Source of the DNA: Amycolatopsis sp. 2-15
GTDB lineage: Bacteria; Actinomycetota; Actinomycetes; Mycobacteriales; Pseudonocardiaceae
Assembly: GCF_030285625.1 (NCBI RefSeq)
Contig: NZ_CP127294.1
Coordinates: 7,348,001 to 7,412,000, forward strand
Reading direction: 5' to 3'
DNA: 64,000 bases
Position numbers and translations under genes: made by a program. A model generated the notes under the pieces. The model was not told the origin of the DNA. It searched no databases and saw only the letters and a list, made by a program, of their open reading frames with translations. Below are positions 1-64,000 of this stretch, in pieces. The first letter of the stretch is position 1. Every line of letters begins with the position of its first letter.

Positions 1-290
1 TGCCGCTCGAACTGGCGGGAGCCCGGGTGTACCGCCGCCCGCGCCGGCTGGCCCGCGCAGTGGTGCCCGTGGCACTCGTGTTCCTGGTGTGGGACGCCCT
101 CGCCATCGCGGGCGGGGTGTGGGACTACGCGCCCGAGAGCCTCACCGGGATCCGGGCACCGTTCGGCATCCCGCTCGAAGAGGTCCTGTTCTTCGTCGTC
201 ATCCCGATCTGCGGCGTCCTGACCTATGAGGCGGTGGGCCTGACGCTGACAGCGTTGCGGCACCGCGCCGCGCGGCGGATGCGGCGATGA
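1..290 (+). CDS. crtYc: Lycopene beta-cyclase subunit CrtYc (5' end outside window)
   Basis: One half of the heterodimeric actinobacterial lycopene cyclase, a small membrane protein that closes the psi ends of lycopene into beta rings. The frame is already open at base 3 (PLELAGARVYRR) ahead of the first possible GTG at 27, so the true start lies upstream. Visible are a hydrophobic helix (VPVALVFLVWDALAI), the family signature GVWDYAPESLTGI, and PLEEVLFFVVIPICGVLTYE. The TGA at 288-290 overlaps the ATG of the next gene (ATGA), as expected for the two subunits made together. crtE, crtI and crtB would be expected to the left, outside the window. Confidence 0.88.
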   Translation, partial: PLELAGARVYRRPRRLARAVVPVALVFLVWDALAIAGGVWDYAPESLTGIRAPFGIPLEEVLFFVVIPICGVLTYEAVGLTLTALRHRAARRMRR

Positions 291-607
291 TCCCCTGGGG
301 CTACACCGTGCCCGCGGTCGCCGCGGTGCTCGCGGTCGTCGCACTGGAGCTGCTGGCCCTGCGGACCGGCCTGTTCCGCAAGCCCGGCTACTGGATCACC
401 ATCGCCGTCGTGACCGGCTTCCAGATCCCGGTGGACGGGTGGCTGACCAAGACCTCCCGCGCGATCGTGCGGTACTCCCCCGAACACATCTCCGGGCTCC
501 GCTTCCCCTGGGACATCCCGATCGAGGACTTCCTCTTCGGGTACGCACTGGTGATGGCCGTCCTGCTCCTGTGGGAGCGCGCGGCGCAGAAGGAGGACCC
601 CGAGTGA
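287..607 (+). CDS. crtYd: Lycopene beta-cyclase subunit CrtYd
   Basis: Second half of the split lycopene cyclase, 106 residues. Three hydrophobic stretches are visible, and the paralogous signature YSPEHISGLRFPWDIPIEDFLFG matches the WDYAPESLTG...PLEEVLFF pattern of CrtYc, as the two subunits are related by duplication. It starts within the stop of crtYc and its own TGA at 605-607 overlaps the GTG of crtT. The pair should convert lycopene to beta-carotene in the cytoplasmic membrane. Function is known from the family. Confidence 0.87.
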   Translation: MIPWGYTVPAVAAVLAVVALELLALRTGLFRKPGYWITIAVVTGFQIPVDGWLTKTSRAIVRYSPEHISGLRFPWDIPIEDFLFGYALVMAVLLLWERAAQKEDPE

Positions 608-1341
608 ACCCGCTCGCCGAAGACGGCCTGCCCCGTGCGCGGGTGCCGGGGGCGTTCGACACCGAGGCCGCGTTCTACGACCGGCTCGTCGGCGCCAATC
701 CCGGCTACCACGACCACCTCCGACTATCCGCCCGGCGCCTCGGCCTGACCGGTGACGGCGCGGGCTTGCGGGTGCTCGACGCCGGGTGCGGCACCGGCGC
801 ATCCACCGCGGCCCTGCTCCACGTGCTGCCGGAAGCCGAGATCATTGCGTTCGACGGGTCGGCGGCGATGCTGGCACAGGCGCGGCGCAAAGAGTGGCCG
901 CCGAACGTGCGATTCGTGCACAGCACGATTGAAAACCTCGGACGCTCGGGAATCACCGGGCCGTTCGACGCGGTCCTCGCGGCCTACCTGATCCGCAATC
1001 TCGCCGAGCCGGACATCCAGCTCGGCACCTTGCGCGCGCTGCTGCGTCCCGGCGCGCCGATCGCCGTACACGAATACTCCGTCGCCGACTCCCGACGGGC
1101 CAGGATCGTCTGGAACTGCGTGTGCGCCACGATCATCATTCCGCTGGGGAAGGTCATCACCGGCGACGCGACGCTCTACCGGCACCTCCGGCGGAGCGTC
1201 CTCCGGTTCGAGGGCATCAGCGCACTGACCGCCCGCGTCGCCGCCGCCGGCTTCACCGCGCTCCGCTGCGCGACCGTGCCGGGCTGGCAGCGCGGGATCG
1301 TGCACACCGTCGTCGGCATCCGGCCCGGGGAGATCCCGTGA
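604..1341 (+). CDS. crtT: SAM-dependent methyltransferase of the carotenoid operon (CrtT-like)
   Basis: Class I SAM methyltransferase, 245 residues from the GTG at 604 (GTGA overlap with crtYd). Motif I VLDAGCGTG lies at residues 57-65, followed by the acidic ribose contact in IIAFDGSAAML and a post-motif DAVLAAYLIRNL, as in UbiE/menaquinone-type enzymes. Streptomyces isorenieratene clusters carry the same order crtY-crtT-crtU, where crtT is a predicted methyltransferase of unproven substrate. The open frame extends upstream to 439 but only as a shadow of crtYd. The C-terminal GWQRGIVHTVVGIRPGEIP is intact. Confidence 0.85.
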   Translation: MNPLAEDGLPRARVPGAFDTEAAFYDRLVGANPGYHDHLRLSARRLGLTGDGAGLRVLDAGCGTGASTAALLHVLPEAEIIAFDGSAAMLAQARRKEWPPNVRFVHSTIENLGRSGITGPFDAVLAAYLIRNLAEPDIQLGTLRALLRPGAPIAVHEYSVADSRRARIVWNCVCATIIIPLGKVITGDATLYRHLRRSVLRFEGISALTARVAAAGFTALRCATVPGWQRGIVHTVVGIRPGEIP

Positions 1342-2879
1342 GCGCACCCCTCGGCCGTGATTGCCGGCTTGCGGTCTACCCGGCCCCGGGTGGGCTCGAC
1401 TCCGCCGGCCGGCTCGACCGGCGGCCCCGCGTCGCCATCGTGGGTGCCGGCATCGCGGGCCTCGCCGCGGCGACCGGACTGGCCGAACGCGGGGCCGAGG
1501 TGACAATGTATGAGCGCGAAGAGCACCTCGGCGGCCGCGTCGGTGGCTGGCCGGCCTGGCTGCCCGACGGCACCGGCGTCACGATGAGCCGGGGTTTTCA
1601 CGCCTTTTTCCGGCAGTACTACAATCTGCGAGCGCTGCTCAGCCGCACGGACCCCGGGTTCGAACGGCTCACCCCGCTCGAGGATTACCCGTTGCTCGAC
1701 GCCGGAGGACGAACCGACACCTTCCACGGTCTGCCCACCACCCCCCTGCTGAACGCACTCGCGTTCGCCTTGCGCAGCCCCACTTTCCGGCTCCGGGATC
1801 TGCTCGCCCTCGACGGACGCGCCGCGTTGCCGTTGGCGACCGTCGACGTGCCTGGCATTTACCAGCGGCTCGACCACGTCGGCGCCGCGGCCTTCCTCGA
1901 GCGCATCAAATTCCCCGAAGCGGCCCGGCACCTGGCGTTCGCAGTGTTCTCGCGAAGCTTCTTCGCCGATCCGCGCGAATTGTCCGCGGCGGAACTTGCC
2001 GTGATGTTCCACCTGTACTTCCTGGGGTCGAGCGAAGGCCTGCTCTTCGACGTGCCGGCCGACCCGTTTCCCCAGTCGCTGTGGACGCCCTTGGCCGAAT
2101 ACCTGACCGCCCGAGACGTGGCGATCCATCTCCGAACGAACGTCGAAAACGTCGACAAGTCCCGCGGCTTTTTCCGCGTCACCGCAGGGGCAGAAGAGGA
2201 ATTCGACGCCGTCGTGCTGGCGTGCGAGGTGGGCGGCCTGCAGTCGCTGGTCGAGGCGTCGCCGCGCCTCGGCACCGACGCCTGGCGGAGGAAGATCACC
2301 GGGCTCCGCGCCGCGCCTGGTTTTCTCGTCCGCCGGCTGTGGCTCGACCGCGCGGTGGCTGCGGGACGGCCACCGTTCCTGGGCACGGGCGGCATTCCGC
2401 CGGTGGACAACATCAGCGTCCTCGACCGCTACGAGAGCGAAGCCCGCTCCTGGGCGCGGAAAACCGGCGGTTCCGTCGTGGAACTGCACGCCTACGCCGC
2501 CACCACGACCGACGTCGACGCCCTGTCGAAGCAGATGGACGAACAGCTCCGCGGGATCTACCCGGAAATCGCCACCTCCCGTGCGGTCGGCGAGATCACG
2601 CTCTGGCGGGAGGACTGTCCGCTGTTCGGGATCGGCAGCTTCGTGAACCGTCCGACCGTCACCACGACCACCCCGGGACTGGTGCTGGCGGGCGACGGCA
2701 TCCGAATCGATCTGCCGGTCGCGTTGATGGAACGGGCCGCGGCCACCGGCTGGGCTGCCGCGAACACACTGCTGACGAGCTGGGGCATCGCGGGACACCC
2801 GCTCCACTCCGTCCCCAACCGCGGGCGGCTCGCCCTGCTCAACCACCTCGTCCCCTGGCTCGAACAGGGCCGACCATGA
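1338..2879 (+). CDS. crtU: Beta-carotene desaturase/methyltransferase CrtU (isorenieratene synthase)
   Basis: FAD-dependent enzyme that turns the beta rings of beta-carotene into aromatic phi rings, giving beta-isorenieratene and isorenieratene. 513 residues from the GTG at 1338, which overlaps the crtT stop. An N-terminal Rossmann motif VAIVGAGIAGLAAATGL (GxGxxG about residue 36) is followed by YEREEHLGGRVGG. Family-typical segments are RGFHAFFRQYYNLR, LYFLGSSEGLLFDVPAD and the C-terminal FAD motif GLVLAGDGIRIDLPVALMERAAATGW. It is the last intact gene of the operon. A neighbouring ORF start (ATGA at 2876) is truncated. Length and motifs make the CrtU call strong compared with a plain phytoene desaturase. 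Confidence 0.9.
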   Translation: MSAPLGRDCRLAVYPAPGGLDSAGRLDRRPRVAIVGAGIAGLAAATGLAERGAEVTMYEREEHLGGRVGGWPAWLPDGTGVTMSRGFHAFFRQYYNLRALLSRTDPGFERLTPLEDYPLLDAGGRTDTFHGLPTTPLLNALAFALRSPTFRLRDLLALDGRAALPLATVDVPGIYQRLDHVGAAAFLERIKFPEAARHLAFAVFSRSFFADPRELSAAELAVMFHLYFLGSSEGLLFDVPADPFPQSLWTPLAEYLTARDVAIHLRTNVENVDKSRGFFRVTAGAEEEFDAVVLACEVGGLQSLVEASPRLGTDAWRRKITGLRAAPGFLVRRLWLDRAVAAGRPPFLGTGGIPPVDNISVLDRYESEARSWARKTGGSVVELHAYAATTTDVDALSKQMDEQLRGIYPEIATSRAVGEITLWREDCPLFGIGSFVNRPTVTTTTPGLVLAGDGIRIDLPVALMERAAATGWAAANTLLTSWGIAGHPLHSVPNRGRLALLNHLVPWLEQGRP

Positions 2880-2985
2880 AGACGCGGTCTCGTTCTCCGT
2901 CCCGGCTCGTGTCCGGCGGGCACGATGGTCACCGGCCGCTCCGCGGGTCGGCGGCCTCGCACCCCCGCGCACCGCGAGTGGTGAT
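2876..2985 (+). pseudogene. Remnant of the gene that followed crtU
   Basis: An ATG at 2876 overlaps the crtU stop (ATGA), the spacing seen throughout this operon, and reads MKTRSRSPSRLVSGGHD. The reading frame loses protein-like character after about 35 codons and runs into unrelated DNA. It probably marks the 5' end of a fifth co-transcribed gene cut off by rearrangement. Its product cannot be named. Confidence 0.3.
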
Positions 2986-3129
2986 CATGAGGACGGCGAG
3001 GCCACCGTCGCCGTGCGCTCGCGCTCGTCGAGCCCGTGGCGCCAGCGTTGCCGCCGGTCGGCAGAGTCGTGTTCCCACCAAGGTGTGCAGCGTTCACCCA
3101 GCGCGACTTTCGCAGTGCACAGCCAAGAA

Positions 3130-3471
3130 CAAGGACGCCGCCGCGGGCTTGGCCATCGCGCAGGCAGCAGCTTCTCTCGCCGAACCCGTCAGCCCCGCGC
3201 TGAGCGGACTCGCGCTCCTGCACGTCGCCGAGGCCAACGCCATTCGCAAGCGATCGTGCTCGGCAACCTGTCGCTGGCCCGCCTGCGGCAAGGCGAAGTC
3301 GATGGTGCCGTCGACGCACTGCACCGCGCGATCGACGAGCTCGAAGTCACCCGCGGCTGTGGTGGCCTCAACGTGGCGTTCACAGCTGGCCAGGAACTCC
3401 GCCCATGGCGCGACCACGCCGCGGTCGATACTGCCGACGAGCGACTCTTCTCTCTGATGTCTGGGGCGTAG
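3130..3471 (+). pseudogene. C-terminal remnant of an HTH/TPR-type transcriptional regulator
   Basis: Two frames together resemble the TPR-rich C-terminus of a large actinobacterial XRE-type regulator family. GLAIAQAAASLAEPVSPALS is in one frame. After a shift near 3240, AIVLGNLSLARLRQGEVDGA and AFTAGQELRPWRDHAAVD follow in another, ending at the TAG of 3469-3471. The DNA-binding N-terminus is missing. The fragment sits between the truncated carotenoid operon and an IS701 element. The family call is by resemblance only. Confidence 0.5.
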
Positions 3472-3634
3472 ACGCCGACTCGCGCGCGGTACAACTGAGA
3501 CGTGCAGATCGACGAGGAGAAGCGCGCGTCCGCGACCGAGTCTGGCGCATCCTCGACGACGCCGAACCCGTGACCCCGCCCGGCGCCGCCGGCCGCATCC
3601 CCTCGTTAACGGCGCCGACCAAGCGGCGCGCGGG

Positions 3635-3657
3635 CTAGTACTGCAACGACACTTCGT
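3635..3657. repeat. Left terminal inverted repeat of the IS701 element with CTAG
   Basis: The 23 bases here are the exact reverse complement of 5001-5023. The outermost four bases are CTAG at both ends, a palindrome matching the four-base YTAR duplication known for IS701-family insertions. The element proper then starts at 3639 with TACTGCAACGACACTTCGT. Confidence 0.9.
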
Positions 3658-4941
3658 GATGGCCGCGTCGTCGGTAGTGGCTGGTACGTGCTCGGGCTTG
3701 GCTGGTGCGTCGCCATCGTGACCAGTGCATCGCATGCTGGATTGTGTGGCGGATCGGTGCGGTGACGCGGTTGAGCAGTTTGCGGATTTCGTTGGACGTG
3801 AGCGGTATCAGACCGGGTGCAGATCCCCTTTTTTCGCGGCGTCTCGGGTGATGACGAGGAATGCCGCCGCCGCCATGGAGAGGGTGATGTGCCGATACCA
3901 TGCTTGGTATCGGCGGACCTGGTAGTGGTCGAGCCCTGTTTCGTTCTTCGCGGTTTGGAAACTTTCTTCGATTGCCCAGCGGCTTCCGGCGACGCGCACC
4001 AGTTCGTGGATGTCGGTGTCGGCGGGGCCGAAGCAAATGTAGTAGGCGGTCTCGGTGGGGTCGCTGACTGAGCGGCGGGCCAGCAGCCAGTGGTCGACTC
4101 CTGGTCGGCGCAGGGGGCGGATGTCGACGGCGGCCCAATCGTAGATCCGTTGCCCGTGGGCGCCATCGCCGCAGGACAGACGCTGCCAGGTGGCCGGGTC
4201 GACGTCCGCGATGACGGCGTGGACGCGTCGTTGCCGCAGATCCATGGAAATCACCATTTGGGACTTGGGTACTGCCAGCACATGCGCGATGTCGTGCTCT
4301 TCCAGCCAGAGCCGTAGCCGCCCGACCTGCCCATAGGCTTCATCGGCGGTGAACCATGCAAACGGGATTCTCGCGGCGAGCGCGCGTTCCACCATCAGTT
4401 GTGCCAGTTCGGGCTTGGTCGCGAATCCGACGTCGTCCGGAATACCGGCTGCAGCGCACCTTCCCCGATCCGCGATCCACTCTTTCGGCAGATACAACTC
4501 GCGATCGATCAAAGCCCGCCCCCGATCCGAGGCGTACGCCAAGAACACGCCGATCTGCGAATTCTCGATCCGCCCGGCCGTGCCCGAATACTGGCGCGCC
4601 ACGCCGGCGGATTTCGTGCCCTTCTTCACGAATCCGGTCTCGTCGGCGATCAACACGCCGCGTTCCGCGTCCCCGAGCACGTCGACCACCGCAGTGCGCA
4701 CATCATCACGCATGCCCTCGGCGTCCCAGGCATAGAAGTTCAGCAGCCGCTGCATGCCCTGCGGACCCGTCTCGCCCGCCATCTCTGCCAGGGTCCAGCC
4801 GTTCTTACGCTCGGCTTCCGCCAGCAGTCCCCGCAGGTAGAAAACCATTTGCCGCCGCGGCTCCACCCGCGAAAACCGCTCCGCGAACCGCCCCGCGAAC
4901 GCAGCGAAACGCGCCGACCAGTCCGTCACCATCTCCAGCAC
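3635..4941 (-). pseudogene. IS701-family transposase, frameshifted near the C-terminus
   Basis: DDE transposase. The main frame gives 377 residues (3808-4941) with DETGFVKKGTKSAGVARQYSG holding the first catalytic Asp, ADEAYG the second, and SRWAIEESFQTAKNETGLDHYQVR the Glu and its C-terminal signature. This frame stops soon after an AAAAAAGGGG run at 3826-3835. The expected tail (GLIPLTSNEIRKLL ... WSRWRRTSQARARTSHYRRR) continues in the -1 frame to 3635. A single-base indel or a programmed/transcriptional slip at this run would restore a full-length enzyme of about 430 residues. The catalytic residues all lie upstream of the break, so partial activity is possible. Confidence 0.85.
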
Positions 4942-5019
4942 ACAAGATCAACTACACGACCGTCGAACCAGAGCCTAACCGACACGCCGGTCGCTTCATA
5001 ACGAAGTGTCGTTGCAGTA
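3639..5019 (-). mobile_element. IS701-family insertion sequence
   Basis: A 1381 bp element bounded by perfect 19 bp inverted repeats (TACTGCAACGACACTTCGT) and flanked by CTAG on each side. It contains a single transposase gene on the minus strand. Its C-terminal frame is broken at an A6G4 tract near 3826-3835. The stop codon of the transposase tail falls in the left repeat. The clean ends and target duplication suggest a recent insertion. Confidence 0.9.
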
Positions 5020-5023
5020 CTAG
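5001..5023. repeat. Right terminal inverted repeat of the IS701 element with CTAG
   Basis: Exact inverted copy of 3635-3657, ending in the CTAG target duplication at 5020-5023. Confidence 0.9.
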
Positions 5024-5031
5024 CGGCGGTA

Positions 5032-5052
5032 CCGCGGTTCCTGTAACCGCGG
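5032..5052. other. Short hairpin between IS701 and the P-loop kinase gene
   Basis: CCGCGGTT and AACCGCGG form a perfect 8 bp stem around a CCTGT loop. It has no T-tract. It sits about 115 bp upstream of the kinase start and could be a leader structure or a weak terminator. Confidence 0.3.
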
Positions 5053-5165
5053 CCATTGCCTGCCCCCACGCGGGGCAGTGCCAGGACGTACCGCCGGATC
5101 AGTGTCCTGCCGGCAGTCACTCATATTCCTGTGACGCCGGGTCATCCTGCCTGATCAGGGAAATC

Positions 5166-5768
5166 ATGTCTCAGTCGCAGCGTTTCGATTCACAGCACCC
5201 GCATGCAGCCGACCCCAGCACTACGCAGCACCCGCGTGCCGCCACCCTGCTCCTGATGGTCGGGCTCCCCGGGGCTGGGAAAACCACCCGCGCCAAAGAG
5301 CTCGTCGCAACCCACCAGGCACTGCGGCTGACCCCAGATCACTGGATGATCCCGCTGTTCGGCGATTCGATGGCCGACGGAAAGTGCTGGGTGCTCGAAG
5401 GGCGGCTCATCTCGGTCGCCCTACAGGCGCTGCGGCTGGGCACCAGCGTCGTGCTCGACTTCGGGCTCTGGAGCCGCGACGAACGGTCGGCACTGCGCTG
5501 GCTGGCCCAGACGATCGGGGCATCATGCCAGGTGGTCTACCTGCCCGTGGACAAGGACGTCCAGCTCGCCCGCATCGCGCACCGCCAGGAAACAACCCCG
5601 CATCAGACGTTCCCGATGCGCGAGGCCGACCTGGATGTGTGGCGGGAGCAGTTCCAGGTGCCTGACGCCGCCGAACTCGACGGCGGCGAGATTCCCGCCC
5701 CACCGGCGGGCTGGCCGAGCTGGCTGGAGTGGGCGGTAGGCACATGGCCCTCGTGCATCGACAGCTAA
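5166..5768 (+). CDS. P-loop AAA-type ATPase / zeta-toxin-like small-molecule kinase
   Basis: 200 residues from the ATG at 5166. Walker A GLPGAGKTT lies at about residues 33-41, preceded by LLLMV. A kinase-like LTPDHWMIPLFG segment follows, then a Walker-B-like hydrophobic strand SVVLDFGLWSRDERSALR and an LARIAHRQ lid region. This matches single-domain phosphotransferases annotated as AAA family ATPases in actinomycetes, related to chloramphenicol phosphotransferase and zeta toxin. No antitoxin gene is adjacent. The long frame upstream of 5166 reads through the IS701 antisense and is not coding. The substrate is unknown. Confidence 0.75.
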   Translation: MSQSQRFDSQHPHAADPSTTQHPRAATLLLMVGLPGAGKTTRAKELVATHQALRLTPDHWMIPLFGDSMADGKCWVLEGRLISVALQALRLGTSVVLDFGLWSRDERSALRWLAQTIGASCQVVYLPVDKDVQLARIAHRQETTPHQTFPMREADLDVWREQFQVPDAAELDGGEIPAPPAGWPSWLEWAVGTWPSCIDS

Positions 5769-5880
5769 CCCGGCCGGCCCGCCAATCAGGCGCCGCCAGG
5801 AGCCGGTCAGGAGGCCGGTGTCGATCTCGGCCGGGCTGACCTCGGTCGCATTCGCGCGGTGGTGTCCGTCGCGGTGTTAT

Positions 5881-6036
5881 TCAGCTTCGGCGTGCGATGT
5901 ATCGGTTCCAGGTGCCGCCGGCGTTGCGGCCTTGACGGTTCGTCGTGGTGTGGTGAAAGCCGAGAGCGGCCGTCATGACTGGCGCGGGGATCTCCAGCAC
6001 GAGGTCGCGCGCGGCGCCGACGCGGGCGAGGCGTAG
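5881..6036 (-). pseudogene. C-terminal fragment of an integrase-like protein
   Basis: The minus strand reads LVLEIPAPVMTAALGFHHTT and then AGGTWNRYIARRS before a stop at 5881. This is the pattern of the C-terminal tail of actinobacterial tyrosine integrases, where a GYHHxTT helix is followed by AGxTWxRYA. Nothing upstream of about 6036 continues it. About 100 bp between the kinase stop (5768) and this fragment hold no gene. Confidence 0.4.
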
Positions 6037-6193
6037 CGGGAACCGGCCAGCGGGCTGCGCGACCCTGCGACCCTGGAGGACGACAACGACTAACCGGCGC
6101 GGATTCCCTGGGGTTGAGCCCTCCAGAAAATCCCGAGCCGGGGTTGTCCCTGTCAAGACTGAACGTCGCGACCAGGCACGTCGCCAGCATCGC

Positions 6194-6988
6194 CTAGCCG
6201 GCCTCCGCGAGGTGGCGTTGGAACCACGTGGTCAGGCCAGCGTCCACCTCGCGAGCCAGCGGCAGCTGTGGCGCGGGCTCGATGCCGGGCTCGTCGGCGA
6301 GCGCGTGGGCCAACTCGGGGATCGACAGCAGTTCGGACCGTTCGCCCAACGCGTCGACGAGATCCAACGCGTCCGCACGTAGCGCCGAGTGATCCTGCTC
6401 GCCGCTGACGACCAGAAGCGGCGCGCGACCAATGACGCCCGCCTTGGCGACGAAGTCCAGGCTGTCGGCGGCCTTCTGGGACTCGGGATCATACGGGTAG
6501 TCGCCGGTGAACAGATCCACGACGGACCGGACCCGGATGGCGGCGTTCACCACGGCGCCAGCGAAGACCGGAACCTGGGTGTCGGCGAGGATCCGCAGCG
6601 CGACGGCGCCGCCCAACGAACCGCCGAGCACGCCGATCGGGCCATCATCGACCGGCAACTGCGCACGGATCGACGCCAACGCGGCGGGGAATTCCTCGGT
6701 CGCCTGCCGCACGAACGGGAACAGAGCGGCCATCAAGACGTCCTTGCGGAGAAGCTCCACACCGGCGTCCATGCTGCCGTCGACCATGCGCGACCCGCAC
6801 ATCGGCATGCCGAGGTGCACCCGCCACGCGGGCAGGTCGTTCATCGGCAATGCGGCGGCGAACGCGGCGTCGGACCTCGGCGCGTCGAGCATGTGCCAAG
6901 TGACGATCAGCGGCGCGGGGCCGTTGCCGGCCGGCGGCAGGGCGGTGAACGGCACGCCGGCGGCTGCGCCTGTGATCGGTGAGTGCAT
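6194..6988 (-). CDS. Alpha/beta hydrolase
   Basis: 264-residue hydrolase with the nucleophile elbow GGSLGG at residues 122-127 (Ser124). The acid is probably Asp199 in VVSGEQDHSAL and the catalytic His is His228 in IPELAHAL. An oxyanion region is suggested by LIVTWHMLDAP near the N-terminus. No signal peptide is seen, so it is cytoplasmic. The family covers dienelactone-hydrolase-like and esterase enzymes, and the substrate cannot be set from sequence. It is intact but stands alone among fragments. Confidence 0.8.
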   Translation of the reverse strand: MHSPITGAAAGVPFTALPPAGNGPAPLIVTWHMLDAPRSDAAFAAALPMNDLPAWRVHLGMPMCGSRMVDGSMDAGVELLRKDVLMAALFPFVRQATEEFPAALASIRAQLPVDDGPIGVLGGSLGGAVALRILADTQVPVFAGAVVNAAIRVRSVVDLFTGDYPYDPESQKAADSLDFVAKAGVIGRAPLLVVSGEQDHSALRADALDLVDALGERSELLSIPELAHALADEPGIEPAPQLPLAREVDAGLTTWFQRHLAEAG

Positions 6989-7319
6989 GTCGCCACGGTA
7001 GATCCGCGTCAGCGTGCTGCGAATCGGTTACGCCACCAGCGGAATTAGCGCAGCGGGCATTCCCGTTGCGCTTGCCCTCAACCAACCTCACCAACGAAGG
7101 TCCAGTACTCGATCAGCTCGTCCTGCTCAAAGGCCTGCTGGACGCGGGGAGGTTATCGCTACCTGGAGAAGCGGCCCCGACCAGCCCACGCATCCGGATG
7201 AGCGCTCTGGCGCCGTCCTTAAGTAGACCAATATGAACGAGCCGAGGTATTCCGTTAGCTGATCGGCTACCGAACACCTGATCTTGCGACCCCGAGTCCT
7301 GGTCGGACTGTTCCGTAAG
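6989..7319. other. Stretch without a recognisable gene
   Basis: Short open frames exist on both strands but none shows a recognisable motif, a convincing ribosome binding site or a consistent codon pattern. It separates the hydrolase promoter side from a resolvase fragment. Confidence 0.4.
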
Positions 7320-7425
7320 AGTGTTCCAGGCTCTGTTCGCCCGCTGCTCCACCGACGAGCAGGACGTGATCGTGCAGACCGAGCAACTGCAAGCGCTGGG
7401 GGTCGAATCGGACCGGATCCTCAGC
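7320..7425 (+). pseudogene. N-terminal fragment of a resolvase/invertase-type serine recombinase
   Basis: The frame starting in the GTG near 7321 reads FARCSTDEQDVIVQTEQLQAL. This matches the conserved start YARCSTDEQD..xQxxxL of small serine recombinases, with the catalytic Ser in CSTDEQ. Similarity stops after GVESDRIL, about residue 34, and the rest of the frame is not resolvase-like. Only the first tenth of the gene remains. Confidence 0.5.
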
Positions 7426-7984
7426 CAGGGACACCTCGCCGCTACTGCGGTCGGGCAAAAGGGGGCGAGTCGGGCGGGTAAACAGACACCCGGCAAGTCG
7501 GACGGCCCGGACTGGATCACGGGAGTACTACGGCGTCCCCGAGGGCTGTTGCACCACGCCTGCCTGCAGCGATGGTGTGGTCATGGCGATCCCCGGGAGT
7601 CGGCACGGTGCGGAGCTCGCGCTGCTGCGCGCGTGGTCCCGCGAGATCGACGCCGAGCCCTACGCCGAAGGCCTGCAGCTGGAGCGGCTGAAGGCCCGCT
7701 GGTCCGAGTGCCCCGCACTGCTGGCGCTGCCCACCCTCGCCGACGAGCAGAGCCCGCCGGCCCGCCAAGCCACGCAGGGAGTCGCGTTTTCGACAGATCA
7801 CGGCTCAAGCCGCTTACTGATGAAGAATTCAGCAAGATCATCAGGAGCTGGAACGCCAAGGGTGGAATGCGAACCCGCAGCATCTAGCGCTCCGGCCGAG
7901 GAGGCAGGCATGGCCACATTGGGCTCACGTGGCAACCGTGCGCGATGATCGCCGCCGACTGACAAGGTGATCAAGCCAGCAAAT
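7426..7984. other. Mosaic region without an intact gene
   Basis: Protein-like pieces occur, such as ELALLRAWSREIDAEPYAEG near 7610 and PLTDEEFSKIIRSWNAKGGM near 7810-7870 in another frame. None can be assigned to a family with confidence and none has a start. Most likely decayed accessory genes. Confidence 0.35.
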
Positions 7985-8143
7985 GCACGACCGTCCAGGT
8001 TCCCCTGGACTACGCTCGAGCCCCACGGTCGCACCATCGGTATCGCGGTCACCCGGATCAAAGCCACCGGCCCCGCGCATCGGCGAGTCATCCTGCTGAT
8101 CAACCCGGGCGGCCCCGGGGAACAGGGAACCGTCATGCCCCGG
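7985..8143 (+). pseudogene. Fragment of a TAP-like (tripeptidyl aminopeptidase type) alpha/beta hydrolase
   Basis: The plus strand reads PHGRTIGIAVTRIKA and RRVILLINPGGPGEQGTVM. This is the N-terminal oxyanion-hole segment NPGGPG typical of S33/TAP-like secreted hydrolases. The preceding strand (TVQVPLDYA) is present one frame away at about 7990, so a frameshift divides the fragment. The nucleophile region and everything downstream are absent. Confidence 0.55.
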
Positions 8144-8179
8144 TGTGATCTCCGCGAGCGCCATGAGTGCGGTCGGCCG

Positions 8180-8320
8180 TGATAAGCCCCGCGAGATCCC
8201 GGCAGCGTTCGCCAGGTCGTGCTGAGTCCAGCTTCTGACCTCTCGGACCAAGCGCACCATGCGGGCCACCGCAGCAGCGTCGGTCAACGCACCTCGTTCA
8301 TGCCGGGAAGTCGACCTCAA
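8180..8320 (-). pseudogene. N-terminal fragment of an XRE-type HTH regulator
   Basis: The minus strand from 8320 reads ARMVRLVREVRSWTQHDLANAAGISRG, a helix-turn-helix of the XRE class (LR..R.WTQ..LA..AGIS). It then breaks into non-homologous sequence facing the hydrolase fragment. It probably joins two unrelated gene ends. Confidence 0.45.
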
Positions 8321-8484
8321 AACTATACTAAAAGCGAGCGCAAAAATTCCGAGGTAACGCCGGCATGTCTGAATAGGTGGTGGATCCGGCCGCCGCCGGG
8401 GCGTGGGCGAGGGATACTCCGGGAGATGCTGGTGGCCGAGCGTCCAGCGACGCCGGCGCCACGTCCGGAGAAGGGAACCACAGT

Positions 8485-8844
8485 ATGGAGATCCAGATCA
8501 GTACGGACAGCAACCTCAGCGGCGGCGAGGACCTGATCCGGTACTTCGAGGTCGAGCTCGAGTCGAAGCTGGCGCGGTTCAGTGAGCACCTCACCACGCT
8601 GGACGTCCACCTGAGCGACGAAATGGGCGGCAGCAGTGACGGCGAAGACCGGCGGTGCGTGATCGAAGCCCGGCCCGCGGGGCGGCAGCCGGTCATCGCC
8701 ACCCAGCACGCGGGGTCGGTTCCCGACGCGTTCAACGGCGCCGTGCAGAAGCTCGAGCGGGGGCTCGAGAAGCTGTTCGGCCGCGCGGCCCACCACAAGG
8801 GCGGCGAGTCCATCCGGCACATGAAGGAAGACCAAGAGAGCTGA
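8485..8844 (+). CDS. HPF/RaiA-family ribosome-associated protein
   Basis: 119 residues from the ATG at 8485, with a GAGAAGGGA ribosome binding site 8 bases upstream. It shows the HPF pattern: a beta strand (MEIQISTDSNLSG), helix LIRYFEVELESKLARFSEHL, strand TTLDVHLSDEMG, then an acidic/basic core and the C-terminal helix AFNGAVQKLERGLEKLFGR. HPF-type proteins bind the 30S decoding region and stabilise or silence ribosomes under stress. This short form lacks the long-HPF dimerisation domain. It fits the stress-type gene content elsewhere in the window. Confidence 0.75.
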   Translation: MEIQISTDSNLSGGEDLIRYFEVELESKLARFSEHLTTLDVHLSDEMGGSSDGEDRRCVIEARPAGRQPVIATQHAGSVPDAFNGAVQKLERGLEKLFGRAAHHKGGESIRHMKEDQES

Positions 8845-9034
8845 AACCAGGCTGGGGTCGGACACGCGGTCAACGACGGCACTCGAGTACGACGTGGCGG
8901 CGGACCGTGAGCTCACAACACGGCCGCGCTCGCGATGAGCCCGCACCACGTCATCCCCTTCACCTCGTCGTCGGCGGCTGCTGCACGGCGTGCATGACCT
9001 GCGGATTGCTCGCGCGGCCCCTTCCGGCGACTTC

Positions 9035-9400
9035 CTAACCGGACACTTCGTCGGGAGGCTCGGGTGGTTTGCGCCGGGCGAGGCACGCGGCCAGGACGTG
9101 TGCCACGCCGCTTCGAGACCGGCGCGCCGGTGCTGTGTGCAGTGCCGGCAGCCGCTCGCGCGTGACGCGAGCACACGCCGAGATCTGGCGCAGCGGGATG
9201 CCGTTGGCTTCGACGGCGATGGCGTAGAGGTGCCGGGCCGAGTGCGGGTGGATAGGGTCGGCGATCGCGCGCACGGCGGCGGCGTGCGCGCGGATCGTGC
9301 TGGAGGTCACGCCGCGGCGTAGCAGGCTGCGGCACAGGTACTGCAGCGCGTCGGTGATCTGCTGGGGCTCGCGCCGTTTCCCGACCCGGCTGGTCAGCAA
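9035..9400 (-). pseudogene. C-terminal fragment of a tyrosine recombinase/integrase
   Basis: The minus strand reads EPQQITDALQYLCRSLLRRG and IHPHSARHLYAIAVEANGIP, the HxxRH box II of tyrosine recombinases. The expected GHxxxxTTxxY box with the nucleophilic Tyr is replaced by a shifted frame (CARVTRERLPAL). The N-terminal catalytic half is missing. It is one of five integrase fragments in the first 21 kb. Bases 8845-9034 show no gene. Confidence 0.55.
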
Positions 9401-9462
9401 CGGCCGGTCGGCCGGTTTCGCCGACAGCTGCCCGCCCCAGGTCCACGTTCCAGTAGTAGTAC

Positions 9463-10389
9463 CTACGCCAGCTCGGCGGGCTTCGGCTCCGGGAACGCGT
9501 AGAACCGCACCGAAAGGTTGCGCGCCTCTTCGGCGGCTCCGGGTCTGCGGGCCGCGTAGCGGTTCACCAACTCCAGGTACTCCGCCTCGAACTCCTTCAA
9601 GTCCTTGCAGGTCAGCCGCATCCCGGCGCGGCTCCCGGCGGTCCAGCCGTCAAACGTCTCGCGGCGCTCGGCGGCCCAGGCCAGCAGCCGCACCTCGTGG
9701 TCGTACTTCGCGTCCAGGTAGGCGGCCAGCTTGGCCCGGTCGGCTTCGGGGAAGTCTTCCGGCTTCGCTTCGTTCATGCTCTGCGGGACGGAGTGCCAGC
9801 GGCCGTCGCGAGTGCGGCGGGTGTAGCCGGCATGGGTGAGGGTCAGCAGCGCGGCCGGGACGTCGATCGACGGGACCTGTGCGCTCAGCTCGGCCGAAGT
9901 GGCGGGCATGAGGCGGAGAAGGTGCTGGTAGTTCGAGTTCGTGTGCACGGCGATGTCGCGCATGGTCAGCTGCCTCGGCCGCGCGTTGCCAGCGAGCAGG
10001 GCACGGGCCCGGAACAGCAGGAACACGGCGATGGGCACCTCGGCTAGCAGCGCCGTGCCCAGGCTCGCCCACTGGTCGGGACCGCCCCAGTCGAGGACGA
10101 CGTCGAACCAGGCGTCGCAGAACAGCAGCGTGGCCGTCGCGGCCAGCATCGGCACGGAGGCTCGGCTGCGGCGCATCCCGAGCATGACGGCCGAGGCGAA
10201 ACACAGCAGCAGGACGATGTCGAAGCCGACCCACGCGAACCGCCACTGGCTCGTGTTGAAGCGCTCGGGCAGGGTCAGGCCGAGGTAGACGGTCCACGGC
10301 ACGAGGAACACCGCGATACCGGCAAGGATGGCGAGAAGCACGCGTCGGAACACTCGATCGACGCTAGCCGCACCGGTGCCGGGGAACAT
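9463..10389 (-). CDS. Four-helix membrane protein with a C-terminal winged-helix-like domain
   Basis: 308 residues. Four membrane helices are clear: VLLAILAGIAVFLVPWTVYL (about 16-36), FDIVLLLCFASAVMLGM (55-72), VPMLAATATLLFCDAWFDVV (78-98) and LLAEVPIAVFLLFRARALL (113-131). Residues 140-215 (LTMRDIAVHTNSNYQHLLRL ... AALLTLTHAGYTRRTRDGRW) look like a winged helix followed by a beta wing. The last 90 residues are charged and helical. The function is unknown. A membrane-anchored regulator is one reading. The ATG at 10389 lacks a clear ribosome binding site, so the start may be slightly downstream. Confidence 0.6.
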   Translation of the reverse strand: MFPGTGAASVDRVFRRVLLAILAGIAVFLVPWTVYLGLTLPERFNTSQWRFAWVGFDIVLLLCFASAVMLGMRRSRASVPMLAATATLLFCDAWFDVVLDWGGPDQWASLGTALLAEVPIAVFLLFRARALLAGNARPRQLTMRDIAVHTNSNYQHLLRLMPATSAELSAQVPSIDVPAALLTLTHAGYTRRTRDGRWHSVPQSMNEAKPEDFPEADRAKLAAYLDAKYDHEVRLLAWAAERRETFDGWTAGSRAGMRLTCKDLKEFEAEYLELVNRYAARRPGAAEEARNLSVRFYAFPEPKPAELA

Positions 10390-10892
10390 CCGGGAAGATC
10401 CCCGAGATCGACTGACCGAGAGGACGAGCGCGACGACGAGCAGCGCCGCCTACGGGATCGCTACGTCGAAACCCTCGCTAGACACTCGACTCCCTGCGGC
10501 AATGGTGCGAACGGCAGCTCGCTCTGTAGCAACTTCCGTGAGTTAATGAGCTCGCTAGATCAAGGCCGCACTACCTCAGGCTGCGGCCGCGCAAGGGAGT
10601 CTTCGCCGGCGGTGATGAGGTCGGCGAGGGTGGGGGCGGCGGTGCCGGCGAGGTGGCGGCCTTGACGAGGTAGGCCTCGGTGGTGGCGAGGCAAGTTCGA
10701 GAAGCCGCACTCGCTCGCCGCCCCAACTCGGCCACGACACACCGGCAGAGGAGGAGTGACGAGCAAGCGGTCGACGACAAGTGCGTAGTCGCCACCGTCG
10801 CGTTAGGCGTGCAGCTCGTCGTGTAGCACTGGCCGTGAGCTGAACGATTCATGGTGCATCGATCCTTGATCACGCACCGCGAAGGAGCCCTC
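10390..10892. other. Intergenic stretch, possible decayed ORF on the minus strand
   Basis: No intact gene. On the minus strand around 10560-10700 two frames read TTEAYLVKAAT and APTLADLITAGEDSLARPQP, which could be the tail of a lost protein with one frameshift. The upstream flank of the DUF4145-like gene (10893) has a ribosome binding site GAAGGAG at 10881. Confidence 0.3.
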
Positions 10893-11459
10893 GTGGCTGA
10901 GCCCACTGCCTCGTCCCGCCCCAGAAGCACCGCTCCAGCGGTCAACCTGGATGGGTTCGATTGCCCACACTGCGGCGCCTTCTCCGCGCAAGACTGGGAG
11001 GACCTTCCCATTCACGAACCTGCGGCGGGTGGCAGCTTTATCGCTCCGTGGTCCCGGGCGCAGTGCTCCCGCCGCAGCAAGGTGACGCTGTGGAGGGTCA
11101 GACAGATGATCTACCCGGCATCGCGGGTAGGGCCTCAGCCGCACGAGGATATGCCGGGCGCCGTGCGCGAGCTGTATGAGGAGGCCGCGGCCGTGTCCGT
11201 CGTGTCTCGCCGTGCCGGTGCTGCGCTGGCGCGTGCCACGATCGAGCGGCTGATCAAGCACCTTGACGCCGATGCTCCGGCCAAGTGGCGTGTCGGCGGC
11301 TCACCCTCGCGGGTTAGCCGATCGCTCAAAGCCGCACGTCAGCGGCCTGAACCCCGACGAACTCGGGGTGAGCGTGCACGCCGGGCGCACCCCTCACGCA
11401 GCTGGAAATCCCGCCGAAATCCCGGAAACGGCCGTTTTGCAGTGAGAGAAGGCCCGTGA
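10893..11459 (+). pseudogene. DUF4145-like protein, C-terminus probably lost
   Basis: GTG start at 10893 behind GAAGGAG. The N-terminus has a zinc-binding-like FDCPHCGAFSAQDW, then the DUF4145 core MIYPASRVGPQPHEDMPGAV, RELYEEAAAVSVVSRRAGAA and LARATIERLIKHLDADAP. After about residue 135 the frame becomes arginine/serine-rich and non-homologous up to the stop at 11457-11459. The end is therefore likely frameshifted or replaced. DUF4145 proteins often accompany restriction or abortive-infection genes, and the neighbour at 11535 has a nuclease-like domain. Confidence 0.55.
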
Positions 11460-11534
11460 CGCCTGCGGGAGCGAAGCCCGGGCACGACTCACCGTCGCAG
11501 CCGACACCGATGCGCGCAGGGACGGGCAGGATGC

Positions 11535-12691
11535 GTGGAGATGCGGCTGAAACCCGAACAGGCACTGGCCGCGGTCTACCCGGAGATCGCCGCCACCTGG
11601 CACCCAGATCGCAACGGTGTCCATACCCCGCAGAACACCTCCGCGAAGAACTCGCTGCGCGCCCACTGGAGCTGCCCGGCCGGGCACGAGTGGTCCGAGA
11701 CGGTCGCCGCACGCACCGGGATGCCGGCGTGGAAGCGCGGAGACGGCGCCGCCTGCCGGATCTGCGTCGGCCACGTCGTGGCGACGACGTTCGCGTGCGG
11801 CCACACCGTGCTGGTGGAGGCGAAGCTGTCCCGCCCGGACCGCAACTGCCGGGCCTGCCGGCGGGCAGCCTGGGCCGAGGTCGAGAAGCAGCTGCCCGCG
11901 CGGCGCGAGGCCGCTCGCGCGGCGTACGCGGCGACCCGGGACGAGGCCAAGACTTTGCTCGAGGACATTGAAGTGCCGTCGCTGGTACCCGCCCCGCTGG
12001 TGGCGGACTGGCGCAGCCGGACACTCACCATGATTCGCAGTGCGCTGGTGTCCGAGCGCGAGTTCGGCAAAACCGGCGCGGTCGGCACCGCGAAACGCCA
12101 AGCAGCCTTGGCGCTGCAGTCGCTGCCGCCCACCCCAGGCCAGCTGCGCGCGGCACTCGACACACGCAGCCCGATCATGCTGCTGGGCAAAGCCCAGTGG
12201 CCGCAGGGCTGGCTACACCTGCTCGGCCACGACACCGCCCCACCCAGCGAAGATCGCCCGACCGTCGACGCCCTGCACGCCTGGCTCCACCCCCGGCTCG
12301 CCCAGATCAACCGGGAGGCGACGCAGGAAGCGGCTACGACACCAAGACCATCACCCGGATCCTCACCGGGCTCGTTCTCGACTGGGCCGACGCGCAACCC
12401 CGCAAGTTCCGCCACAAACGGTGGATCGGCTACCGCGAGCTCACCATCCCGATCACCCCCGGGGGCGCCATCCGCTACGGACGGCTCGACGTCGTCGTCA
12501 CCCGGCCCGGCCCGCCCGACCTGGTCATCGAAATCGACTCCACAAACAACCCGCGCAGCGTCGAGAAACTGCAGTTCGCCCATGCTGCGGGGGCGGTACC
12601 CGTCTGGATCCGCTGGGGCTCCGGAGCCCGGCACGAGCCGCCCGGCGTCACCACAATCGACCTGCGCCCGTCCGGCGTCGGCCCGCGGTGA
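11535..12691 (+). pseudogene. Zinc-ribbon (DUF4379-like) protein with nuclease-like C-terminal domain, one frameshift
   Basis: The start is GTG 11535 or ATG 11541 with GGGCAGG upstream. Residues 1-110 form a treble-clef/zinc-ribbon region: EIAATWHPDRNG, HWSCPAGHEWSE, CRICVGHVV, CGHT and CRACRRA give three or four CxxC-type pairs. A helical linker follows. Near 12312-12335 the frame shifts. The second part (GYDTKTITRILTGLVLDW ... GRLDVVVTRPGPPDLVIEID ... KLQFAHAAGAVPVWIRW) resembles the D..xEID / E..K pattern of restriction-endonuclease-like folds. Zinc ribbons of this type are often fused to such nucleases. If the shift is an assembly error, this is a ~385-residue nuclease-type protein. Confidence 0.55.
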
Positions 12692-13018
12692 CATCGGGCT
12701 GGTAGGCACTCGCGCGGTGATCGTCGCGCAGCTCATCGAGGGCCGCAGGCCGCGCCATGCGTCCGGGCGCTTTCTGCGGCACCATGTCCCTAGTGACGAC
12801 GGGAGGCATGGTGGCGTTGAGACCGTTTGGGCGAGGCAGAAGGCACACGGCCTGTCACGGACGCGGGCCGTGGCTTGTCCTCATCACGAAGCGCGTTATG
12901 TGAACCGAGAACCGCCGACCTGGGTCACCGCCGAACGAGTGGGCCGGTACACCGGTCCTGAATGCGATGGCCGACGCAAGATCGTCCATTCCGCGCAGGC
13001 CTTGCGGAGGTGTGGTAC
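12692..13018. other. Intergenic stretch
   Basis: No gene recognised. The end carries GGAGGTG, the ribosome binding site of the cupin gene. Confidence 0.45.
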
Positions 13019-13462
13019 ATGTCAGAGAAGAACCCAGAGCACGGGAGCGCCCACGAGGTCTCCCTGCCGCCCGAAGTCACGTTGCTGCAGGAAGTCACTC
13101 CGCCCTTCTTTCCCGATGGTGGTTCGGGAATGACCGTCATCGTCGACTGGCCTCCCGGTCACCCCGGGCTCCCTCCGCATCGCCACTCGGGCCCGGCGTT
13201 CGGCTACGTGATGGAGGGCGCACTTCGGTTCGAGCTCGAGGGTGATCCGGAGCATGTGGTCGAGGCCGGTGGGACGTTCTGGGAGCCAGGCGGTGACGTG
13301 ATCCACTACCAGGACGGCAACGCCCTGCCGGACGCACCGACCAAGTTCCTGGTGACCATGGTGTGCGCGCCGGGCCAGCCGATGCTCACATTGGTCGACG
13401 AGGAGGAGCTGAAGGAACGGGCGCACCTGCGAGCGCCACGTCCTCCGGAGGCTGACCTGTGA
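13019..13462 (+). CDS. Cupin-domain protein
   Basis: 147 residues from the ATG at 13019, with a GGAGG about 8 bases upstream. Cupin motif 1 is PGLPPHRHSGPAFGYVMEG with the metal ligands His54, His56 and Glu67. Motif 2 is the weaker PGGDVIHYQDGNA. Single-domain cupins of this type bind a metal and act as small dioxygenases, isomerases or ligand sensors. The substrate cannot be read from sequence. The open frame upstream of 13019 has no ribosome binding site. Confidence 0.75.
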   Translation: MSEKNPEHGSAHEVSLPPEVTLLQEVTPPFFPDGGSGMTVIVDWPPGHPGLPPHRHSGPAFGYVMEGALRFELEGDPEHVVEAGGTFWEPGGDVIHYQDGNALPDAPTKFLVTMVCAPGQPMLTLVDEEELKERAHLRAPRPPEADL

Positions 13463-13473
13463 TGCCGCATCAA

Positions 13474-13902
13474 GTAGCCGGCCACCTGCCCGGTCCGCTG
13501 CAACTCCGGGACGAACACGTTCAGATCCATCCATCCGGTCGATGCACTCGACCTGAAACTCTACCCGACACCGCCTGTCCGTTATGCGGGCTAAATCGGC
13601 TCAGTAGTCCAGGAACGTAGCCCTACCGCGACCAGGCCGACATCGGCGGCATCGACTACGACACCTGCCTGCCCTGCCGCCAGATCCTGCTCCGCGAAAT
13701 CGGCCTCGTCGACGCTGAGCGGCGCCGCGGGATCGGCACCCGCGTACTGGCCTACCTGCGCGCTGAGCTGGCCGGCTACCGCTGGTTCATCACGGCGGAG
13801 AAGCCGACGTCGCGCCAGTTCTGGCCGCGCATCTGCGCCGCCTGCCCCGGCGAGTACGACAGCTTCGGGCGCGTACCAGCCCGGTGCCCGCACAATGACT
13901 GA
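13474..13902 (+). pseudogene. GNAT-like acetyltransferase remnant
   Basis: A frame open from 13621 to the TGA at 13900-13902 has no start codon but reads IGGIDYDTCLPCRQILLREI and DAERRRGIGTRVLAYLRAEL. It then reads YRWFITAEKPTSRQFWPRI. RRRGIGTR is the acetyl-CoA pyrophosphate loop of GNAT enzymes. A shorter piece in another frame (13474-13600: LRDEHVQIHPSGRC ... DTACPLCG) may be its N-terminus, separated by a frameshift and a TAG at 13618. It was likely a small Cys-containing acetyltransferase. Confidence 0.45.
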
Positions 13903-14182
13903 CCCACGGCCCGAGGTTGGACCTCGTCGCGAACGCGCACGCCCGCGACGAGGACACCCACCCTCCCGGGATTTTTCCGGGCACGTGATCCTCCCGCAGC
14001 CCGAGGGCAACCCGATGGGGTGTATCCCCCAACCTCGGCCCTGAACCGGCTGACGCCGCGAGCGGCGAGATCGTTGAGGCGGTGACCTGAGCTGTTCCCG
14101 GCGCCGCTGCGCCATACGGGTTACGCTCGGCTTCAGCGCCGCCTGGCGCGCACGGTCCCCCGGAGGAGCACGGGAGGCCACG

Positions 14183-14478
14183 ATGGCAGGCAACGCGTCA
14201 GGCGAGCGGTCCCGGGTGCCGGGCGCGATCGAGCCGATGCTCGCCACCCCTGACGGCGGCACGCTGCGCGACGGCCCGGGCTATGCGTACGAGTTCAAGT
14301 GGGATGGCTGCCGGGCGATCATGCGCGTGGCGGCCGATGGCACGACGGTGCTGACCAGCCGCAACAACAACGACTTCACCGGCCGCTCCCCGAGCTCGCC
14401 GGAGCCCTGGCCGAGACGCTGGGCGGGCGGTGCGCGGTGCTCGACGGGGAGATCGTCTGGACACGGCGGAAGATGTAG
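14183..14478 (+). pseudogene. N-terminal fragment of an ATP-dependent DNA ligase
   Basis: ATG at 14183 reads IEPMLATPDGGTLRDGPG then YAYEFKWDGCRAIMRV, which holds the nucleotidyl-transfer motif KWDG with the adenylated lysine, and LTSRNNNDFTGR. A shift near 14388 continues in the next frame as PELAGALAETLGGRCAVLDG and EIVW, motif III of ligases. The fragment then runs directly into the opposing integrase remnant near 14470. The remaining 80 percent of the ligase is gone. Confidence 0.7.
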
Positions 14479-15262
14479 TCGTAGCGGCGATAGGTGATCG
14501 GGTTGCCGTTGGCGTAGCGCAACAGCCGCTCGTTTGGGTCACCACTCCCCCGCTCCTCGTGGTGCGCGACCAGGTGGCGCATCAAGGTCGGTGACACGGG
14601 CTGCCAGCGCTCGGTTTCGCCTTTTTCCCGCAGCAGCACCGTGCACTGCGCACGATCGAGATCACGCGGGCGCAGGGCGAGTGCGCCGCCGCGGCGGCAG
14701 GCGCTCTCCTCGTGCAATCGGCAGATCAGCGAGTCCAGCTCCGGGTCGTCGCCCGTGCTTGCGACGACGTCGTTGAGCTCGGCCGGCTGCGTGTTCGCCA
14801 GCGCACGACGCGTGGAGGCGTTGGGGCGCGGCTTGGTGACCCGCCGGGCCGGGTTGCGGTGCTGGTCGAGGCGTCCGTCGTTCTCCAGATGCCGGTACAG
14901 GCAGCGCACAGCTGCGACGAAGTTCTCCGCAGCGTTGCGGCCACCACGGGAGTTGCGGCGAACCAGAGCAGTCGTGCGCACTACCTCCGACAACCCCTTG
15001 ATCTCGCTGGCCGTGATCGTGCCATGCGCCGATCACCCCACTCGGCTTCGGCCTTGTTCCAGTACGACCCGTACGACGCGGCCGTGCTCGGCGAGACCAG
15101 GCCTGCCACCACCGGAATCCACTCGCGGATCGTGGGCATCGGCCACTGCTCCGGCGCAGCCTCGGCCGGGGCAGTGATGACGAGATCAGCGGGATCGACG
15201 CCGAGGCGGGACAGCAGCAACCGGGCCGCTTCCAGGTCCTGCTGGGTGACAGGTGCGTTCAC
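14470..15262 (-). pseudogene. Tyrosine integrase, frameshifted and C-terminally truncated
   Basis: The GTG at 15262 overlaps the stop of the upstream AbrB-like gene (GTGA). The N-terminal frame reads VTQQDLEAARLLLSRLGV and ends in the core-binding domain (TAASYGSYWNKAEAEWGDR). After a shift near 15020 it continues EIKGLSEVVRTTALVRRNS, AAVRCLYRHLENDGRL, and the catalytic box I ACRRGGALALRPRDLD. It stops at YDYIFRRVQ where the DNA switches to the ligase fragment. Box II (HxxR) and the Tyr are missing, so it is inactive. Confidence 0.7.
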
Positions 15263-15719
15263 GATGCCTCCCCGGTAGCGGCCAGTGAGGTGTGGAAGGT
15301 GCGGAGCATCGCCTGCACGGCGACTTCCGGGTGAACGACGAGAACATCATGGACAGGGTCGGCGACCAGCAGCAGACGGCCGCCCGCCAGAGCTCCGCAG
15401 CCGTGCCGGACCGGAGCCGGGAGCGCAACATAGGGCTTGCGGGGCATGACGAAAACGCCATCCGGGCGTCGGCGGATCACGACGTCTTGACGAGAGTGAT
15501 CAGCGGACGGTCGCCGGGGCTCCACCCGAGCGCGGCGACTGCGCCGCGATCCTGCAGTCGTCCCCCGCCGTACATGACCGCGATGGACAGTCGAGGGCCG
15601 CCCGCCGCGCCAAGGTCTCGTAACAGCGGGAGACCCTTCGGAACCGGCGAGGACGCCACGACTGAAGTCGGCGCGACGATCCTGCCGGGCAACGCCAGCG
15701 GTGAGACGAGGCGGGTCAT
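15259..15719 (-). pseudogene. AbrB/SpoVT-type DNA-binding protein linked to the integrase, frameshifted
   Basis: ATG at 15719 starts MTRLVSPLALPGRIVAP. This frame (AALGWSPGDRPLITLVK, an AbrB swapped-hairpin half) meets TGA at 15477. The next frame supplies VVIRRRPDGVFVMPRKPYVA, LPAPVRHGCGALAGGRLLLV and DPVHDVLVVHPEVAVQAML to the stop at 15259. The shift lies around 15480-15490. Integrases of this family in actinomycetes are commonly preceded by such an AbrB partner, probably a regulator of the mobile unit. Both genes of the module are now broken. Confidence 0.65.
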
Positions 15720-15867
15720 GAGGCACCTCCCCAGCACGCTGCGCGAGGGGAGGGCGCGTTCACGATCAGCGTAGTCGAGACCGGCTGTTGCCGAACGTGA
15801 GAAAGACCCGCCGTAGCGGGCCTGTTACTCTGAGGTTTGGGAGATCTCCCATGAATATGCGTCCGAG

Positions 15868-15962
15868 GACGATCTTGCTCGCTAACCACAACGCTCCGCA
15901 TCCCTGGCTGACCTGCAGGTTCTCACTTGTCGACCCCGAAGCCACCCCACGCCCCATGGGGA
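15868..15962 (+). repeat. Dispersed ~107 bp repeat, copy A
   Basis: Starts GTCCGAGGACGATCTTGCTC and ends at CCCCATGGGG. It shares long blocks with copies at 53479 and 58292, including TGACCTGCAGGTTCTCACT with the palindrome ACCTGCAGGT. No frame is open through it. It lies beyond the AbrB-integrase remnant. Bases 15730-15867 and 15963-16183 contain no gene. Confidence 0.75.
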
Positions 15963-16183
15963 CTACAACGCTGGCCGCTATCGAGAAGTTCGCCCGCTGA
16001 CAAGTCGCCACCTCGCCCGGCAGGGCGGGGTGGCGATCCGGTCGATCGTGACGTTGTCGCAGTCGATCTCGACCATGTCCGGGACGACGTAGGGACCCAG
16101 CGCCGGCCAGGAAGCGCCCGCGCCGCGACCCGGACGGCGACGTCGACATGGACGGCTGAGCGTCCCGGCGTAATGTCGAGTTT

Positions 16184-16738
16184 ATGTTGTTTCGGGACGG
16201 CCAGTACCGGTCCGGTCCGCAGTCGGCCGAGCTATTGGTGAAGACGCGGCGCACTGGACTCGGCTCGCGCGTCGGACACGATCTCACGATCGAGGCGTCA
16301 GAGTGGGTTGCCGCCGTGTCGGTGAACACGGCGGACCCCGCGTTGTCCTCGGTCTCGGTCGACGTCGTCGCCGGCTCGCTGCGGGTGCGGTCCGGAAGCG
16401 GCGGAATCAAACCGCTCACCGACTCCGACCGCGCCGAGATCGAGAAAAACATTCAGACGAAGATTCTGCACACCGACCGATATCACGCAATCACGTTCCA
16501 CTCGACGCGAGTCATCCAAGATGGCGAATCACTCACCGTCGACGGCAATCTGACCATCATGGACCAGTCACACCCGATCACCGTGCTGGCCACGGTCAGC
16601 GACGACCGCAGGATCCGAGGCGGCGCAACCATAGTCCAGACACAATGGGGCATCAAACCCTATTCGGCGTTTTTCGGGGCGCTGAAGCTGGCAAACGAGG
16701 TCGCAATCGAGTTCGACGCGAAACTCACCCCGCCCTAG
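16184..16738 (+). CDS. YceI-family lipid-binding protein
   Basis: 184 residues. The YceI lipocalin-like barrel is recognisable from TGLGSRVGHDLTIEASEWVA near the start, SVSVDVVAGSLRVRSGSGG, the ILHTDRYHAITFHSTRVI block and the final WGIKPYSAFFGALKLANEVA with FDAKL. No signal peptide is present, so unlike periplasmic E. coli YceI this is cytoplasmic. YceI proteins bind polyisoprenoids or fatty-acid amides. TAATGT at 16171 lies 7 bases before the ATG and could be a -10 of a leaderless transcript, as no ribosome binding site is seen. Confidence 0.8.
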   Translation: MLFRDGQYRSGPQSAELLVKTRRTGLGSRVGHDLTIEASEWVAAVSVNTADPALSSVSVDVVAGSLRVRSGSGGIKPLTDSDRAEIEKNIQTKILHTDRYHAITFHSTRVIQDGESLTVDGNLTIMDQSHPITVLATVSDDRRIRGGATIVQTQWGIKPYSAFFGALKLANEVAIEFDAKLTPP

Positions 16739-16751
16739 CCACGCAGAATCA

Positions 16752-17267
16752 TCAGGCCGGCCGCCGCTCGCCGAAATGCAGCATACTGGGTGCCGGCTGA
16801 GCGCGGTGGTCGTGAACAGTGGCGAGGCTGGCCCGGCAGGCGCTCACAATCTGGCGAGTGGCGATGCCCTTGGGGGTGCGGCGGCAGCGCGGGCAAGCCA
16901 TTGTCACGTCGCCAGTGAGCTCGTCGATAGCCACCGTGACTGCGCACTGACAGTCACGGCACCAGCGATGACCCGTGACTGGGCTGGCGTGCTCGGGGGA
17001 GGCGATGCACTGATGGATCCACCGGCGGTGGGCGGTGCAGGTCAGCCGCTCGAACGGGGACAGGCCGGTCTCGACGGCGGCGTCTTCGGCGGCCAGCTTC
17101 GCGGCCAGGCTGCGGTCGGCCAGGTCCGCAAAGCGGCGGCTGGCGGACGCGGCCGCGCGATGCTGGGCTATCAGGGACACGACAGCGTCGGCCCGCCGGT
17201 GGACAGAGGGCCGGGTCTCGCCGCCGGTCGGCGTGGTCGCCGTAACGAAGGTCTGCTGGAACATCAT
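16752..17267 (-). CDS. Hypothetical zinc-ribbon protein of mobile-element type
   Basis: About 171 residues from the ATG at 17267 (or 17264), with AGGAAAGG just upstream. The N-terminal half is helical (ADAVVSLIAQHRAAASASRR, FADLADRSLAAKLAAEDAA). The C-terminal half carries Cys/His pairs: LTCTAHRRWIHQCIASPEH, GHRWCRDCQCAV and MACPRCRRTPKG. This is a pattern of structural zinc sites rather than an enzyme. A smaller protein at 19260 has a similar style. No function can be assigned. Confidence 0.6.
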   Translation of the reverse strand: MMFQQTFVTATTPTGGETRPSVHRRADAVVSLIAQHRAAASASRRFADLADRSLAAKLAAEDAAVETGLSPFERLTCTAHRRWIHQCIASPEHASPVTGHRWCRDCQCAVTVAIDELTGDVTMACPRCRRTPKGIATRQIVSACRASLATVHDHRAQPAPSMLHFGERRPA

Positions 17268-17452
17268 CGCCCTTTCCTGCGAGAACAAGGCCGGTCAGGA
17301 CCTCGCTCCTGAGCCACGGCACGCCATTGGTCGCTGTCTGAGGTCAAGCTTCGCTCACCAACCCGGGTATGTCGTCACAGCAGGCAACCATCCTGGCGTA
17401 GCTGCTCGCCGGGGCTGCGCGATACCAGCTACCAGGAAGCGGCACAGCTGGC

Positions 17453-17665
17453 TCAAACTTCGTCGCGCTGACTCATTCCCCCTGGCAGCGGCGCATCGTG
17501 GTAGTCCGGAATTCCCCGGGGGATGGTCAGCGCGGAAAGCGCGCCAGCGGCAGCCGCGACGGCGAACGCCACCCGGAACCCGTCGGCCGTGGGTACGGAC
17601 ACTGGCCCCACCTGGACGGTGAGCGTGGCTAGGAGCGACCCGATGACGGCCGAAGAAATCGCTGT
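17453..17665 (-). pseudogene. C-terminal end of an MFS transporter
   Basis: The minus strand reads AISSAVIGSLLATLTVQVGP, then VPTADGFRVAFAVAAAAGAL and SALTIPRG, with a stop at 17453. This is the last two membrane helices of a DHA2-type MFS exporter. Its upstream boundary near 17663 is exactly where the opposing toxin fragment begins, so two unrelated genes were joined 5'-broken to 5'-broken. Bases 17289-17452 hold no gene. Confidence 0.6.
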
Positions 17666-18720
17666 CCGCGGCCGGCGCCGCGGCCGCAGCGGTCTCCGAG
17701 GGTGCCGGCGCCTTGGCTGCGGCCGGTGGTGCCACGGCCGGTGCCGGAATCGCCGGCGAGATGCTCGGCGACGGTGCCGGTGAAGCAACCGGCGGCGAAG
17801 CAGGGGCCGAAGCGTCCGCCGGGGAGTCGGCTGGTGAGGCGGGCGCTGCGCCCACACCAGCAGACCCGCCATCGCCTCCTGCTGCTGCGAAGAGTGCACC
17901 AGCGGCGACCGCACCGGCCGAGGAAGCCCCCGCTGCCAGCCCGGCCAAGGCTTCGGCTGGGTGTAACAGCTTCGCCGGCGCGACGAGCGTCCTGATGGCC
18001 GATGGCTCGACCAAGCCGATCGACCAGGTCCACATCGGCGACACGATCACCAACGCCGAACCAGACGGCCACAACGATGAACAGCACGTTGGTCACGGCG
18101 GTGCACGTCACCACCACCGACAAGTCTTTCGACGACCTCACCTTCAGCACGCCGGACGGGCCGGCGACCATCACCAGCACCGCCCAGCACCTGTTCTGGG
18201 ACGCCACCCTCCACACCTGGCGCGAAGCCGACAACCTCCGTGTCGGCGACGAAGTCGACACCCCGGACAACGGTCACGTCACCGTCGTAGCCACCCGCCT
18301 CTACACCGCCGCGATCATCACCTACAACCTCACCATCGACGACGTCCACACGTACTATGTGCTGGCGGGGACCACGCCGGTTCTTGTGCATAACTGCAAC
18401 AAAATCAAGGGAGATACGAGTTCGAGGATCAGCTGAACCCCGGAAAGACGTATCTTGGCAAGACGAAGAACTTCAATAACCGCTTGCAGGATCATATCAA
18501 CAGTGGGCGCCTCAAGAGTCGTGGAAATGCGACCTGCACGCATGTTTGCGGAACGAATGATGACCTGTTCGTTGCCGAACATCCTCGGATGGAAGAACTG
18601 CGTGATCAGGGAGTCGATCTCTCGAATGACATTGCGTCGCCGGGTAAGAAGATCTTGAAGCAAGGCAAGATGCCGAAAAATTCGAACAACTCAGGCTCCG
18701 GTAGGAGCAGCTCGAAGTGA
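17662..18720 (+). pseudogene. Polymorphic toxin C-terminus: Hint autoprotease plus GIY-YIG-like nuclease, two frameshifts
   Basis: Starts abruptly in an Ala/Gly/Glu-rich linker. A Hint (intein-like) domain begins at CNSFAGATSVLMADGSTKPI with DQVHIGDTI. After a shift near 18060 it continues HVTTTDKSFDDLTFSTPDGP, STAQHLFWD (block with TxxH) and the terminal block YYVLAGTTPVLVHNC. A second shift near 18411 leads into RYEFEDQLNPGKTYLGKTKN and FNNRLQDHI, a GIY-YIG-type pattern (Y-x-F ... YLGKT ... R). It ends in a basic Ser-rich tail. Such PT-Hint proteins release a C-terminal toxin. The whole secretion and linker part is missing, as is the wild-type frame. Confidence 0.65.
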
Positions 18721-19172
18721 CTGATTTCTGGAAGGTCATCGGCTCAAGCTCCGTCCAGGATGAGAGCGAGATCGACTCTGCCCTGGAGCGGATCTCTGGG
18801 GAGCTCAGCGCGCTGGCACCCGATGCCTTGACTCACTTTGTTGAGCGACTGCGGGAGTCGCTTTATCGGATCGACAGGAGGGATCTAGCAGAGGTGCCGG
18901 TGGTGCTTGCCAATGGTTTGAAACTCCCGCAGACGAGCGACCACTTCCTGTATGCGCGATGCGCGTGCATCTTGGCGGGCGAAAGAGTGTACGGCGATGT
19001 CCTGAGTTCTGGCGTCGGATTCGAACGCTTCGGCGCGCCGTTTGGTCAGGAGGCTGAGGGGCTGCTCCACCTGGCGTCGGAGGAGTACGAAAGAAAGACC
19101 GCGTCCAGAATGAATGTCGAGAGCTTTTTCTCGATTGAGTCAAGGTCGAACATTCAGGGATGGGTCGACTGA
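18717..19172 (+). CDS. DUF4240-like immunity protein for the adjacent GIY-YIG toxin
   Basis: 151 residues from the GTG at 18717, whose TG is shared with the TGA of the toxin (GTGA). The start TDFWKVIGSSSVQDESEID and core ERISGELSALAPDALTHFVERL resemble DUF4240/WGR-linked proteins that serve as immunity partners in toxin loci. The rest is acidic and helical. Because the overlap is kept although the toxin is frameshifted, the neutralising gene may still be expressed only by read-in. The pairing is inference from position. Confidence 0.55.
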   Translation: MTDFWKVIGSSSVQDESEIDSALERISGELSALAPDALTHFVERLRESLYRIDRRDLAEVPVVLANGLKLPQTSDHFLYARCACILAGERVYGDVLSSGVGFERFGAPFGQEAEGLLHLASEEYERKTASRMNVESFFSIESRSNIQGWVD

Positions 19173-19205
19173 TCCCTGCTGGAATTTGATTTTCCTGAGG
19201 ACGTA

Positions 19206-19242
19206 CTGCAGGCCCGCCGGAATTGTTCCGGCGGGCCTGCAG
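19206..19242. terminator. Perfect 17 bp hairpin between convergent genes
   Basis: CTGCAGGCCCGCCGGAA and its exact complement flank a TTG loop. It lies 34 bp after the immunity gene and before the convergent gene at 19260, so it probably terminates both. No T-run is needed for such stems in actinomycetes. Confidence 0.75.
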
Positions 19243-19259
19243 GGTCTTTGACGGCAACG

Positions 19260-19568
19260 TCAGCGGACTGCGACTGCTGTAGGTGGGTCGTTGGGGCCAT
19301 CCTTGCCCGGGCCGAGGGTGTCGATGGCGTGGCGCTGGAGGCGGAGTCGTACGTGGGCGTAGACGCCGGCGGCACGTCCTCGCGCGGGAGGCGCCCGGTT
19401 GAACTCGGCCCCCTGATCGTCCTCATCTCGGAGATAGTGCTTGAAGACCGCACGCACTGGCTTCGCGCACCGGCTGCAGCTGCCGGTGGCGTTCTGGGCG
19501 AACCAGCAGGCCACAGGCGAAGCGCGCAAGCGCTCCAACCCGGTGGCCACCGCAGCGTCGGCCGCCAT
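19260..19568 (-). CDS. Small Cys-containing hypothetical protein, start uncertain
   Basis: 102 residues if started at the ATG of 19568: LERLRASPVACWFAQNATGS with CSRCAKPVRAVFKHYLRDED, one CxxC plus an upstream Cys. A good AGGAGG site lies about 35 bases before this ATG and serves a GTG in another frame (VEQSALWEH). A one-base shift may therefore separate the true first nine residues. The style recalls the 16752 protein. Function unknown. Confidence 0.45.
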   Translation of the reverse strand: MAADAAVATGLERLRASPVACWFAQNATGSCSRCAKPVRAVFKHYLRDEDDQGAEFNRAPPARGRAAGVYAHVRLRLQRHAIDTLGPGKDGPNDPPTAVAVR

Positions 19569-19791
19569 GTTCCCATAGTGCGCTTTGCTCCACGTCGTCC
19601 TCCTGCAGCGCCGGGAGAGCTGGCCGTCGCGAGGACTTACACCACCACCTGATCACGAGAGCTGCCACTGCATGCGGAGGTCGGTCGCAAATGCGGCCAT
19701 TCGGGTGCAGACCCGCTCGCGATTCGTCATCGGCGCCGGGTAGCTGCGTTCCGCCCTTGACCCGAATCCACCTCAAGCATCGAGGTGCACG

Positions 19792-20405
19792 ATGATCAGC
19801 CCTGCCCGACCAGCGACGCCTACAGACGCGGTGTCTCCGCGTCGGGCCGGCGCCCGACGTCGCCAGCGAACCGTCGAAGGTCACGGGCTGAGGTTCGCGT
19901 TCTACGGGAGGATGTCCACGGTCGAGTTCCAAGACTGGGAAACGTCGTTGGGGTGGCAGCGAGAGGCCACCGAGGAGACGATCCGAGGGCACGGCGTGAT
20001 CGTGGCGGAGTTCTTCGACGAAGGATGTTCACGTCGGCTGCCATGGCGTCAACGGCCGGCCGCGGCACAGCTGATGGCAGCAACGGAGCAAACGAACCGT
20101 TCGTTCGACGCTGTCGTCATCGGAGAGTACGAGCGAGCGTTCTACGGAGATCAGTTCAACGCCGTGCTGACCGCACTGCGGCGCGGGGAATCCAGCTGTG
20201 GCTCCCGGAAGCGGGCGGTCCGGTGAACCTCGACGACCCCGTCCACCAGGCGCTGATGCTGCTCCTCGGGTTCCAGTCGCGTCGCGAAGTGCTGCGGGCT
20301 CGGCACCGGGTTCTGACAGCTATGCACGTCCAGTCCCGCGTTCAAGGCAGGTTCCTCGGCGGCCGGCCACCCTACGGCTACCGCCTGGCCGACGCTGGCC
20401 CCCAC
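19792..20405 (+). pseudogene. N-terminal half of a large serine recombinase
   Basis: ATG at 19792. After a basic leader the resolvase domain reads LRFAFYGRMSTVEFQDWETS (catalytic Ser in GRMST), SLGWQREATEETIRGHGVIV, AEFFDEGCSRRLPW and SFDAVVIGEYERAFYGDQF. A shift near 20190 continues as GIQLWLPEAGGPVN and ends at the recombinase-domain motif GRFLGGRPPYGYRLADAGPH. There it is fused to a hydrolase fragment. The matching 3' half type is found at 52638. Inactive as it stands. Confidence 0.7.
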
Positions 20406-20892
20406 CCGGGTCGCCAAGGCGGCGCTGCTCAGCGCCGTGCCGCCGCTGATGGTGCAGACGGACGCCAATCCCGACGGCTTGCCCAAGAGCGTGTTCGACG
20501 ACATGCAGGCGCAGCTGCTGGCGAACCGTTCGGAGTTCTACCGGGCCGTCGCTTCGGGGCCGTTCTACGGCTTCAACCGGCCCGGGGTCGAGCCGTCGGA
20601 AGCCATGATCGAGAACTGGTGGCGCCAGGGCATGATGGGTGGCGCGAAAGCGCACTACGACGGGATCGTCGCGTTCTCCCAGACCGACTTCACCGAGGAC
20701 CTGAAGAAGATCACCGTGCCGGTGCTGGTCATGCACGACGACCAGGTCGTTCCCTACGCCGACTCGGCGCCGCTGTCGGCGAAGCTGCTGCAGAACGGCA
20801 CGCTCAAGACCTACGCGGGCTTCCCGCACGGCATGCCGACGACGCAGGCCGAGACGATCAACGCCGACCTGCTCGAGTTCATCCGCTCCTGA
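20406..20892 (+). pseudogene. C-terminal two thirds of a haloperoxidase-type alpha/beta hydrolase
   Basis: Reads VAKAALLSAVPPLMVQTDAN, then PLMVQTDANPDGLPKSVFDD, the signature after the nucleophile elbow in non-haem chloroperoxidases. ITVPVLVMHDDQVVPYADSA (catalytic Asp) and TYAGFPHGMPTTQAETIN (catalytic His) follow, ending at TGA 20890-20892. The first ~115 residues with the GxSxG nucleophile are missing. It is joined at about 20405 to the recombinase fragment, so it cannot be active. Confidence 0.7.
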
Positions 20893-21468
20893 TCGGGCGA
20901 GCACGCGGAGGCCCGCGGGCTCGTACGGCTAAAAGTCGACGAATTCGCGGGTCATCCGCGGGGCCCGCGATGCGTGCCGAGCTCGTTGGATTCGCCGAGC
21001 GGCGGCTGGATGCTCCGGGCAGTGCCATGACCGCGCCCACCGTGCCGAGGGGGCCGGTGCCGGCGGTCCACCCGTGGTCGTCAAGGACGCCGATCTGCTG
21101 GCGCATGTTGCGGATGATGCGGTGGTAGATCCACTGTTGAGGCCCTTTCGGAGCGCTCGCCTGTGTGAGGTTCGGGCCGCGTGCAAATGCCGCGAACGTT
21201 AGAGTGCGAGAGCTGGAGGCACCTCGCGCGTTCCGGTCCGGAGGGGCGCCGCCTTCGTGGCATACCGACCTTGCGCGAACGATGAAGGGCTCGGCGCGGG
21301 GAGGGTGCGGCGCGTTTCCTCCTCGTCCAGCAGCGGGCCTGGAAGCACACATCCCACGGCGGCACCGGTAATTCCCCGGTGGTCGTGATGGTGCCCGGTC
21401 GCTGCCGCACTGCTCCTCACATGTGTCCCGGCCCTCGTTCTTTCGCGTAGCCGACGGGAGAGTTGCTC
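20893..21468. other. Intergenic stretch of 576 bp
   Basis: No recognisable gene. On the minus strand 20960-21150 a frame reads WIYHRIIRNMRQQIGVLDDH, which is protein-like but unassigned. The region ends with GGGAGAG, the ribosome binding site of the GAF-ANTAR gene. Confidence 0.35.
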
Positions 21469-22209
21469 ATGGACAACATGCGGGACGAGTCGTGGCCGAT
21501 GGTGCTCGATGAGGTCACCGGGGCGCTGGAGACGTTGATCGCGGCGCTGGACAAGATCGACGACTCCGCTGTCCTGCTGCACGAGGTGTGTGAGCAGGTG
21601 ATCCGGGCCGTGCCCGGCGTTGACGAGGCCAGCATCACCCTGATCACCGACGGCGTGCCCACCACCACCGCGACGACCAGCGAGGCCGCGGCCGCGCTGG
21701 ACCGCGACCAGTACCTCGTCGGTGACGGACCCTGCCTGCAGGCCGCGCGCACCGGCGCCATGGTGCGGGTATCGATCGCCGACGCCGCCGAGCGCTGGCC
21801 GGTGTTCGCGAAGGACTCGGCCAAGGCCGGATTCGGCAGTTTCCTGTCCGCGCCCCTGGTGGTCAGCGACACACACGCCGGCGCGGTCAACTGCTACAGC
21901 ACCCGCGACCACGGCTTCGCCGAACTCGACGAGAAACTGCTCGACCTCTACACCACCGCCGCCACCGCCGCGCTGCGCACCTACAACCGCTACCAGCACG
22001 CGCACGAGACCGCCGAGCACCTCCGGACGGCCCTGTCCAGCCGTGCGGTGATCGACCAGGCCAAAGGCATCCTCATGCCCCTGCGCCGGATCCCCGCGGA
22101 CGAGGCGTTCACCCTGCTCGTCGAACAGTCCCAGCGGGAAAACGTCAAACTGCGCGACCTCGCCGCTCGGTTCGTCGCCCACGCCACCGGCGTGACACCC
22201 ACGACGTAA
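21469..22209 (+). CDS. GAF-ANTAR transcription antitermination regulator
   Basis: 246 residues from the ATG at 21469 (GGGAGAG 8 bases upstream; the TTG at 21463 is too close to it). A GAF sensor covers about residues 20-175 (QVIRAVPGVDEASITLITDG ... LVGDGPCLQAARTGAMVRV ... GFGSFLSAPLVV ... AGAVNCYSTRDHGF). It is followed by a three-helix ANTAR RNA-binding domain (SSRAVIDQAKGILMPLRRIP, EAFTLLVEQSQRENVKLRDL). ANTAR proteins bind paired hexaloop hairpins in nascent RNA and prevent termination. A decayed paralogue lies at 27070. Confidence 0.88.
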   Translation: MDNMRDESWPMVLDEVTGALETLIAALDKIDDSAVLLHEVCEQVIRAVPGVDEASITLITDGVPTTTATTSEAAAALDRDQYLVGDGPCLQAARTGAMVRVSIADAAERWPVFAKDSAKAGFGSFLSAPLVVSDTHAGAVNCYSTRDHGFAELDEKLLDLYTTAATAALRTYNRYQHAHETAEHLRTALSSRAVIDQAKGILMPLRRIPADEAFTLLVEQSQRENVKLRDLAARFVAHATGVTPTT

Positions 22210-22364
22210 AACAGCCCATAGTCGCCGCCGTCGCTGGCCGGCGGCACCCGCGCGGCGTTGCCCGGCCGCTGACCCACCGAGGTGGGCACCTTTGGGTGCT
22301 ATCCCACAGCACCCACCCGTGTAGCGTCGCGCGCTGCAGGCCCGGGGGTTCCCCAGACCCCGGG

Positions 22365-22976
22365 TCACCGGGCCCGCCTGCCACGTTCTCCGGGCACCGT
22401 TGAACGGGGTGAGTCGTTTCCCACCAGCCGCGAAACCGCCGTCGCCAACGCCGTCCGCTGGGAATCCGGCCACAACGAGGCGTTGCCGGCCTGCGCGATG
22501 TTGCCGTACGTCAACGCGAGGGTCAGGTCGAGCAGCACCTCGGCCGGCAGCGCGGCGGACACCTTCCCCGAGGCCTGCGCCGCCGCGATGCCCGCCACCT
22601 TGTCGGCCATCGCGCGCTCGACCGGAGCCAGGGACGGCAGCAGATCCGGCCGTTCGAGCGCCTGCCACAGGTTGAGCCGCACCATTCGCGGATTGGCGCG
22701 GTAAAAGTCGAACACCTGGCACGCGTACCCCGGCAGGTCCTCGGCGTCGAACATCACCGCGGCCTGCGCCTGCAGCACCTTTTCCGTCAGCACGGCCTCG
22801 AACAGCCCGTCCTTGCTGCCGAAATACGCGTAGATCATGCGCTGGTTCGCGCGTGCCCGCTCGGCGATGCGGCCGACGCGCCCGCCGGCGAGCCCGGCGT
22901 CGGAGAACTCCTCGACGGCCGCGTCGAGGATCCGGCGGCGAGTGGCGGCGGCGTCGCGGGCCGGAACCTCAGTCAT
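22365..22976 (-). CDS. TetR-family regulator
   Basis: 203 residues. The N-terminal HTH is AATRRRILDAAVEEFSDAGL, GGRVGRIAERARANQRMIYA, YFGSKDGLFEAVL. The ligand domain is of the TetR_C type with short helices (VFDFYRANPRMVRLNLWQAL). The ATG overlaps the last 8 bases of the SDR gene, so both belong to one operon. A palindromic site upstream of the SDR (23818-23835) is the likely operator, giving autorepression. Confidence 0.85.
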   Translation of the reverse strand: MTEVPARDAAATRRRILDAAVEEFSDAGLAGGRVGRIAERARANQRMIYAYFGSKDGLFEAVLTEKVLQAQAAVMFDAEDLPGYACQVFDFYRANPRMVRLNLWQALERPDLLPSLAPVERAMADKVAGIAAAQASGKVSAALPAEVLLDLTLALTYGNIAQAGNASLWPDSQRTALATAVSRLVGNDSPRSTVPGERGRRAR

Positions 22977-23784
22977 GGGCCTCCACCGAGCGGCTCAGCT
23001 CCTCCCACCGGTCCAGCTCCGCGAGTTTCCGCTGCTCCGCGGGCCGGATGAAGTCCACGGCCTCGCCTGAGAGCGGCAGCCACAGCGGCGGGTCGGTCAG
23101 CTCGAACACGCTCAGGATGATCGCCGCCGCCCGCGCCGGGTCGACGCCCGGGGCCTGCCCGTTGGCGTGGGCTGTGCGCATCGGCGCCAGCACGGACGCG
23201 TACGCGGGGCTCGGCTCGGGCGCGTCCATCGACGAGTACAGCGACGTCGCCATCGACCCGGCTTCCACCACCGTCACGCGCACGCCGAACCCGGCCGTCT
23301 CCTGGGCCAGCGCCTCGGAGAACCCCTCCAAGGCGAACTTCGCCGTGACGTACGGCCCGAGCCCCGCCGCCGGCGCCAGCCGCCCGCTCACCGACGAGAT
23401 CTGCACGACGTGCCCCGCGCCCTGCTCGCGGAACACCGGCAGTGCCGCGCGGCTGACGTGGACCGCGCCCCAGAGGTTCGTCTCGACCTGGTCGCGGAAG
23501 TCGGCGAGCGGGGTGTCCTCGAGGCTGGAGACGTTGGCGTACCCGGCGTTGTTGATCACGCCGTCGAGCCGGCCGAACTCGTCCACCGCGACCTGCACGG
23601 CGGCCGTGGCGGCCTCGGGATCCCGCACGTCCAAGGCCACCGCGCGGGCCGACTCGGGATACGCCGAGACGAGATCCGCGACCGCGTCGGCGCGGCGTGC
23701 CGTGGCCACGACCCGGTGGCCGGCCTCGAGCGCCGTGACCGCGAGCGCCCGGCCGAGGCCGCGGGAAGTTCCGGTGATGAGCAG
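22969..23784 (-). CDS. Short-chain dehydrogenase/reductase, start codon region damaged
   Basis: The coding frame contains the full SDR fold: LLITGTSRGLGRALAV (TGxxxGxG cofactor site), LDGVINNAGYANVSSL (NNAG), ISSVSGR with YVTAKFALEGFSEAL (catalytic Ser-Tyr-Lys) and AGSMATSLYSS. The frame opens after TGA/TAA codons with no in-frame ATG, GTG or TTG before the motif. An ATG at 23794 is out of frame by one and would encode the expected MSRTLLITG start if two bases were restored. I mark 23784 (CTG) as the first plausible codon. A GTG at 23709 would lack the cofactor motif. Either a rare CTG start or a small deletion is possible. Confidence 0.7.
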   Translation of the reverse strand: MLITGTSRGLGRALAVTALEAGHRVVATARRADAVADLVSAYPESARAVALDVRDPEAATAAVQVAVDEFGRLDGVINNAGYANVSSLEDTPLADFRDQVETNLWGAVHVSRAALPVFREQGAGHVVQISSVSGRLAPAAGLGPYVTAKFALEGFSEALAQETAGFGVRVTVVEAGSMATSLYSSMDAPEPSPAYASVLAPMRTAHANGQAPGVDPARAAAIILSVFELTDPPLWLPLSGEAVDFIRPAEQRKLAELDRWEELSRSVEAHD

Positions 23785-23817
23785 TGTGCGACATGGCCGT
23801 CCTCGGAAGTCCTGAAG

Positions 23818-23835
23818 TAAGTAACTGGATACTTA
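23818..23835. promoter_or_regulatory. Inverted repeat, probable TetR operator
   Basis: TAAGTA ACTGGA TACTTA is a perfect 6-6-6 palindrome 24 bp upstream of the damaged SDR start. Spacing and symmetry fit a TetR dimer site controlling the SDR-TetR operon. Confidence 0.6.
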
Positions 23836-24139
23836 TCAAGGTAACGGAAGACCCTCCGAATTGCCACGGGCTAACTCTCGTCCTCCGTCGGTCGGCCTCA
23901 TCCGACCTGGTCAAGCCGCCGGTTGCGCGCCTCCGGCCCGCCCCGACCACCCCGATGCGGCACGGGGTGTGCTCAACGCACCGCAAGCCCTGCACCCAGT
24001 CCCGTCCCGCGAGGACCAGCACCATCCCGCACCACAGCGCGCCGACCCGCGAGGGGAAAACACGAACAACGGCGCCTTCGGCGCGGCAGTGCCACGCCAC
24101 CGCCGCCGAGATCGTCGAGTTCGGTGAGCGCCGGCGCGC
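23836..24139. other. Intergenic stretch upstream of the SDR operon
   Basis: About 300 bp without a recognisable gene, between the SDR operator and the stop of the acyl-CoA ligase fragment. Confidence 0.4.
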
Positions 24140-24604
24140 TCAGCTGTGAACGGCCTGCCGCAGTACCTTCCGCAGGATCTTGCCCGCGGCCGACTTCGGG
24201 ATGGCGTCGATGAACTCCACCTGCCGCACCTTCTTATACGGTGCCACCCGCTCGGCCACGAACGCCTGCCCCGCGGCCTCGTCCAGCTGCGGTGACCGCC
24301 GGACGACGAACGCCTTGGGCACCTCGCCCGCCTCGTCGTCGGGCACGCCGATCACGGCCGCGTCGGCGATGCCCGGGTGCGTCAGCAGCAGCGCCTCCAG
24401 CTCGGCCGGCGGCACCTGGAAACCCTTGTACTTGATCAGTTCCTTGAGCCGGTCGACCACGTGGAACACACCGGCGCTGTCGACGGTCACGATGTCGCCG
24501 GTGTGCAGGTAGCCGTCGGAGTCGATGGTCGCGGCCGTGGCGGCGGCGTTGTTGAGATAACCGCGCATCACGTTGGGGCCGCGCACCCAGAGCTCCCCGC
24601 GTGA
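24140..24604 (-). pseudogene. C-terminal fragment of an acyl-CoA synthetase (AMP-binding enzyme)
   Basis: Covers only the last ~153 residues: [17 protein letters not shown], then [20 protein letters not shown] (A8 region with TGD), [20 protein letters not shown] (hinge and A8 core), [20 protein letters not shown], and [14 protein letters not shown] with the A10 lysine. This matches 4-coumarate/fatty-acyl CoA ligases. Upstream of about 24604 homology stops in a stretch rich in inverted repeats. The adenylation core is absent, so it is inactive. Confidence 0.75.
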
Positions 24605-24639
24605 CGCGTCTTGGCAGCGACACGGGCCCCGGTCCGACA

Positions 24640-24730
24640 CGCGTACGCCGCCCCGCCGGCGTGCGGGGGGCCTGCCGGGCAAGCATTGCCTGGCGGGACC
24701 GCCTCCACGGGCGGTGGGGCGGCGTACGCG
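24640..24730. repeat. Nested inverted repeats at the edge of the ligase fragment
   Basis: Outer arms CGCGTACGCCGCCCC (24640-24654) and its complement (24716-24730) are perfect over 15 bp. Inside, GGCAA GCA TTGCC forms a second hairpin with flanking complementary bases. The 91 bp can fold into one long branched structure, lies in non-coding DNA and coincides with a rearrangement junction. Bases 24731-24952 hold no gene. Confidence 0.55.
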
Positions 24731-24952
24731 GAAGGGCTGGGCCCACCGTTTGTGGCGATCAGACGGTAGAACACGCGCCGGAGGGTGGGTTGGTGGCTGG
24801 ATGCCCCCGCCTCCGCCGAGGCAGCCGCGGCGCGGCCTGGGCCCGTTCTGGGACGGCATTTCGTGCCGGCACCGGTAACCCGCGTCGGACAACTACCGGC
24901 GGGGTCGAGGGCGCCCTCGACGCCGCCGCCGCGTTCGTTTCCATCGTCCCGC

Positions 24953-25846
24953 TCAGAGCTTCGCGGCTACGGCGCCCGCCATCGTCAGGTAGCCGGAGTC
25001 GCGAGGGTGGATGTTCGGTCCGACCGGAGCCGGATCACACTCGAAGGTCAGTTTGCAGAGGTTGGCGACATTCACCGGAACCTGGCCGTGGCCGGGCAGC
25101 GTTGTCTGGTCGGCGAAGTCGTCGATCCGGTAGGCGGATGCCACGTCGGCGACCCGGAAGCCGGCTTGGCCGTAGGCGGCCGCGAGTAGTTTGTTGAGCT
25201 GGTCGACCACCGTGACCGACTGCATCGCGAGCTGTTGTCCCGCGGCGCCCTGGAGGAACGCCGCCAAAAACGGGTCGTATTCGTTCAGGCCGATGAACCG
25301 GGTGTTCGTACCCGGGTCGGCCTTTTTGAGCGCGGTGACGATCGTGGTCAGGTTGGTCTGGATGTCCGCCAGTCCTCGCTGCAAGCAGGCGGCGTCGATG
25401 CCCGTGGCCGACCCGCAGTCCTCCACGTCGCTCGCGCCGATGCTGATCGTGACCAGCGGAACGTGGCCGCGGTGCTGGGTCAGGAACGTGATCGCGGCAT
25501 CCAGCTGCGACCGGGCGTGGGGGTAGGTGCAGATCCCACCGTTGATCATCGTGGTTGTCGTCTCGCTAGGACAACCGAGTTCGGCCAGGTTCAGGTTCCG
25601 GCCGTGCAGCAGGCTGACAAGTCGCAGACCGGGGAGCAGATCGTGATCGAAGCCGTGATCGGTCGGCCTGCCCACGCCGTGGGCGTCAGGCTGGAAACCG
25701 ACCGACAGAGAGTCCCCGAGAGACAGGTAGTAGTCCGTGCTTCCTGGACTCTGACTCGCCGGCGATGCGGTCGCGACACCGGTGATCGAGAACACCGCGG
25801 CCACGACCACGGCCGGCAGGGCAAGCCATGTGCGTTTCAGTTTCAC
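24953..25846 (-). CDS. Secreted SGNH/GDSL hydrolase (lipase/esterase)
   Basis: 297 residues from the GTG at 25846, chosen because AGGGGA lies 7 bases upstream and because it gives a compact signal peptide (KLKRTWLALPAVVVAAVFSI ... ATASPA). Block I is YYLSLGDSLSVGFQ with the nucleophilic Ser. An Asn-like block and NLNLAELGCPSETT follow. Block V is GPNIHPRDSGY with the catalytic His. Cys pairs (LGCPSE/GGICTY, VEDCG/DAACLQ, NLCKL/FECDP) suggest disulfides, as in Streptomyces-type secreted lipases. It acts outside the cell. An ATG at 25858 is the alternative start. Confidence 0.85.
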   Translation of the reverse strand: MKLKRTWLALPAVVVAAVFSITGVATASPASQSPGSTDYYLSLGDSLSVGFQPDAHGVGRPTDHGFDHDLLPGLRLVSLLHGRNLNLAELGCPSETTTTMINGGICTYPHARSQLDAAITFLTQHRGHVPLVTISIGASDVEDCGSATGIDAACLQRGLADIQTNLTTIVTALKKADPGTNTRFIGLNEYDPFLAAFLQGAAGQQLAMQSVTVVDQLNKLLAAAYGQAGFRVADVASAYRIDDFADQTTLPGHGQVPVNVANLCKLTFECDPAPVGPNIHPRDSGYLTMAGAVAAKL

Positions 25847-26116
25847 TTTTCCCCTCATCGGTCGAACCAAGGACAAGATCCTCAACAGGGGGCACGTTCA
25901 CGACCGCCGGGTGGTTCACGCGGACTTCGTCGGCACCGGGACCGACGAGACGATCATCACCGCGGGCACGTGCTCGCCGCGGACCCCAGCTCCACCGCGC
26001 CGGCACCACCACCGGCACCGTGACAGCCTGCTGCGGCCGCCGTCGCCCGTGTCAGTGACCGCGCGGTGCCATCATGAGCAGCGGCGCCTGAGGATCACCC
26101 GCCGCTCGCGGGGCTG
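25847..26116. other. Intergenic stretch
   Basis: No recognisable gene. It includes the promoter side of the SGNH hydrolase. Confidence 0.4.
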
Positions 26117-26293
26117 GTGATCGCCCCGCTGCTGGCGGTGTCGCTGGTGTCGATCGTCCTGGTCCCGCTCACCCGCCTGGAACCGTTGTGGCGGCTGCTG
26201 GCCGCGGTCTGGATTTGCTGGGTCTGCGCCGGCGGCCTCGTTGCCGCCGCCCGTCCCGATCAGCCGGCAACACCGCCGCCCGTCACGACCTGA
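26117..26293 (+). CDS. Small two-helix membrane protein
   Basis: 58 residues from the GTG at 26117 to the TGA at 26291-26293: VIAPLLAVSLVSIVLVPLTR, then LEPLWRLLAAVWICWVCAGG and a Pro/Thr-rich tail. Two hydrophobic helices with a short basic connection are clear. The frame is open back to a TGA at 26074, but no better start is seen. A hairpin follows at 26373. Function unknown. Confidence 0.45.
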   Translation: MIAPLLAVSLVSIVLVPLTRLEPLWRLLAAVWICWVCAGGLVAAARPDQPATPPPVTT

Positions 26294-26372
26294 CCAACGC
26301 TCAGATGGACATTCACTTCCGTACGCGCCCCCGATGACCACGACGAGTAGTTCCCCAGGAACAAAGAAGGCC

Positions 26373-26390
26373 CGGCCGGAAAACCGGCCG
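26373..26390. terminator. Hairpin after the small membrane protein gene
   Basis: CGGCCGG AAAA CCGGCCG is a perfect 7 bp stem, with three further pairs (GGC/GCC) beyond one mismatch. There is no T-tract. Confidence 0.4.
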
Positions 26391-26570
26391 AGCCTCGAAA
26401 GCCGTTGGGACGGCTGCGAAGCCGCAGCAATACCTGTGTCGCAGCCGTCCCGCTCATAGCGGGATGACACGAGCTGGAAGAACAGGTCCGCGTGACTTGC
26501 GGGCTGGGAACCGGGCTGAACGGATCTGGCTCCGGCCGCCGTGAGACTCGCGCGCTGCGACCTCGCGTGG

Positions 26571-26617
26571 CACCGAACCCCGTACCGTGGAGGAGGCGCG
26601 CGGTACGGGGTTCGGTG
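26571..26617. repeat. 17 bp perfect inverted repeat
   Basis: CACCGAACCCCGTACCG at 26571 and its exact complement at 26601 enclose 13 bases. It is in non-coding DNA about 68 bp downstream of the stop of the minus-strand gene at 26685, so it may terminate that gene. Confidence 0.5.
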
Positions 26618-26684
26618 GAGCGGCTCACTCGGTCGGTCGGCGGGAGAGTGAGCGTCTCTTTTCCGCGGTGGCGGAGACTTTCTT

Positions 26685-26879
26685 TCAGGCGGCCAGATCC
26701 CGTGCTGGTGGTCTGGTGTCCGGCGCGGGGAAGCGCAGTATTTCCCGGTCGGGTCCGGCCGGCTCGCAGCCAGGGCGCCAGGTACCCACGTGCGTCCACT
26801 GCCTGCCCCACCAGTGACTGATGAGGACGGTGGACCGGAAGCAGACCGGGCACGGCTGGCGGGGGCAGTCGATCGCCAT
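26685..26879 (-). CDS. Small CxxC protein
   Basis: 64 residues from the ATG at 26879 with a GGAGG about 6 bases upstream, a good ribosome binding site. MAIDCPRQPCPVCFRSTVLI has three Cys in eight positions, then SHWWGRQWTHVGTWRPGCEP with His and a fourth Cys. This looks like a small zinc-binding protein. No family recognised. Confidence 0.5.
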   Translation of the reverse strand: MAIDCPRQPCPVCFRSTVLISHWWGRQWTHVGTWRPGCEPAGPDREILRFPAPDTRPPARDLAA

Positions 26880-27069
26880 GGGGGCCTCCGTGTCGGTTTC
26901 GCTTCGTACCCCTCAAGCGTCGCTTCTTGCTGGCTGTCCGCACATCGGGAGTCTTACCGAGAAACTACGTACGCAACGAGGCGGGCCGTTCAGCCCAGCG
27001 ACACCACCGCGATGGCGTCGTCGAACTCCACCGCCGAGTGCTGCTGGCACCATCGCGATCAGCGACTGT

Positions 27070-27204
27070 CGGGCTCTGCCCTCCCGCCCGGTCATTGACC
27101 AGGCCAAAGGCACCCCCATGGCACTGCACCGCATCACCGCCGACGCGTTCGAGCGGCTGACCGAGCAGTCTCAGCACCCCAACTTCAAGCTGCACGCCAG
27201 CTGA
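27070..27204 (+). pseudogene. ANTAR-domain fragment
   Basis: Reads LPSRPVIDQAKGTPMALHRI, then TADAFERLTEQSQHPNFKLH and a stop. This is the ANTAR domain (SRAVIDQAKGILM...) of a GAF-ANTAR regulator like the one at 21469, with altered core residues (GTPM for GILM) and no GAF domain in frame. A decayed paralogue. Confidence 0.65.
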
Positions 27205-27211
27205 AGCCACC

Positions 27212-27340
27212 CAGATCTGCACCCTGCTCGCCGACCAGGTCGCTGGCGCGGAACATCGGCCCGGCTGTGTAGCCGGCGCGGGCGAACTGAGTGAGGTCGC
27301 CGCGGTAGGCGCGGATGGTGTGCGGCGATTCAGGCACGCG
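27212..27340 (-). pseudogene. Short N-terminal integrase fragment
   Basis: The minus strand reads VPESPHTIRAYRGDLTQFAR then AGYTAGPMFRASDL, matching the core-binding helix of tyrosine recombinases (SxxTxRAYxxDLxxF). About 45 codons remain between the ANTAR fragment and the end of the DUF998 gene. Confidence 0.4.
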
Positions 27341-27905
27341 CGGAAAGTCGCCGCGGATCAGGCGTCACCACGACGTAGGTCACCCCGACCAGGATGAGCG
27401 CGGCGCGCACCAGCATCTGGGCCCGGGTGAACAACCCGACGAGGTGGTCTGGTCCGAGCAGGGCGGCGGTGACCGCCGCGAGCCAGGTCAGGACCACCAG
27501 CGCGAGGAACACCACGGCCCACGCGCGCCAGCCGGGCGGCCACCACAGCACGAGGCTGAGCGCACCGGCCAGGGCCGCCAGGTTGGCCAGCAGCGGGAAG
27601 GCGGTCGTGCCGGGCCGGGCGGCGTCGCCGAATAGGGCGATGCTGAACACGCCCAGCGAGCCCACGGTCAGCCGGGCCATCCAGTGCACGGGCGCGAGGC
27701 GCAGCAGCGGCGGCCCGGCGAGTGCGAAGGCCAGCCCGGAGACGCCGAGCGCGACCCGGAACACCGGCTGTGCGGACAGCAGCTGTTCGGCCGACTGCTG
27801 CAGCGGTGAGATCCCGGTCGGCAGCACGAACTCCAGCAGCCACGCGGAATAGGTCACCACGCCGATCCCGCTCAGGATCCCCGCAGCCAGCCGCGCAGCA
27901 CGCAC
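27330..27905 (-). CDS. DUF998 integral membrane protein
   Basis: 191 residues from the GTG at 27905, with five to six membrane helices (LAAGILSGIGVVTYSAWLLE, FRVALGVSGLAFALAGPPLL, LTVGSLGVFSIALFGDAARP, FPLLANLAALAGALSLVLWW, WAVVFLALVVLTWLAAVTAA, ALILVGVTYVVV). The early DAARPG and the helix layout fit DUF998. It lies 8 bp after a smaller membrane protein gene. The stop is at the edge of the integrase fragment, so the last residues may not be original. Confidence 0.75.
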   Translation of the reverse strand: MRAARLAAGILSGIGVVTYSAWLLEFVLPTGISPLQQSAEQLLSAQPVFRVALGVSGLAFALAGPPLLRLAPVHWMARLTVGSLGVFSIALFGDAARPGTTAFPLLANLAALAGALSLVLWWPPGWRAWAVVFLALVVLTWLAAVTAALLGPDHLVGLFTRAQMLVRAALILVGVTYVVVTPDPRRLSARA

Positions 27906-27913
27906 CCGATCAC

Positions 27914-28126
27914 CTAAGCGAAGGTCCCGGCGTGCTCGTCATGCCAGGCCGGTCGGTGACCAGTCCTGGACAGCGTTAGCAGGCGGCCCAGAGCCGCACC
28001 TCCAGCGAGCGCCACGCCTGTCAGCGTCACAGAGATCCACCGCCGCTGGCTGGCGGGGCCGCCGCACGCCCCGGCGCAGCAGGTAGGAGCATCGACGCGG
28101 TCGTCGCAACCGATCGACACCCACAT
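27914..28126 (-). CDS. Small Cys-rich single-helix protein upstream of DUF998
   Basis: 70 residues: a Cys-rich N-terminus (IGCDDRVDAPTCCAGACGGP), one membrane helix (WISVTLTGVALAGGAALGRL) and a His/Glu tail. Its TAG is 8 bp before the GTG of the DUF998 gene, consistent with co-transcription. No family recognised and no strong ribosome binding site. Confidence 0.45.
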   Translation of the reverse strand: MWVSIGCDDRVDAPTCCAGACGGPASQRRWISVTLTGVALAGGAALGRLLTLSRTGHRPAWHDEHAGTFA

Positions 28127-28282
28127 CTGGCCGTCGCACGTCGCCCGTCACTGAACCCCGGCCACCCAGCGCCCGTAGTGGCGCACTGGGACGGCCTTGA
28201 TGGGTGTCGTGTCGACCGGCGCCTCCACGGTCGGAGGAGCGTCGAAGTTACTGGGCACGAGAACTGCGTCCTATCTACGGCT

Positions 28283-29224
28283 TCAGGAAGCCGGGTTGAT
28301 CTCCGACGTGGTCACGGCGCCCGTACCGGACAGACCCCACTTGTCGAGGATCTTCTTGTACGTGCCGTCGTCGATCAGCGCCTGCACGGCCTGCTGAACG
28401 GCCTTCGTGTAGTCGCCGCTGTCCTTCTTCAGCACGATGCCGTAGGGAGCCGTGTCGTACGGCGCGCCGAGGACCTCGAGCCGCCCGCCGGTCTGCTTCA
28501 CGGCGTAGTCGATCACCGGGGAGTCGGCCAGCTCGCCCTGCACGCGCTTGGCGGTGAGTGCCAGGTTCACATCGGTCTGGGCCTGCAGCTGCGTGACCTC
28601 GATGGCCGGCTTGCCCGCCTTGGTGCAGGCGTCCGAGCGCGTCTGCAGGTCGTCGACCTGCGTGGTGCCCTTCTGCACGCCCATCTTCTTGCCGCAGAGG
28701 TCGTCGAGGTTCAGGCCGTCCGGGTTGCCCTTCAGGACGGCGAGCGACGTGCCTGCCTTGTAGTAGCTGACCATGTCGACCGTCTGCAGCCGCTCGGGGT
28801 TGATGCTGAACGACGACATCGCGAGCTCGTACTTGCCGGCCTGGATGCCGGGGATGATGCCGTCGAAGGCGGAGTTCTGGAACTCCATCTTCAGCCCCAG
28901 CTTCTGGCCGATGGCGGTGCCCAGGTCGACGTCGAAGCCGCTGACTTTGCCGCCCTCGTCCTGGAACTCGTTGGGCGGGTAGCTCTGGTCCTGGCCGACC
29001 AGGATCTTGCCGTCGCTGGTGACCGAAGCCGGCACCATCGCGGCGAGCTTGTCGTCCTTGGTCACGGCCGGGATGTCCGACGAGCCTCCAGGAGCCGCAG
29101 CCGATGAGCTGCCGCTCCCCGCATCGCCCGCGCCACTGCCGCCCACGCCGCAGGCCATGGTCAGGCCGACCAGCGCGAAAGCCGGGAGAAGGGCGAGCGC
29201 CTTCATCTGGTGTCCACGGGCCAC
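28283..29224 (-). CDS. Lipoprotein solute-binding protein of an amino-acid-type ABC transporter
   Basis: 313 residues from the GTG at 29224, which has CGAGGAG 7 bases upstream (the ATG at 29206 is less well placed). Signal with lipobox LTMAC, then a Ser/Gly linker. Family-3 binding-protein signatures are LVGQDQSYPPNEFQDEGGKV, GFDVDLGTAIGQKLGL, IIPGIQAGKYELAMSSFSIN, KKMGVQKGTTQV and APYGIVLKKDSGDY. It would hold a polar amino acid or similar cation at the outer face of the membrane. No permease or ATPase gene is nearby, so it works with distant subunits or is an orphan. Confidence 0.88.
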   Translation of the reverse strand: MARGHQMKALALLPAFALVGLTMACGVGGSGAGDAGSGSSSAAAPGGSSDIPAVTKDDKLAAMVPASVTSDGKILVGQDQSYPPNEFQDEGGKVSGFDVDLGTAIGQKLGLKMEFQNSAFDGIIPGIQAGKYELAMSSFSINPERLQTVDMVSYYKAGTSLAVLKGNPDGLNLDDLCGKKMGVQKGTTQVDDLQTRSDACTKAGKPAIEVTQLQAQTDVNLALTAKRVQGELADSPVIDYAVKQTGGRLEVLGAPYDTAPYGIVLKKDSGDYTKAVQQAVQALIDDGTYKKILDKWGLSGTGAVTTSEINPAS

Positions 29225-29321
29225 TTCGACACTCCTCGTAGCCTCAACGGGAAAACATGAAAACGCAGGTGAACTCGGTGGAGAAACGCGAGGCCGGTAC
29301 CCGCATGACGTCGCCAGGGAC

Positions 29322-29345
29322 CGCCTCCCCCACACGGGGGAGGCG
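29322..29345. promoter_or_regulatory. 10 bp perfect hairpin upstream of the solute-binding protein gene
   Basis: CGCCTCCCCC ACAC GGGGGAGGCG lies about 100 bp before the GTG of the binding-protein gene. It may be a leader structure or the terminator of a lost upstream gene. Confidence 0.4.
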
Positions 29346-29404
29346 TAGACACCAGCTGCCCCAGCGTCGACACACGCCGCGTGACCGTTCGGCGCCTGTC
29401 GCTC

Positions 29405-29659
29405 GACGCGGCCGAGGCCGCCAGAGTCTTCACGTACAAAACGGTCGAGCAGGTGGGAACCGCCACCAGCATCGTCGCGGCCGACGCCCCCGAGTTCGCT
29501 CACTCCGGAGGCCATTACCTCGACGATGCACAAGAGGCCTACACCGTGCCGAACGACGCCGACCTCGCGCAGCATCCGCACGGTGTCAAGGAATGGGCAC
29601 TCGACCCCGCCACTGCCAAGCGCCTCTGGACCGTCTCGACCGACCTGCTCCGTGTCTGA
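29405..29659 (+). pseudogene. C-terminal fragment of an SDR oxidoreductase
   Basis: Reads VFTYKTVEQVGTATSIVAAD, then SGGHYLDDAQEAYTV and HPHGVKEWALDPATAKRLWT with a stop at 29659. This is the C-terminus of retinol-dehydrogenase-like SDRs (KT.EQGAAT..W.A......GGxYLEDC). The cofactor and active-site regions are missing. A short opposite-strand piece near 29690 (DLLINNAGN) carries another SDR motif. Confidence 0.6.
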
Positions 29660-29766
29660 CCTTTCGACGCCGGGTCTATCCGGTGATCGGTGTTTCCGGC
29701 GTTGTTGATCAGTAGGTCTCGGAGCACCGCTAAGACCGCGCCGGGTCAGATCGCAGGCCGGGGAGC

Positions 29767-29928
29767 CTACTCAGGAATATCCGTCCGTTTTTCGGCGAGC
29801 TGGTGGATCTCGACGCCGCGCACACCGTCGTGGGTTTCGGCGGGCGGCCACCAGATAAGGCCGATGTCGGCGACCACGGTGTCGAAGATCGGGGTCGTCG
29901 CGTCGCGGGCGGTGTGGTGTGTGGTCAT
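29767..29928 (-). CDS. 53-residue hypothetical protein
   Basis: A clean short frame from the ATG at 29928 to the TAG at 29767: MTTHHTARDATTPIFDTVVA, DIGLIWWPPAETHDGVRGVE, IHQLAEKRTDIPE. Base composition at codon third positions is high in G/C as expected for real genes. No ribosome binding site is obvious and no family is recognised. Confidence 0.35.
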   Translation of the reverse strand: MTTHHTARDATTPIFDTVVADIGLIWWPPAETHDGVRGVEIHQLAEKRTDIPE

Positions 29929-29977
29929 GTCGCCGGTACCACGTCGATGATCCGGTTCCCGGTGCAGACGAGCAGGC

Positions 29978-31096
29978 AGACCGCGCGCTGACGATGGTCG
30001 TCCCGCTCGGCGCGGATCACGCGGTGCGCATCCACAACACGGCCGGGACGCCGGGCGTGCTCATCGACTACGCGGGCTACTTCAGCCCGGACGGCGTCGG
30101 CACCTACACCGCGGTGGCGGGTGGCACGCGGCTGCTCGACACGCGCGACTCAGCCTCCGCCCGGCACACCCCGCTGGGCGCTCGTGAAGAGTTCGCGCTG
30201 CAGGTTCGTGGCAACTCTGGGGTTCCGGACAACGCGACTGCCGTGGCCGTCAACCTCACCGCGGAAGAGGTGACCGTGCCGACCACGATCGCCGCCTACC
30301 CGCAGACCTACCCGACCAGCGAGAACAGCCTGTTCCTCAATGTCGGGCAGAAACGCTCGAACGTGGCCATCGTCCGGATCGGCGACGACGGCAAGATCCG
30401 GCTGCGGAACTCGGCCGGGCTCACGCACGTCGCGGTCGATCTGCTCGGCTGGTTCGCGCCCGGCAATGGCGCGAAGTACGTTCCGACGCTCGGGGCGGCC
30501 CGTGTCCTCGACACGCGCGCCGGCAGCGGCGTTCCGCGTGCGTCGGTCGGGCGCGGTGCTTCCGTCACGCGGTGTCTCGTTCTACGCTCCCGAAACCGGC
30601 TGGGCGGATGCCCCGGCGCTGGTCGCGGACCAAGGGCAGACGGCGCCGGTCACGGCACTGGTGCCGCTCGGCAGCAGCGGCAAGCTGACGGCGGCCAACG
30701 GTGACGGCGCGGTCGAGATGTCGGCCGACGTGACAGGCTACTTCGTCGGCGGCTCGCCTGCCGCCGCGGCGGGCAACTGCATCGCGCCGACCGGGTGCTG
30801 GCTGGTCAGATCACTCGCCGGCTCCCCGACCCGACCGACGGCGCGGGCGGGCGGTCGGGCTCTCCACGACGCTGTCCCGGCCGGCGCTGGTGTCGCTCGC
30901 GGGCAGGCTCCGCCTCGCGCCCAGCGGCCCCGTCCGGGCATCGGGGGTCGTGGCCGGCCTGCCCAGCAACCAGGACTTCACCTACTGGCCGGTCGAACCC
31001 GGCGTCGTGGTCGAAGCACGCGCGGACTCGGCATACGAACTCGGCCGGTACCGACATCGGCTCACCGTGGTAAGGGTTCGGGATTTATTCGAGTAG
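29978..31096 (+). pseudogene. Decayed secreted surface protein with repeat domains
   Basis: Three frames in succession carry homologous repeats. The first (to about 30550) has VLIDYAGYFSPDGVGTYTAV, TRLLDTRDSAS, VPDNATAVAVNLTAEEVTVP and a second unit VAVDLLGWFAPGNGAKYVPT with ARVLDTRAGSG. The next frame has GVSFYAPETGWADAP and MSADVTGYFVGG. The last (30890-31096) has PSNQDFTYWPVEPGVVVEA. The repeats V.VD..GYF......Y.......R.LDTR are typical of C-terminal modules of actinobacterial exported enzymes. The N-terminal enzyme domain is absent. Confidence 0.6.
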
Positions 31097-31188
31097 ATGC
31101 AAGATTGATGCACTTGGTGGTCAACCGTGTCTTCGCTGGTCAGGGTGGGTGCCGGGCAGTGCCGTCGGTTGGCGTCAGCGGGGCCGCG

Positions 31189-31398
31189 ATGCTGATCAGA
31201 ACCCATGCCCGAATCAGATGAATCGATGTTGTGTTCGATGCAACGTCGTGGAGCGGGTAAACGTGCCAGGCGCTCTCGCGTGTTCTACGGCTTGCAGATC
31301 CCGCTCGCCTCGATCGTCGCGACGATCTTCTCGGCCTTCGCCTGGTCGACCGATGCGTCGGCGCCGAAGCGCGAGGCCGCGTTCTTGACCACGGTCGC
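31189..31398 (-). repeat. 210 bp direct repeat, copy 1 (truncated DUF732 gene end)
   Basis: Nearly identical to 32244-32453, with a handful of differences in the first 70 bases and none seen after GCGGGTAAACG. It contains the last ~38 codons of the DUF732 gene on the minus strand (AASRFGADASVDQAKAEKIV) and its downstream flank, then stops abruptly at ACGGTCGC. Confidence 0.85.
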
Positions 31399-31514
31399 CG
31401 GGACTGATCGTGACATACGGCCGAACGGGTCATTTCGGCACAATGTTCGCCGCAAGCCGAGCATTCAGTGCGACACTCTTGCAGCGAACGTCACACTTCG
31501 ACACTGGGGAAAAA

Positions 31515-31928
31515 TTGAAAAGAATAGTTCAGGCGGCGCTGACTGCTGCATTTGTCGTGAGCGTTTCAGCATTCGGAATCGTAACACCAGCGAGCGCGGC
31601 ACCATGCGAGAACGACAATTACTGGTGTAGCGGACAGAAAACAGTCATCCAATACCCTTCCGCATGGCTGGACCTGCAGACGTATTGGGGCGCCGACAAC
31701 CATGAGCACGCTCGAGGCCACGGGAAGATTCCGGAAAATCGCTGGCTGTACCTCGACGTGATTTACCCCGACGGCTCCTATCATGGCTGGGTGAATCAGG
31801 TGAAGGGAGCCGGAACAGCGTGGTACAGCGGCGAAGTTTACACCGGCTACCAATACGACGGCCCTGGTTACCAGGTTCGCGCATGCACCGACACTGCCGG
31901 GGTGTTCACTTGTACGGGATGGCATTGA
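31515..31928 (+). CDS. Small secreted Cys-containing protein
   Basis: 137 residues from the TTG at 31515 (GGGGAAAAA just upstream). The signal peptide LKRIVQAALTAAFVVSVSAF ends at ASA-A. The mature part has Cys at CENDNYWC and VRACTDTAGVFTC, likely two disulfides, plus many Trp/Tyr (WLYLDVIYPDGSYHGWVNQV, AWYSGEVYTGYQYDGPGYQV). It is less GC-rich than its surroundings and sits between the two copies of the 210 bp repeat, so it may have arrived with the duplication. No family recognised. Confidence 0.65.
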   Translation: MKRIVQAALTAAFVVSVSAFGIVTPASAAPCENDNYWCSGQKTVIQYPSAWLDLQTYWGADNHEHARGHGKIPENRWLYLDVIYPDGSYHGWVNQVKGAGTAWYSGEVYTGYQYDGPGYQVRACTDTAGVFTCTGWH

Positions 31929-32243
31929 TCGGCTTGTAAACCAGGACCGCCAGCCGGATCCGCTTGCGGTGGTCGGGCGACGGGGAGTTCGACCGGGCGT
32001 ACGGTCCTCCTCGGCGCCGACCACTGTGATCGACTATAGGTACGCCCCTCGTCGGCAACGACCCGATGAGGAGTCCCCAGCCGCGATACGCGCAGCGGCG
32101 CGGGCGAAGTTGTGGACGTCGCGTAGTCCGGCGGGGCGCCCGCGAGACGACCTTCGCGGCGCTCGTCGCGCCACAGCGGCTGGCGACGGAAGGCACCACC
32201 GGCTCGTTGAAGTGGGTTGTGGTCGTCGAGCAGCCGGTTCGCA
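31929..32243. other. Intergenic stretch between the secreted protein gene and repeat copy 2
   Basis: No recognisable gene on either strand. Confidence 0.4.
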
Positions 32244-32453
32244 ATGCTGATCAGCGCCCCTGCCCGAATCAGATGAATCGATGTTGCGTTGGAAGCAACG
32301 TCGAGGAGCGGGTAAACGTGCCAGGCGCTCTCGCGTGTTCTACGGCTTGCAGATCCCGCTCGCCTCGATCGTCGCGACGATCTTCTCGGCCTTCGCCTGG
32401 TCGACCGATGCGTCGGCGCCGAAGCGCGAGGCCGCGTTCTTGACCACGGTCGC
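32244..32453 (-). repeat. 210 bp direct repeat, copy 2 (intact DUF732 gene end)
   Basis: Parent copy of 31189-31398. It covers the 3' end of the intact DUF732 lipoprotein gene and ~96 bp beyond its stop. Confidence 0.85.
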
Positions 32454-32753
32454 GTGGTCCTTGCCCTGCGCGAGGTCCTCGCACACGTTCCGCCCATTGT
32501 CGATCGCGCGATTCGCGTGCCCGACGACGAGCGCAGGGTCGATCTGATGCAGCAGCGCCGCGAGGTAGGTCCGCTCCACCGGCGCCACCGGATCCACCGA
32601 GCCGTCCCGCGGCGGAGCTGCAGGCGCCACCGGAACCAACGACGGGACGTTCCGCGGCGGAGCAGCGGGTGCCACCGGCGCCGGTGCAGGCTGTCGGCTA
32701 CCGCAGCCGGCCAGAAGGACGAGAGCACCGAAGATCACGAGCAGTTTGCGCAC
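32340..32753 (-). CDS. DUF732-domain lipoprotein
   Basis: 137 residues from the GTG at 32753. The signal RKLLVIFGALVLLAGCG ends in a lipobox with the lipidated Cys, then two Pro-rich repeats (VAPAAPPR). The DUF732 domain is YLAALLHQIDPALVVGHANR, NVCEDLAQGKDHATVVKNAA and AEKIVATIEASGICKP, with two Cys forming the likely disulfide. It is anchored outside the membrane, function unknown. Its 3' end is duplicated at 31189. Confidence 0.75.
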   Translation of the reverse strand: MRKLLVIFGALVLLAGCGSRQPAPAPVAPAAPPRNVPSLVPVAPAAPPRDGSVDPVAPVERTYLAALLHQIDPALVVGHANRAIDNGRNVCEDLAQGKDHATVVKNAASRFGADASVDQAKAEKIVATIEASGICKP

Positions 32754-33091
32754 GGTCGCTACAGCGTGATTCCGCGCCGTTTCGTTACGGGAGGAGGCGT
32801 TCGCCCCCTGTGTGGAACGCACGGCACGGCGGGCGCCCGCCGCGTGCTGCTGAGCACGCACGCTCGACAACCTGCCGAACCGACGAATACCGCACCGTTC
32901 GAATAAGTGCATTACGCCAGCTGCGAAACCCTTCACCACCAGATCATGAGGCGGCACTACCTCCCGCCGAGGTGCAGGGCGGCGGCGCGCGGCTCAACAT
33001 CGGTCCCGCGGTCAGATGCCCCGCATCCGTCAACCTCGCGTACTCAACCATGCGTCAAGCCTGCTTGACGAGGTGGCGTGGCCCGGAAGTC
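32754..33091. other. Intergenic stretch
   Basis: Upstream flank of the DUF732 gene. No recognisable gene. Confidence 0.4.
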
Positions 33092-33435
33092 CTAGCTTTT
33101 TCTGACGTAGTGCGCCACCGGCCATACCTGCCCGCGGATCTCCCTCGTGGGCGGGCCTTCGACGCGGCCGAAGCCGGCGTGCTCGGCCGCTCGCTGCGAA
33201 GCGACGTTGTCGGTGTGCGTCCAGAGGCGGATCTCGGTGCCGGGCCAGGCGGCGCTCACCCGTAGACAGAGCTCGGCGAGTGCGCGCCGTGCGACTCCGC
33301 GGCCGCGCGCGGAGGCCGCCACCCAGTAGCTGACCTCGGCGATGCCGCCTTCGCGCTCCGCCGCGAGGTTGGCCAGCCGCTCGCCGGACCGCGCGGCGAC
33401 GGCGACGGCGACGAAGCCGAGGGCGTTCTCGCGCC
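33092..33435 (-). pseudogene. GNAT acetyltransferase, N-terminus replaced by IS DNA
   Basis: The minus strand holds FVAVAVAARSGERLANLAAE, IAEVSYWVAASARGRGVARR (acetyl-CoA loop RGRGVA), LWTHTDNVASQRAAEHAGFG and a complete C-terminus. At about 33435 the sequence switches to antisense of an IS3 transposase piece, removing the first strand and helix of the GNAT fold. Probably inactive. Confidence 0.65.
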
Positions 33436-33572
33436 GCGTGCTCGGGCACGTCGTCGCCGACCACATCGGCGCCGACATGGTCTGCCAGACCATCGACGCC
33501 GCAGTCGCCTGCCGCGGCGGCAGCGTCGCCGGCACCGTGTTGCATTCCGATCGTGGCGGCGAGTTCACCGCG
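33429..33572 (+). pseudogene. Internal IS3 orfB fragment, plus strand
   Basis: Reads RVLGHVVADHIGADMVCQTI, then DAAVACRGGSVAGTVLHSDR and GGEFTA. This is the central part of an IS3-family integrase domain with the second catalytic Asp in HSDRG. It is exactly the kind of segment missing from the minus-strand IS3 copy at 33815-34463. It continues into an unrelated frame (AYWLPDDAAWYVAQVRDPDT) that I cannot assign. Confidence 0.65.
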
Positions 33573-33788
33573 TCGTTGACCGTCGCGGCCTACTGGCTGC
33601 CCGACGACGCGGCGTGGTACGTCGCGCAGGTGCGGGACCCGGACACCCTGCGCTTCACCACGGAACGTGCGACGCTGACGGTCGCGGAGTTCCAGCGTGC
33701 GCTGGAGGCGTTGCGCCGCAACCGGGATGCTCAGCCCTGCACGCTACGAGCAATCCCTGACAGGCCCAGCGAAAGCTGCTTGAAGACC
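33573..33788 (+). other. Unassigned coding-like stretch between IS3 pieces
   Basis: The plus frame continuing from the orfB piece reads AYWLPDDAAWYVAQVRDPDT and LTVAEFQRALEALRRNRDAQ. It looks protein-like and may be the C-terminal part of a small unknown protein. No start is visible. Confidence 0.3.
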
Positions 33789-33814
33789 TGTCCACTGTTC
33801 GGGGGGAACCTCAG
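33789..33814. repeat. IS3 terminal repeat, inner end
   Basis: TGTCCACTGTTCGGGGGG plus AACCTCAG. It matches 34828-34853 in the same orientation (23 of 26 positions). IS ends should be inverted, so this end belongs to an oppositely oriented copy. Confidence 0.6.
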
Positions 33815-34463
33815 TAGGTGGATAGCGGAGTGACGCCGCTTATTGTTGTATCGGCCGATCCACATGTCAACTGCAGCAACGAGTTCTGCCTTGGTGGCGA
33901 AGGTGTGGCGGTAGTAGTACTCGTGTTTGAACGTCGACCAGAACGATTCCGCGGGGCTGTTGTCCCAGCAGATCCCGGTATCGCCCATCGACCGTTTCAG
34001 GTCGTGGCCGGCGCATGTCGGTCAACCAGACCGCATCGAGCCGGCCCTGGTCGAAACACCGCCGCACCAGGTCCGACGGGAACGACGCCGCCGGGTCGGC
34101 CACCGTGGTGCGGACCTTGAAGGTGCGTGGGCTGATGCCCTCGATCCCGATCTCGGCCATGATCGCCGCGACGGTTTTCTCGTTCACCACCTCGCCGCGT
34201 TCCCGCAACTCGGTGGTGATCCTCGGGGACCCATACGTGCCGTCGGACTCGGCGTGCACGTCCAGGATCTTCACCGCCAGATCAGCGCGGCGCTGCTGCC
34301 GTGGCGTCAACACCGTTGCCGCGGCGCGTTTCCCGTACGCGTAGTAGCCGGATGTCGAGACGCCCAGCAGCCGCGCCATGCGCAGGACAGAGAACCGCGC
34401 ACCCTCGGGTGTAGTGGTCCCGGCGATCTCGGCGGGCTCGTCGGGGCCGGCGTACTTGGCCAT
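33815..34463 (-). pseudogene. IS3-family transposase orfB with internal deletion
   Basis: N-terminal part FSVLRMARLLGVSTSGYYAY and the HTH_21 region YGSPRITTELRERGEVVNEK are present, up to the first catalytic Asp in LDAVWLTDM. About 130 residues are then missing. Another frame resumes with RSMGDTGICWDNSPAESFWS (catalytic Glu) and FKHEYYYRHTFATKAELVAA. The C-terminus HSAIHL is cut by the terminal repeat and reads out to 33731. The ATG at 34463 overlaps the orfA stop. Confidence 0.75.
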
Positions 34464-34786
34464 CAGAGCGAACCGTGCGGATTCTTCTGCATCGCGGCAA
34501 AGTACGCCGAAGCTTTTACCAGGAACGCGTTGTCCTTCTCCAACTCGGCCACCTGCGTGCGCAATCGCAGCAACTCGGCCCGCTCGGCCGTCTCCAGGGG
34601 TTTCTCCCCGTGGACCTCGGCGGCGACGATCCTGCGCCGCTCGTCTTTGACCCAGACACTCAACATCCCCGCGTCGATCCCCAGCTCGCGGGCAACCTCA
34701 GCGATCGTGCGGTCAGAATCGATCACACGATGCGCAGCCTCGACCTTGTACTCGGCCGCATACGACCGACGCTTGCGTGGAGGCAT
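34463..34786 (-). CDS. IS3-family transposase orfA
   Basis: 107 residues from MPPRKRRSYAAEYKVEAAHR: an HTH_Tnp_1 domain (TIAEVARELGIDAGMLSVWV) followed by a leucine-zipper region (AERAELLRLRTQVAELEKDN). It is intact but without a functional orfB. In IS3 elements orfA and orfB are joined by a -1 frameshift; the short overlap here fits. Confidence 0.8.
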   Translation of the reverse strand: MPPRKRRSYAAEYKVEAAHRVIDSDRTIAEVARELGIDAGMLSVWVKDERRRIVAAEVHGEKPLETAERAELLRLRTQVAELEKDNAFLVKASAYFAAMQKNPHGSL

Positions 34787-34827
34787 ATGGACATCCTTCC
34801 AGCAGGACCACGGTCCTGCTAACTCGG

Positions 34828-34853
34828 TGTCCACTCCCCGGGGGGAACCTCAG
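34828..34853. repeat. IS3 terminal repeat, outer (5') end
   Basis: TGTCCACTCCCCGGGGGG plus AACCTCAG. Read from the element's own strand it starts TGAGGTTCCCCCC. The last four bases (TCAG) include the stop codon of the neighbouring gene at 34850. Confidence 0.7.
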
Positions 34854-35083
34854 TCGTCGGGCGCGACTTTCTCCCACACCTCATGGGGCGTGGCATAGAC
34901 CCGCAAGTCGTACCCATGCTCGCCCCCGCCGATGCTGAACCCGACCACCTGCCACTGCTCGTGGTCGAGACCGACCGTCCGCGCAAGCCCTTCCCACGGC
35001 ACCGTCATGCGCTCGTCAAGCTGCGCTGTGCCCTTCCAATCGGGGAAAGGGATGCTTGCTTCGCCCCAGATCTCTTCGTCCAT
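34850..35083 (-). CDS. Small acidic hypothetical protein, stop codon in the IS3 end
   Basis: 77 residues from the ATG at 35083 (GGAG 8 bases upstream; an ATG at 35116 is less well supported). WGEASIPFPDWKGTAQLDER, VGLDHEQWQVVGFSIGGGEH and DLRVYATPHEVWEKVAPDD are mixed alpha/beta. Its TGA falls in the last bases of the IS3 repeat, so the insertion probably supplied or replaced the C-terminus. Confidence 0.55.
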   Translation of the reverse strand: MDEEIWGEASIPFPDWKGTAQLDERMTVPWEGLARTVGLDHEQWQVVGFSIGGGEHGYDLRVYATPHEVWEKVAPDD

Positions 35084-35125
35084 GCCCCACACTCCGTTCG
35101 CCTGTGACTGAGACATCCTTCCGGC

Positions 35126-35637
35126 ATGACCCCGAGTGGTGTGAACGCCTCATGCAGAACCGGCGATACTGGCAGAGTCGCGTATTCGATCAGCATTGCA
35201 GATGCTGCGCCAGCCCACGACCACGCACACCAGCACTCGGTCACTGGCCAGGCCCGGGTGCCGGGTTCCGCGCGGCGCCGACGAACCCTGATCGCCTTGA
35301 GCGGCCTCGCAGCCGCGGCCACCGCGGCCATGGTTGCCGTAGCGATCACGAGTCCCGACGCGCCCCGCCCTGCTTCAACTCCCGCCGCCGAAGAACCCAC
35401 GATGACCGTCCCGACCCCCTCGGCGACGCCTGTGCAGATCATCCCCACCCCTTCACCGGCAACGCCCGCAAGCCACCTGCAACGGCGCTCGCCGGACCGC
35501 CACCAGCCCCGCCAGGCCCAGCCTCACTGCCCGGCCCTGGCGCCCTCGCAGCCAACCGCAGTGACAAGGCTGCCAATCCACCCGATAAAGCCAAGGGGAA
35601 TCCCAAGGACAAGGGCAAGGGCCACGTCCACCCCTAA
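35126..35637 (+). pseudogene. Membrane-anchored Pro/Ala/Lys-rich protein, probable frameshift
   Basis: The frame from 35126 has one membrane helix (TLIALSGLAAAATAAMVAVA) and a Pro/Thr-rich exported linker (STPAAEEPTMTVPTPSATPV). Near 35460 the natural-looking continuation changes frame to NARKPPATALAGPPPAPPGP and DKAKGNPKDKGKGHVHP, ending at 35637. Without the shift the first frame runs to 35704 as Arg/Pro-rich sequence. Function unknown. Confidence 0.4.
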
Positions 35638-35704
35638 CACCGCGCCCCCGATCGAACTTCGCCTCCGCAGGCACACCACGTCAGCGCTCAGACGGCAGTG
35701 TTGA

Positions 35705-36395
35705 CCGAGACGACTTTCCTCACCCGGGTCGGGGTGGTTGCCGCCGGGTCGACCTGAGGCGCGCCCTCGGCGAGGTCCCTGTCATACGACCTCTGGAGGT
35801 CGTCGTCGCCGGGGATCGCAGACCCTAGATAGACAGAACGTCTCGCCCGTGCCGAAAAGGCCGGTGTTGACGGCGACCCGCTGACCGACCTTGTCGATCT
35901 TCTGATCGGCCGTATCGTAGTTTTCCGGCCCAGGAAGCGAAAACCGGAGAATATCTCAATCGTCTACTTGCTCGTAGTGACGGGCCTGACTTTGCTGCCG
36001 ATTACCCGACGGCGGAGACGAGACACATCTTCGCCGCAATTCTTCTTCCGCCACCGTTGTCACTGGTTGATGCCTGCGGCGTGCTGCGCGCGCTGAACGG
36101 TACATACTTCCTTATTTGATCTTGCCCATCTTTCCATTGGAACCGGTTCACGAAATAAGTTCGCCGATGACGCTGGTATCCAGTCAATCGCAGTCTTCTG
36201 CTCGTGGTGATCCCGTGAGTTTGGTGCCGAATAATCCGGGTATGCGCAGTTCGTACGGCGTGACGTGGGTTCGGCCGGTTTCGTCGTACGCAGCGCGCAG
36301 CACAAGCCATCCAGCCTGTGACATCTCACCAAGATTCTCGGAAATGCAGACAACAAACGACGGAGTACCTCCCTGACCAGCCCCGGACGGCGCGG
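35705..36395. other. About 690 bp without an intact gene
   Basis: On the minus strand 35830-35955 a frame reads RFSLPGPENYDTADQKIDKV and GQRVAVNTGLFGTGETFCL after a TGA. This is a plausible fragment of a secreted protein of unknown family. The part around 35940-36360 is less GC-rich than average and shows nothing recognisable. Confidence 0.35.
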
Positions 36396-36560
36396 GCGCG
36401 CCGGCTCCCGATCAACGAATGCACCCTGACCGTCGTCGGCATCATCACCGCGCTCGTCGCCCTGGCCGCCGCACTCATCGGGGCCATCCTCGGCGGACTG
36501 GCCGGGATGCGCTACCACCGCAAGATCGACCGAATCACCCACAACCGAAGGGCGACCACC
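36396..36560 (+). other. Possible small membrane protein
   Basis: A frame reads LTVVGIITALVALAAALIGA, then ILGGLAGMRYHRKIDR, one strong membrane helix followed by a basic stretch. No start or stop can be fixed, as the frame stays open through the next gene. It may be a frameshifted short membrane protein preceding DUF4383. Confidence 0.3.
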
Positions 36561-36672
36561 CCGGGCAAGGGAGCACACCATCGACGACGCCGTGCCGCTG
36601 GGTACTCCGCCCGTTCAGCGTGGTGGCCGCCGGCCCCATTCAGAGCAAATTCCTCACACGGAGGAGAAAATC

Positions 36673-37143
36673 ATGTCGACACGCACACCTTCACCCACTT
36701 CCACCGGACGCTCGTCCGCCCAGCTCGCCTCGATTATCGTCGCCGGCGTTTTCCTGCTGGTCGGCATCCTCGGATTCATCCCCGGCGTCACCACCGACTA
36801 CAGCCAGATGGGCTTCGCCGGCCACGGATCGATGGCCATGCTTTTCGGCGTGTTCATGGTCTCCACCCTGCACAACATCGTGCACCTGCTCTTCGGTGTC
36901 GTCGGCCTGGCCTGCGCCCGCACCTCACGCGCGGCCCGGCTGTACCTGCTCGTCGGAGGAGTCGTGTACCTCGTGCTGTGGCTCTACGGTCTGCTCATCG
37001 ACCACGGCAGCGACGCCAACTTCGTCCCGTTCAACAACGCGGACAACTGGCTCCACCTCGGCCTCGGCATCGGCATGATCGCCCTCGGCCTGCTCACCGG
37101 TCGCGAAGGACGCACAGCCCCCACGCCGACCGGCACCCAATAG
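36673..37143 (+). CDS. DUF4383 membrane protein
   Basis: 156 residues from the ATG at 36673 with GAGGAG 7 bases upstream. Four membrane helices: LASIIVAGVFLLVGILGFIP, GVFMVSTLHNIVHLLFGVVG (with the family HNIVHLLFG), LYLLVGGVVYLVLWLYGLLI and WLHLGLGIGMIALGLL. The motif NNADNWLHLGLG is characteristic of DUF4383. Function unknown. It is often found near stress and sigma-factor genes, as here. Confidence 0.82.
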   Translation: MSTRTPSPTSTGRSSAQLASIIVAGVFLLVGILGFIPGVTTDYSQMGFAGHGSMAMLFGVFMVSTLHNIVHLLFGVVGLACARTSRAARLYLLVGGVVYLVLWLYGLLIDHGSDANFVPFNNADNWLHLGLGIGMIALGLLTGREGRTAPTPTGTQ

Positions 37144-37227
37144 AAACCACGCAACGCGTGGTTCCCAGGGTGTCGGCGGCAGCGACCGGCGCGCAGGGGA
37201 AGCCTTCAGGCGGCAAGGAGGAGATTC

Positions 37228-37477
37228 ATGGTGGAGAACAAACGAGGACGTCATCGAGTTGCTGTAGCGGCAGCACCGGGAGATCCGCGAGCTGTTCACC
37301 CAGTTGGAAACGGCGGAAGACGACCAGCGGCGGAAGGCGTTCCGCAGTCTCGTACGGCTCCTGGCGGTGCACGAGACAGCGGAGGAAGAAGTGGTGCACC
37401 CGGAGATCCGCGACCTCGAACCAGCGGCCAGGCCCGTGGTCGAGGCACGGCTGGGTGAAGAGCGGGTGGACGCTTAG
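37228..37477 (+). pseudogene. Hemerythrin-domain protein, shifted, with an in-frame TAG and truncated
   Basis: AAGGAGGAG precedes the ATG at 37228. After a one-base shift the frame reads DVIELL, TAG (37266), RQHREIRELFTQLETAED and RSLVRLLAVHETAEEEVVHP, the first two helices of a bacterial hemerythrin with the iron ligands His (RQH), His/Glu (HETAEEEVVHP). It stops at TAG 37475-37477 where another gene end abuts. Expected length is about 180 residues; only half is here. Confidence 0.65.
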
Positions 37478-37610
37478 CTGCTGGAGTGGTCACGGGTGAG
37501 CTGCCAGGCCATGGTGATCACGGTGCCCTGCTCGGTGGGGGTGATCTCGGCGTGGTGGGACAGCAGGTGGATCAGGGGCAGTCCGCGGCCGCGGCGGGGA
37601 TCGTCGCCGG
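37474..37610 (-). pseudogene. C-terminal fragment of an anti-sigma factor kinase
   Basis: The minus strand reads DDPRRGRGLPLIHLLSHHAE and GTVITMAWQLTRDHSSS. This is nearly the same as the C-terminus of the intact kinase at 38327 (GRGLPLIHALPDHA, TIVTMTWHLDQHHSS). The ATP-binding N-terminal part is missing. Its stop overlaps the hemerythrin stop, so two gene ends are joined tail to tail. Confidence 0.6.
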
Positions 37611-37871
37611 TATGTCGAAGGGCGACGTCAGCCACTGGCGTCGCTCTGACGGGCTCTGTGTGCTCGGTAGGCTGCATCCACGCCATCCTTCTCGCCACCG
37701 CCGCCACGCGCAGTGCCGATATCTTCACCTCCCGTCGGTCGCCCGCGGCAGGCGCTATGAGACCTGCGGCTGTCCTCGGCCAGCCCTCGGCGGCCCGCTG
37801 CTGTGCAGCACGGTGACCGCTGCGTCAGGATCGGGAGCACGCAGTCCTTCGAACCCAACTCAGGAGGGGAC

Positions 37872-38228
37872 GTGGCCGCCCTCGGAGAGCCCACAGGCAT
37901 CAGCCTGCGCCGCGACGGCGCCGCAGTGGTGCTGACCGCGCACGGCGAGTTCGACGCGCTCACCACACCCGAGCTGCGGGCCACGATCCGCGAGGCCCTC
38001 CTCGAGGCCCCGCCGGTGCTGGTCATCGACCTGACTCACGTGGCGTTCTTCGCCTCGGCCGCGATCTCGGCGCTCGTCGAGGCCCGCAGGGCCGCCGACG
38101 ATGAGGACACCGCACTGCGGCTGGCGGTCGGGCCCTACCTCGACCGCACCCTCAACCTCGTGGGCCTCGACACGGTGTTCGCGCTGTACCCGTCGGCGAC
38201 TGCCGCACTGGCCGCCGACAGCACTTGA
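37872..38228 (+). CDS. STAS-domain anti-sigma factor antagonist
   Basis: 118 residues from the GTG at 37872 (AGGAGGGG 4-6 bases upstream). STAS fold: ISLRRDGAAVVLTAHGEFDA, LEAPPVLVIDLTHVAFFASA, ISALVEARRAADDEDTALRL and LVGLDTVFALYPSATAAL. The usual phosphorylation motif DSSG is FASAA here (residues 60-64), keeping a Ser but losing the Asp and Gly. Such proteins release sigma factors by binding their anti-sigma kinase. The kinase gene follows about 100 bp downstream. Confidence 0.82.
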   Translation: MAALGEPTGISLRRDGAAVVLTAHGEFDALTTPELRATIREALLEAPPVLVIDLTHVAFFASAAISALVEARRAADDEDTALRLAVGPYLDRTLNLVGLDTVFALYPSATAALAADST

Positions 38229-38326
38229 CCGGTACCGATTCGCCTGATGCGTAACCTAGCCGTGCGGGGGTACCACGATCGACGAGGCACAAGACAGGAA
38301 GACCACGACTGCACGAGGAAGTGCCC

Positions 38327-38767
38327 ATGTCCCCGGTCGGTGAACCCGACGCGGCCGCGAATCCCGAGCTGCGGTCCCGCCGCCCCGCCCGCGTCGACGA
38401 CGTCACCGCCCTGCGCCACGACCTGGCCGGCTGGATCAGCGCCCACCACCTCACCGGCGATCTCGCCGGCGACGTCGAGCTGGCCACCTACGAGGCACTG
38501 AGCAACGCCGCCAACCACGCCTATCCCCACCGCGTCGACGGCACCGTGGAGCTGCACGGCCGCCACCAGCCCGGCCTGGTCCGCATCACTGTCACCGACC
38601 ACGGCCACTGGCAGCCACCCGCCTCAGACCCCGACGAGCAGCACGGACGCGGCCTCCCACTCATCCACGCCCTGCCCGACCACGCAACCGTCGACCTCAC
38701 CGAACTCGGCACCATCGTGACCATGACCTGGCATCTCGACCAGCACCACAGCTCCGGCACGACCTGA
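38327..38767 (+). CDS. Anti-sigma regulatory serine kinase (HATPase_c, RsbW-like)
   Basis: 146 residues from the ATG at 38327 (GAGGAA 7 bases upstream; a GTG at 38321 is too close). N-box YEALSNAANHAY (Glu57, Asn60, Asn63), G1-like TDHGHWQPP (Asp91) and G2-like GRGLPLIHALPDHATV. This GHKL fold phosphorylates its STAS partner and sequesters a sigma factor. With 37872 it forms a partner-switching pair. No sigma gene is adjacent. Confidence 0.83.
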   Translation: MSPVGEPDAAANPELRSRRPARVDDVTALRHDLAGWISAHHLTGDLAGDVELATYEALSNAANHAYPHRVDGTVELHGRHQPGLVRITVTDHGHWQPPASDPDEQHGRGLPLIHALPDHATVDLTELGTIVTMTWHLDQHHSSGTT

Positions 38768-38828
38768 GCACAGACGGCCGTGCTTACACACCGACCCGAC
38801 GGCCGAGATGCCGGCACCGGGCGCTGCG

Positions 38829-39293
38829 TCAGGCCCGTGCGAACCGGCGGTTCACGATCCAGCCGCTCGGTGCGCTGACCTGCGTGACCCAGTAGCGCCG
38901 GTCGAGGTCTGCACCACTGACGGTGACCGTCCCCAGGCCACCCACCGACGTACACGTCGCGGCAGGGGTCGCCGCGAACTCGGCGTCGCTGAGCGTGCTG
39001 TCCCCATCGTCGGGCACGATGCCGAGGACGACCCCGTCGAGGCCGCCCACGCTGCCGGCCTCGGTCCGCGATCCTCCTGTGTGCACTTCGATCACCGCGC
39101 CACCGTCTGGCGGCTGTGCCCGCGCGGGCTCCGCGCTCAGAGCTGTGCCAGCGATCGCCACCACCGCCGACGCCACGGCGCACGACGAAGTCACCCCCGC
39201 GCGGTCGGAAGCGGCCACTGCGCACCTCCGTGCCGCGGTGTGCGTTTCGGATCCGCACGACCAACCCCCTGTTAGTCCTTCGCGTGAGGACAA
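38829..39293 (-). CDS. Secreted prealbumin-fold (SpaA-like) protein, probably truncated
   Basis: A signal-like stretch (SSCAVASAVVAIAGTALSAE, cleavage near ARAQ) is followed by one beta-sandwich repeat: VIEVHTGGSRTEAGSVGGLD, GVVLGIVPDDGD, TVTVSGADLDRRYWVTQVSA and PSGWIVNRRFARA. The pattern matches collagen-binding/SpaA modules of surface adhesins, which are normally much longer. The start is uncertain because the N-terminal 30 residues lack a ribosome binding site. Confidence 0.5.
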   Translation of the reverse strand: MSSREGLTGGWSCGSETHTAARRCAVAASDRAGVTSSCAVASAVVAIAGTALSAEPARAQPPDGGAVIEVHTGGSRTEAGSVGGLDGVVLGIVPDDGDSTLSDAEFAATPAATCTSVGGLGTVTVSGADLDRRYWVTQVSAPSGWIVNRRFARA

Positions 39294-39377
39294 CGTGCCA
39301 GCGCGCCGACCGTAAGCCCGTGATCACGTCGCGTTCTCGTTTTCACTTTCCACGTCGCCCGGGCAGGTGAGGTCAGG

Positions 39378-39773
39378 AGCCTGCAGGACACCGCCGCGCC
39401 GTTGACCTTCCTCCACGAAGGCGACCTCGCCGCGTTCGCGCCCGGCAGCCCCATCGTCGACGTCTCCTGCGACGAAGGCATGGGCTTCAGCTGGGCGCGG
39501 ACCACCACGTTCGCCCACCCGTCGTTCGTGGTCGGCGACGGCATCACGTACTACGCCGTCGATCACAGCCCGCCCTACCTGTGGAACTCGGCCACGTGGG
39601 AGATCAGCGAGGCCCTGCTCCCGTTCCTGGGGACGGTGCTCGGCGGACCGTCCGCATGGGACGGTGACGAAACTGTCCGCCGCGCCATCGAGATCCGCGA
39701 CGGTGTCGTCCGGAATCCCGCCGTCCTGGCCTTCCAGGACCGCGCGGCGGAGTACCCGCACCTCGTGGAGTAG
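39378..39773 (+). pseudogene. C-terminal fragment of an alanine dehydrogenase/N5-(carboxyethyl)ornithine synthase-type enzyme
   Basis: Reads LQDTAAPLTFLHEGDLAAFA, PIVDVSCDEGMGFSWARTTT and VGDGITYYAVDHSPPYLWNS, then ATWEISEALLPFLGTVLGG and a full C-terminus to TAG 39771-39773. These are highly conserved C-terminal motifs of this NAD-dependent family (AlaDh/PNT C). The N-terminal 60 percent is missing. A real ATG at 39402 would start inside the dinucleotide-binding domain. Confidence 0.65.
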
Positions 39774-40092
39774 AGGACTGCGGTCGGCCCCTCCGCGGGA
39801 GGTGGACCGCAGCAGCACCCGTTGTGGCAAACCCAACCGCCCGGCTGGTGCTTCCGACATGCCGCAGCTACCGCAGGCTGGGAACTCGCCCTGGCCGACC
39901 TCGTCCTCAACGGCGAACACGTCGGCGCCAACGCCCAGTACCCCGGAATGCGTCACACTCTTCACACACTCAGCGCAGTCGTCGTGTACGCTCGGTGTTG
40001 ACCGAGAGCATTTCGTGCGCGAGTGATTAAGCCTGCGCCGTCCTCGGCGCCAGTCCGGCCGGCAATCAGCGGTCGGAGACGGGAGCACCGAC
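39774..40092. other. Intergenic stretch
   Basis: No recognisable gene. It contains the promoter side of the DUF5994 gene, with TACACTC- and TTGACC-like elements near 39980-40000 but no certain promoter. Confidence 0.35.
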
Positions 40093-40566
40093 ATGCTGTC
40101 GGGCCCGAACACCACACTCTCCACCCAACCGGTCACCGAGCCCCGACTACGGCTCAAACCGGCGGCACCCGCCACCGGACACGTCGACGGTGCGTGGTGG
40201 CCTCGGTCCCGCGATCTGGCCGCCGAACTGCCCGTGCTGCTCGCGGCGCTGGCCGCTCGGCTGGGACGCATCGACCGGGTCAGCTACCACCTCGGCGACT
40301 GGCCGGATCCACCCCGCGGCGTCACCTTCGGTGAGAGCGGCATCCGGCTCGAGGGATTCCGGTCGCAGCCATCCGCCACCTTGACGGTGATCGGCTGGGA
40401 CCAGCACCGAACGACCCTGCTGGTCATTGCCGCGGAAACCGACCCTGACGCCGCACAGGACGCCCTCACGACCGCCGCGGACCCGGACAACACCAGCGAC
40501 AGCACACATCTGCTGGCCGCCGCCGGGCACCAGCACACCAACAGCGGCGCGCCACTGCACTCCTGA
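40093..40566 (+). CDS. DUF5994 family protein
   Basis: 157 residues from the ATG at 40093 with CGGGAG about 8 bases upstream. Family features are PRLRLKPAAPATGHVDGAWW, PRSRDLAAELPVLLAALAAR, IDRVSYHLGDWPDPPRGVTF and LTVIGWDQHRTTLLVIAAET. The protein is soluble, and the family is found almost only in actinomycetes, often in several copies near GAF-ANTAR, STAS and kinase genes as here. Function unknown. Confidence 0.82.
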   Translation: MLSGPNTTLSTQPVTEPRLRLKPAAPATGHVDGAWWPRSRDLAAELPVLLAALAARLGRIDRVSYHLGDWPDPPRGVTFGESGIRLEGFRSQPSATLTVIGWDQHRTTLLVIAAETDPDAAQDALTTAADPDNTSDSTHLLAAAGHQHTNSGAPLHS

Positions 40567-40605
40567 ACCACCCCGCCCACCGGGCAGCACCCACGAAAGG
40601 ATCCT

Positions 40606-40839
40606 CTGATCAGTACGTCCACACTGGACAATTCGATGTTCAGCCACCCCATCGCCGAGCAACCCCGGCCCGGAGCGCTTACCACCTCCCCGGACGACCG
40701 GTACGGGAGCCTGTTCCGCCAGCCCGTCTACACCCCGACACCGCCAACCGACGGCGGGACAGCACGCGGCCCGCAACGGCGCCCCGGCACGGCGAGCACG
40801 TGGGCACGCGACCCGTCCGGACGCCGCGCCCGCCGATGA
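40606..40839 (+). CDS. Hypothetical disordered protein after DUF5994
   Basis: The frame from CTG 40606 (AAAGGA upstream) or ATG 40636 reads TSTLDNSMFSHPIAEQPRPG and GSLFRQPVYTPTPPTDGGTA, ending Arg-rich at 40839. Low complexity and no family. The ribosome binding site fits the CTG better than the ATG. Confidence 0.3.
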   Translation: MISTSTLDNSMFSHPIAEQPRPGALTTSPDDRYGSLFRQPVYTPTPPTDGGTARGPQRRPGTASTWARDPSGRRARR

Positions 40840-41086
40840 CACCGGGCCCAGTGGCAACAGGCCGGGCGTGGGTTTCCACCGTCATGACAGCCGGGGCGAA
40901 CGCGAAACCGGCTGGTGCCGTCACAGAGACCGGCGGCACGGCCTCAGTTGCGTGCGCGGCCTGCCAGCATGCCCAACACACGCACGATTCGATCGCACGC
41001 CGTTACTGCACGGCCACCGTGGCGGGTGGGTTCAACCGCCGATGCGTCTGCGTCGGCGGGCGCGACGAACCTGAGAAGGAAACATC

Positions 41087-41245
41087 ATGACCACGGAAGT
41101 CGCCTTTGCGTCCCGGTACGACCTGCGCGTCAAACTGGTGCGAGATGTTCTGAAAGAGAACACGAAATTGTCAGACACCGCCTGTCAGGCCCTCGCTGTG
41201 CAACTACTGCACACCATGGACACGATTCCCGAACAGATGCGGTAA
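41087..41245 (+). CDS. DUF6307-like small protein
   Basis: 52 residues from the ATG at 41087 with GAGAAGGA 6 bases upstream to the TAA at 41243. MTTEVAFASRYDLRVKLVRD, VLKENTKLSDTACQALAVQL and LHTMDTIPEQMR match the short all-helical DUF6307 family of actinomycetes. Function unknown. Confidence 0.6.
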   Translation: MTTEVAFASRYDLRVKLVRDVLKENTKLSDTACQALAVQLLHTMDTIPEQMR

Positions 41246-41417
41246 ACAACCGATGTGCGCTCGGTCCTGTTGGTGCCGGGCGCTCCCATCGGTCGCACAC
41301 ACAGCGATCGTGCTGCCCTACCCGGCAACCAGCGCCGTCATTCGCGGCTGCCATGCCGGCGCTGGGCAACTCGCCTCCTCGACACCGTTGGTGTGTGTGC
41401 GCCGGGATGGCGTCGAA
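41246..41417. other. Intergenic stretch
   Basis: No recognisable gene. Confidence 0.4.
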
Positions 41418-41582
41418 TCATTTCAGCCGCACGAGGTGGCGTCTCAGCACGAGGTTGCGGTGGGTGATCGCCCAGCCGCCGCCGAGGGGGTAGCTGATCC
41501 GCTCGACCTCGTCCACGCGGTAGACAAAGCGGCGATGACGGCGAGCGATCCGGTGTCTGCGTCGCGGGAGCGCGGCCGCCAT
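41418..41582 (-). CDS. 54-residue basic protein
   Basis: ATG at 41582 to TGA at 41418: MAAALPRRRHRIARRHRRFV, YRVDEVERISYPLGGGWAIT, HRNLVLRRHLVRLK. The second half (VDEVERISYPLGGGWAITHR) looks like a conserved beta-hairpin. No clear ribosome binding site. It may be the tail of a longer lost gene. Confidence 0.4.
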   Translation of the reverse strand: MAAALPRRRHRIARRHRRFVYRVDEVERISYPLGGGWAITHRNLVLRRHLVRLK

Positions 41583-41605
41583 GCTACCGCCGCCGGTCGT
41601 GCTTG

Positions 41606-42660
41606 TTAACGGCCGTTCGACCGGGTAAGGCTGCGGTGTTTGCGGGCGGGTGTTTCAGCGAGCAGGCCGCGCTCGAGTTTGCCGAACCCGCGAGGCGCGG
41701 GGGTGTAGCCGGGGTTGAGCTTGCGGGCCAGGCGTTCGGGTTTGGGCCAGCGGACGTCGGTGACCCACCCGGCCTTCTCGATCAGCCAGATGATCCGGGC
41801 GGAGATGTCCAGCTGGCCGCGGCGAACCCCGTGACGGGCGCCGGTCGGATCGGCGTGGTGGGAGTTGTGCCACGACTCGCCCATGGACGCGATGGCCAAC
41901 GGCCAGAAGTTCGCCGACTTGTCACGCGCGGCGTAGGGCCGGTCCCCGATCAGGTGGCACAGCGAGTTCACCTACCAGGTCACGTGGTGCAGGACCGCCA
42001 CCCGCACCAGGCTCGCCCAGAAGAACGCCGTCAGCGCGCCCCACCAGGACATCGTCACCAGCCCGCCGATCAGCGCCGGGGCAAGCAGGGTGACCACGCT
42101 GAGCGCGGGGAACGAGCGGTCGATCCGGACGATGTCGCGGTCGGCGAGCAGGTCGGGCGCGAAGCGCCGCGCGTTGGTCTTCTCCCGGTCGACAACCAGC
42201 TCATGTGGGCAAGCCAGAAGCCCTTGACGAGCGCGGCGGCGGAAGTGCCGTAGCGCCACGGGGAATGCGGGTCGCCGTCGCGGTCGGCGTAGGCGTGGTG
42301 CCGGCGATGATCGGCGACCCAGCCGATCACCGGGCCCTGTATAGCCATGCTGCCTGCAACCGCGAGCACGATCCGCAGCCCGCGGCTCGCCTTGAACGCA
42401 CCGTGGGTGAAGTACCGGTGGAACCCTATCGTCACCCCGAGCCCGGTCAGGAAGTAGAACCCGATCGCCAGGGCGACGTCGGTCCAGCCCAGGCCCCATC
42501 CCCACACGAACGGCACCGCCGCGGCCAGGGCGAGCAGCGGCACCACCGCGAACAGTTTCACCAGGAAAACTTCGGTCCGGGTCTTTTCACCCACCACCAT
42601 CGGCTCCGCAGCCCTGGCCTGGGGCGCTGACCGACGTCCGATGGTATTCGTCATCTCCAT
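41606..42660 (-). pseudogene. Delta-9-type fatty acid desaturase with one frameshift and one in-frame TAG
   Basis: About 350 residues expected. The N-terminal frame (42070-42660) has two membrane helices and the His boxes GFHRYFTH and VADHRRHHAYAD. Near 42195 the frame shifts to LVVDREKTNARRFAPDLLAD and further helices, ending HHVTW then TAG at 41972-41974. The same frame resumes with VNSLCHLIGDRPY, the third His box ESWHNSHHADPTGARHGV and a full C-terminus at 41606. All eight di-iron His ligands are present. The gene would insert a double bond into acyl chains at the membrane if the two lesions were absent. Confidence 0.8.
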
Positions 42661-42671
42661 CGCTCTTTATA

Positions 42672-42709
42672 CTACTGACGTACCTGTTCGCTACTGCCGT
42701 ACCTGTTCG
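42672..42709. repeat. Two 19 bp tandem repeats upstream of the desaturase
   Basis: CTACTGACGTACCTGTTCG is followed directly by CTACTGCCGTACCTGTTCG (one difference). On the minus strand each unit encodes the codons EQVRQ-stop of the upstream gene, so it looks like a duplication of that gene's end. It lies 13-50 bp before the desaturase ATG and could also act as a promoter element. Confidence 0.6.
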
Positions 42710-42900
42710 CCCAGGTCCGGGCGATCAAGTTCGGAGTAGCCCGCCGATGGCCCGCCAAACATGTAGAAGATCACCACGGCGGTCTCGGGGTCGCCCTCTT
42801 CGGCGTAGTGGTGCCAGTCGACGCTGGTCTTCCCGTGCAGCCAGCCCTTGCCCTCGCAGGCGGGGCAGTCGACCTGTTTGTCGTGGTCGGAGTCGTCTCA
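42691..42900 (-). pseudogene. C-terminal fragment with a DnaJ-like CPxCxGxG zinc motif
   Basis: The minus strand reads DHDKQVDCPACEGKGWLHGK, TSVDWHHYAEEGDPETAVVI and FYMFGGPSAGYSELDRPDLG, with a stop at 42691. It has no start and begins at a TGA. It was upstream of, and probably co-transcribed with, the desaturase. The other half of the zinc motif (second CxxC) is missing. Bases 42901-43060 hold no gene. Confidence 0.45.
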
Positions 42901-44069
42901 CATCGAAGCCGGAGCTGGTGAAGGTCGCCAAGTTCCTGCTAGACCGACGGCCCAAGGATGCGGCACGGCCATGTCCACGGTGCTCTTGGCTTCGAGCTAG
43001 CTGTTGCGGGTCGTGACGTTGGTGTCGGCTGACGGGGCCTGAGGATGGGGACGGGTCTTTCGGCGGCAGGATGAGAAGTGCGACCCACTCGTCCGCCGAT
43101 CAGAAAGACCCGTCCATGCATCACCGTAATGCCCCGCTGTCCGTTGAGGGCCGCCGCCGGCTCGTCGCGCGCTGCCAGACCCGCCCGATCGCCCATGTTG
43201 CCGCCGAGATGGGCATCTCCCGCCAGTGCGCGAGCAAGTGGGTCAACCGCTGGCGCCGCCACGGCGAGACCGGTTTGCTCGACCGCCCGAGCGCCCCGCA
43301 CCATCAGCCCACTGCGACACCCGCCGAGGTCATCACCCGGATCGAGCAGCTGCGCAGTCAGCGGAAGTACTCAGCCCGCCGCATCGCCACCGAACTGGCC
43401 GCCGAGGGTGTGACGATCTCGGTGCGGACCGTCGGCCGGTATCTGCTGCAGCTCGGGCTGAACCGGCGCCGGTTCCTCGACCCCACCGGAGCCACCAACC
43501 GGGAACCACGCCGGATCCTCGCCCGCTGGCCCGGGCACATGGTCCACCTGGACGTGAAGAAGACCGGCGAGATCCCCGACGGTGGTGGCTGGCGCGTCCA
43601 TGGCAAAGGCAGCGACCAGGACAAACGGGTGGCCCGCGGCAAGACCCGCGGCGAGCGGGCCCGCTACACCTACCTGCACTCCGCGATCGACGGCTACTCC
43701 CGCCTGGCCTACACCGAAGCCCTGCCCGATGAGAAAGCCCGGACCGCGATCAGGTTCGTCCACCGCGCCCGCGCGTTCTTCGCCGCCCACGGCATCACCC
43801 ACATCCACCGCCTCGTCACCGACAACGGCTCCTGCTACCGCGCCAACGACTTCGCCACCGTCCTACATGGAGCCCGCTACCAGCGAATCACGCCCTACAC
43901 CCCATGCCACAACGGAAAAGTCGAGCGCTACAACCGCATCCTGGCCGAAGAATTCCTCTACGCCACATCTGGACCAGCGAAGGGCAACGCACCGCAGCCT
44001 TGACGGTATGGAACATCCACTACAACTGACGTGGTGGCATGGGCCCGGGCCCCGGTGCTGCAGTCTGGG

Positions 44070-44215
44070 GTCAAGGGATCGTGGCTGGGTTTGCTCGACT
44101 ACAACCTGCCGCAGAAGGCTGGCTCCTTGGTAGCTTGCGCCCGCCGCGATCCCGCTCCGCGGAGTGGCTCAAGAGAGGTCTGCGACGCCGGACGTCAGTC
44201 TGCCCTCCTCGCTTC
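44070..44215 (+). ncRNA. Candidate bridge RNA of the IS110 element
   Basis: The non-coding left end carries ACTACAAC (44098-44105), identical to the left target half ACTACAAC beside the insertion. A GCC/GGC hairpin follows, then TGGTAG (44128-44133), the complement of the right target half CTACCA. Downstream, AGAGAGG (44172-44178) is identical to the right end of the element (45290-45296), and ACGTCAG (44192-44198) is the complement of the left end CTGACGT (44026-44032). This is the pairing logic of target-binding and donor-binding loops known for IS621. RNA limits are estimated. Confidence 0.65.
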
Positions 44216-44247
44216 TTTCCGCTTCAGCGAAGGGAAATCTGGCCGGC

Positions 44248-45288
44248 ATGGACCGTCACGTCGTCATTGGTATCGATCCACACAAGACCAGCTGGTATGC
44301 AGCAGTGGTCGACAGCCGACACCAACTGCTCGAAGAACTCAGGGTGCCGGCAAGCCGCGCCGACTACCGTGAGCTGCATCGTCTGGCCCGGCGCTGGCCG
44401 GGCATCCGCTGGGCGATCGAGGGCAGCAGCGGCCTGGGCCGGCCATTGACCCAGCGATTGATCGACGACGACATCACCGTCTTGGACGTGCCGTCCAAAC
44501 TCACCAGCCGGGTGCGTCAACTGGCCACCGGGCACGGCCGCAAGACTGACCAGGTCGACGCCCGCTCGGTCGCGGTCGCCGCGCTCACCGGCGCCGACCG
44601 GCAGCATCGTCAGGACGACCACGCCGAAACCCTGCGGCTGCTCAGCGAACACCGGGACGAGCTCGTCCGACGCCGCACCCAGGTCATCAACCGGCTGCAC
44701 GTGCTCCTGTCGCACTTGTTTGACGGCGGAGCACCTGCATCGTTGACGGCAGACCGCGCCGCTGCGCTGCTCGGCCGGATCCGCCGCGCCCGCGGGGCAC
44801 GAGCGACCCGACGGACACTCGCAGTCGACCTGGTCGCCGAAGTCCGCCATCTCGACAAGAAGATCGCCACCGCGGAACAACGAGTATCGGACGCAGTATC
44901 CGAGACCGAACCGACGTTGCTGCAGCTTCCCGGAGTCGGTCCCGTCCTGGCCGCGCGCATCATCGGCCGTGTCGGATCACTCGACCGGTTCCCCAGCGCC
45001 AACCACTTCACCTCCTACTGCGGCACCGCGCCCATCGAGGTGTCCTCCGGCGACGTCACACGCCACCGACTCTCCCGCGCCGGCGACCGGCAGCTCAACC
45101 ACGCACTGCACCTCATCGCGCTCAGCCAGGTCCGCCGCCATGCCCCAGCAAGGCAGTACTATCAGCGCAAACGCGCAGCAGGCAAAGTACACCGCGAAGC
45201 CATGCGCTGCCTCAAACGACGACTTGCCACTGTCATCTTTCGCCACCTCACAGCCGACCAACGGGCCGCAACACCCGCGCCGGCTTGA
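44248..45288 (+). CDS. IS110-family recombinase (DEDD, bridge-RNA dependent type)
   Basis: 346 residues from the ATG at 44248. The RuvC-like N-terminal domain has VVIGIDPHKTSWYAAV (Asp10), RWAIEGSSGLG (Glu58) and GRKTDQVDARSVAVAAL (two Asp). A coiled linker (LDKKIATAEQRVSDAVSETE) follows. The Tnp domain is LLQLPGVGPVLAARIIGRVG and FTSYCGTAPIEVSSGDVTRH, which includes the conserved Ser, then HHL-like ALHLIALSQVRRHAPARQYY. It looks intact. Some 28 further codons are open upstream of 44248, but they overlap the guide-like segments. Confidence 0.9.
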   Translation: MDRHVVIGIDPHKTSWYAAVVDSRHQLLEELRVPASRADYRELHRLARRWPGIRWAIEGSSGLGRPLTQRLIDDDITVLDVPSKLTSRVRQLATGHGRKTDQVDARSVAVAALTGADRQHRQDDHAETLRLLSEHRDELVRRRTQVINRLHVLLSHLFDGGAPASLTADRAAALLGRIRRARGARATRRTLAVDLVAEVRHLDKKIATAEQRVSDAVSETEPTLLQLPGVGPVLAARIIGRVGSLDRFPSANHFTSYCGTAPIEVSSGDVTRHRLSRAGDRQLNHALHLIALSQVRRHAPARQYYQRKRAAGKVHREAMRCLKRRLATVIFRHLTADQRAATPAPA

Positions 45289-45389
45289 CAGAGAGGAGCT
45301 ACCACCGACCCCACACCGCCGCCGGAAACCGGCCCCCGGCCACCCGGCTCCACACCGGCGTCACCAACGTCAAAGCCTCATACAGCTAG

Positions 45390-45682
45390 ACCGGCGCCGC
45401 TGCGCGTGGCTGGGTGCTGTCGGCTGCGAAACGACCGGGTCGCGGTAGCCACATCCCCCATCGAACGCCGGCGTGCGCTCCGAGAACGCGCGGCCACCTT
45501 CGGACTCACTGCGCGTGAGCATCACCAGGTAGTCCGCAACGTCGACGCGCCGGAGGCGGTGTCCGTCGGTGAGATCATCGCGGAGTTCCTCGGCGCAGCA
45601 GCGGCGGTCGCATAGCCCCGCGTGCGGGGATCGGGCCGCTCAGCCGTTCCTCGGACGACGGTGGCAGCCCGACCAGGGCTTG
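45390..45682. other. Intergenic stretch with a possible gene tail
   Basis: On the plus strand a frame reads IERRRALRERAATFGLTARE and APEAVSVGEIIAEFLGAAAA to a stop at 45613-45615, likely the end of a lost gene of unknown family. No other gene is seen. Confidence 0.3.
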
Positions 45683-46252
45683 TCACCGTGACCCAGGGCT
45701 CCGCAGCGGTGCGAATGCGTTCGACCATGCGACGACCTGGTCGAGCATGCGGTGCAGCACCGGTTCGTGATGGTCGGCCGGCGCGGGTTCGGCGTCGGCG
45801 AAGTCCGTGAACAGCGACAGCGCGATCTGATCACGGACGTCGGCGATTTGCAGCTCGGCCATCACCAGGCGGAGCTGTTCGACGGCGCGCGTCGCTCCCA
45901 GCAGGCCGTAGCCTACGAAACCGGCGGCCTTGTTGTGCCACTCGTGGTACAGGAAGTCCAGCGCGTTCTTCAGCGCTCCGGTCGGCGCGTGGTTGTACTC
46001 CGGCGTCACGAAGACGAAGCCGTCGTAGGAGGCGACGGTCTCCGCCCAACGTCGGGTGTGCTCACGCGCGTAGTCGTTGCTCATCGCGGCTGGAACCGGC
46101 TCGTCGAGGTGCGGCAGGTCGAATTCGGCCAGGTCGACGACCTCATACGTGGCATCGTCGCGCTGCGACGCAACTTTGTGCACCCAGCGGGCGACAGCCT
46201 CACCCTTCCGGCCGGGGCGGGTGCTTCCGATGATGATGGCAACGCGAGTCAT
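45683..46252 (-). CDS. NADPH-dependent FMN reductase
   Basis: 189 residues from the ATG at 46252 with GGAAGGAA upstream. Flavodoxin-like FMN site RVAIIIGSTRPGRKGEAVAR, then YDGFVFVTPEYNHAPTGALK (PEYN motif contacting the flavin) and NALDFLYHEW. Cytoplasmic flavin/quinone reductase (YieF/ChrR-like). It lies directly downstream of the MFS exporter gene on the same strand and has MarR-type palindromes at its promoter, so it probably belongs to a redox/xenobiotic response unit. Confidence 0.85.
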   Translation of the reverse strand: MTRVAIIIGSTRPGRKGEAVARWVHKVASQRDDATYEVVDLAEFDLPHLDEPVPAAMSNDYAREHTRRWAETVASYDGFVFVTPEYNHAPTGALKNALDFLYHEWHNKAAGFVGYGLLGATRAVEQLRLVMAELQIADVRDQIALSLFTDFADAEPAPADHHEPVLHRMLDQVVAWSNAFAPLRSPGSR

Positions 46253-46293
46253 GACGAGTTCCTTCCAAACAGGGATAAATGACACTGACGTGC

Positions 46294-46313
46294 ATCGTTG
46301 GCAACCCAACGAT
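46294..46313. promoter_or_regulatory. MarR-type operator before the FMN reductase gene
   Basis: ATCGTTGG CAAC CCAACGAT is a perfect 8-4-8 palindrome 42 bp upstream of the reductase ATG. It shares CGTTGG/CCAACG with three further sites at 46324, 47778 and 47807. Confidence 0.65.
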
Positions 46314-46315
46314 AT

Positions 46316-47758
46316 CTAGTTGATCGTTGGAGTGTCCAATGACCTCGCCTGTGCGGCCACGGCCCGCTGCTCCCACGTGAGCCACACAGCGGCCACCAGC
46401 GCGATCGCGCACGCGATGACCATCAGCCAGAACGTCCGATGAAACACTTCGAGCGCCTGTTCGCCGCCCACGGCCGTGCCTGACGACAGCAGGACGACGA
46501 AGATCGCGCTGCCAAGCGCACCACCGAGTCGCGACAGAATGTTCACTTGCGCGCTCGCGTCCGACATCTGCGACTTGTCGACCGCGGACAAGGCGGCGGA
46601 CACCGTAGGCGAGCCGGCCAAGGCCATCCCGATCCCGCGCGCCACCTGGAGTACCTCGACCAGGGGCAGGTTGGCGTCCGCCGGCAACACGGCCATCGGG
46701 ACCGTGGTCGCGATACTCACGACCAGACCGGCGGCTGTGACGATGCCGCCGCCGTACCGGTCGGTCAATGACCCAGCCACCGGGAACATCGCCGCGGCAC
46801 CGAGGCTGAACGCCATCAGCAACAGGCCCGAACGCACGATGTCGTCACCGCGCAGCAACTGGAAGTACAGCGGCATCACAATCAGCCCACCGAACAACGC
46901 GGTCGCCGTGAAGAACACCGAGACCGCGGCCGAGCCGAACACCCGGTCGCGCGCCAGTCGCAGGTCCATGAGAGGAGCCGTCGTCCGTAACGAACGCCAC
47001 GCAAACGCACCCAGCGCGACCAGGCCGCCAAGCAGGGGAATCCACACCTCAGGAACCGCAAGCGATCGGTGGTCCGTGGCACCGGTAATGGCGTACACCG
47101 TCAGCGGCAAGCCGACGACCACCAGAACCAGTGACACCACGTCCAGGCGACCCGCCACGCCAGGCTCACCCCGCGGCACCCAACGCAGGCCTGCGAAGAA
47201 ACCGAGCGCACCGACCGGCACGTTGATCAGGAACAGCCAATGCCAGGAGAGGTTGGCGATGACCAGCGCACCGACCACCGGGCCCACCGCCGGGGCGAGG
47301 ATCGCCGGCACGCTCGAAGTCGCGATCACCCGACCCATTCCGGCTCGACCGGCGACCTCGCCCAGGATCGCCATCCCCGAGGGGATCAGCAGACCACCCG
47401 TGACGCCTTGAAGCACTCGAGCAGCGATGAGCAGGCCGATGCCGGGCGCGGCCGCGCACAGCGCCGACGTGACAGTGAAGCCGACCAGCGCCCAGAGCCA
47501 AAGCCGTCCCGAACCGAACCGCCGGCCGAGCCAGCCGCAGGCCGGCAGTGCCGCGGCGAGAGCGAGAAGGTAGCCGCTGCTGATCCACTGCGTTGCCGCC
47601 AACGACGCACCAAGCTTCCCGCCGATGGCATCCAGCCCGACGTTGACCAGCGACGTATCGAGCCCAGCCATCACCGACCCGGCAGCGAGCACGATCGCAG
47701 TCCGCCAGACCGCGACCGGGATCCGACCCGTGTCACGACCTTCGACCACTGTCTGCAT
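46316..47758 (-). CDS. MFS drug exporter, DHA2/EmrB-QacA type
   Basis: 480 residues from the ATG at 47758 (GGGGGAA upstream), 13-14 membrane helices. Motif A-like LPACGWLGRRFGSGRLWLWA, motif C region VIATSSVPAILAPAVGPVVG with AGPxxGG-like spacing, the DHA2 loop NLSWHWLFLINVPVGALGFF and ITGATDHRSLAV. Probably exports hydrophobic compounds by proton antiport. It is divergent from the marR gene, with two operator palindromes in the shared promoter. The FMN reductase follows 63 bp downstream. Confidence 0.9.
   Translation of the reverse strand: MQTVVEGRDTGRIPVAVWRTAIVLAAGSVMAGLDTSLVNVGLDAIGGKLGASLAATQWISSGYLLALAAALPACGWLGRRFGSGRLWLWALVGFTVTSALCAAAPGIGLLIAARVLQGVTGGLLIPSGMAILGEVAGRAGMGRVIATSSVPAILAPAVGPVVGALVIANLSWHWLFLINVPVGALGFFAGLRWVPRGEPGVAGRLDVVSLVLVVVGLPLTVYAITGATDHRSLAVPEVWIPLLGGLVALGAFAWRSLRTTAPLMDLRLARDRVFGSAAVSVFFTATALFGGLIVMPLYFQLLRGDDIVRSGLLLMAFSLGAAAMFPVAGSLTDRYGGGIVTAAGLVVSIATTVPMAVLPADANLPLVEVLQVARGIGMALAGSPTVSAALSAVDKSQMSDASAQVNILSRLGGALGSAIFVVLLSSGTAVGGEQALEVFHRTFWLMVIACAIALVAAVWLTWEQRAVAAQARSLDTPTIN
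46324..46342. promoter_or_regulatory. Second CGTTGGA palindrome, inside the exporter 3' end
   Basis: TCGTTGGA GTG TCCAATGA (one mismatch in symmetry) overlaps the last codons of the exporter gene, 11 bp from the 46294 site. It may form a paired MarR site for the reductase promoter. Confidence 0.45.
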
Positions 47759-47777
47759 GGTTCCCCCCGGGATCCTA

Positions 47778-47797
47778 TTCGTTGGAGGTACCAATGA
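47778..47797. promoter_or_regulatory. MarR-type operator near the exporter start
   Basis: TCGTTGGA GGT ACCAATGA, an imperfect palindrome 20 bp upstream of the exporter ATG. Confidence 0.55.
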
Positions 47798-47806
47798 TAG
47801 GCAAAG

Positions 47807-47829
47807 ACTCGTTGGAATGTCCAACGAGT
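47807..47829. promoter_or_regulatory. MarR-type operator between exporter and marR genes
   Basis: ACTCGTTGGA ATG TCCAACGAGT is a perfect 10 bp palindrome 20 bp before the marR GTG. Strongest of the four related sites. It is placed to repress both divergent genes. Confidence 0.75.
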
Positions 47830-47848
47830 TCGCGGTACAGTCGGACCC

Positions 47849-48334
47849 GTGGACGAACCGCTGCTGAAACCCGAGGTCGACCCCCCGGTACGGGTGTGGC
47901 GGCTGACGTCGTGGCTGCTGCACCACGTCAACGCTCGAGCCAACCGCATCGTCACCCAGCACTTCGGCCGGCCAAGCTGGCGGATGTGGTACGCCATGCT
48001 CGCGGGGATGGACCAATACGGAACGCTGAGCCAGGCCGAACTGTGCCGCCGACTCGGCATCGATCGCGGAGACGCCGTATCGGTGCTGAACGACCTCGAA
48101 GACGAAGGCCTGGCCCGCCGACTGCCCGATCCCACCGACCGTCGCCGCAACGCGGTCGACATCACACCCGCGGGCAAGGAACTACTGTTCAAGCTTGACG
48201 CCGTGGTCGATGCCGCCCAGGACGAACTTCTCGGCGAACTGACCCGTGACGAACGCACTCAGCTCAATGCCTTGTTGCGCAAGCTGATCGAACGTCCTGG
48301 CAACACCTCGGGGCGAGAGCCCGCCGCTGAATAG
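47849..48334 (+). CDS. MarR-family repressor of the divergent exporter
   Basis: 161 residues from the GTG at 47849. Winged helix: YGTLSQAELCRRLGIDRGDA, VSVLNDLEDEGLARRLPDPT, DRRRNAVDITPAGKELL (wing with DxRxxxVxLTxxG). The dimerisation helices are at both ends. It is divergent from the exporter, with a perfect palindrome in the promoter and related palindromes at the reductase, so it probably senses a small molecule exported or reduced by these two proteins. Confidence 0.88.
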   Translation: MDEPLLKPEVDPPVRVWRLTSWLLHHVNARANRIVTQHFGRPSWRMWYAMLAGMDQYGTLSQAELCRRLGIDRGDAVSVLNDLEDEGLARRLPDPTDRRRNAVDITPAGKELLFKLDAVVDAAQDELLGELTRDERTQLNALLRKLIERPGNTSGREPAAE

Positions 48335-48614
48335 TGAAAAGCGAGACCTCGCAAAGGGGTGACGTGATCCCGTTCTCCGGGACGCATCACCCCACTGGTG
48401 GGACCGCGTGCGGCCCGGGGTGATCGTGCAGCACGAGGCCAACCGCACGGTGAGCTATTTCATTGCGGCGAAGCCACACGCACTGGTTACGTATTCGCGA
48501 TGCCCGGCGCTGTCCGGGCGCGCTCCGACAGCGCCGTCGGGAGGAATCAAGCCGAGCCTGACCACTCATCCGGTACGGGACTTGGCGAAGACGAACCTTT
48601 CTTGGGGGAGAACT
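48335..48614. other. Intergenic stretch before the response regulator
   Basis: The frame upstream of 48615 is open back to 48408, but a GGGGGAG ribosome binding site marks 48615 as the start. A weak hairpin (GGACGCATCACCCC region) is seen near 48380. No gene. Confidence 0.4.
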
Positions 48615-49319
48615 GTGATCCGCGTCTTTCTGGTCGGTATCGACACCGCGCTAACCGAGCTCGTCCGCGACGATCTGTCGCGCCGCGGACATGTGGTTCA
48701 CGTGGTGGACAACGGTATGGACGCGATCGCCCTCGCCGGCGATGCCGACGTGATCGTTCTCAATCTCGAGTTGCCCGACCTCGACGGGGTAGAGGTCTGC
48801 CGGCGGATCCGGGAGATTAGCGACGGGCCCTTGATCGGTGTCCTCACCGGTGGCGCCGAGCTCGAACGCGTGCTGGCGCTGCGCGCCGGGCTCGACATGT
48901 GCCTGACCTCGAAGCTAGGCGTGACCGAACTCGTCGCCCGGATCAACGCACTGCTGGCTCGCAGCCAGCCGAACGCGGACCGTCGCAGCAAGCTCTCCTA
49001 TGGCGATCTGTTGATCGACGCACAGACCCGCCAGGTCCGCATCGGCGGCAAGGCGGTCGGTCTGACCCGGAAGGAGTTCGACCTGCTCCACCTTCTGGCA
49101 TCTCACCCCGGTGTCACGTTCGACCGTAAGCAGATCCTCTCCGCGGTGTGGCAGGACGAAAACGCGTGGATGCAACGCAGTCGCACGATCGACACCCACG
49201 TCAACAGCATTCGCCGGAAGCTCGGGTGCGGTGAGGTCATCCACACCCAGCGCGGGGTCGGGTTTCGATTCGCGCAGGACCAGGTGGCCGAGTCCGGCCT
49301 GACCCACGCACACGGGTGA
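48615..49319 (+). CDS. OmpR-type response regulator with a degenerate receiver
   Basis: 234 residues from the GTG at 48615. The receiver domain (1-115) has normal hydrophobic strands, but the phosphoacceptor position is Asn50 in VIVLNLELPDLDG, the N-terminal acidic pair is absent, and the conserved Lys motif LTKP reads LTSKLG. The winged helix is complete (YGDLLIDAQTRQVRIGGKAV, LTRKEFDLLHLLASHPGVTF, RTIDTHVNSIRRKLG, HTQRGVGFRF). No histidine kinase lies nearby. It is likely a phosphorylation-independent (JadR1-like) regulator. It converges on a second degenerate regulator. Confidence 0.85.
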   Translation: MIRVFLVGIDTALTELVRDDLSRRGHVVHVVDNGMDAIALAGDADVIVLNLELPDLDGVEVCRRIREISDGPLIGVLTGGAELERVLALRAGLDMCLTSKLGVTELVARINALLARSQPNADRRSKLSYGDLLIDAQTRQVRIGGKAVGLTRKEFDLLHLLASHPGVTFDRKQILSAVWQDENAWMQRSRTIDTHVNSIRRKLGCGEVIHTQRGVGFRFAQDQVAESGLTHAHG

Positions 49320-49338
49320 GGCGGGCCCAAACGGGCGG

Positions 49339-50049
49339 TTAGTCGGCGGTGACCAGTTCTTCCGGACTGCCGATCCGCAAGCCGTACCCCTTGACCGTGA
49401 CGCAGATCCAACGCCCCAGCTTGCGGCGCAGACTGCTGACGTGGGTGTCGAGGGTTCGGCCGGCGGCATGTGGGTCACCGCCCCAGACCGCGCGCAGCAC
49501 CTCGGCCCGCTCGGTGACCGCGCCCGCACAAGTCGCGAGAAGGTGGAGGAGGTCGTACTCCTTGCGGGTGAGGTGGACCGGCTCACCCGCAAGCCACACC
49601 TCGCGCGCCTCAGGGTCGATCCGCAGCGGGCCGTGCACGATCGCCGGGGACCCACCGGAAGGCTTCGTCCAGCGAAGCACAGCGTCGATCCGGGCCATGA
49701 CCTCGGCCGCGCCGCAGTCCCAAAAGACGTGGTCGTCGCAACCCGCTCCGAGCACCCGGAGCCTTTCCTCCTCGGTGTCAAAGCCAGAAACTGCGATCAA
49801 CGCTGCATTGCCCTCGGCCCGCAACTCCCGGCAGAGTTCAAGTGACTCCTGGCCACGGTCGATTTCAACGAGCACCAGGTCCCGACCCGGCGCCAAGCGA
49901 CGAGCGGCGGCGGCGGACACCACCTGGACGTCGTGACCGTGTCTTCGCAGCAATCGTTCGAGCCAAGTCGCGCGAACGGGGTCAAACCGCACGATCATGG
50001 TGCGCACGAACGGTGCGCGTGCGCCGGGTTTGTCCCCGCCCTGCGCCAT
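49339..50049 (-). CDS. Second OmpR-type response regulator with a degenerate receiver
   Basis: 236 residues from the ATG at 50049 (GGAGGGG upstream). The receiver has Glu62 in DLVLVEIDRGQESLELC where Asp is usual, and DDHVFWDCGAAEVMARI without the conserved Lys. The output domain is intact: GPLRIDPEAREVWLAGEPVH, LTRKEYDLLHLLATCAGAVT, RTLDTHVSSLRRKLG, TVKGYGLRIG. The two regulators are paralogues (similar output domains), convergent, and separated by 19 bp. Confidence 0.85.
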   Translation of the reverse strand: MAQGGDKPGARAPFVRTMIVRFDPVRATWLERLLRRHGHDVQVVSAAAARRLAPGRDLVLVEIDRGQESLELCRELRAEGNAALIAVSGFDTEEERLRVLGAGCDDHVFWDCGAAEVMARIDAVLRWTKPSGGSPAIVHGPLRIDPEAREVWLAGEPVHLTRKEYDLLHLLATCAGAVTERAEVLRAVWGGDPHAAGRTLDTHVSSLRRKLGRWICVTVKGYGLRIGSPEELVTAD

Positions 50050-50289
50050 CGAGTCCCCTCCCCTACGTCTTCGGGGACGGCCTTTCGAGTCTTGAGTGCG
50101 CCGACTCCCCCACAACGAGATCACCGCCAGCGTATCGGGTCGTTCCGGAGAGTCACAGGGCCTTGAGGGGGAATCGGGGTTGACTGCGGGCGTCACCGCG
50201 CCTTCCAGCCGGGGTGGTCAGCGGAGCCGTTCCGAAGTTCTCGGCGCCGCCGGCTCGGGGCAGGGCCCCGCACAGTCGGCTCTCCCCCG
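50050..50289. other. Intergenic stretch
   Basis: Promoter side of the second regulator. No gene recognised. Confidence 0.4.
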
Positions 50290-50393
50290 GCTCGAGGTAC
50301 GGCGGGCCAGCACCAGTTCAGGGCGGCGAGCTTGGCCGGGTTCGGCTTCCCGGCGACGACGCGAGACAGCGGCTCAGTAACATTCTCATCCAT
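50290..50393 (-). pseudogene. Acyl-CoA carboxylase epsilon-subunit remnant
   Basis: The ATG at 50393 follows the carboxyltransferase stop by 12 bp, the normal AccD-AccE arrangement. It reads MDENVTEPLSRVVAGKPNPA and KLAALNWCWPAV, matching the short epsilon motif (RVVRGxPxxxELAAL). The rest is lost. Confidence 0.5.
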
Positions 50394-50405
50394 AGCGGAC
50401 ACCTT

Positions 50406-51430
50406 TCACTGCGGCGAGTTAGCGTGTTTGCCTTGCGGCAGCGAGGCGTCCTTCGCTCGCAGCACGTCAACGCAGCGGACGACCATCTCCGGGATCTCAC
50501 CCGAATCGATCACCTCGTCGACGAAGCCGCTTTCGGCGGCGTAATACGGGTGCATCAGCTCTGCGCAGTACTTCTTGATCCTCCGCTCACGGACCATGTG
50601 CGGGTCGCCCACGAAGCAGCGTCACGCCGGAAGATGATGTTGGTTGCCCCGCGACCATGACCACCACTTCGTTCATAGGCCAAGCAAGCGCTACATCGGC
50701 ACCCGATCGATGAGGAATCCATCACGGTGTAGGCGCCGCCGTACGCCTTCCGCACGGCCAAGGACTCCCCGGGTATGGTCGCGCCGCAGAGGCGTCGAGA
50801 GAACTTGACCCTGTACGCCAGACGGGCGAAGTCGCAGACGATGTTCTCCGCCCGATCGGCGCTGACCTCGAACACGTCGCCGTCATCGACGGTATCGACG
50901 AAGACCTCGCGCACGTCGTAAGGCCGCTGGCCGTCGAGCGACACGAGCTCCCGCAGCGCACCGGTGAGACGGTCGACCGGAGCGGCTCCGATTTCGGCAA
51001 CGGCGCGTTCGTGGTTGTGCGACGGTAGCTGTGAAATCAGATCCGCACGTCGTCGTAGACGAAGTCGGTCGGCGCCGGCGAGCAACCCCAAACCCGGCGA
51101 GCACCGTCACGCCGTCCTGGATGCGTGCGCCCGCGCCATCGTTAATTGACACGAGCGGCGGACCTGCGGCAATCGCCCGACCCATCACGCTTGTGGATCT
51201 TCTCGGCTTGGGCGAGCAGCTCCAGCAGAAGCGCGCCGACGAGAGAGAGTGTGTGTGAGAGAGAAGGATCCGACCCGCTGCGCCCCACCGCCAGCACGTG
51301 AAGGGCAAGCTGACGGCTCGCCAACGGATCGTCTTGCTGTCGGCCGAACCCGGAGGCACGGCGCCGGCGAACTTGCTCTTTCTCCTGGAAGACCCATCGT
51401 CCAGCACAGAACCTCGATCATGACCGGACT
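50406..51430 (-). pseudogene. Acyl-CoA carboxylase carboxyltransferase (beta) subunit, multiply deleted and shifted
   Basis: Pieces in several frames follow the order of AccD: LDDGS and SRQLALHVLAVGR near 51300-51380, ELLAQAEKIHKRDG near 51200, PLVSINDGAGARIQDGVTVL, ADLISQLPSHNHERA, ALRELVSLDGQRPYDVREVF, VDTVDDGDVFEVSADRAENI, AYGGAYTVMDSSSIG, ATNIIFRRD, and the intact C-terminus RIKKYCAELMHPYYAAESGF through GKHANSPQ. Large parts including the biotin/CoA loops are missing. A GA/GT dinucleotide tract lies at 51241-51262. Confidence 0.7.
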
Positions 51431-52587
51431 CCCTCCGATCTGACAGGGAGCCTCCCAACGATCGCGATAGCGAACGCGAAGACGCCGAGAGAGGTGAGTA
51501 TGAGCAGAGCCGGCCGGTCCGACCAAGCCTGTTGCCTGATCATGGCGCTGGCAAACAGCGCAACGACCGCGCCGCATTGCACCACACATTGATACAGAGC
51601 GACTGACGCCGCCCGCTCCTCCGGGGGGATTCCCTCGAGCGCCCGGGCGTTGAGCGCAGCGAACGAAAGCACGAACGCGACGGCGAACAGGATCAGCGCC
51701 GGAAGCACATCGGTCACGTAGGAAGTGCGCTCAGGTTTGATACAGCTGACGCCGCATGCAGCGGCCGCAGCAAACGCGCCCGCTGCGACGAGCGGCCCTG
51801 TACCGCATCTCGCGATGAGGCGCCGCGAGCCGCGCGTCGCAGCGACGAGCGGGGCACACACCGGCAGCAGCCCGGCTGCGACCTGCCACGGACGCCAGCC
51901 AAGCCCCTGCTGAAGGGTGAACGTGGTCAGCAGCAGGTACCCGAGGTACGCTCCGTTCAGCAGTGCGGCGCCCACTGCCGCGCGCACGAGCCGCGGTGAC
52001 ACGCGCTGCGGGAACCAGCGTGGGTCGGCAACGGCCCGGTCTCGAGGCACCACGCGCGCGGCCACCACCGCCAGCGCCAGCGCGACCGGGGCGGTGAACA
52101 CCAGAACCCAGCGCCAGGACGCCAGCGTGACGAATCCGGAGAACACCAAGCCCGCGGTGAACCCCGACGCCCCGAACAACGAGTACACCCCGACAGCGCG
52201 GGCACGATCGTACTGGCCCGGGAAGACGTCCCCGATGATCGCCAGCCCTGCCGGGGCCGTGAAGGCCGCGCATGAGCCCTTGACAACGCGGGTCGCGACG
52301 ATCGCCGCTGGCACGTCGATCAGCCCGCCGACCACCGATGCGGCCGCGAACACTACCAAGGCCACGAGGTAGAGGCGGCGCCGGCCCCAACGCCGGGCGA
52401 GCACCGGGCCGGCGAGCAGAAAGACCGCGAAACCGGCCGCGAATCCTCCCATCAGCCACTGTGCCCCGCTGATGCCCAGCCCTAAATCGGTGGCCGCGGG
52501 TGGCAACGCCGGCAACAGCACCGAAACCTCAAGCGCATCGAGCAGCATGTTGCCGGCGAGCACGCCCATCAAGGCGCGTTGGCTCAC
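51418..52587 (-). CDS. MFS transporter
   Basis: 389 residues if started at GTG 52587 (ATG 52569 is the alternative; neither has a strong ribosome binding site). About 12 helices, starting MGVLAGNMLLDALEVSVLLP, motif A GPVLARRWGRRRLYLVALVV, motif C-like SLFGASGFTAGLVFSGF, LASWRWVLVFTAPVALALAV. The frame continues upstream to 52740 only as antisense of the recombinase fragment. The 5' region may have been replaced at that junction. Resembles DHA-type exporters of hydrophobic compounds. Confidence 0.7.
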   Translation of the reverse strand: MSQRALMGVLAGNMLLDALEVSVLLPALPPAATDLGLGISGAQWLMGGFAAGFAVFLLAGPVLARRWGRRRLYLVALVVFAAASVVGGLIDVPAAIVATRVVKGSCAAFTAPAGLAIIGDVFPGQYDRARAVGVYSLFGASGFTAGLVFSGFVTLASWRWVLVFTAPVALALAVVAARVVPRDRAVADPRWFPQRVSPRLVRAAVGAALLNGAYLGYLLLTTFTLQQGLGWRPWQVAAGLLPVCAPLVAATRGSRRLIARCGTGPLVAAGAFAAAAACGVSCIKPERTSYVTDVLPALILFAVAFVLSFAALNARALEGIPPEERAASVALYQCVVQCGAVVALFASAMIRQQAWSDRPALLILTSLGVFAFAIAIVGRLPVRSEGVRS

Positions 52588-52637
52588 GCCTGGGCGGGTA
52601 GACGAGGAAGTTCTTCGGACGGTGGGCCCGGCAGGAG

Positions 52638-53490
52638 ATGCTTCTGGATCCTGACGACGTCGCCGCTGGGCACGTGACCCGATTCCGCCGGGCGGCACCT
52701 GACCGGGTCGTGCGGTCCCGAAAGCCGGCACACCCCGCAATCATCTCCGTTGAGGACTTCACAGCGGTTCAGCTTTCCCGTCGCTCTCGTGCCGCCGGAG
52801 GACTCGAAGCGCGCCGCAAACTCGAACGGGGACCGAAGGCCACGAAGTGGACGTACGCATTTCGCGGCCGCGTCCGGTGCATGCACTGCCAGCGCAAGAT
52901 GGAAGGAACACCGCGAGGCAGTCGGATCTACTACCGCTGTGCTGCGCGAACGCTGGTGCCTGGGTCGCCGGTACGCTGAGCACCCGAAGAACATCTACTT
53001 GCCCGAAGCGGCGCTCTTGGAACCGTTGAACGCCTACATCAACCACGCGTTCTCAGAAGATCAGCGTGACCAAACGGTGGAGGCCATGCTGGAAGTCGCT
53101 GGAGACGTCAACGTGAACCCGGAGCGCTCGGCCGATGCCCAGAGGCGGCTCACGCAGGCGAAGACGCGGCTGACGCGACTGGCACAAGCCATCGAGGCAG
53201 GTGCGGATCCGACGGCGCTGATCGAGCCACTCAACCGGGCGAAGGAAGAACGCGACGCCGCGGAGGAGGAGCTGGCGCGAACCCCTGCGGGAGCGTCCTT
53301 GACTCGCGGCGACGTCGAGGCGCTGGTGGACTCGCTGGCCGACGCGGGCCGGCAGGTGCTGCACGCCGGCCCGGCTCGGCTACAGGAACTGTACGAGGAG
53401 ATTGGCCTGGAACTGGTCTTTAACGCAAAAGAGCGGATGGTCGATGTGACCATCCGCCCACCCCGTAGGGTTAGTACGTGTGTCCGAGGA
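52638..53490 (+). pseudogene. C-terminal half of a large serine recombinase, one frameshift
   Basis: Starts in the recombinase domain (LLDPDDVAAGHVTRFRRAAP, HPAIISVEDFTAVQ), continues through the zinc ribbon YAFRGRVRCMHCQRKMEGTP with RIYYRCAARTLVPG, shifts near 52965, then NIYLPEAALLEPLNAYINHA, a coiled coil (RRLTQAKTRLTRLAQAIEAG, REDAAEEEL-like) and ELYEEIGLELVFNAKERMVD. The resolvase N-terminus is missing; a matching N-terminal half lies at 19792-20405. The 3' end merges into the dispersed repeat. Confidence 0.75.
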
Positions 53491-53592
53491 CGATCTTGCT
53501 CACTATCTACACGCCTGCAACTCCCTCGTTGACCTGCAGGTTCTCACTAGTTGGACCCAAATCCACGCCGCGCCCCATGGGGTAAATGAGTG
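53479..53592 (+). repeat. Dispersed ~107 bp repeat, copy B
   Basis: Begins GTGTGTCCGAGGACGATC right at the end of the serine recombinase and ends CCCCATGGGGTAAATGAGTG. It shares CACTATCTACACGCCTGCAA and the ACCTGCAGGT palindrome with copy C. Confidence 0.8.
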
Positions 53593-54018
53593 TCTGAGTC
53601 GCTCAGGTCGCGGATAACAGGCTGATTGTGTTCGTTGGTGAACTTGACGTAGTCGTTCGGGTATCGCGGATCTGCTCCGGGTTCCGTGACGCGGACAGAA
53701 TTCGCGTCGCCGGAGGAGCCGGGTTTCTGCCACACGGTTCCCTTGCCGCTGTTGGATGCGCGTGAAGACCAGCCGTCCTGCGCCCCCGCTGGCGGGGAGG
53801 AGTCTGCGATGGAACTTCCCGCACTCTCGCTGCTGCTGGCTTCGACAGGTCCTTCGGCGCCTTGGGCGACGATGTTTCGGCCTTCCGCGGTCGCCGCACC
53901 CTCAACAGGTGGACACCGGCCTCGCCAGCAATTTCGGGCCCGTGGGCGGCGGCGCCGACGGGCACGAACCACGAGACGACTTCGACGGCGCCCTTGTCGC
54001 ATCCGAGGAACTCGAAGT
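53593..54018 (-). pseudogene. C-terminal fragment of a polymorphic toxin
   Basis: The minus strand reads RASNSGKGTVWQKPGSSGDA, NSVRVTEPGADPRYPNDYVK and FTNEHNQPVI, the start of a toxin module frequently attached to RHS or Hint proteins (GKGTVxQxPGxxGxANSVRIM...Y..GY...). Upstream another frame holds a linker (IVAQGAEGPVEASSSESAGS). Both the carrier protein and the rest of the toxin are missing. The fragment is bounded by the repeat and by an IS5 end. Confidence 0.5.
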
Positions 54019-54142
54019 CGCCGCGGCGCCAGCACGCTCGCCGACATAGTGTCCGGAATCGCGCACCTGCACAACGTCCTCCTTGAATCCTGACGCAACA
54101 CCAGCCCCACCAACCACACTCCCAGTTACGAGACATGCCTTA
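54019..54142 (+). repeat. Right-end remnant of an IS5-family element
   Basis: Nearly identical to 59643-59767: the last ~25 transposase codons (STLADIVSGIAHLHNVLLES), the spacer CCCCACCAACCAC and the terminal repeat GTTACGAGACATGCCTTA (one change from GTTACGAGACATCCCTTA). Everything to the left of about 54019 is unrelated. Confidence 0.85.
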
Positions 54143-54358
54143 GACCGTTCTCGACCGGCCCGCAAGCAACGAAAGTCGGGCATTCGCCGCCAGGTCCACC
54201 GTTCACGAAGGACGACACTCGCAGTATCTCTCTCACCGAACCAGATCCACGATCCGCTACGCCATTCGATCGACGCACTTCAAGAACTAGTTGATCTCCT
54301 TGACGTGGGCCATTTTCACTCGATAGTGTCGGTTCGGGAGAGGGAAACGAGGGGGATC

Positions 54359-55021
54359 GTGCGCACAATCATGCTTTTCGCCGCTGGCATGGCGGCGACG
54401 CTACTAATCGCTGTACTGGCGAGCTGCACAGTGGGAACCGGAGCGCCGCAGAAAAGCAACGCGACACCCTCGACCGTGCAGTCCACGGGTTCAGAGACTT
54501 CGACATCGCCTACCCCACGACGAATCACCGCAGGCGGACAGGAGGATGAGAGGGCGAAGCGATTGCTGAACCGGCTTCGACAGGTGCTTCCTGCGACGGT
54601 GCCAGTAGTGGATACCGGCGAAGTGCGCACGACCGATCAGGGAAGCTCCGGGACATCTGCACTGTATCGAGCGGGCATCCTACTCAGCCCCGGCGATCAC
54701 GTTTACGCAGGGCTGTCAGCGGAGGTCAGCGACCCACCGGTCACCTTCGGCGAGGCTGACTGCGCACCCTGGCAGCACATCTGCAGCACTCGCGACATCG
54801 GCGATGCGACCGCGGTGATCACCGGCGACAACGGATCTTCATCGGTCCTGGTGGAGGTGTACGGCGCCGATCGGGGAGTCTTCCTCCGCCTGCGGGTTAC
54901 CTGCGAGGTGACAGCAGATACGTCGTTGTTCTGGCAAGGCGGAGCATCCGCACCTCAAATTCCACTGAGCGTTGACTCTCTCGTCGCGCTCGCTGATTCA
55001 CTCGCCACGCATCCCGCCTGA
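54359..55021 (+). CDS. Lipoprotein of unknown function
   Basis: 220 residues from the GTG at 54359 with GAGGGGG just upstream. Signal VRTIMLFAAGMAATLLIAVL ends at lipobox VLASC. A Ser/Thr/Pro linker (STVQSTGSETSTSPTPRRIT) leads to a globular part with VPVVDTGEVRTTDQGSSGTS, two close Cys (GEADCAPWQHICSTRD) and a third (LRVTCEVT). Exported and membrane-anchored. No family recognised. Another exported protein gene follows. Confidence 0.65.
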   Translation: MRTIMLFAAGMAATLLIAVLASCTVGTGAPQKSNATPSTVQSTGSETSTSPTPRRITAGGQEDERAKRLLNRLRQVLPATVPVVDTGEVRTTDQGSSGTSALYRAGILLSPGDHVYAGLSAEVSDPPVTFGEADCAPWQHICSTRDIGDATAVITGDNGSSSVLVEVYGADRGVFLRLRVTCEVTADTSLFWQGGASAPQIPLSVDSLVALADSLATHPA

Positions 55022-55039
55022 CAAGGAAATAGCACTTCT

Positions 55040-55105
55040 GTCGAACGTTCCGTTCGACGGTTGTCAGCCGTGCACGTAATAGCACGGACTGAAATGTTCA
55101 TTTCA
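55040..55105. promoter_or_regulatory. Two palindromes upstream of the amidase-domain gene
   Basis: GTCGAACG TTC CGTTCGAC (55040-55058) directly follows the lipoprotein gene and may terminate it. TGAAATG TT CATTTCA (55090-55105) lies 38 bp before the next start in a low-GC promoter-like region and looks like an operator. Confidence 0.5.
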
Positions 55106-55142
55106 ACCATTTGATAACGCACGCACTTATTGGGAGGGTTTC

Positions 55143-56351
55143 GTGCGCTTTTTCACCATGGGAAGAACCTGCGGTGCAGCGCTGGCCGCCGCAGTGGTCG
55201 CTCCGCTGTGCCTGACTTCCGCCGCAGAGGCCGAACCGAACGACGCCACCACGCAGGTGCTGGCGATGACTCAGCAGTACCTACAGGACCGCGCCGACCG
55301 AGTGACTGACTCGCACCCAGTCGGTTTCGCCGCGTCGGCCCTTACCTCTGCGGCTTCGACAAGCCAGTTCTCGGCACGAATGGCTGCCGAGACTACGTCA
55401 CTGGACCGCTTGCGGACCACAATTGCCGGCACCCACGCAGATTACCGGAACGCGGTCGTCAACCTGGCCAATCCGGCTGTGACCGTCGCGGGAAACACCG
55501 CTCGGGTTACGGTCGAGGAGCGGACCTAGCTGAACTTCGCGGTTCGCGACTCGGCAACGGCTCCCGCTGCAACGAGTTATCGAGTCCCTCACGTTCTCGA
55601 CTTCCAGCGCAGCGGGACCGGTTGGACCCTCTCGTCCGACGCATTGGATGTTCCCGCTGATGCTCTCGACCCCATCCCGTACGTGCACGCGACCAAACTG
55701 AGGCCGGCCGCTGCGCGCGACCTCGCTCGAGAACCTGGCCTCCCTGCAGACATCAAACCCAACTACCCCGGCGCCAAGGCATACAGTTCTGCACCTGCCA
55801 ATGTCCGAAGCACCAAAACCGTCCAGATCAACAGGCAGGCCGCGGTCGACTACGCCCGTCAGTACGTCTTTGACTACAACCCCGTGTACGAACGCTTCGG
55901 CAACGACTGCGCCAACTTCGTATCCCAGTCCATGCGCGCCGGTGGCTGGGGCGACGTCGGCCACGGCGAAGACGATCCTGACAAGTGGTGGCAGTACCTC
56001 ATCAACGACACTCTCCCCACGCACAGCAAGACCTGGAGTGTTTCGCAAGACCTCGCGAACTTCGGGAACAACTACTCTCACCGGTTTCGGTTCTACGCCG
56101 GCGAATCAACACGGCTGGCAGATGTGATCTTCGCCGACTGGGAGAATGGCGCCGACGGTCACCTCGACCACAGCATGATCGTCACCAGCAACGTCCCCGG
56201 CAACGTCAACGACTGGTCGGAGATCAAGGTCAGCTACCACACGAACGACACACTCGACGCACCCATGAGCGTGGTTGCCGCCAAGGCGATGGAGAACTCG
56301 TCTCACGGCAAGCCGATCAGCTGGCTCTTCGCGGACAGCACTGGTTGGTGA
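55143..56351 (+). pseudogene. Secreted amidase-domain protein interrupted by one in-frame TAG
   Basis: A signal peptide (RTCGAALAAAVVAPLCLTSA, ending AEA) is followed by an N-terminal helical part. At 55527-55529 a TAG splits the gene, and the same frame continues to 56351. The second part has TVQINRQAAVDYARQYVFDY, ERFGNDCANFVSQSMRAGGW (the Cys of the putative amidase domain, with NCANFVSQ), DKWWQYLI and LDHSMIVTSN (His). PF12671-type enzymes are papain-like and cleave amide bonds in cell-wall or related material. With the TAG read as sense the length is 402 residues and everything else is intact. Confidence 0.75.
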
Positions 56352-56492
56352 CATAGCGCCGAGTCGGGTGCGGTCCGGGGCACTTCCCTGGACCGCACCC
56401 GTCCGGACGTCTCGTCGCTCACCTGAGTCGCCTGATGGACTGACGACGACACGCCAACGCAACCGAAACCCACCGGAGGCCGTCTTCACATC

Positions 56493-56963
56493 GTGACAGA
56501 TGACGACGTACGCGACCAGCCAGCGCAGCGGCGGACTCGAATTCGCAGACGTGCAACTGTGACCTGCCTCATAGCTCTGGTGATTCCGAGTGGGATCGTC
56601 GGACTCGCGCTCCTACCGCGGACCGCCAACCACTTCGGCTACGCCCTGCCAGTCGAACACGGATTGCCGTTTCGCGTGCACTACGACGGCCGGGACTACC
56701 GCAACGACAGCACATGTGCAGGCGCGGGCTGGTGCGAGGCGCCCGCGGGCCCAGCGGGCCAGGTGCAGCCCTACTGCATCGCAGCCGGCACCGGAACCAC
56801 CAACGCGCCGCTCGACCAGGTAGACGAGGTGGACACATTGTTCGGACCCGCTCACGCAGTTTTCAGAACAAGAGACCGCCCTGCGAGCCAACCGGCCATG
56901 ACAATCCTGGTCGAGGCCAGCCCGAGCTGCTACCTGACCTACGAGCTGATCGGTGGCCCGTGA
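56493..56963 (+). CDS. Membrane-anchored exported protein
   Basis: 156 residues from the GTG at 56493. Arg-rich N-terminus (QRRTRIRRRATVTCLIALVI) with one membrane helix, then an outside domain with Cys pairs (NDSTCAGAGWCEAP, PYCIAAG, PSCYLTYEL). No family recognised. It lies 141 bp after the amidase gene and may be part of the same exported set. Confidence 0.6.
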   Translation: MTDDDVRDQPAQRRTRIRRRATVTCLIALVIPSGIVGLALLPRTANHFGYALPVEHGLPFRVHYDGRDYRNDSTCAGAGWCEAPAGPAGQVQPYCIAAGTGTTNAPLDQVDEVDTLFGPAHAVFRTRDRPASQPAMTILVEASPSCYLTYELIGGP

Positions 56964-57903
56964 CGTGGACGTTTACCGCTGCACAACGTCGTCGCGCTGG
57001 GTCTGGTGAAGCAGGGCAACGACGACGCGGCCGGGCTGCTGCAGCACAATCTCGACGGCGACGACACGTCGGTCGACTGGCCGGTGCAGGATATGCTGGG
57101 CGACACGCCGTCCTTCCAAGGTTCGCCCATGCAAGGCCATGTGCCAACCCGAAGGCGACCCAGCCGACCACGCTCGTCCGGCGAGTACGAACATGTAGTG
57201 TTCGTCAGCGGCCGCGAGGTCAGTTAGGTACAGCATCCCGCGCCGCGACCCCGCAGGAGAGGACCAGCAGCTGTAACCGCGCGGCCGACCAAAGCCAGCC
57301 CGGCAATCCCCAGTACACCAGCAGCATCCGCGGCGTGCTCGTGTGCCGCGGTCGGGCCAGCGAGTCGCCACCGGCAGCGGGGTCCTTCGGCGGTTGCAGG
57401 TCAGGCATCGTCGGCGGGCAGGTGCGCCATTCTGCGGACGACCGCCTGTGCCCGCGCGAGGCCGGGTATTCGGTGAGTGCGAGGTCGAGCAACAGTGCGC
57501 GAGGGTCGACATACAGGCGCGCCGGTGGCTCGCAGGCCAGCAGCGGGCGCGGGGTGAAGGTCGGCTCCACATCCTCGACGCTGCCCGTCGGACGGTGCGG
57601 AGACAGGCCGTTCGGCGAACTGTGGACAACTCGCCGGGTCCGGGGTGCCGACCGGTGCGCGGGCGGCCGACGAGACGTGGAGGGAGACATCTCGTCGGCG
57701 GCCGTTGCACGGCCGCGGTTGGTGCCGTTGCAGTTAGCAACGTTGCCGAGGCCCGTGGTGTTACGCGGTCCGACGGGTTGTCTGAGCTGGGTCTGGGTGC
57801 CGCTCCGGCATGGAGGCCGCACAAGCGGTGGTGCGATCTGTCAACGGGAGGCCGTGGCGATTCGCCACGGCCTCCCGTTCGGTGGTGCCGATCAGGCGGC
57901 GGG
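56964..57903. other. About 940 bp without a recognised gene
   Basis: Two coding-like stretches occur. Plus strand 56979-57110 reads HNVVALGLVKQGNDDAAGLL and QHNLDGDDTSVDWPVQDMLG. Minus strand 57220-57600 reads FTPRPLLACEPPARLYVDPR and ALLLDLALTEYPASRGHRRS. Neither has a start or a recognised family. They are probably remnants. Confidence 0.35.
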
Positions 57904-58275
57904 TCAGTGACCTGCGCGCGACCCACGGAGGCCGGGAAGGATCTGTGTGCCTTCGGTCGGGACGGCCGTCAGGGCGGCCGGGTCGAGGCCCCGGACCGAG
58001 ATGATCGTCGGTGCGACCTGGGTGGTCTCGACCGACCTGGACTCGACCTGCGCCGGGATGCCCGGGCCGTTCACGACCATCAGGATGTGGCTGTCCTCGG
58101 TGTTCATGCCACCGTGCTCGGCGAGCTTGGTCGGCTTCGAGTAGACGACGCCTTCCTGGACCTTGCCGAAGACATCCGGGTAGCGGCCGTTGTCCACCGG
58201 GACGCCGAAAAACTTCGCGGCGGCGGCATCGGCCCAGATCCGGGTGAGCCGGAGTGCTGCACGGTGACGAGTTTC
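57904..58275 (-). pseudogene. C-terminal fragment of an alkaline-phosphatase-family protein
   Basis: The minus strand reads FFGVPVDNGRYPDVFGKVQE, GVVYSKPTKLAEHGGMNTED, SHILMVVNGPGIPAQVESRS and VETTQVAPTIISVRGLDPAA. It holds the late metal-ligand His (EHGG) and the TTQVAPTI motif of the alkaline phosphatase/phosphodiesterase superfamily. A shift near 58250 separates LVTVQHSG from the rest. The catalytic Ser/Thr region is missing. It ends at the dispersed repeat. Confidence 0.6.
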
Positions 58276-58291
58276 TGGTTGACGTCGTAAC

Positions 58292-58430
58292 CCTGGACGA
58301 TCTTGCACACTATCTACACGCCTGCAACTCGCCGGTTGACCTGCAGGTTCCCACTAGTTGGACCTGAAGCCACCCCGCGCCTCATGGGGTAATTGAGTGT
58401 CCGAGACGATCTTGCGCGCTAACCACAACA
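58292..58430 (+). repeat. Dispersed ~107 bp repeat, copy C with the start of a second unit
   Basis: 58295-58397 matches copies A and B (CACTATCTACACGCCTGCAA, TTGACCTGCAGGTTCCCACT, CCTCATGGGGTAATTGAGTG). A second unit then starts (TGTCCGAGACGATCTTGC, GCTAACCACAAC) and breaks off at about 58430, where it resembles copy A rather than B. Confidence 0.8.
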
Positions 58431-58757
58431 CTTATGCTGAGCTGATCAGGCGCGTCAGGTGGCCGCTGTCAGCCGATCGGGGTGACATTGCCGTAGCCAC
58501 CGCAGCCACGAGCCACTCTCAGACTCTTTACCAGGCGTGGCGGCGACATGGTCGCCTCGCGGGGACGGTGAAGCCCAAACAGCGCCGAGGTCAGGGGGCC
58601 TCGAGCTCGGACCAGAGATCAGCCAAAGCGCAGCTACGCCGGTCCGGCGACGATCACCGCCGCGCGGGTGACCTCGCTCTCTCCGACCACCGGTTCGTCG
58701 CGTCGATCAACGCCCCCCGTTGATCCCCTGCTCGCAGATCACGTGAGAGGGCCTGTC
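58431..58757. other. Stretch without a recognised gene
   Basis: No recognisable gene between the repeat and a short N-terminal fragment at 58758. Confidence 0.4.
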
Positions 58758-58877
58758 ATGACCGCCCGCCGGTTCCCGGTACCCCTCGACGGGCTGGTCC
58801 TGGAACTGCGAGCGACGCGTGAGAACGAGAATGGTGAATTGGCTGGTAGTGCCGGTCACCATCTGGACAGCCCTTAA
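58758..58877 (+). pseudogene. Short N-terminal gene fragment cut by the IS5 element
   Basis: ATG at 58758 with GAGAGG upstream reads MTARRFPVPLDGLVLELRAT and RENENGELAGSAGHHLDSP. The IS5 left repeat starts at 58875 and supplies the stop. The remainder of the gene is not visible beyond the element. The family is unknown. Confidence 0.35.
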
Positions 58878-59767
58878 GGGATGTCTCGTAACCCGGTGCT
58901 GGGCCGGCGGGGCCGGTAGTCGATCATGGTGGTGTGGTGCAGGTGATCACAGCGTCGCGGCCGGAGTGGATTGCCCCGTTCACCGGGCTGGAGCCGGGCC
59001 AGTTCCGCAAGCTCGTGCGGCTGGTCGCGAAGCGAGGCGGGGACGAGATCGCTGACGGCCGGCCCGGTCGGCAGTGGGCATTGCCGCTGGCCGATCGCGT
59101 GTTGCTGGTCGCAACGTAGTGGCGGACGAACCTGACGATGCGCCAGATCGGGCCGTTGTTCGGGGTGTCGCATTCGGCGGCGCACCGGGGGAAGCGACAC
59201 GATCGGTCCGCTGCTGGCCCTGGCCCCGGTCCGCAAACGCCGGGTGGATGCGGTCGCGATCGTGGACGGCACACTGGTGCCTACCCGGGATCACCGGCTG
59301 GCGACACCGTCGAAGAACTACCGGTACTCAGGCGTTCGTGCAGGTCGCGATCGACGCCGAGACCCGGCTGGTCATCGCGACCGGTGACCCGCAGCCGGGC
59401 AACCGCAACGACTGCACCGTCTACCGCGCCTCGGGCATGGCCGAGCAACTCGCCGGTCGGCCGGTGATGGCCGACGGCGGCTATCAAGGCAACCCGGCGG
59501 TCGTCATGCCCTACCGCAAACCTCGCGACGGCAGCGAACTCCCGGACTGGAAAGAGAATCTCAACGCCACCCACCGCAAGGTCCGCGCTCGCGTCGAACA
59601 CGTCCTGGCCCGGATGAAGAACTTCAAGATCCTCCGCGACTACCGCCGCGCCGCCAGCACGCTCGCCGACACGGTGTCCGGAATCACGCACCTGCACAAC
59701 GTCCTCCTCGAAGCCTGACGCAACACCAGCCCCACCAACCACGCTCTCAGTTACGAGACATCCCTTA
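58875..59767 (+). mobile_element. IS5-family insertion sequence (IS427-like)
   Basis: 893 bp with perfect 18 bp inverted ends TAAGGGATGTCTCGTAAC. The outermost TA on each side may be the two-base target duplication of the IS427 subgroup. It carries one decayed transposase gene. A right-end remnant of the same element is at 54019-54142. Confidence 0.85.
58934..59718 (+). pseudogene. IS5-family transposase, nonsense and frameshifts
   Basis: The start frame reads ITASRPEWIAPFTGLEPGQF and RKLVRLVAKRGGDEIADGRP, then VLLVAT and TAG at 59117-59119 where a sense codon is expected, followed in frame by WRTNLTMRQIGPLFGVSHSA. Shifts near 59190 and 59310 follow. The C-terminal half is clean: VQVAIDAETRLVIATGDPQP (Asp region), ADGGYQGNPAVVMPYRKP, HRKVRARVEHVLARMKNFKI (Glu) and LADTVSGITHLHNVLLEA. 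Not functional. Confidence 0.8.
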
Positions 59768-60067
59768 CAGCGACGACATCGGTAACGGTTGCTATCCAAG
59801 CCAAGCACGATCCATACCGTATTCCTGCGATCGCCGACAATGTCGCCCATACGGCTGGCTGTCAACGGATGAACGAGGCCCATCCGCAGGGCGAGCCGAG
59901 TCTCGAGAGCAATGATCTCCTCGGAGACCATAGGGAGTCCGGTCTGGCAAGCCGGAGTGTCGACGTCATCCTGAGTGCCGATCATTCCGAGAAGGTTCGG
60001 GCTTCGGGCATGTGAAAACTGTGCGATACAACACTCCGCTCTCTTCAGCTTCCACTGTGACGTACCG
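59768..60067 (-). other. Possible second downstream gene of the RHS locus, cut by IS5
   Basis: On the minus strand a frame from about 60135 or a later ATG reads MIGTQDDVDTPACQTGLPMV, SEEIIALETRLALRMGLVHP and LTASRMGDIVGDRRNTVWIV, which looks coding and is less GC-rich, like the toxin. It runs into the IS5 right end. It may be another immunity or orphan module, but no family is recognised. Confidence 0.35.
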
Positions 60068-60406
60068 TCAACCACGTCGCATTCGATGGGTGACCTTCCA
60101 AGCGTCAAAAAGTTCGACTGCCAACCAATGTCCACGCTCGTGCGCCATCTGATCCGCAGTTATACTCGATTGACCACTGGCAGGACGCAGGGGATCCGCG
60201 CCTCGCGACAGCAAATATGCGGTGGTGTCGACGTGAAGCGGCTCACCGGTCTGCACATGGCCGTCGATCTCAGCATCAACGGCATGATGCAGTAAGGTTA
60301 GACCGTAGTGCTCCTCATGGACATCCACACCCTCATCCAAGAGAATCCGCAAAGCTTCAATGTCACCATTCTCAACTGCAATGTGAGCTCGGCTCATATC
60401 ATCCAT
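60068..60406 (-). CDS. Ankyrin-repeat protein, probable immunity partner of the deaminase toxin
   Basis: 112 residues from the ATG at 60406, which overlaps the toxin stop (TAATG) and has GGAGGG 6 bases upstream. Ankyrin repeats: SRAHIAVENGDIEALRILLD and YGLTLLHHAVDAEIDGHVQT, then DTTAYLLSRGADPLRPASGQ and TADQMAHERGHWLAVELFDA. Ankyrin proteins are frequent immunity genes in polymorphic toxin loci. The strict translational coupling supports that role. Binding to the deaminase is inference. Confidence 0.7.
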   Translation of the reverse strand: MDDMSRAHIAVENGDIEALRILLDEGVDVHEEHYGLTLLHHAVDAEIDGHVQTGEPLHVDTTAYLLSRGADPLRPASGQSSITADQMAHERGHWLAVELFDAWKVTHRMRRG

Positions 60407-63400
60407 TATTTTCCCTCCGTGACATTAACATTTACATTTGGAAACTGTTTCTTAAACTGATATATTGCCGACCGACACGAGATGCATACAGGGTTTTCTG
60501 TATGCAGGTTGATCGTACCACGCACTTCAGGAGATGCCTCACCGAGCTCATTGGCTACATAGTTTAGGATTTTTATCTCCGTATCAAAGTCTCGGATATT
60601 ATTCCCCGTGTTGAACGCGAATAGCCTTTGCGGATTTCCCTCGGCTCCGATTTCGGGAACTGCCCCCTTCCTGATAGCCTGCCCACTCACCGACTGAAGG
60701 ATCTCGGTAGATTTTCCTTCAATTGAAACCTCGGCGGCGGCAACATTTGCCGAGGCTCGAACGGATCCATTTGCCAACCCGAAAAGCCGGACAGCATCGG
60801 CAGCCTCCTTTGCCACGTTTCCGCCTTGACTCGCGGCGGAAGCGAGCGCTCCCAGTTGCCCACCCGCGAAAGCCGCAGCAAGACTGAGTGCGAAGTCGCC
60901 AGCTCCAGCAATAGTCGCATTTCGATCACATTCACCGCCGTGATCCAAGCAGTATGTTGCCGCAATTACCTTGGCACCCTCGGCATCGTTTGGGTGCGCA
61001 ATGAGGTAACTATGCGCCTTTTCGCAGCCAGTCCTGCCATAGCAAATGCTTTCATGATCAGATATCTGGTTACCCCACCAATCTCCTGAATCATGAAGGA
61101 CGGAAGTGAACCATGCGTCAAGGTCGACTGGGTCGGACGTTTTCGGAGAGTAAGCTTTAGTCCATACGGCTCGTGCTTCACGGTAAGCTTTTTCATCGGC
61201 GCGTCGATTTTGCGCATCGGCTCCCCCGAGTCGATGGGACCGTAGGTACCGTACATCTTGTCTCGACACTGCTTAGTGTCGCAACCGGGACCATACGACG
61301 GGTCTAGGCCTGACGGGTCACTGAGCGCGATAGGGCTGTTATTCGCGTAAGAGTATCCGTTTATCTGTTGTGGGTTCGCTGCATCGAAAATCGGGTCTAG
61401 CGACGCGAAACGCGCGGTAGAAGAGTCGTACGCACGGGCGCCGAGCTGGGTGAGGCTCGTGGAACCGTCCTCAGTGCCGCCGACGAAGCCGCGGTCGCCG
61501 GGGAGGTCGGCGGCAGCGCCGCGCGGAGCGCCGAACGGGGTTTGGCGGCGTTGGGTGACGCTCAGGTCAGTCGAGTTGATGGCCACCTGGCTGGTGCCCT
61601 GGTGGTCACCAGCCAACCAGGTCAACGTCCCCCCGGTGCGGACGCCGACGGTCGCACCACCATGGCTGTAGTAACGAGTCGTAGCGGCCTGGCCGGCATT
61701 GTCGACGTGGACCTCTTGACCACCGAGGTAAAGGGTGGTGCCGGTGGGATCGTGGCGGAGCAGGCGGCTGTCGTCGGCGTCGTAGGTGTAGCTGGTCTTG
61801 GTCGTGCCCTCCGTCACGGAGTCAAGCTGGCCCTCGACCGTCCAGTCGAGGTTCTGTGTTGCCGACGTGCCCGGGCGGGTCTTGGTGTTGCCGACCTGGT
61901 CGTAGGTGTACGCAGCGTCCGGCTTGCCGGGAGTGCTGATCGAGTTCAGCAGGTGCGGCTTCGCAGCACCAGGGTCGGCGTAGTTGTAGTTGCGGGTTAC
62001 GTCGCCGGTGCCGGTGTGCTGGGTGTCGGTGAGCCGGTTGCCGGACTTGTCGTAGGTGAAGGACTGCCAGTACGGAGCCGGGCCCGTCAGAGAAGTCGTC
62101 GTGGGGTCGTTGTCACAAGCGCCGGCAGACGGAGTCCACGCGTCGGTCAGCCGCTGGAGGTAGTCGTAGCGGAAGCACTGGTTGTCCGAGGGCTGGTCCA
62201 GCGGCGTGTCGGAGATCGACGTGATGTTGCCGGCGGGGTTGTAGACGTAGTGGGTGTCCGCCTGCATCGGGTGCGGAACCTCGGCGTCGACGATGGTGCG
62301 ATCCAAACGCCGGGTGTGCTCGTCGTAGTAGTACGACAGCCAGGCCCGGTGATCGGTTTCGCCGAGCTGCAGACGCTGGATCTCACCGTAGGGGCTGTAG
62401 TCGGACGACGTGACGTAGTCATCGTCGCCGGTCGTGGTGAGCGGGTCGCCGAGATCGTCGTAGACGTAGAGCATGCTCTCGGCGGTCGCGTCAGCGGTGG
62501 CGGGGAAGCTTGATCCGCCGAGGCTGCCGTCGGGGTTGTAGGACAAAAACGTCTGGTAAGAGCCAGCAAGCTTCGGTCCCTCGACGGCCGGAATCGTCAC
62601 CGTCTGGATTGCCGGTTGGTACAGCGGCGAGTACGCGTTAACCTTCTCGGTGTAGGCGTTGCCGTTGATCCAGCGGGTGGAGCTGGCTACCTGGCCAACG
62701 CCCTTGAAAGCGGTGTCGTAGGCCCATTCGGCGAGCTTCGTACCCGCGGTGCTGCCCTGGTATTCGCCGGTCTTCCGACCCAAGTCGTCGTAGCTGTAGG
62801 CGAGCGTGACGTTGCGGGCGTCGGTCGTGCTCGTCTGCTGACCGAGCTGGTTGTACGTGTACGTCGTCGCGCCGCGGTCGGGGTCGTCGGCCTGCTTGAG
62901 CTGGCCATGGATGTCGTAGGTGTACGCCCAGTGATTGCCGCTCGAGTCCGTGACCGAAGCCAGCTGGTCGCCGGGCGTGTAGGTGTACGTGGTTTCGTCG
63001 TAGTCCCCAGTGGGCTGCGGGCCGTGGTACTGCCGCAGCGCACTGGTGTGGCCGCGTGCGTCGGTGATGGTGGTCGTGGCGACCCCACCGGCCGGCGGGG
63101 TCACGTTGGTCCGGTCACCGCCGTACGTAGTCGTGCTGCGCCACTTCTCCACGCCGCCCGCCTCGTAGATCGAGGCGGTGGGACGACCCGCGCCGTCGAA
63201 CTGGGTGAGGGTCAAACCTGGGATCTCGGTGTCGCTGGCGACCCAGAGCTTCGTGTCGACGTTCTGGTCGTTGAAGAACGGCTGAGTCGTCTTGTACGCG
63301 CGGTTCTGCGAGTCGTAGCGGGTGTCCACCAGCAGGCGACCGCCGCCGGGGGCCGGAGTCTGCACCTGGCGCGGACGGTAGAAGCTGTCGTAGATCGTGG

Positions 63401-64000
63401 TCGAGGTGGTGAACCGGCCGTTGGCGTTGATCTGCGTCGCGGAAACGGAGCTCGGTGCGTCGTTCCGGATGTCGTAGGCGTAGCGGAGGTTGCCCTGCGG
63501 GTTGTCCGAGCGGAGCCGATTCGGCTGCCACACCTCGGTGTTGCGGCCGAGCGCGTCGTAGGTGATCTCTGTGACGCGCGCGTTGGCGTCCGTGGTGGTC
63601 TTGGCGGCGCCCCACGCGGGTTCGAAGACCGTGGTGGTCTTCTGCTTGAGGGTGTTCGCGGTCTCCAGTTGGGTCACGGGGCCACCGGTGGCGGGCGTGT
63701 AGGTGCTCGTTGCCTGGTGGCCCGCGGCGTCGATCACCTTTGTGGTGCGGCCGTAGACATCGCGCTCGGTCTTCGCGGCTGTCCGGTAGACTGGGTTGCC
63801 AGCGTTGTACGCGTCGAGGTCCTGGGCGGTCGTGACATCACCGGTCGTGGGCGCGACGCCGTTGGCCTGGTTGTCGTACAACGACAAAGTGTCGGAAACG
63901 ACGTCGCGCGGGTAGACCGGCGTTGTTCCGCAGCTGACGGCGGTGTTTTCGACGCGGGACGGGTACGACAGCAGCCACAGCGAGGTGTTCTGCGCATAGG
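60406..64000 (-). CDS. RHS-repeat polymorphic toxin with C-terminal deaminase (5' end outside window, frameshift at G5)
   Basis: The frame is open from the window edge (YAQNTSLWLLSYPSRVENTA) to about 61225 with many YD repeats (YDALGRNTEV, YDIHGQLKQADDPDRGATTY, YDDLGRKTGEY, YDKSGNRLTD, YTYDADDSRLLRH). The RHS core is LTQLGARAYDSSTARFASLD and GYSYANNSPIALSDPSG. At a run of five G (61223-61227, plus-strand C5) the frame must shift once to continue with DEKAYREARAVWTKAYSPKT. The tip reads DFDTEIKILNYVANELGEAS and GTINLHTENPVCISCRSAIY, with zinc and catalytic residues DTE ... PVCxxC, matching the Toxin-deaminase (BURPS668_1122-like) class. The toxin ends at TAA 60406. Lower GC marks the toxin end as exchanged DNA. 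Confidence 0.8.

Follow-up and report, generated by a model that had tools for sequence, protein, structure and literature searches.

An IS110-group element with a predicted bridge RNA in an IS481 transposase gene of Amycolatopsis, and the guides and targets of its relatives

The locus, its boundaries and its guide words

The window, i.e., the whole 64-kb stretch of the Amycolatopsis sp. 2-15 genome that was analysed, contains an IS481 transposase gene interrupted by an IS110-group insertion sequence (Table 1). The flanks of the element, TCCACTACAA on the left and ACCACCGACCCC on the right, give the IS481 reading IHYN/YHRPH (the slash marks the insertion point here and below), and the boundaries proposed in the sequence-only reading, with CT at both junctions, proved right to the base. 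The IS481 frame is lost ahead of the IS110 insertion point (43960-44003), so that the IS481 gene was or became broken independently. In the host genome (10.05 Mb, one contig), at least one full-length match to the element and at least one 39-base match were found among the best 40 of 264 candidates.

Table 1. Features of the element, of its left end and of the interrupted gene (window positions), and loci of nested IS110 elements.
Feature	Position	Strand	Remark
IS481 transposase gene, left part	43071..44025	+	also frameshifted
Whole IS110-group element	44026..45300	+	core CT counted at both ends; one copy is the target's
Core dinucleotide CT	44026-44027 and 45299-45300
Non-coding left end	44028..44247	+	220 nt; encodes the predicted bridge RNA
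Target-binding stem-loop (predicted)	44077..44153	+	helix 44077-44094 / 44137-44153; inner helix 44108-44112 / 44118-44123
Left target guide ACTACAA	44098..44104	+	equals left target half
Right target guide TGGTAG	44128..44133	+	reverse complement of CT/ACCA
Donor-binding stem-loop (predicted)	44157..44212	+	helix 44157-44168 / 44202-44212; inner helix 44182-44183 / 44187-44188
Left donor guide AGAGAGG	44172..44178	+	same as stretch of element's right end
Right donor guide ACGTCAG	44192..44198	+	reverse complement of element's left end CT/GACGT
IS110 recombinase	44248..45288	+	346 aa, no internal stop; PF01548, PF02371
TTGACA, putative -35 box of circular-form junction promoter	45285..45290	+	overlaps stop codon
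Non-coding right end	45289..45298	+	short, 10 nt
IS481 transposase gene, right part	45301..45389	+	up to stop
IS110s nested in a rival's donor-guide loop	L104:2551-2752; L154, L155, L156, L157	- (L104)

The recombinase frame is uninterrupted and both of its Pfam domains exceed their cut-offs (PF01548, E = 1.3e-22; PF02371, E = 7.5e-25), the solved chains nearest to it by sequence being those of IS621 and ISCro4. Residues D10, E58, D101, D104 and S267, read by eye, probably form the catalytic set and fit the one described for IS621 in the available part of PMC11208158; S267 is aligned with IS621 in a significant stretch, the stretch holding D101 and D104 scores only 1.6 bits, and D10 and E58 fall outside the printed alignment. 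When the right and left ends are joined, TTGACA is followed by a 17-nt spacer and TGGCAT, a putative promoter with a weak -10 box and no statistic behind it. Because TTGAC, a motif of the right end, was built into the search pattern applied to the relatives, it is present in the right ends so obtained by construction; its generality rests on the multi-copy genomes.

Four short words had been proposed in the left end, in the order target-left, target-right, donor-left, donor-right, and all four were recovered at their positions. The left target match with the first core base included is ACTACAAC (44098-44105); its proposed identity with the left target half holds for seven letters and the first core base and fails at the second core base, which is C instead of T, the core position of the guide (44105-44106) being CC for an element core of CT. 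The right end of the element, GACAGAGAGGAG, contains the left donor guide, whose match stops short of the core. The chance level was estimated with dinucleotide-preserving shuffles of 44028-44247. Among 20,000 shuffles, the left target, right target, left donor and right donor words appeared 2, 328, 265 and 102 times, respectively, and all four in order never, which agrees with the earlier judgement that such a chance match is unlikely. In a freer test, where any shared word of at least the same length was accepted, the corresponding counts were 2, 2597, 485 and 177 of 5000, and all four were again never found together (0/5000). Taken singly, the right target guide carries no evidential weight, 2597 of 5000 shuffles matching as well; the evidence comes from the four matches as a set.

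Near copies, empty sites and a covarying fold

Near copies were searched by DNA in 390 genomes of the family, with two candidates scored per genome, so that the copy numbers are lower bounds. Besides the window copy, at least two full-length copies (92 and 88% identity) and at least one nearly full-length copy (77%) were obtained, together with two 3' remnants (883-1275 and 882-1275 of 1276; 79 and 77% identity) and many further matches, more distant or partial. The copies at 88 and 77% are carried by loci in Amycolatopsis sp. CA-128772 and Sciscionella marina, respectively. The sequence-only reading had proposed that the flanks of other copies be compared, and on the left the target is indeed the same: in all four near copies, window included, the IS481 reading W-N-(I/V)-H-Y-N lies on the left side, ending at the same base. 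IS481 lies on both sides in three of the four, the right side of the Sciscionella copy (L004) being without IS481. The remnants have no left part, and their right flanks align to the IS481 flank of the window in diverged form. ACTACAA and TGGTAG, the two target guides, are identical in all four near copies.

The 14-mer CACTACAACTACCA has exactly two perfect occurrences in the 10-Mb host genome, both in IS481 siblings whose proteins are 90 and 86% identical to the split IS481. The sibling from G000:C1:7301006 holds an uninterrupted site. When up to one mismatch was allowed, the target pattern was found at four genome places versus seven for a backwards-read control, i.e., no excess in number, and the two one-mismatch places are outside the eight IS481-type matches found. 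At the level of sequence, the telling point on empty sites is that both exact places are IS481. The other sibling is interrupted upstream, at a different point, by a second element (L132:129-1388) whose protein looks IS110-like by eye.

The left end of the window folded alone is no better than shuffles (z = +0.38), and the Rfam scan of 43800-45700 gave no family at gathering score; four Rfam matches in this interval were far under the gathering scores and were taken as chance. The RNAalifold consensus of 33 aligned left ends consists of two stem-loops with 32 pairs, 21 of which show two-sided changes, and standard pairs occupy 93.4% of cells in these left ends versus 79.1 ± 0.8 in shuffles. 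Covariation was scored at 0.432, compared with 0.175 ± 0.011 in shuffles (reached by none of 500), which related sequences can exceed without structure, and with at most 0.108 when partners were slid, a control that preserves relatedness yet leaves an advantage to a structure derived from the same alignment. The four guide columns are unpaired, the target guides opposed in the first internal loop and the donor guides in the second. A placement outside the internal loops had been named as one of the outcomes that would speak against a bridge RNA; in the covariation-supported model built in this analysis, all four matches fall inside them.

Searching with the covariance model gave 98 matches across 100 sources and another 19 across 17, in all 117 matches, the model-building sequences included. 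Its sole match in the window (44053-44215, 116.5 bits) is one of these training sequences (L001). Anchoring with regular expressions, which failed to place many of the left ends and in one version placed 32 of 34, gave way to the columns of the covariance model.

Guides and targets across the relatives

To compare guides with targets, each guide was taken from fixed columns of the model, and the right donor guide served to set the left boundary, in which the target guides had no part. Of the 117 matches, 14 were dropped because their left end was not placeable with 6/7 donor-guide matches, and the remaining 103 represent 97 distinct insertions, among which 47 different left target guides occur. 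Having the same guide and the same 12-base left flank, the window and L003 count as a single insertion among the 97.

Across the 97 insertions, the left target guide matches its own flank at 5.49 of 7 positions versus 2.41 ± 0.13 for exchanged flanks (reached in 0 of 10,000), and with one element per guide (n = 47) at 5.51 versus 2.10 ± 0.20 (0 of 10,000), a shuffling that leaves the shared descent of guide and target in place. Within the groups of elements sharing a core, the observed value was reached in 0 (CC, n = 20), 3 (GC, n = 13), 16 (CT, n = 6) and 38 (TC, n = 6) of 10,000 shuffles. The right target guide, taken at the best of four registers, matches at 4.31 of 5 versus 2.74 ± 0.11 (n = 67) and, with one element per guide (n = 35), at 4.17 versus 2.44 ± 0.15, neither value being reached in 10,000 shuffles. 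For the donor guides, the match of the right one to its own left end is 6.21 versus 4.98 (0/3000, n = 24) and that of the left one 6.17 versus 5.70 (8/3000, n = 18); the covariation of the latter is weak because the left donor guide varies little. Among the 97 insertions, 22 match their left target guide at four or fewer of 7 positions, L036, L037 and L065 among them at only 1-2. Both L036 and L037 carry, immediately ahead of the left end, a copy of the element's right end in inverted orientation. The element cores, placed by the right donor guide and counted once per guide (n = 47), are CC in 20 cases, GC in 13, TC in 6 and CT in 6, and the core of the guide differs from that of the element in 10/97 insertions.

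Relatives with other guides thus occupy correspondingly other targets. The three copies of G470, for example, have the flanks TTCACA/CC and CC/GAAG with the guides CTTCACACC and CTTCGG. Among multi-copy relatives, a common target recurs in G470 and in G586, for example, and a common right side in 4/5 copies of G760 and 3/3 of G773. One G470 copy (L100, G470:C1:2001798-2005814) is bordered on the left by a sibling's left end that breaks off precisely at the sibling's own left target guide, as though this guide sequence had provided half a target.

Some of these targets lie in other mobile elements. On a Frondihabitans plasmid (L127:1-3000), the element splits the reading LRQYF/PKGTDL, with an IS30 transposase annotated upstream, and its left target guide, AATATTTCC, matches at 7/7; the joined pieces match rve and rve_3 with E-values of 2.1e-6 and 2e-4, under the Pfam cut-offs. 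A Pfam scan of ten flank fragments, chosen by eye from the 47 one-per-guide elements, gave matches for five, namely L127 (rve, rve_3), L067 and L042 (PF01548), L003 (rve_3) and L082 (SSB), and none for the other five (L057, L116, L055, L130 and L024), the L057 flank being an IS110 transposase by eye. L067 and L042 are located shortly ahead of another IS110 transposase gene, the source of their PF01548 match. ARAGORN detected no tRNA gene in 15 loci, a search that a split gene would escape. The right flanks of L099 and L064 resemble, by eye, the 3' half of a tRNA.

One set of relatives is inserted within the left end of another, rival IS110. L104 (G740) sits in the donor-guide loop of such a left end, its left flank being 96.0% identical to positions 2208-2609 of L070 and its right flank 94.6% to positions 2608-2773, so that the two matches overlap by two core bases; the recombinases of the nested and the rival element are 48% identical. 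A search with the L104 left end in 160 genomes of the genus of G740 gave ten places, and at five of them the left flank is a rival donor-guide loop: L104, L145/L057 (G664), L147/L125 (G488), L148 (G772) and L152 (G769), the loop match of the last covering 74 nt only. The rival is found on both sides in three of the five, i.e., in G740, in G488 (92.5% left, 94.5% right) and in G772 (92.9 and 93.9%), in which only a short remnant of the inserted element is left; in G664 and G769, no rival right half was found within the stretch taken. L146 (G773, 82% identity) is not in a rival loop, and L153/L067, L149, L150 and L151 have other flanks, so that four of the five places at 80% identity or more are in the loop of a rival. 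L104 has the guide CAGACCC, L057 and L125 have CAAACCC, and these variants follow the GGGGTCTG or GGGGTTTG of the rival; the guide of L148 matches at 5/7 positions, counted by eye. The core of L057 is TT, not CT. Of the 153 loci examined, 6 contain the 14-mer CAGACCCCTCTTGA and 14 the 14-mer CAAACCCCTCTTGA.

We lean slightly toward the view that evolution has directed the bridge-RNA guides of this clade to conserved regions of other mobile elements: the IS481 HYNYH codons in the window, the IS30 LRQYFPKG codons in L127 and, in one set, the donor-guide loops of rival IS110 elements. In this last case, if the view is true, an RNA-guided transposon would disarm the guide RNA of another, with its own guide tracking the variant of the rival (CAGACCC or CAAACCC). 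Should the nesting, a by-product of this analysis, hold, IS110 elements would prey on each other via their guides, and the ecology and co-evolution of RNA-guided transposons would be directly testable.

Interpretation and comparison with known systems

Near copies, fold and guide-flank matches all argue, by computation and for a predicted RNA, in favor of the bridge-RNA interpretation given in the sequence-only reading. We consider it very probable that the window element is an IS110-group insertion sequence whose left end encodes a bridge RNA guiding insertion into IS481 genes. This RNA would have two stem-loops, the first internal loop pairing with both strands of the target and the second with both element ends, joined in the circular form, and the DEDD recombinase would exchange strands beside the CT core. 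Transcription, the RNA-protein complex, the circle and the strand exchange are here modelled on IS621. Since the target guides fit the HYNYH codons near the end of IS481 transposase genes, the element would be expected to land in IS481 copies.

A specificity carried by the protein alone, with guide-like words that are due to chance or left over from a shared ancestral target, can point to the near copies, which represent one ancestor and one target and so have little independent weight, and to the right target guide, which by itself is a chance-level match. Such an explanation is very improbable in view of the 47 distinct-guide elements, for which the own-flank match was never reached in 10,000 exchanges, of the position of the guides in the loops of a covarying fold, and of the common target repeated by the multi-copy relatives (e.g., G470 and G586; G760 and G773 on the right side). 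Another possibility is that bridge RNA and guides are real while the window copy has ceased to move. One full-length copy in the host genome (among the best 40 of 264 candidates), the core mismatch of the left target guide and the empty matching site that remains elsewhere in this genome are in agreement with a loss of activity, which we nevertheless hold to be unlikely: the recombinase frame runs through without a break and has the expected motifs, and full-length copies in other genomes (92 and 88% nucleotide identity) keep the same guides. These copies (L003 and L005) share the core mismatch as well, which thus did not stop the spread.

Assignment to the IS1111 group hardly deserves credence. 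Both groups encode DEDD recombinases of the same superfamily, but the accessible part of PMC11208160 indicates that IS1111 members appear to carry the bridge RNA in the right end, whereas the RNA predicted here occupies a left end of 220 nt and the right end, where an IS1111-type guide RNA would have to lie, measures 10 nt.

Taken as a bridge-RNA element of the IS110 group, the window copy offers a natural case whose boundaries, target and donor are readable along with all four guides. The clade as a whole, with 47 left target guides paired to natural flanks and with the cores CC, GC and TC, could serve as a test of the core tolerance of bridge recombinases. The novelty that the sequence-only reading had implied for the bridge RNA itself falls away, since the available part of PMC11208160 already gives predicted bridge RNAs for 85.7% of IS110s, most of them at the left end. 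The mechanism is therefore known, and the window element is a clean natural case of it inside another IS. Actinobacterial precedents are found as well: IS110 itself was sequenced from Streptomyces coelicolor (a reference title in PMC11187229), and a paper on the IS110-family ISKrh6 depicts a seekRNA-determining region for an IS element from Kocuria rhizophila, likewise an actinobacterium (PMC12500396, available in part). In the titles and abstract beginnings that were covered, most subscription journals lying outside them, none dealt with IS110 elements guided into IS481 or into bridge-RNA genes.

IS621, as far as the available parts of PMC11208160 and PMC11208158 describe it, is like the window element in its DEDD recombinase with PF01548 and PF02371, its left-end bridge RNA, its CT core and the distribution of left target, right target, left donor and right donor guides across two internal loops (PMC11208160). 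It differs in its targets, which are REP elements (PMC11208160, PMC11208158) and not an IS481 transposase gene, and in the second core base, a T that is almost invariant in the IS621 group (PMC11208158) whereas 39 of the 47 elements examined here have CC, GC or TC and 6 have CT. The two recombinases are distant from each other, with 45.7 bits in the best stretch (residues 192-333). Judging by their names, ISAar29 is an Arthrobacter element and ISEc21 an enterobacterial one. ISAar29 is one of six diverse members inspected for boundary-loop pairing in the available part of PMC11208160. The ISEc21 seekRNA system is of the IS110 type like the window element, with the guide RNA coming from the upstream non-coding region, but its target, in the accessible part of PMC11187229, is a different one. 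Family members that target another mobile element are also in print with IS4321 and IS5075 (a reference title in PMC11187229); these are of the IS1111 type and target a terminal repeat, in contrast to the transposase coding motif and the guide-RNA genes entered by the elements described here.
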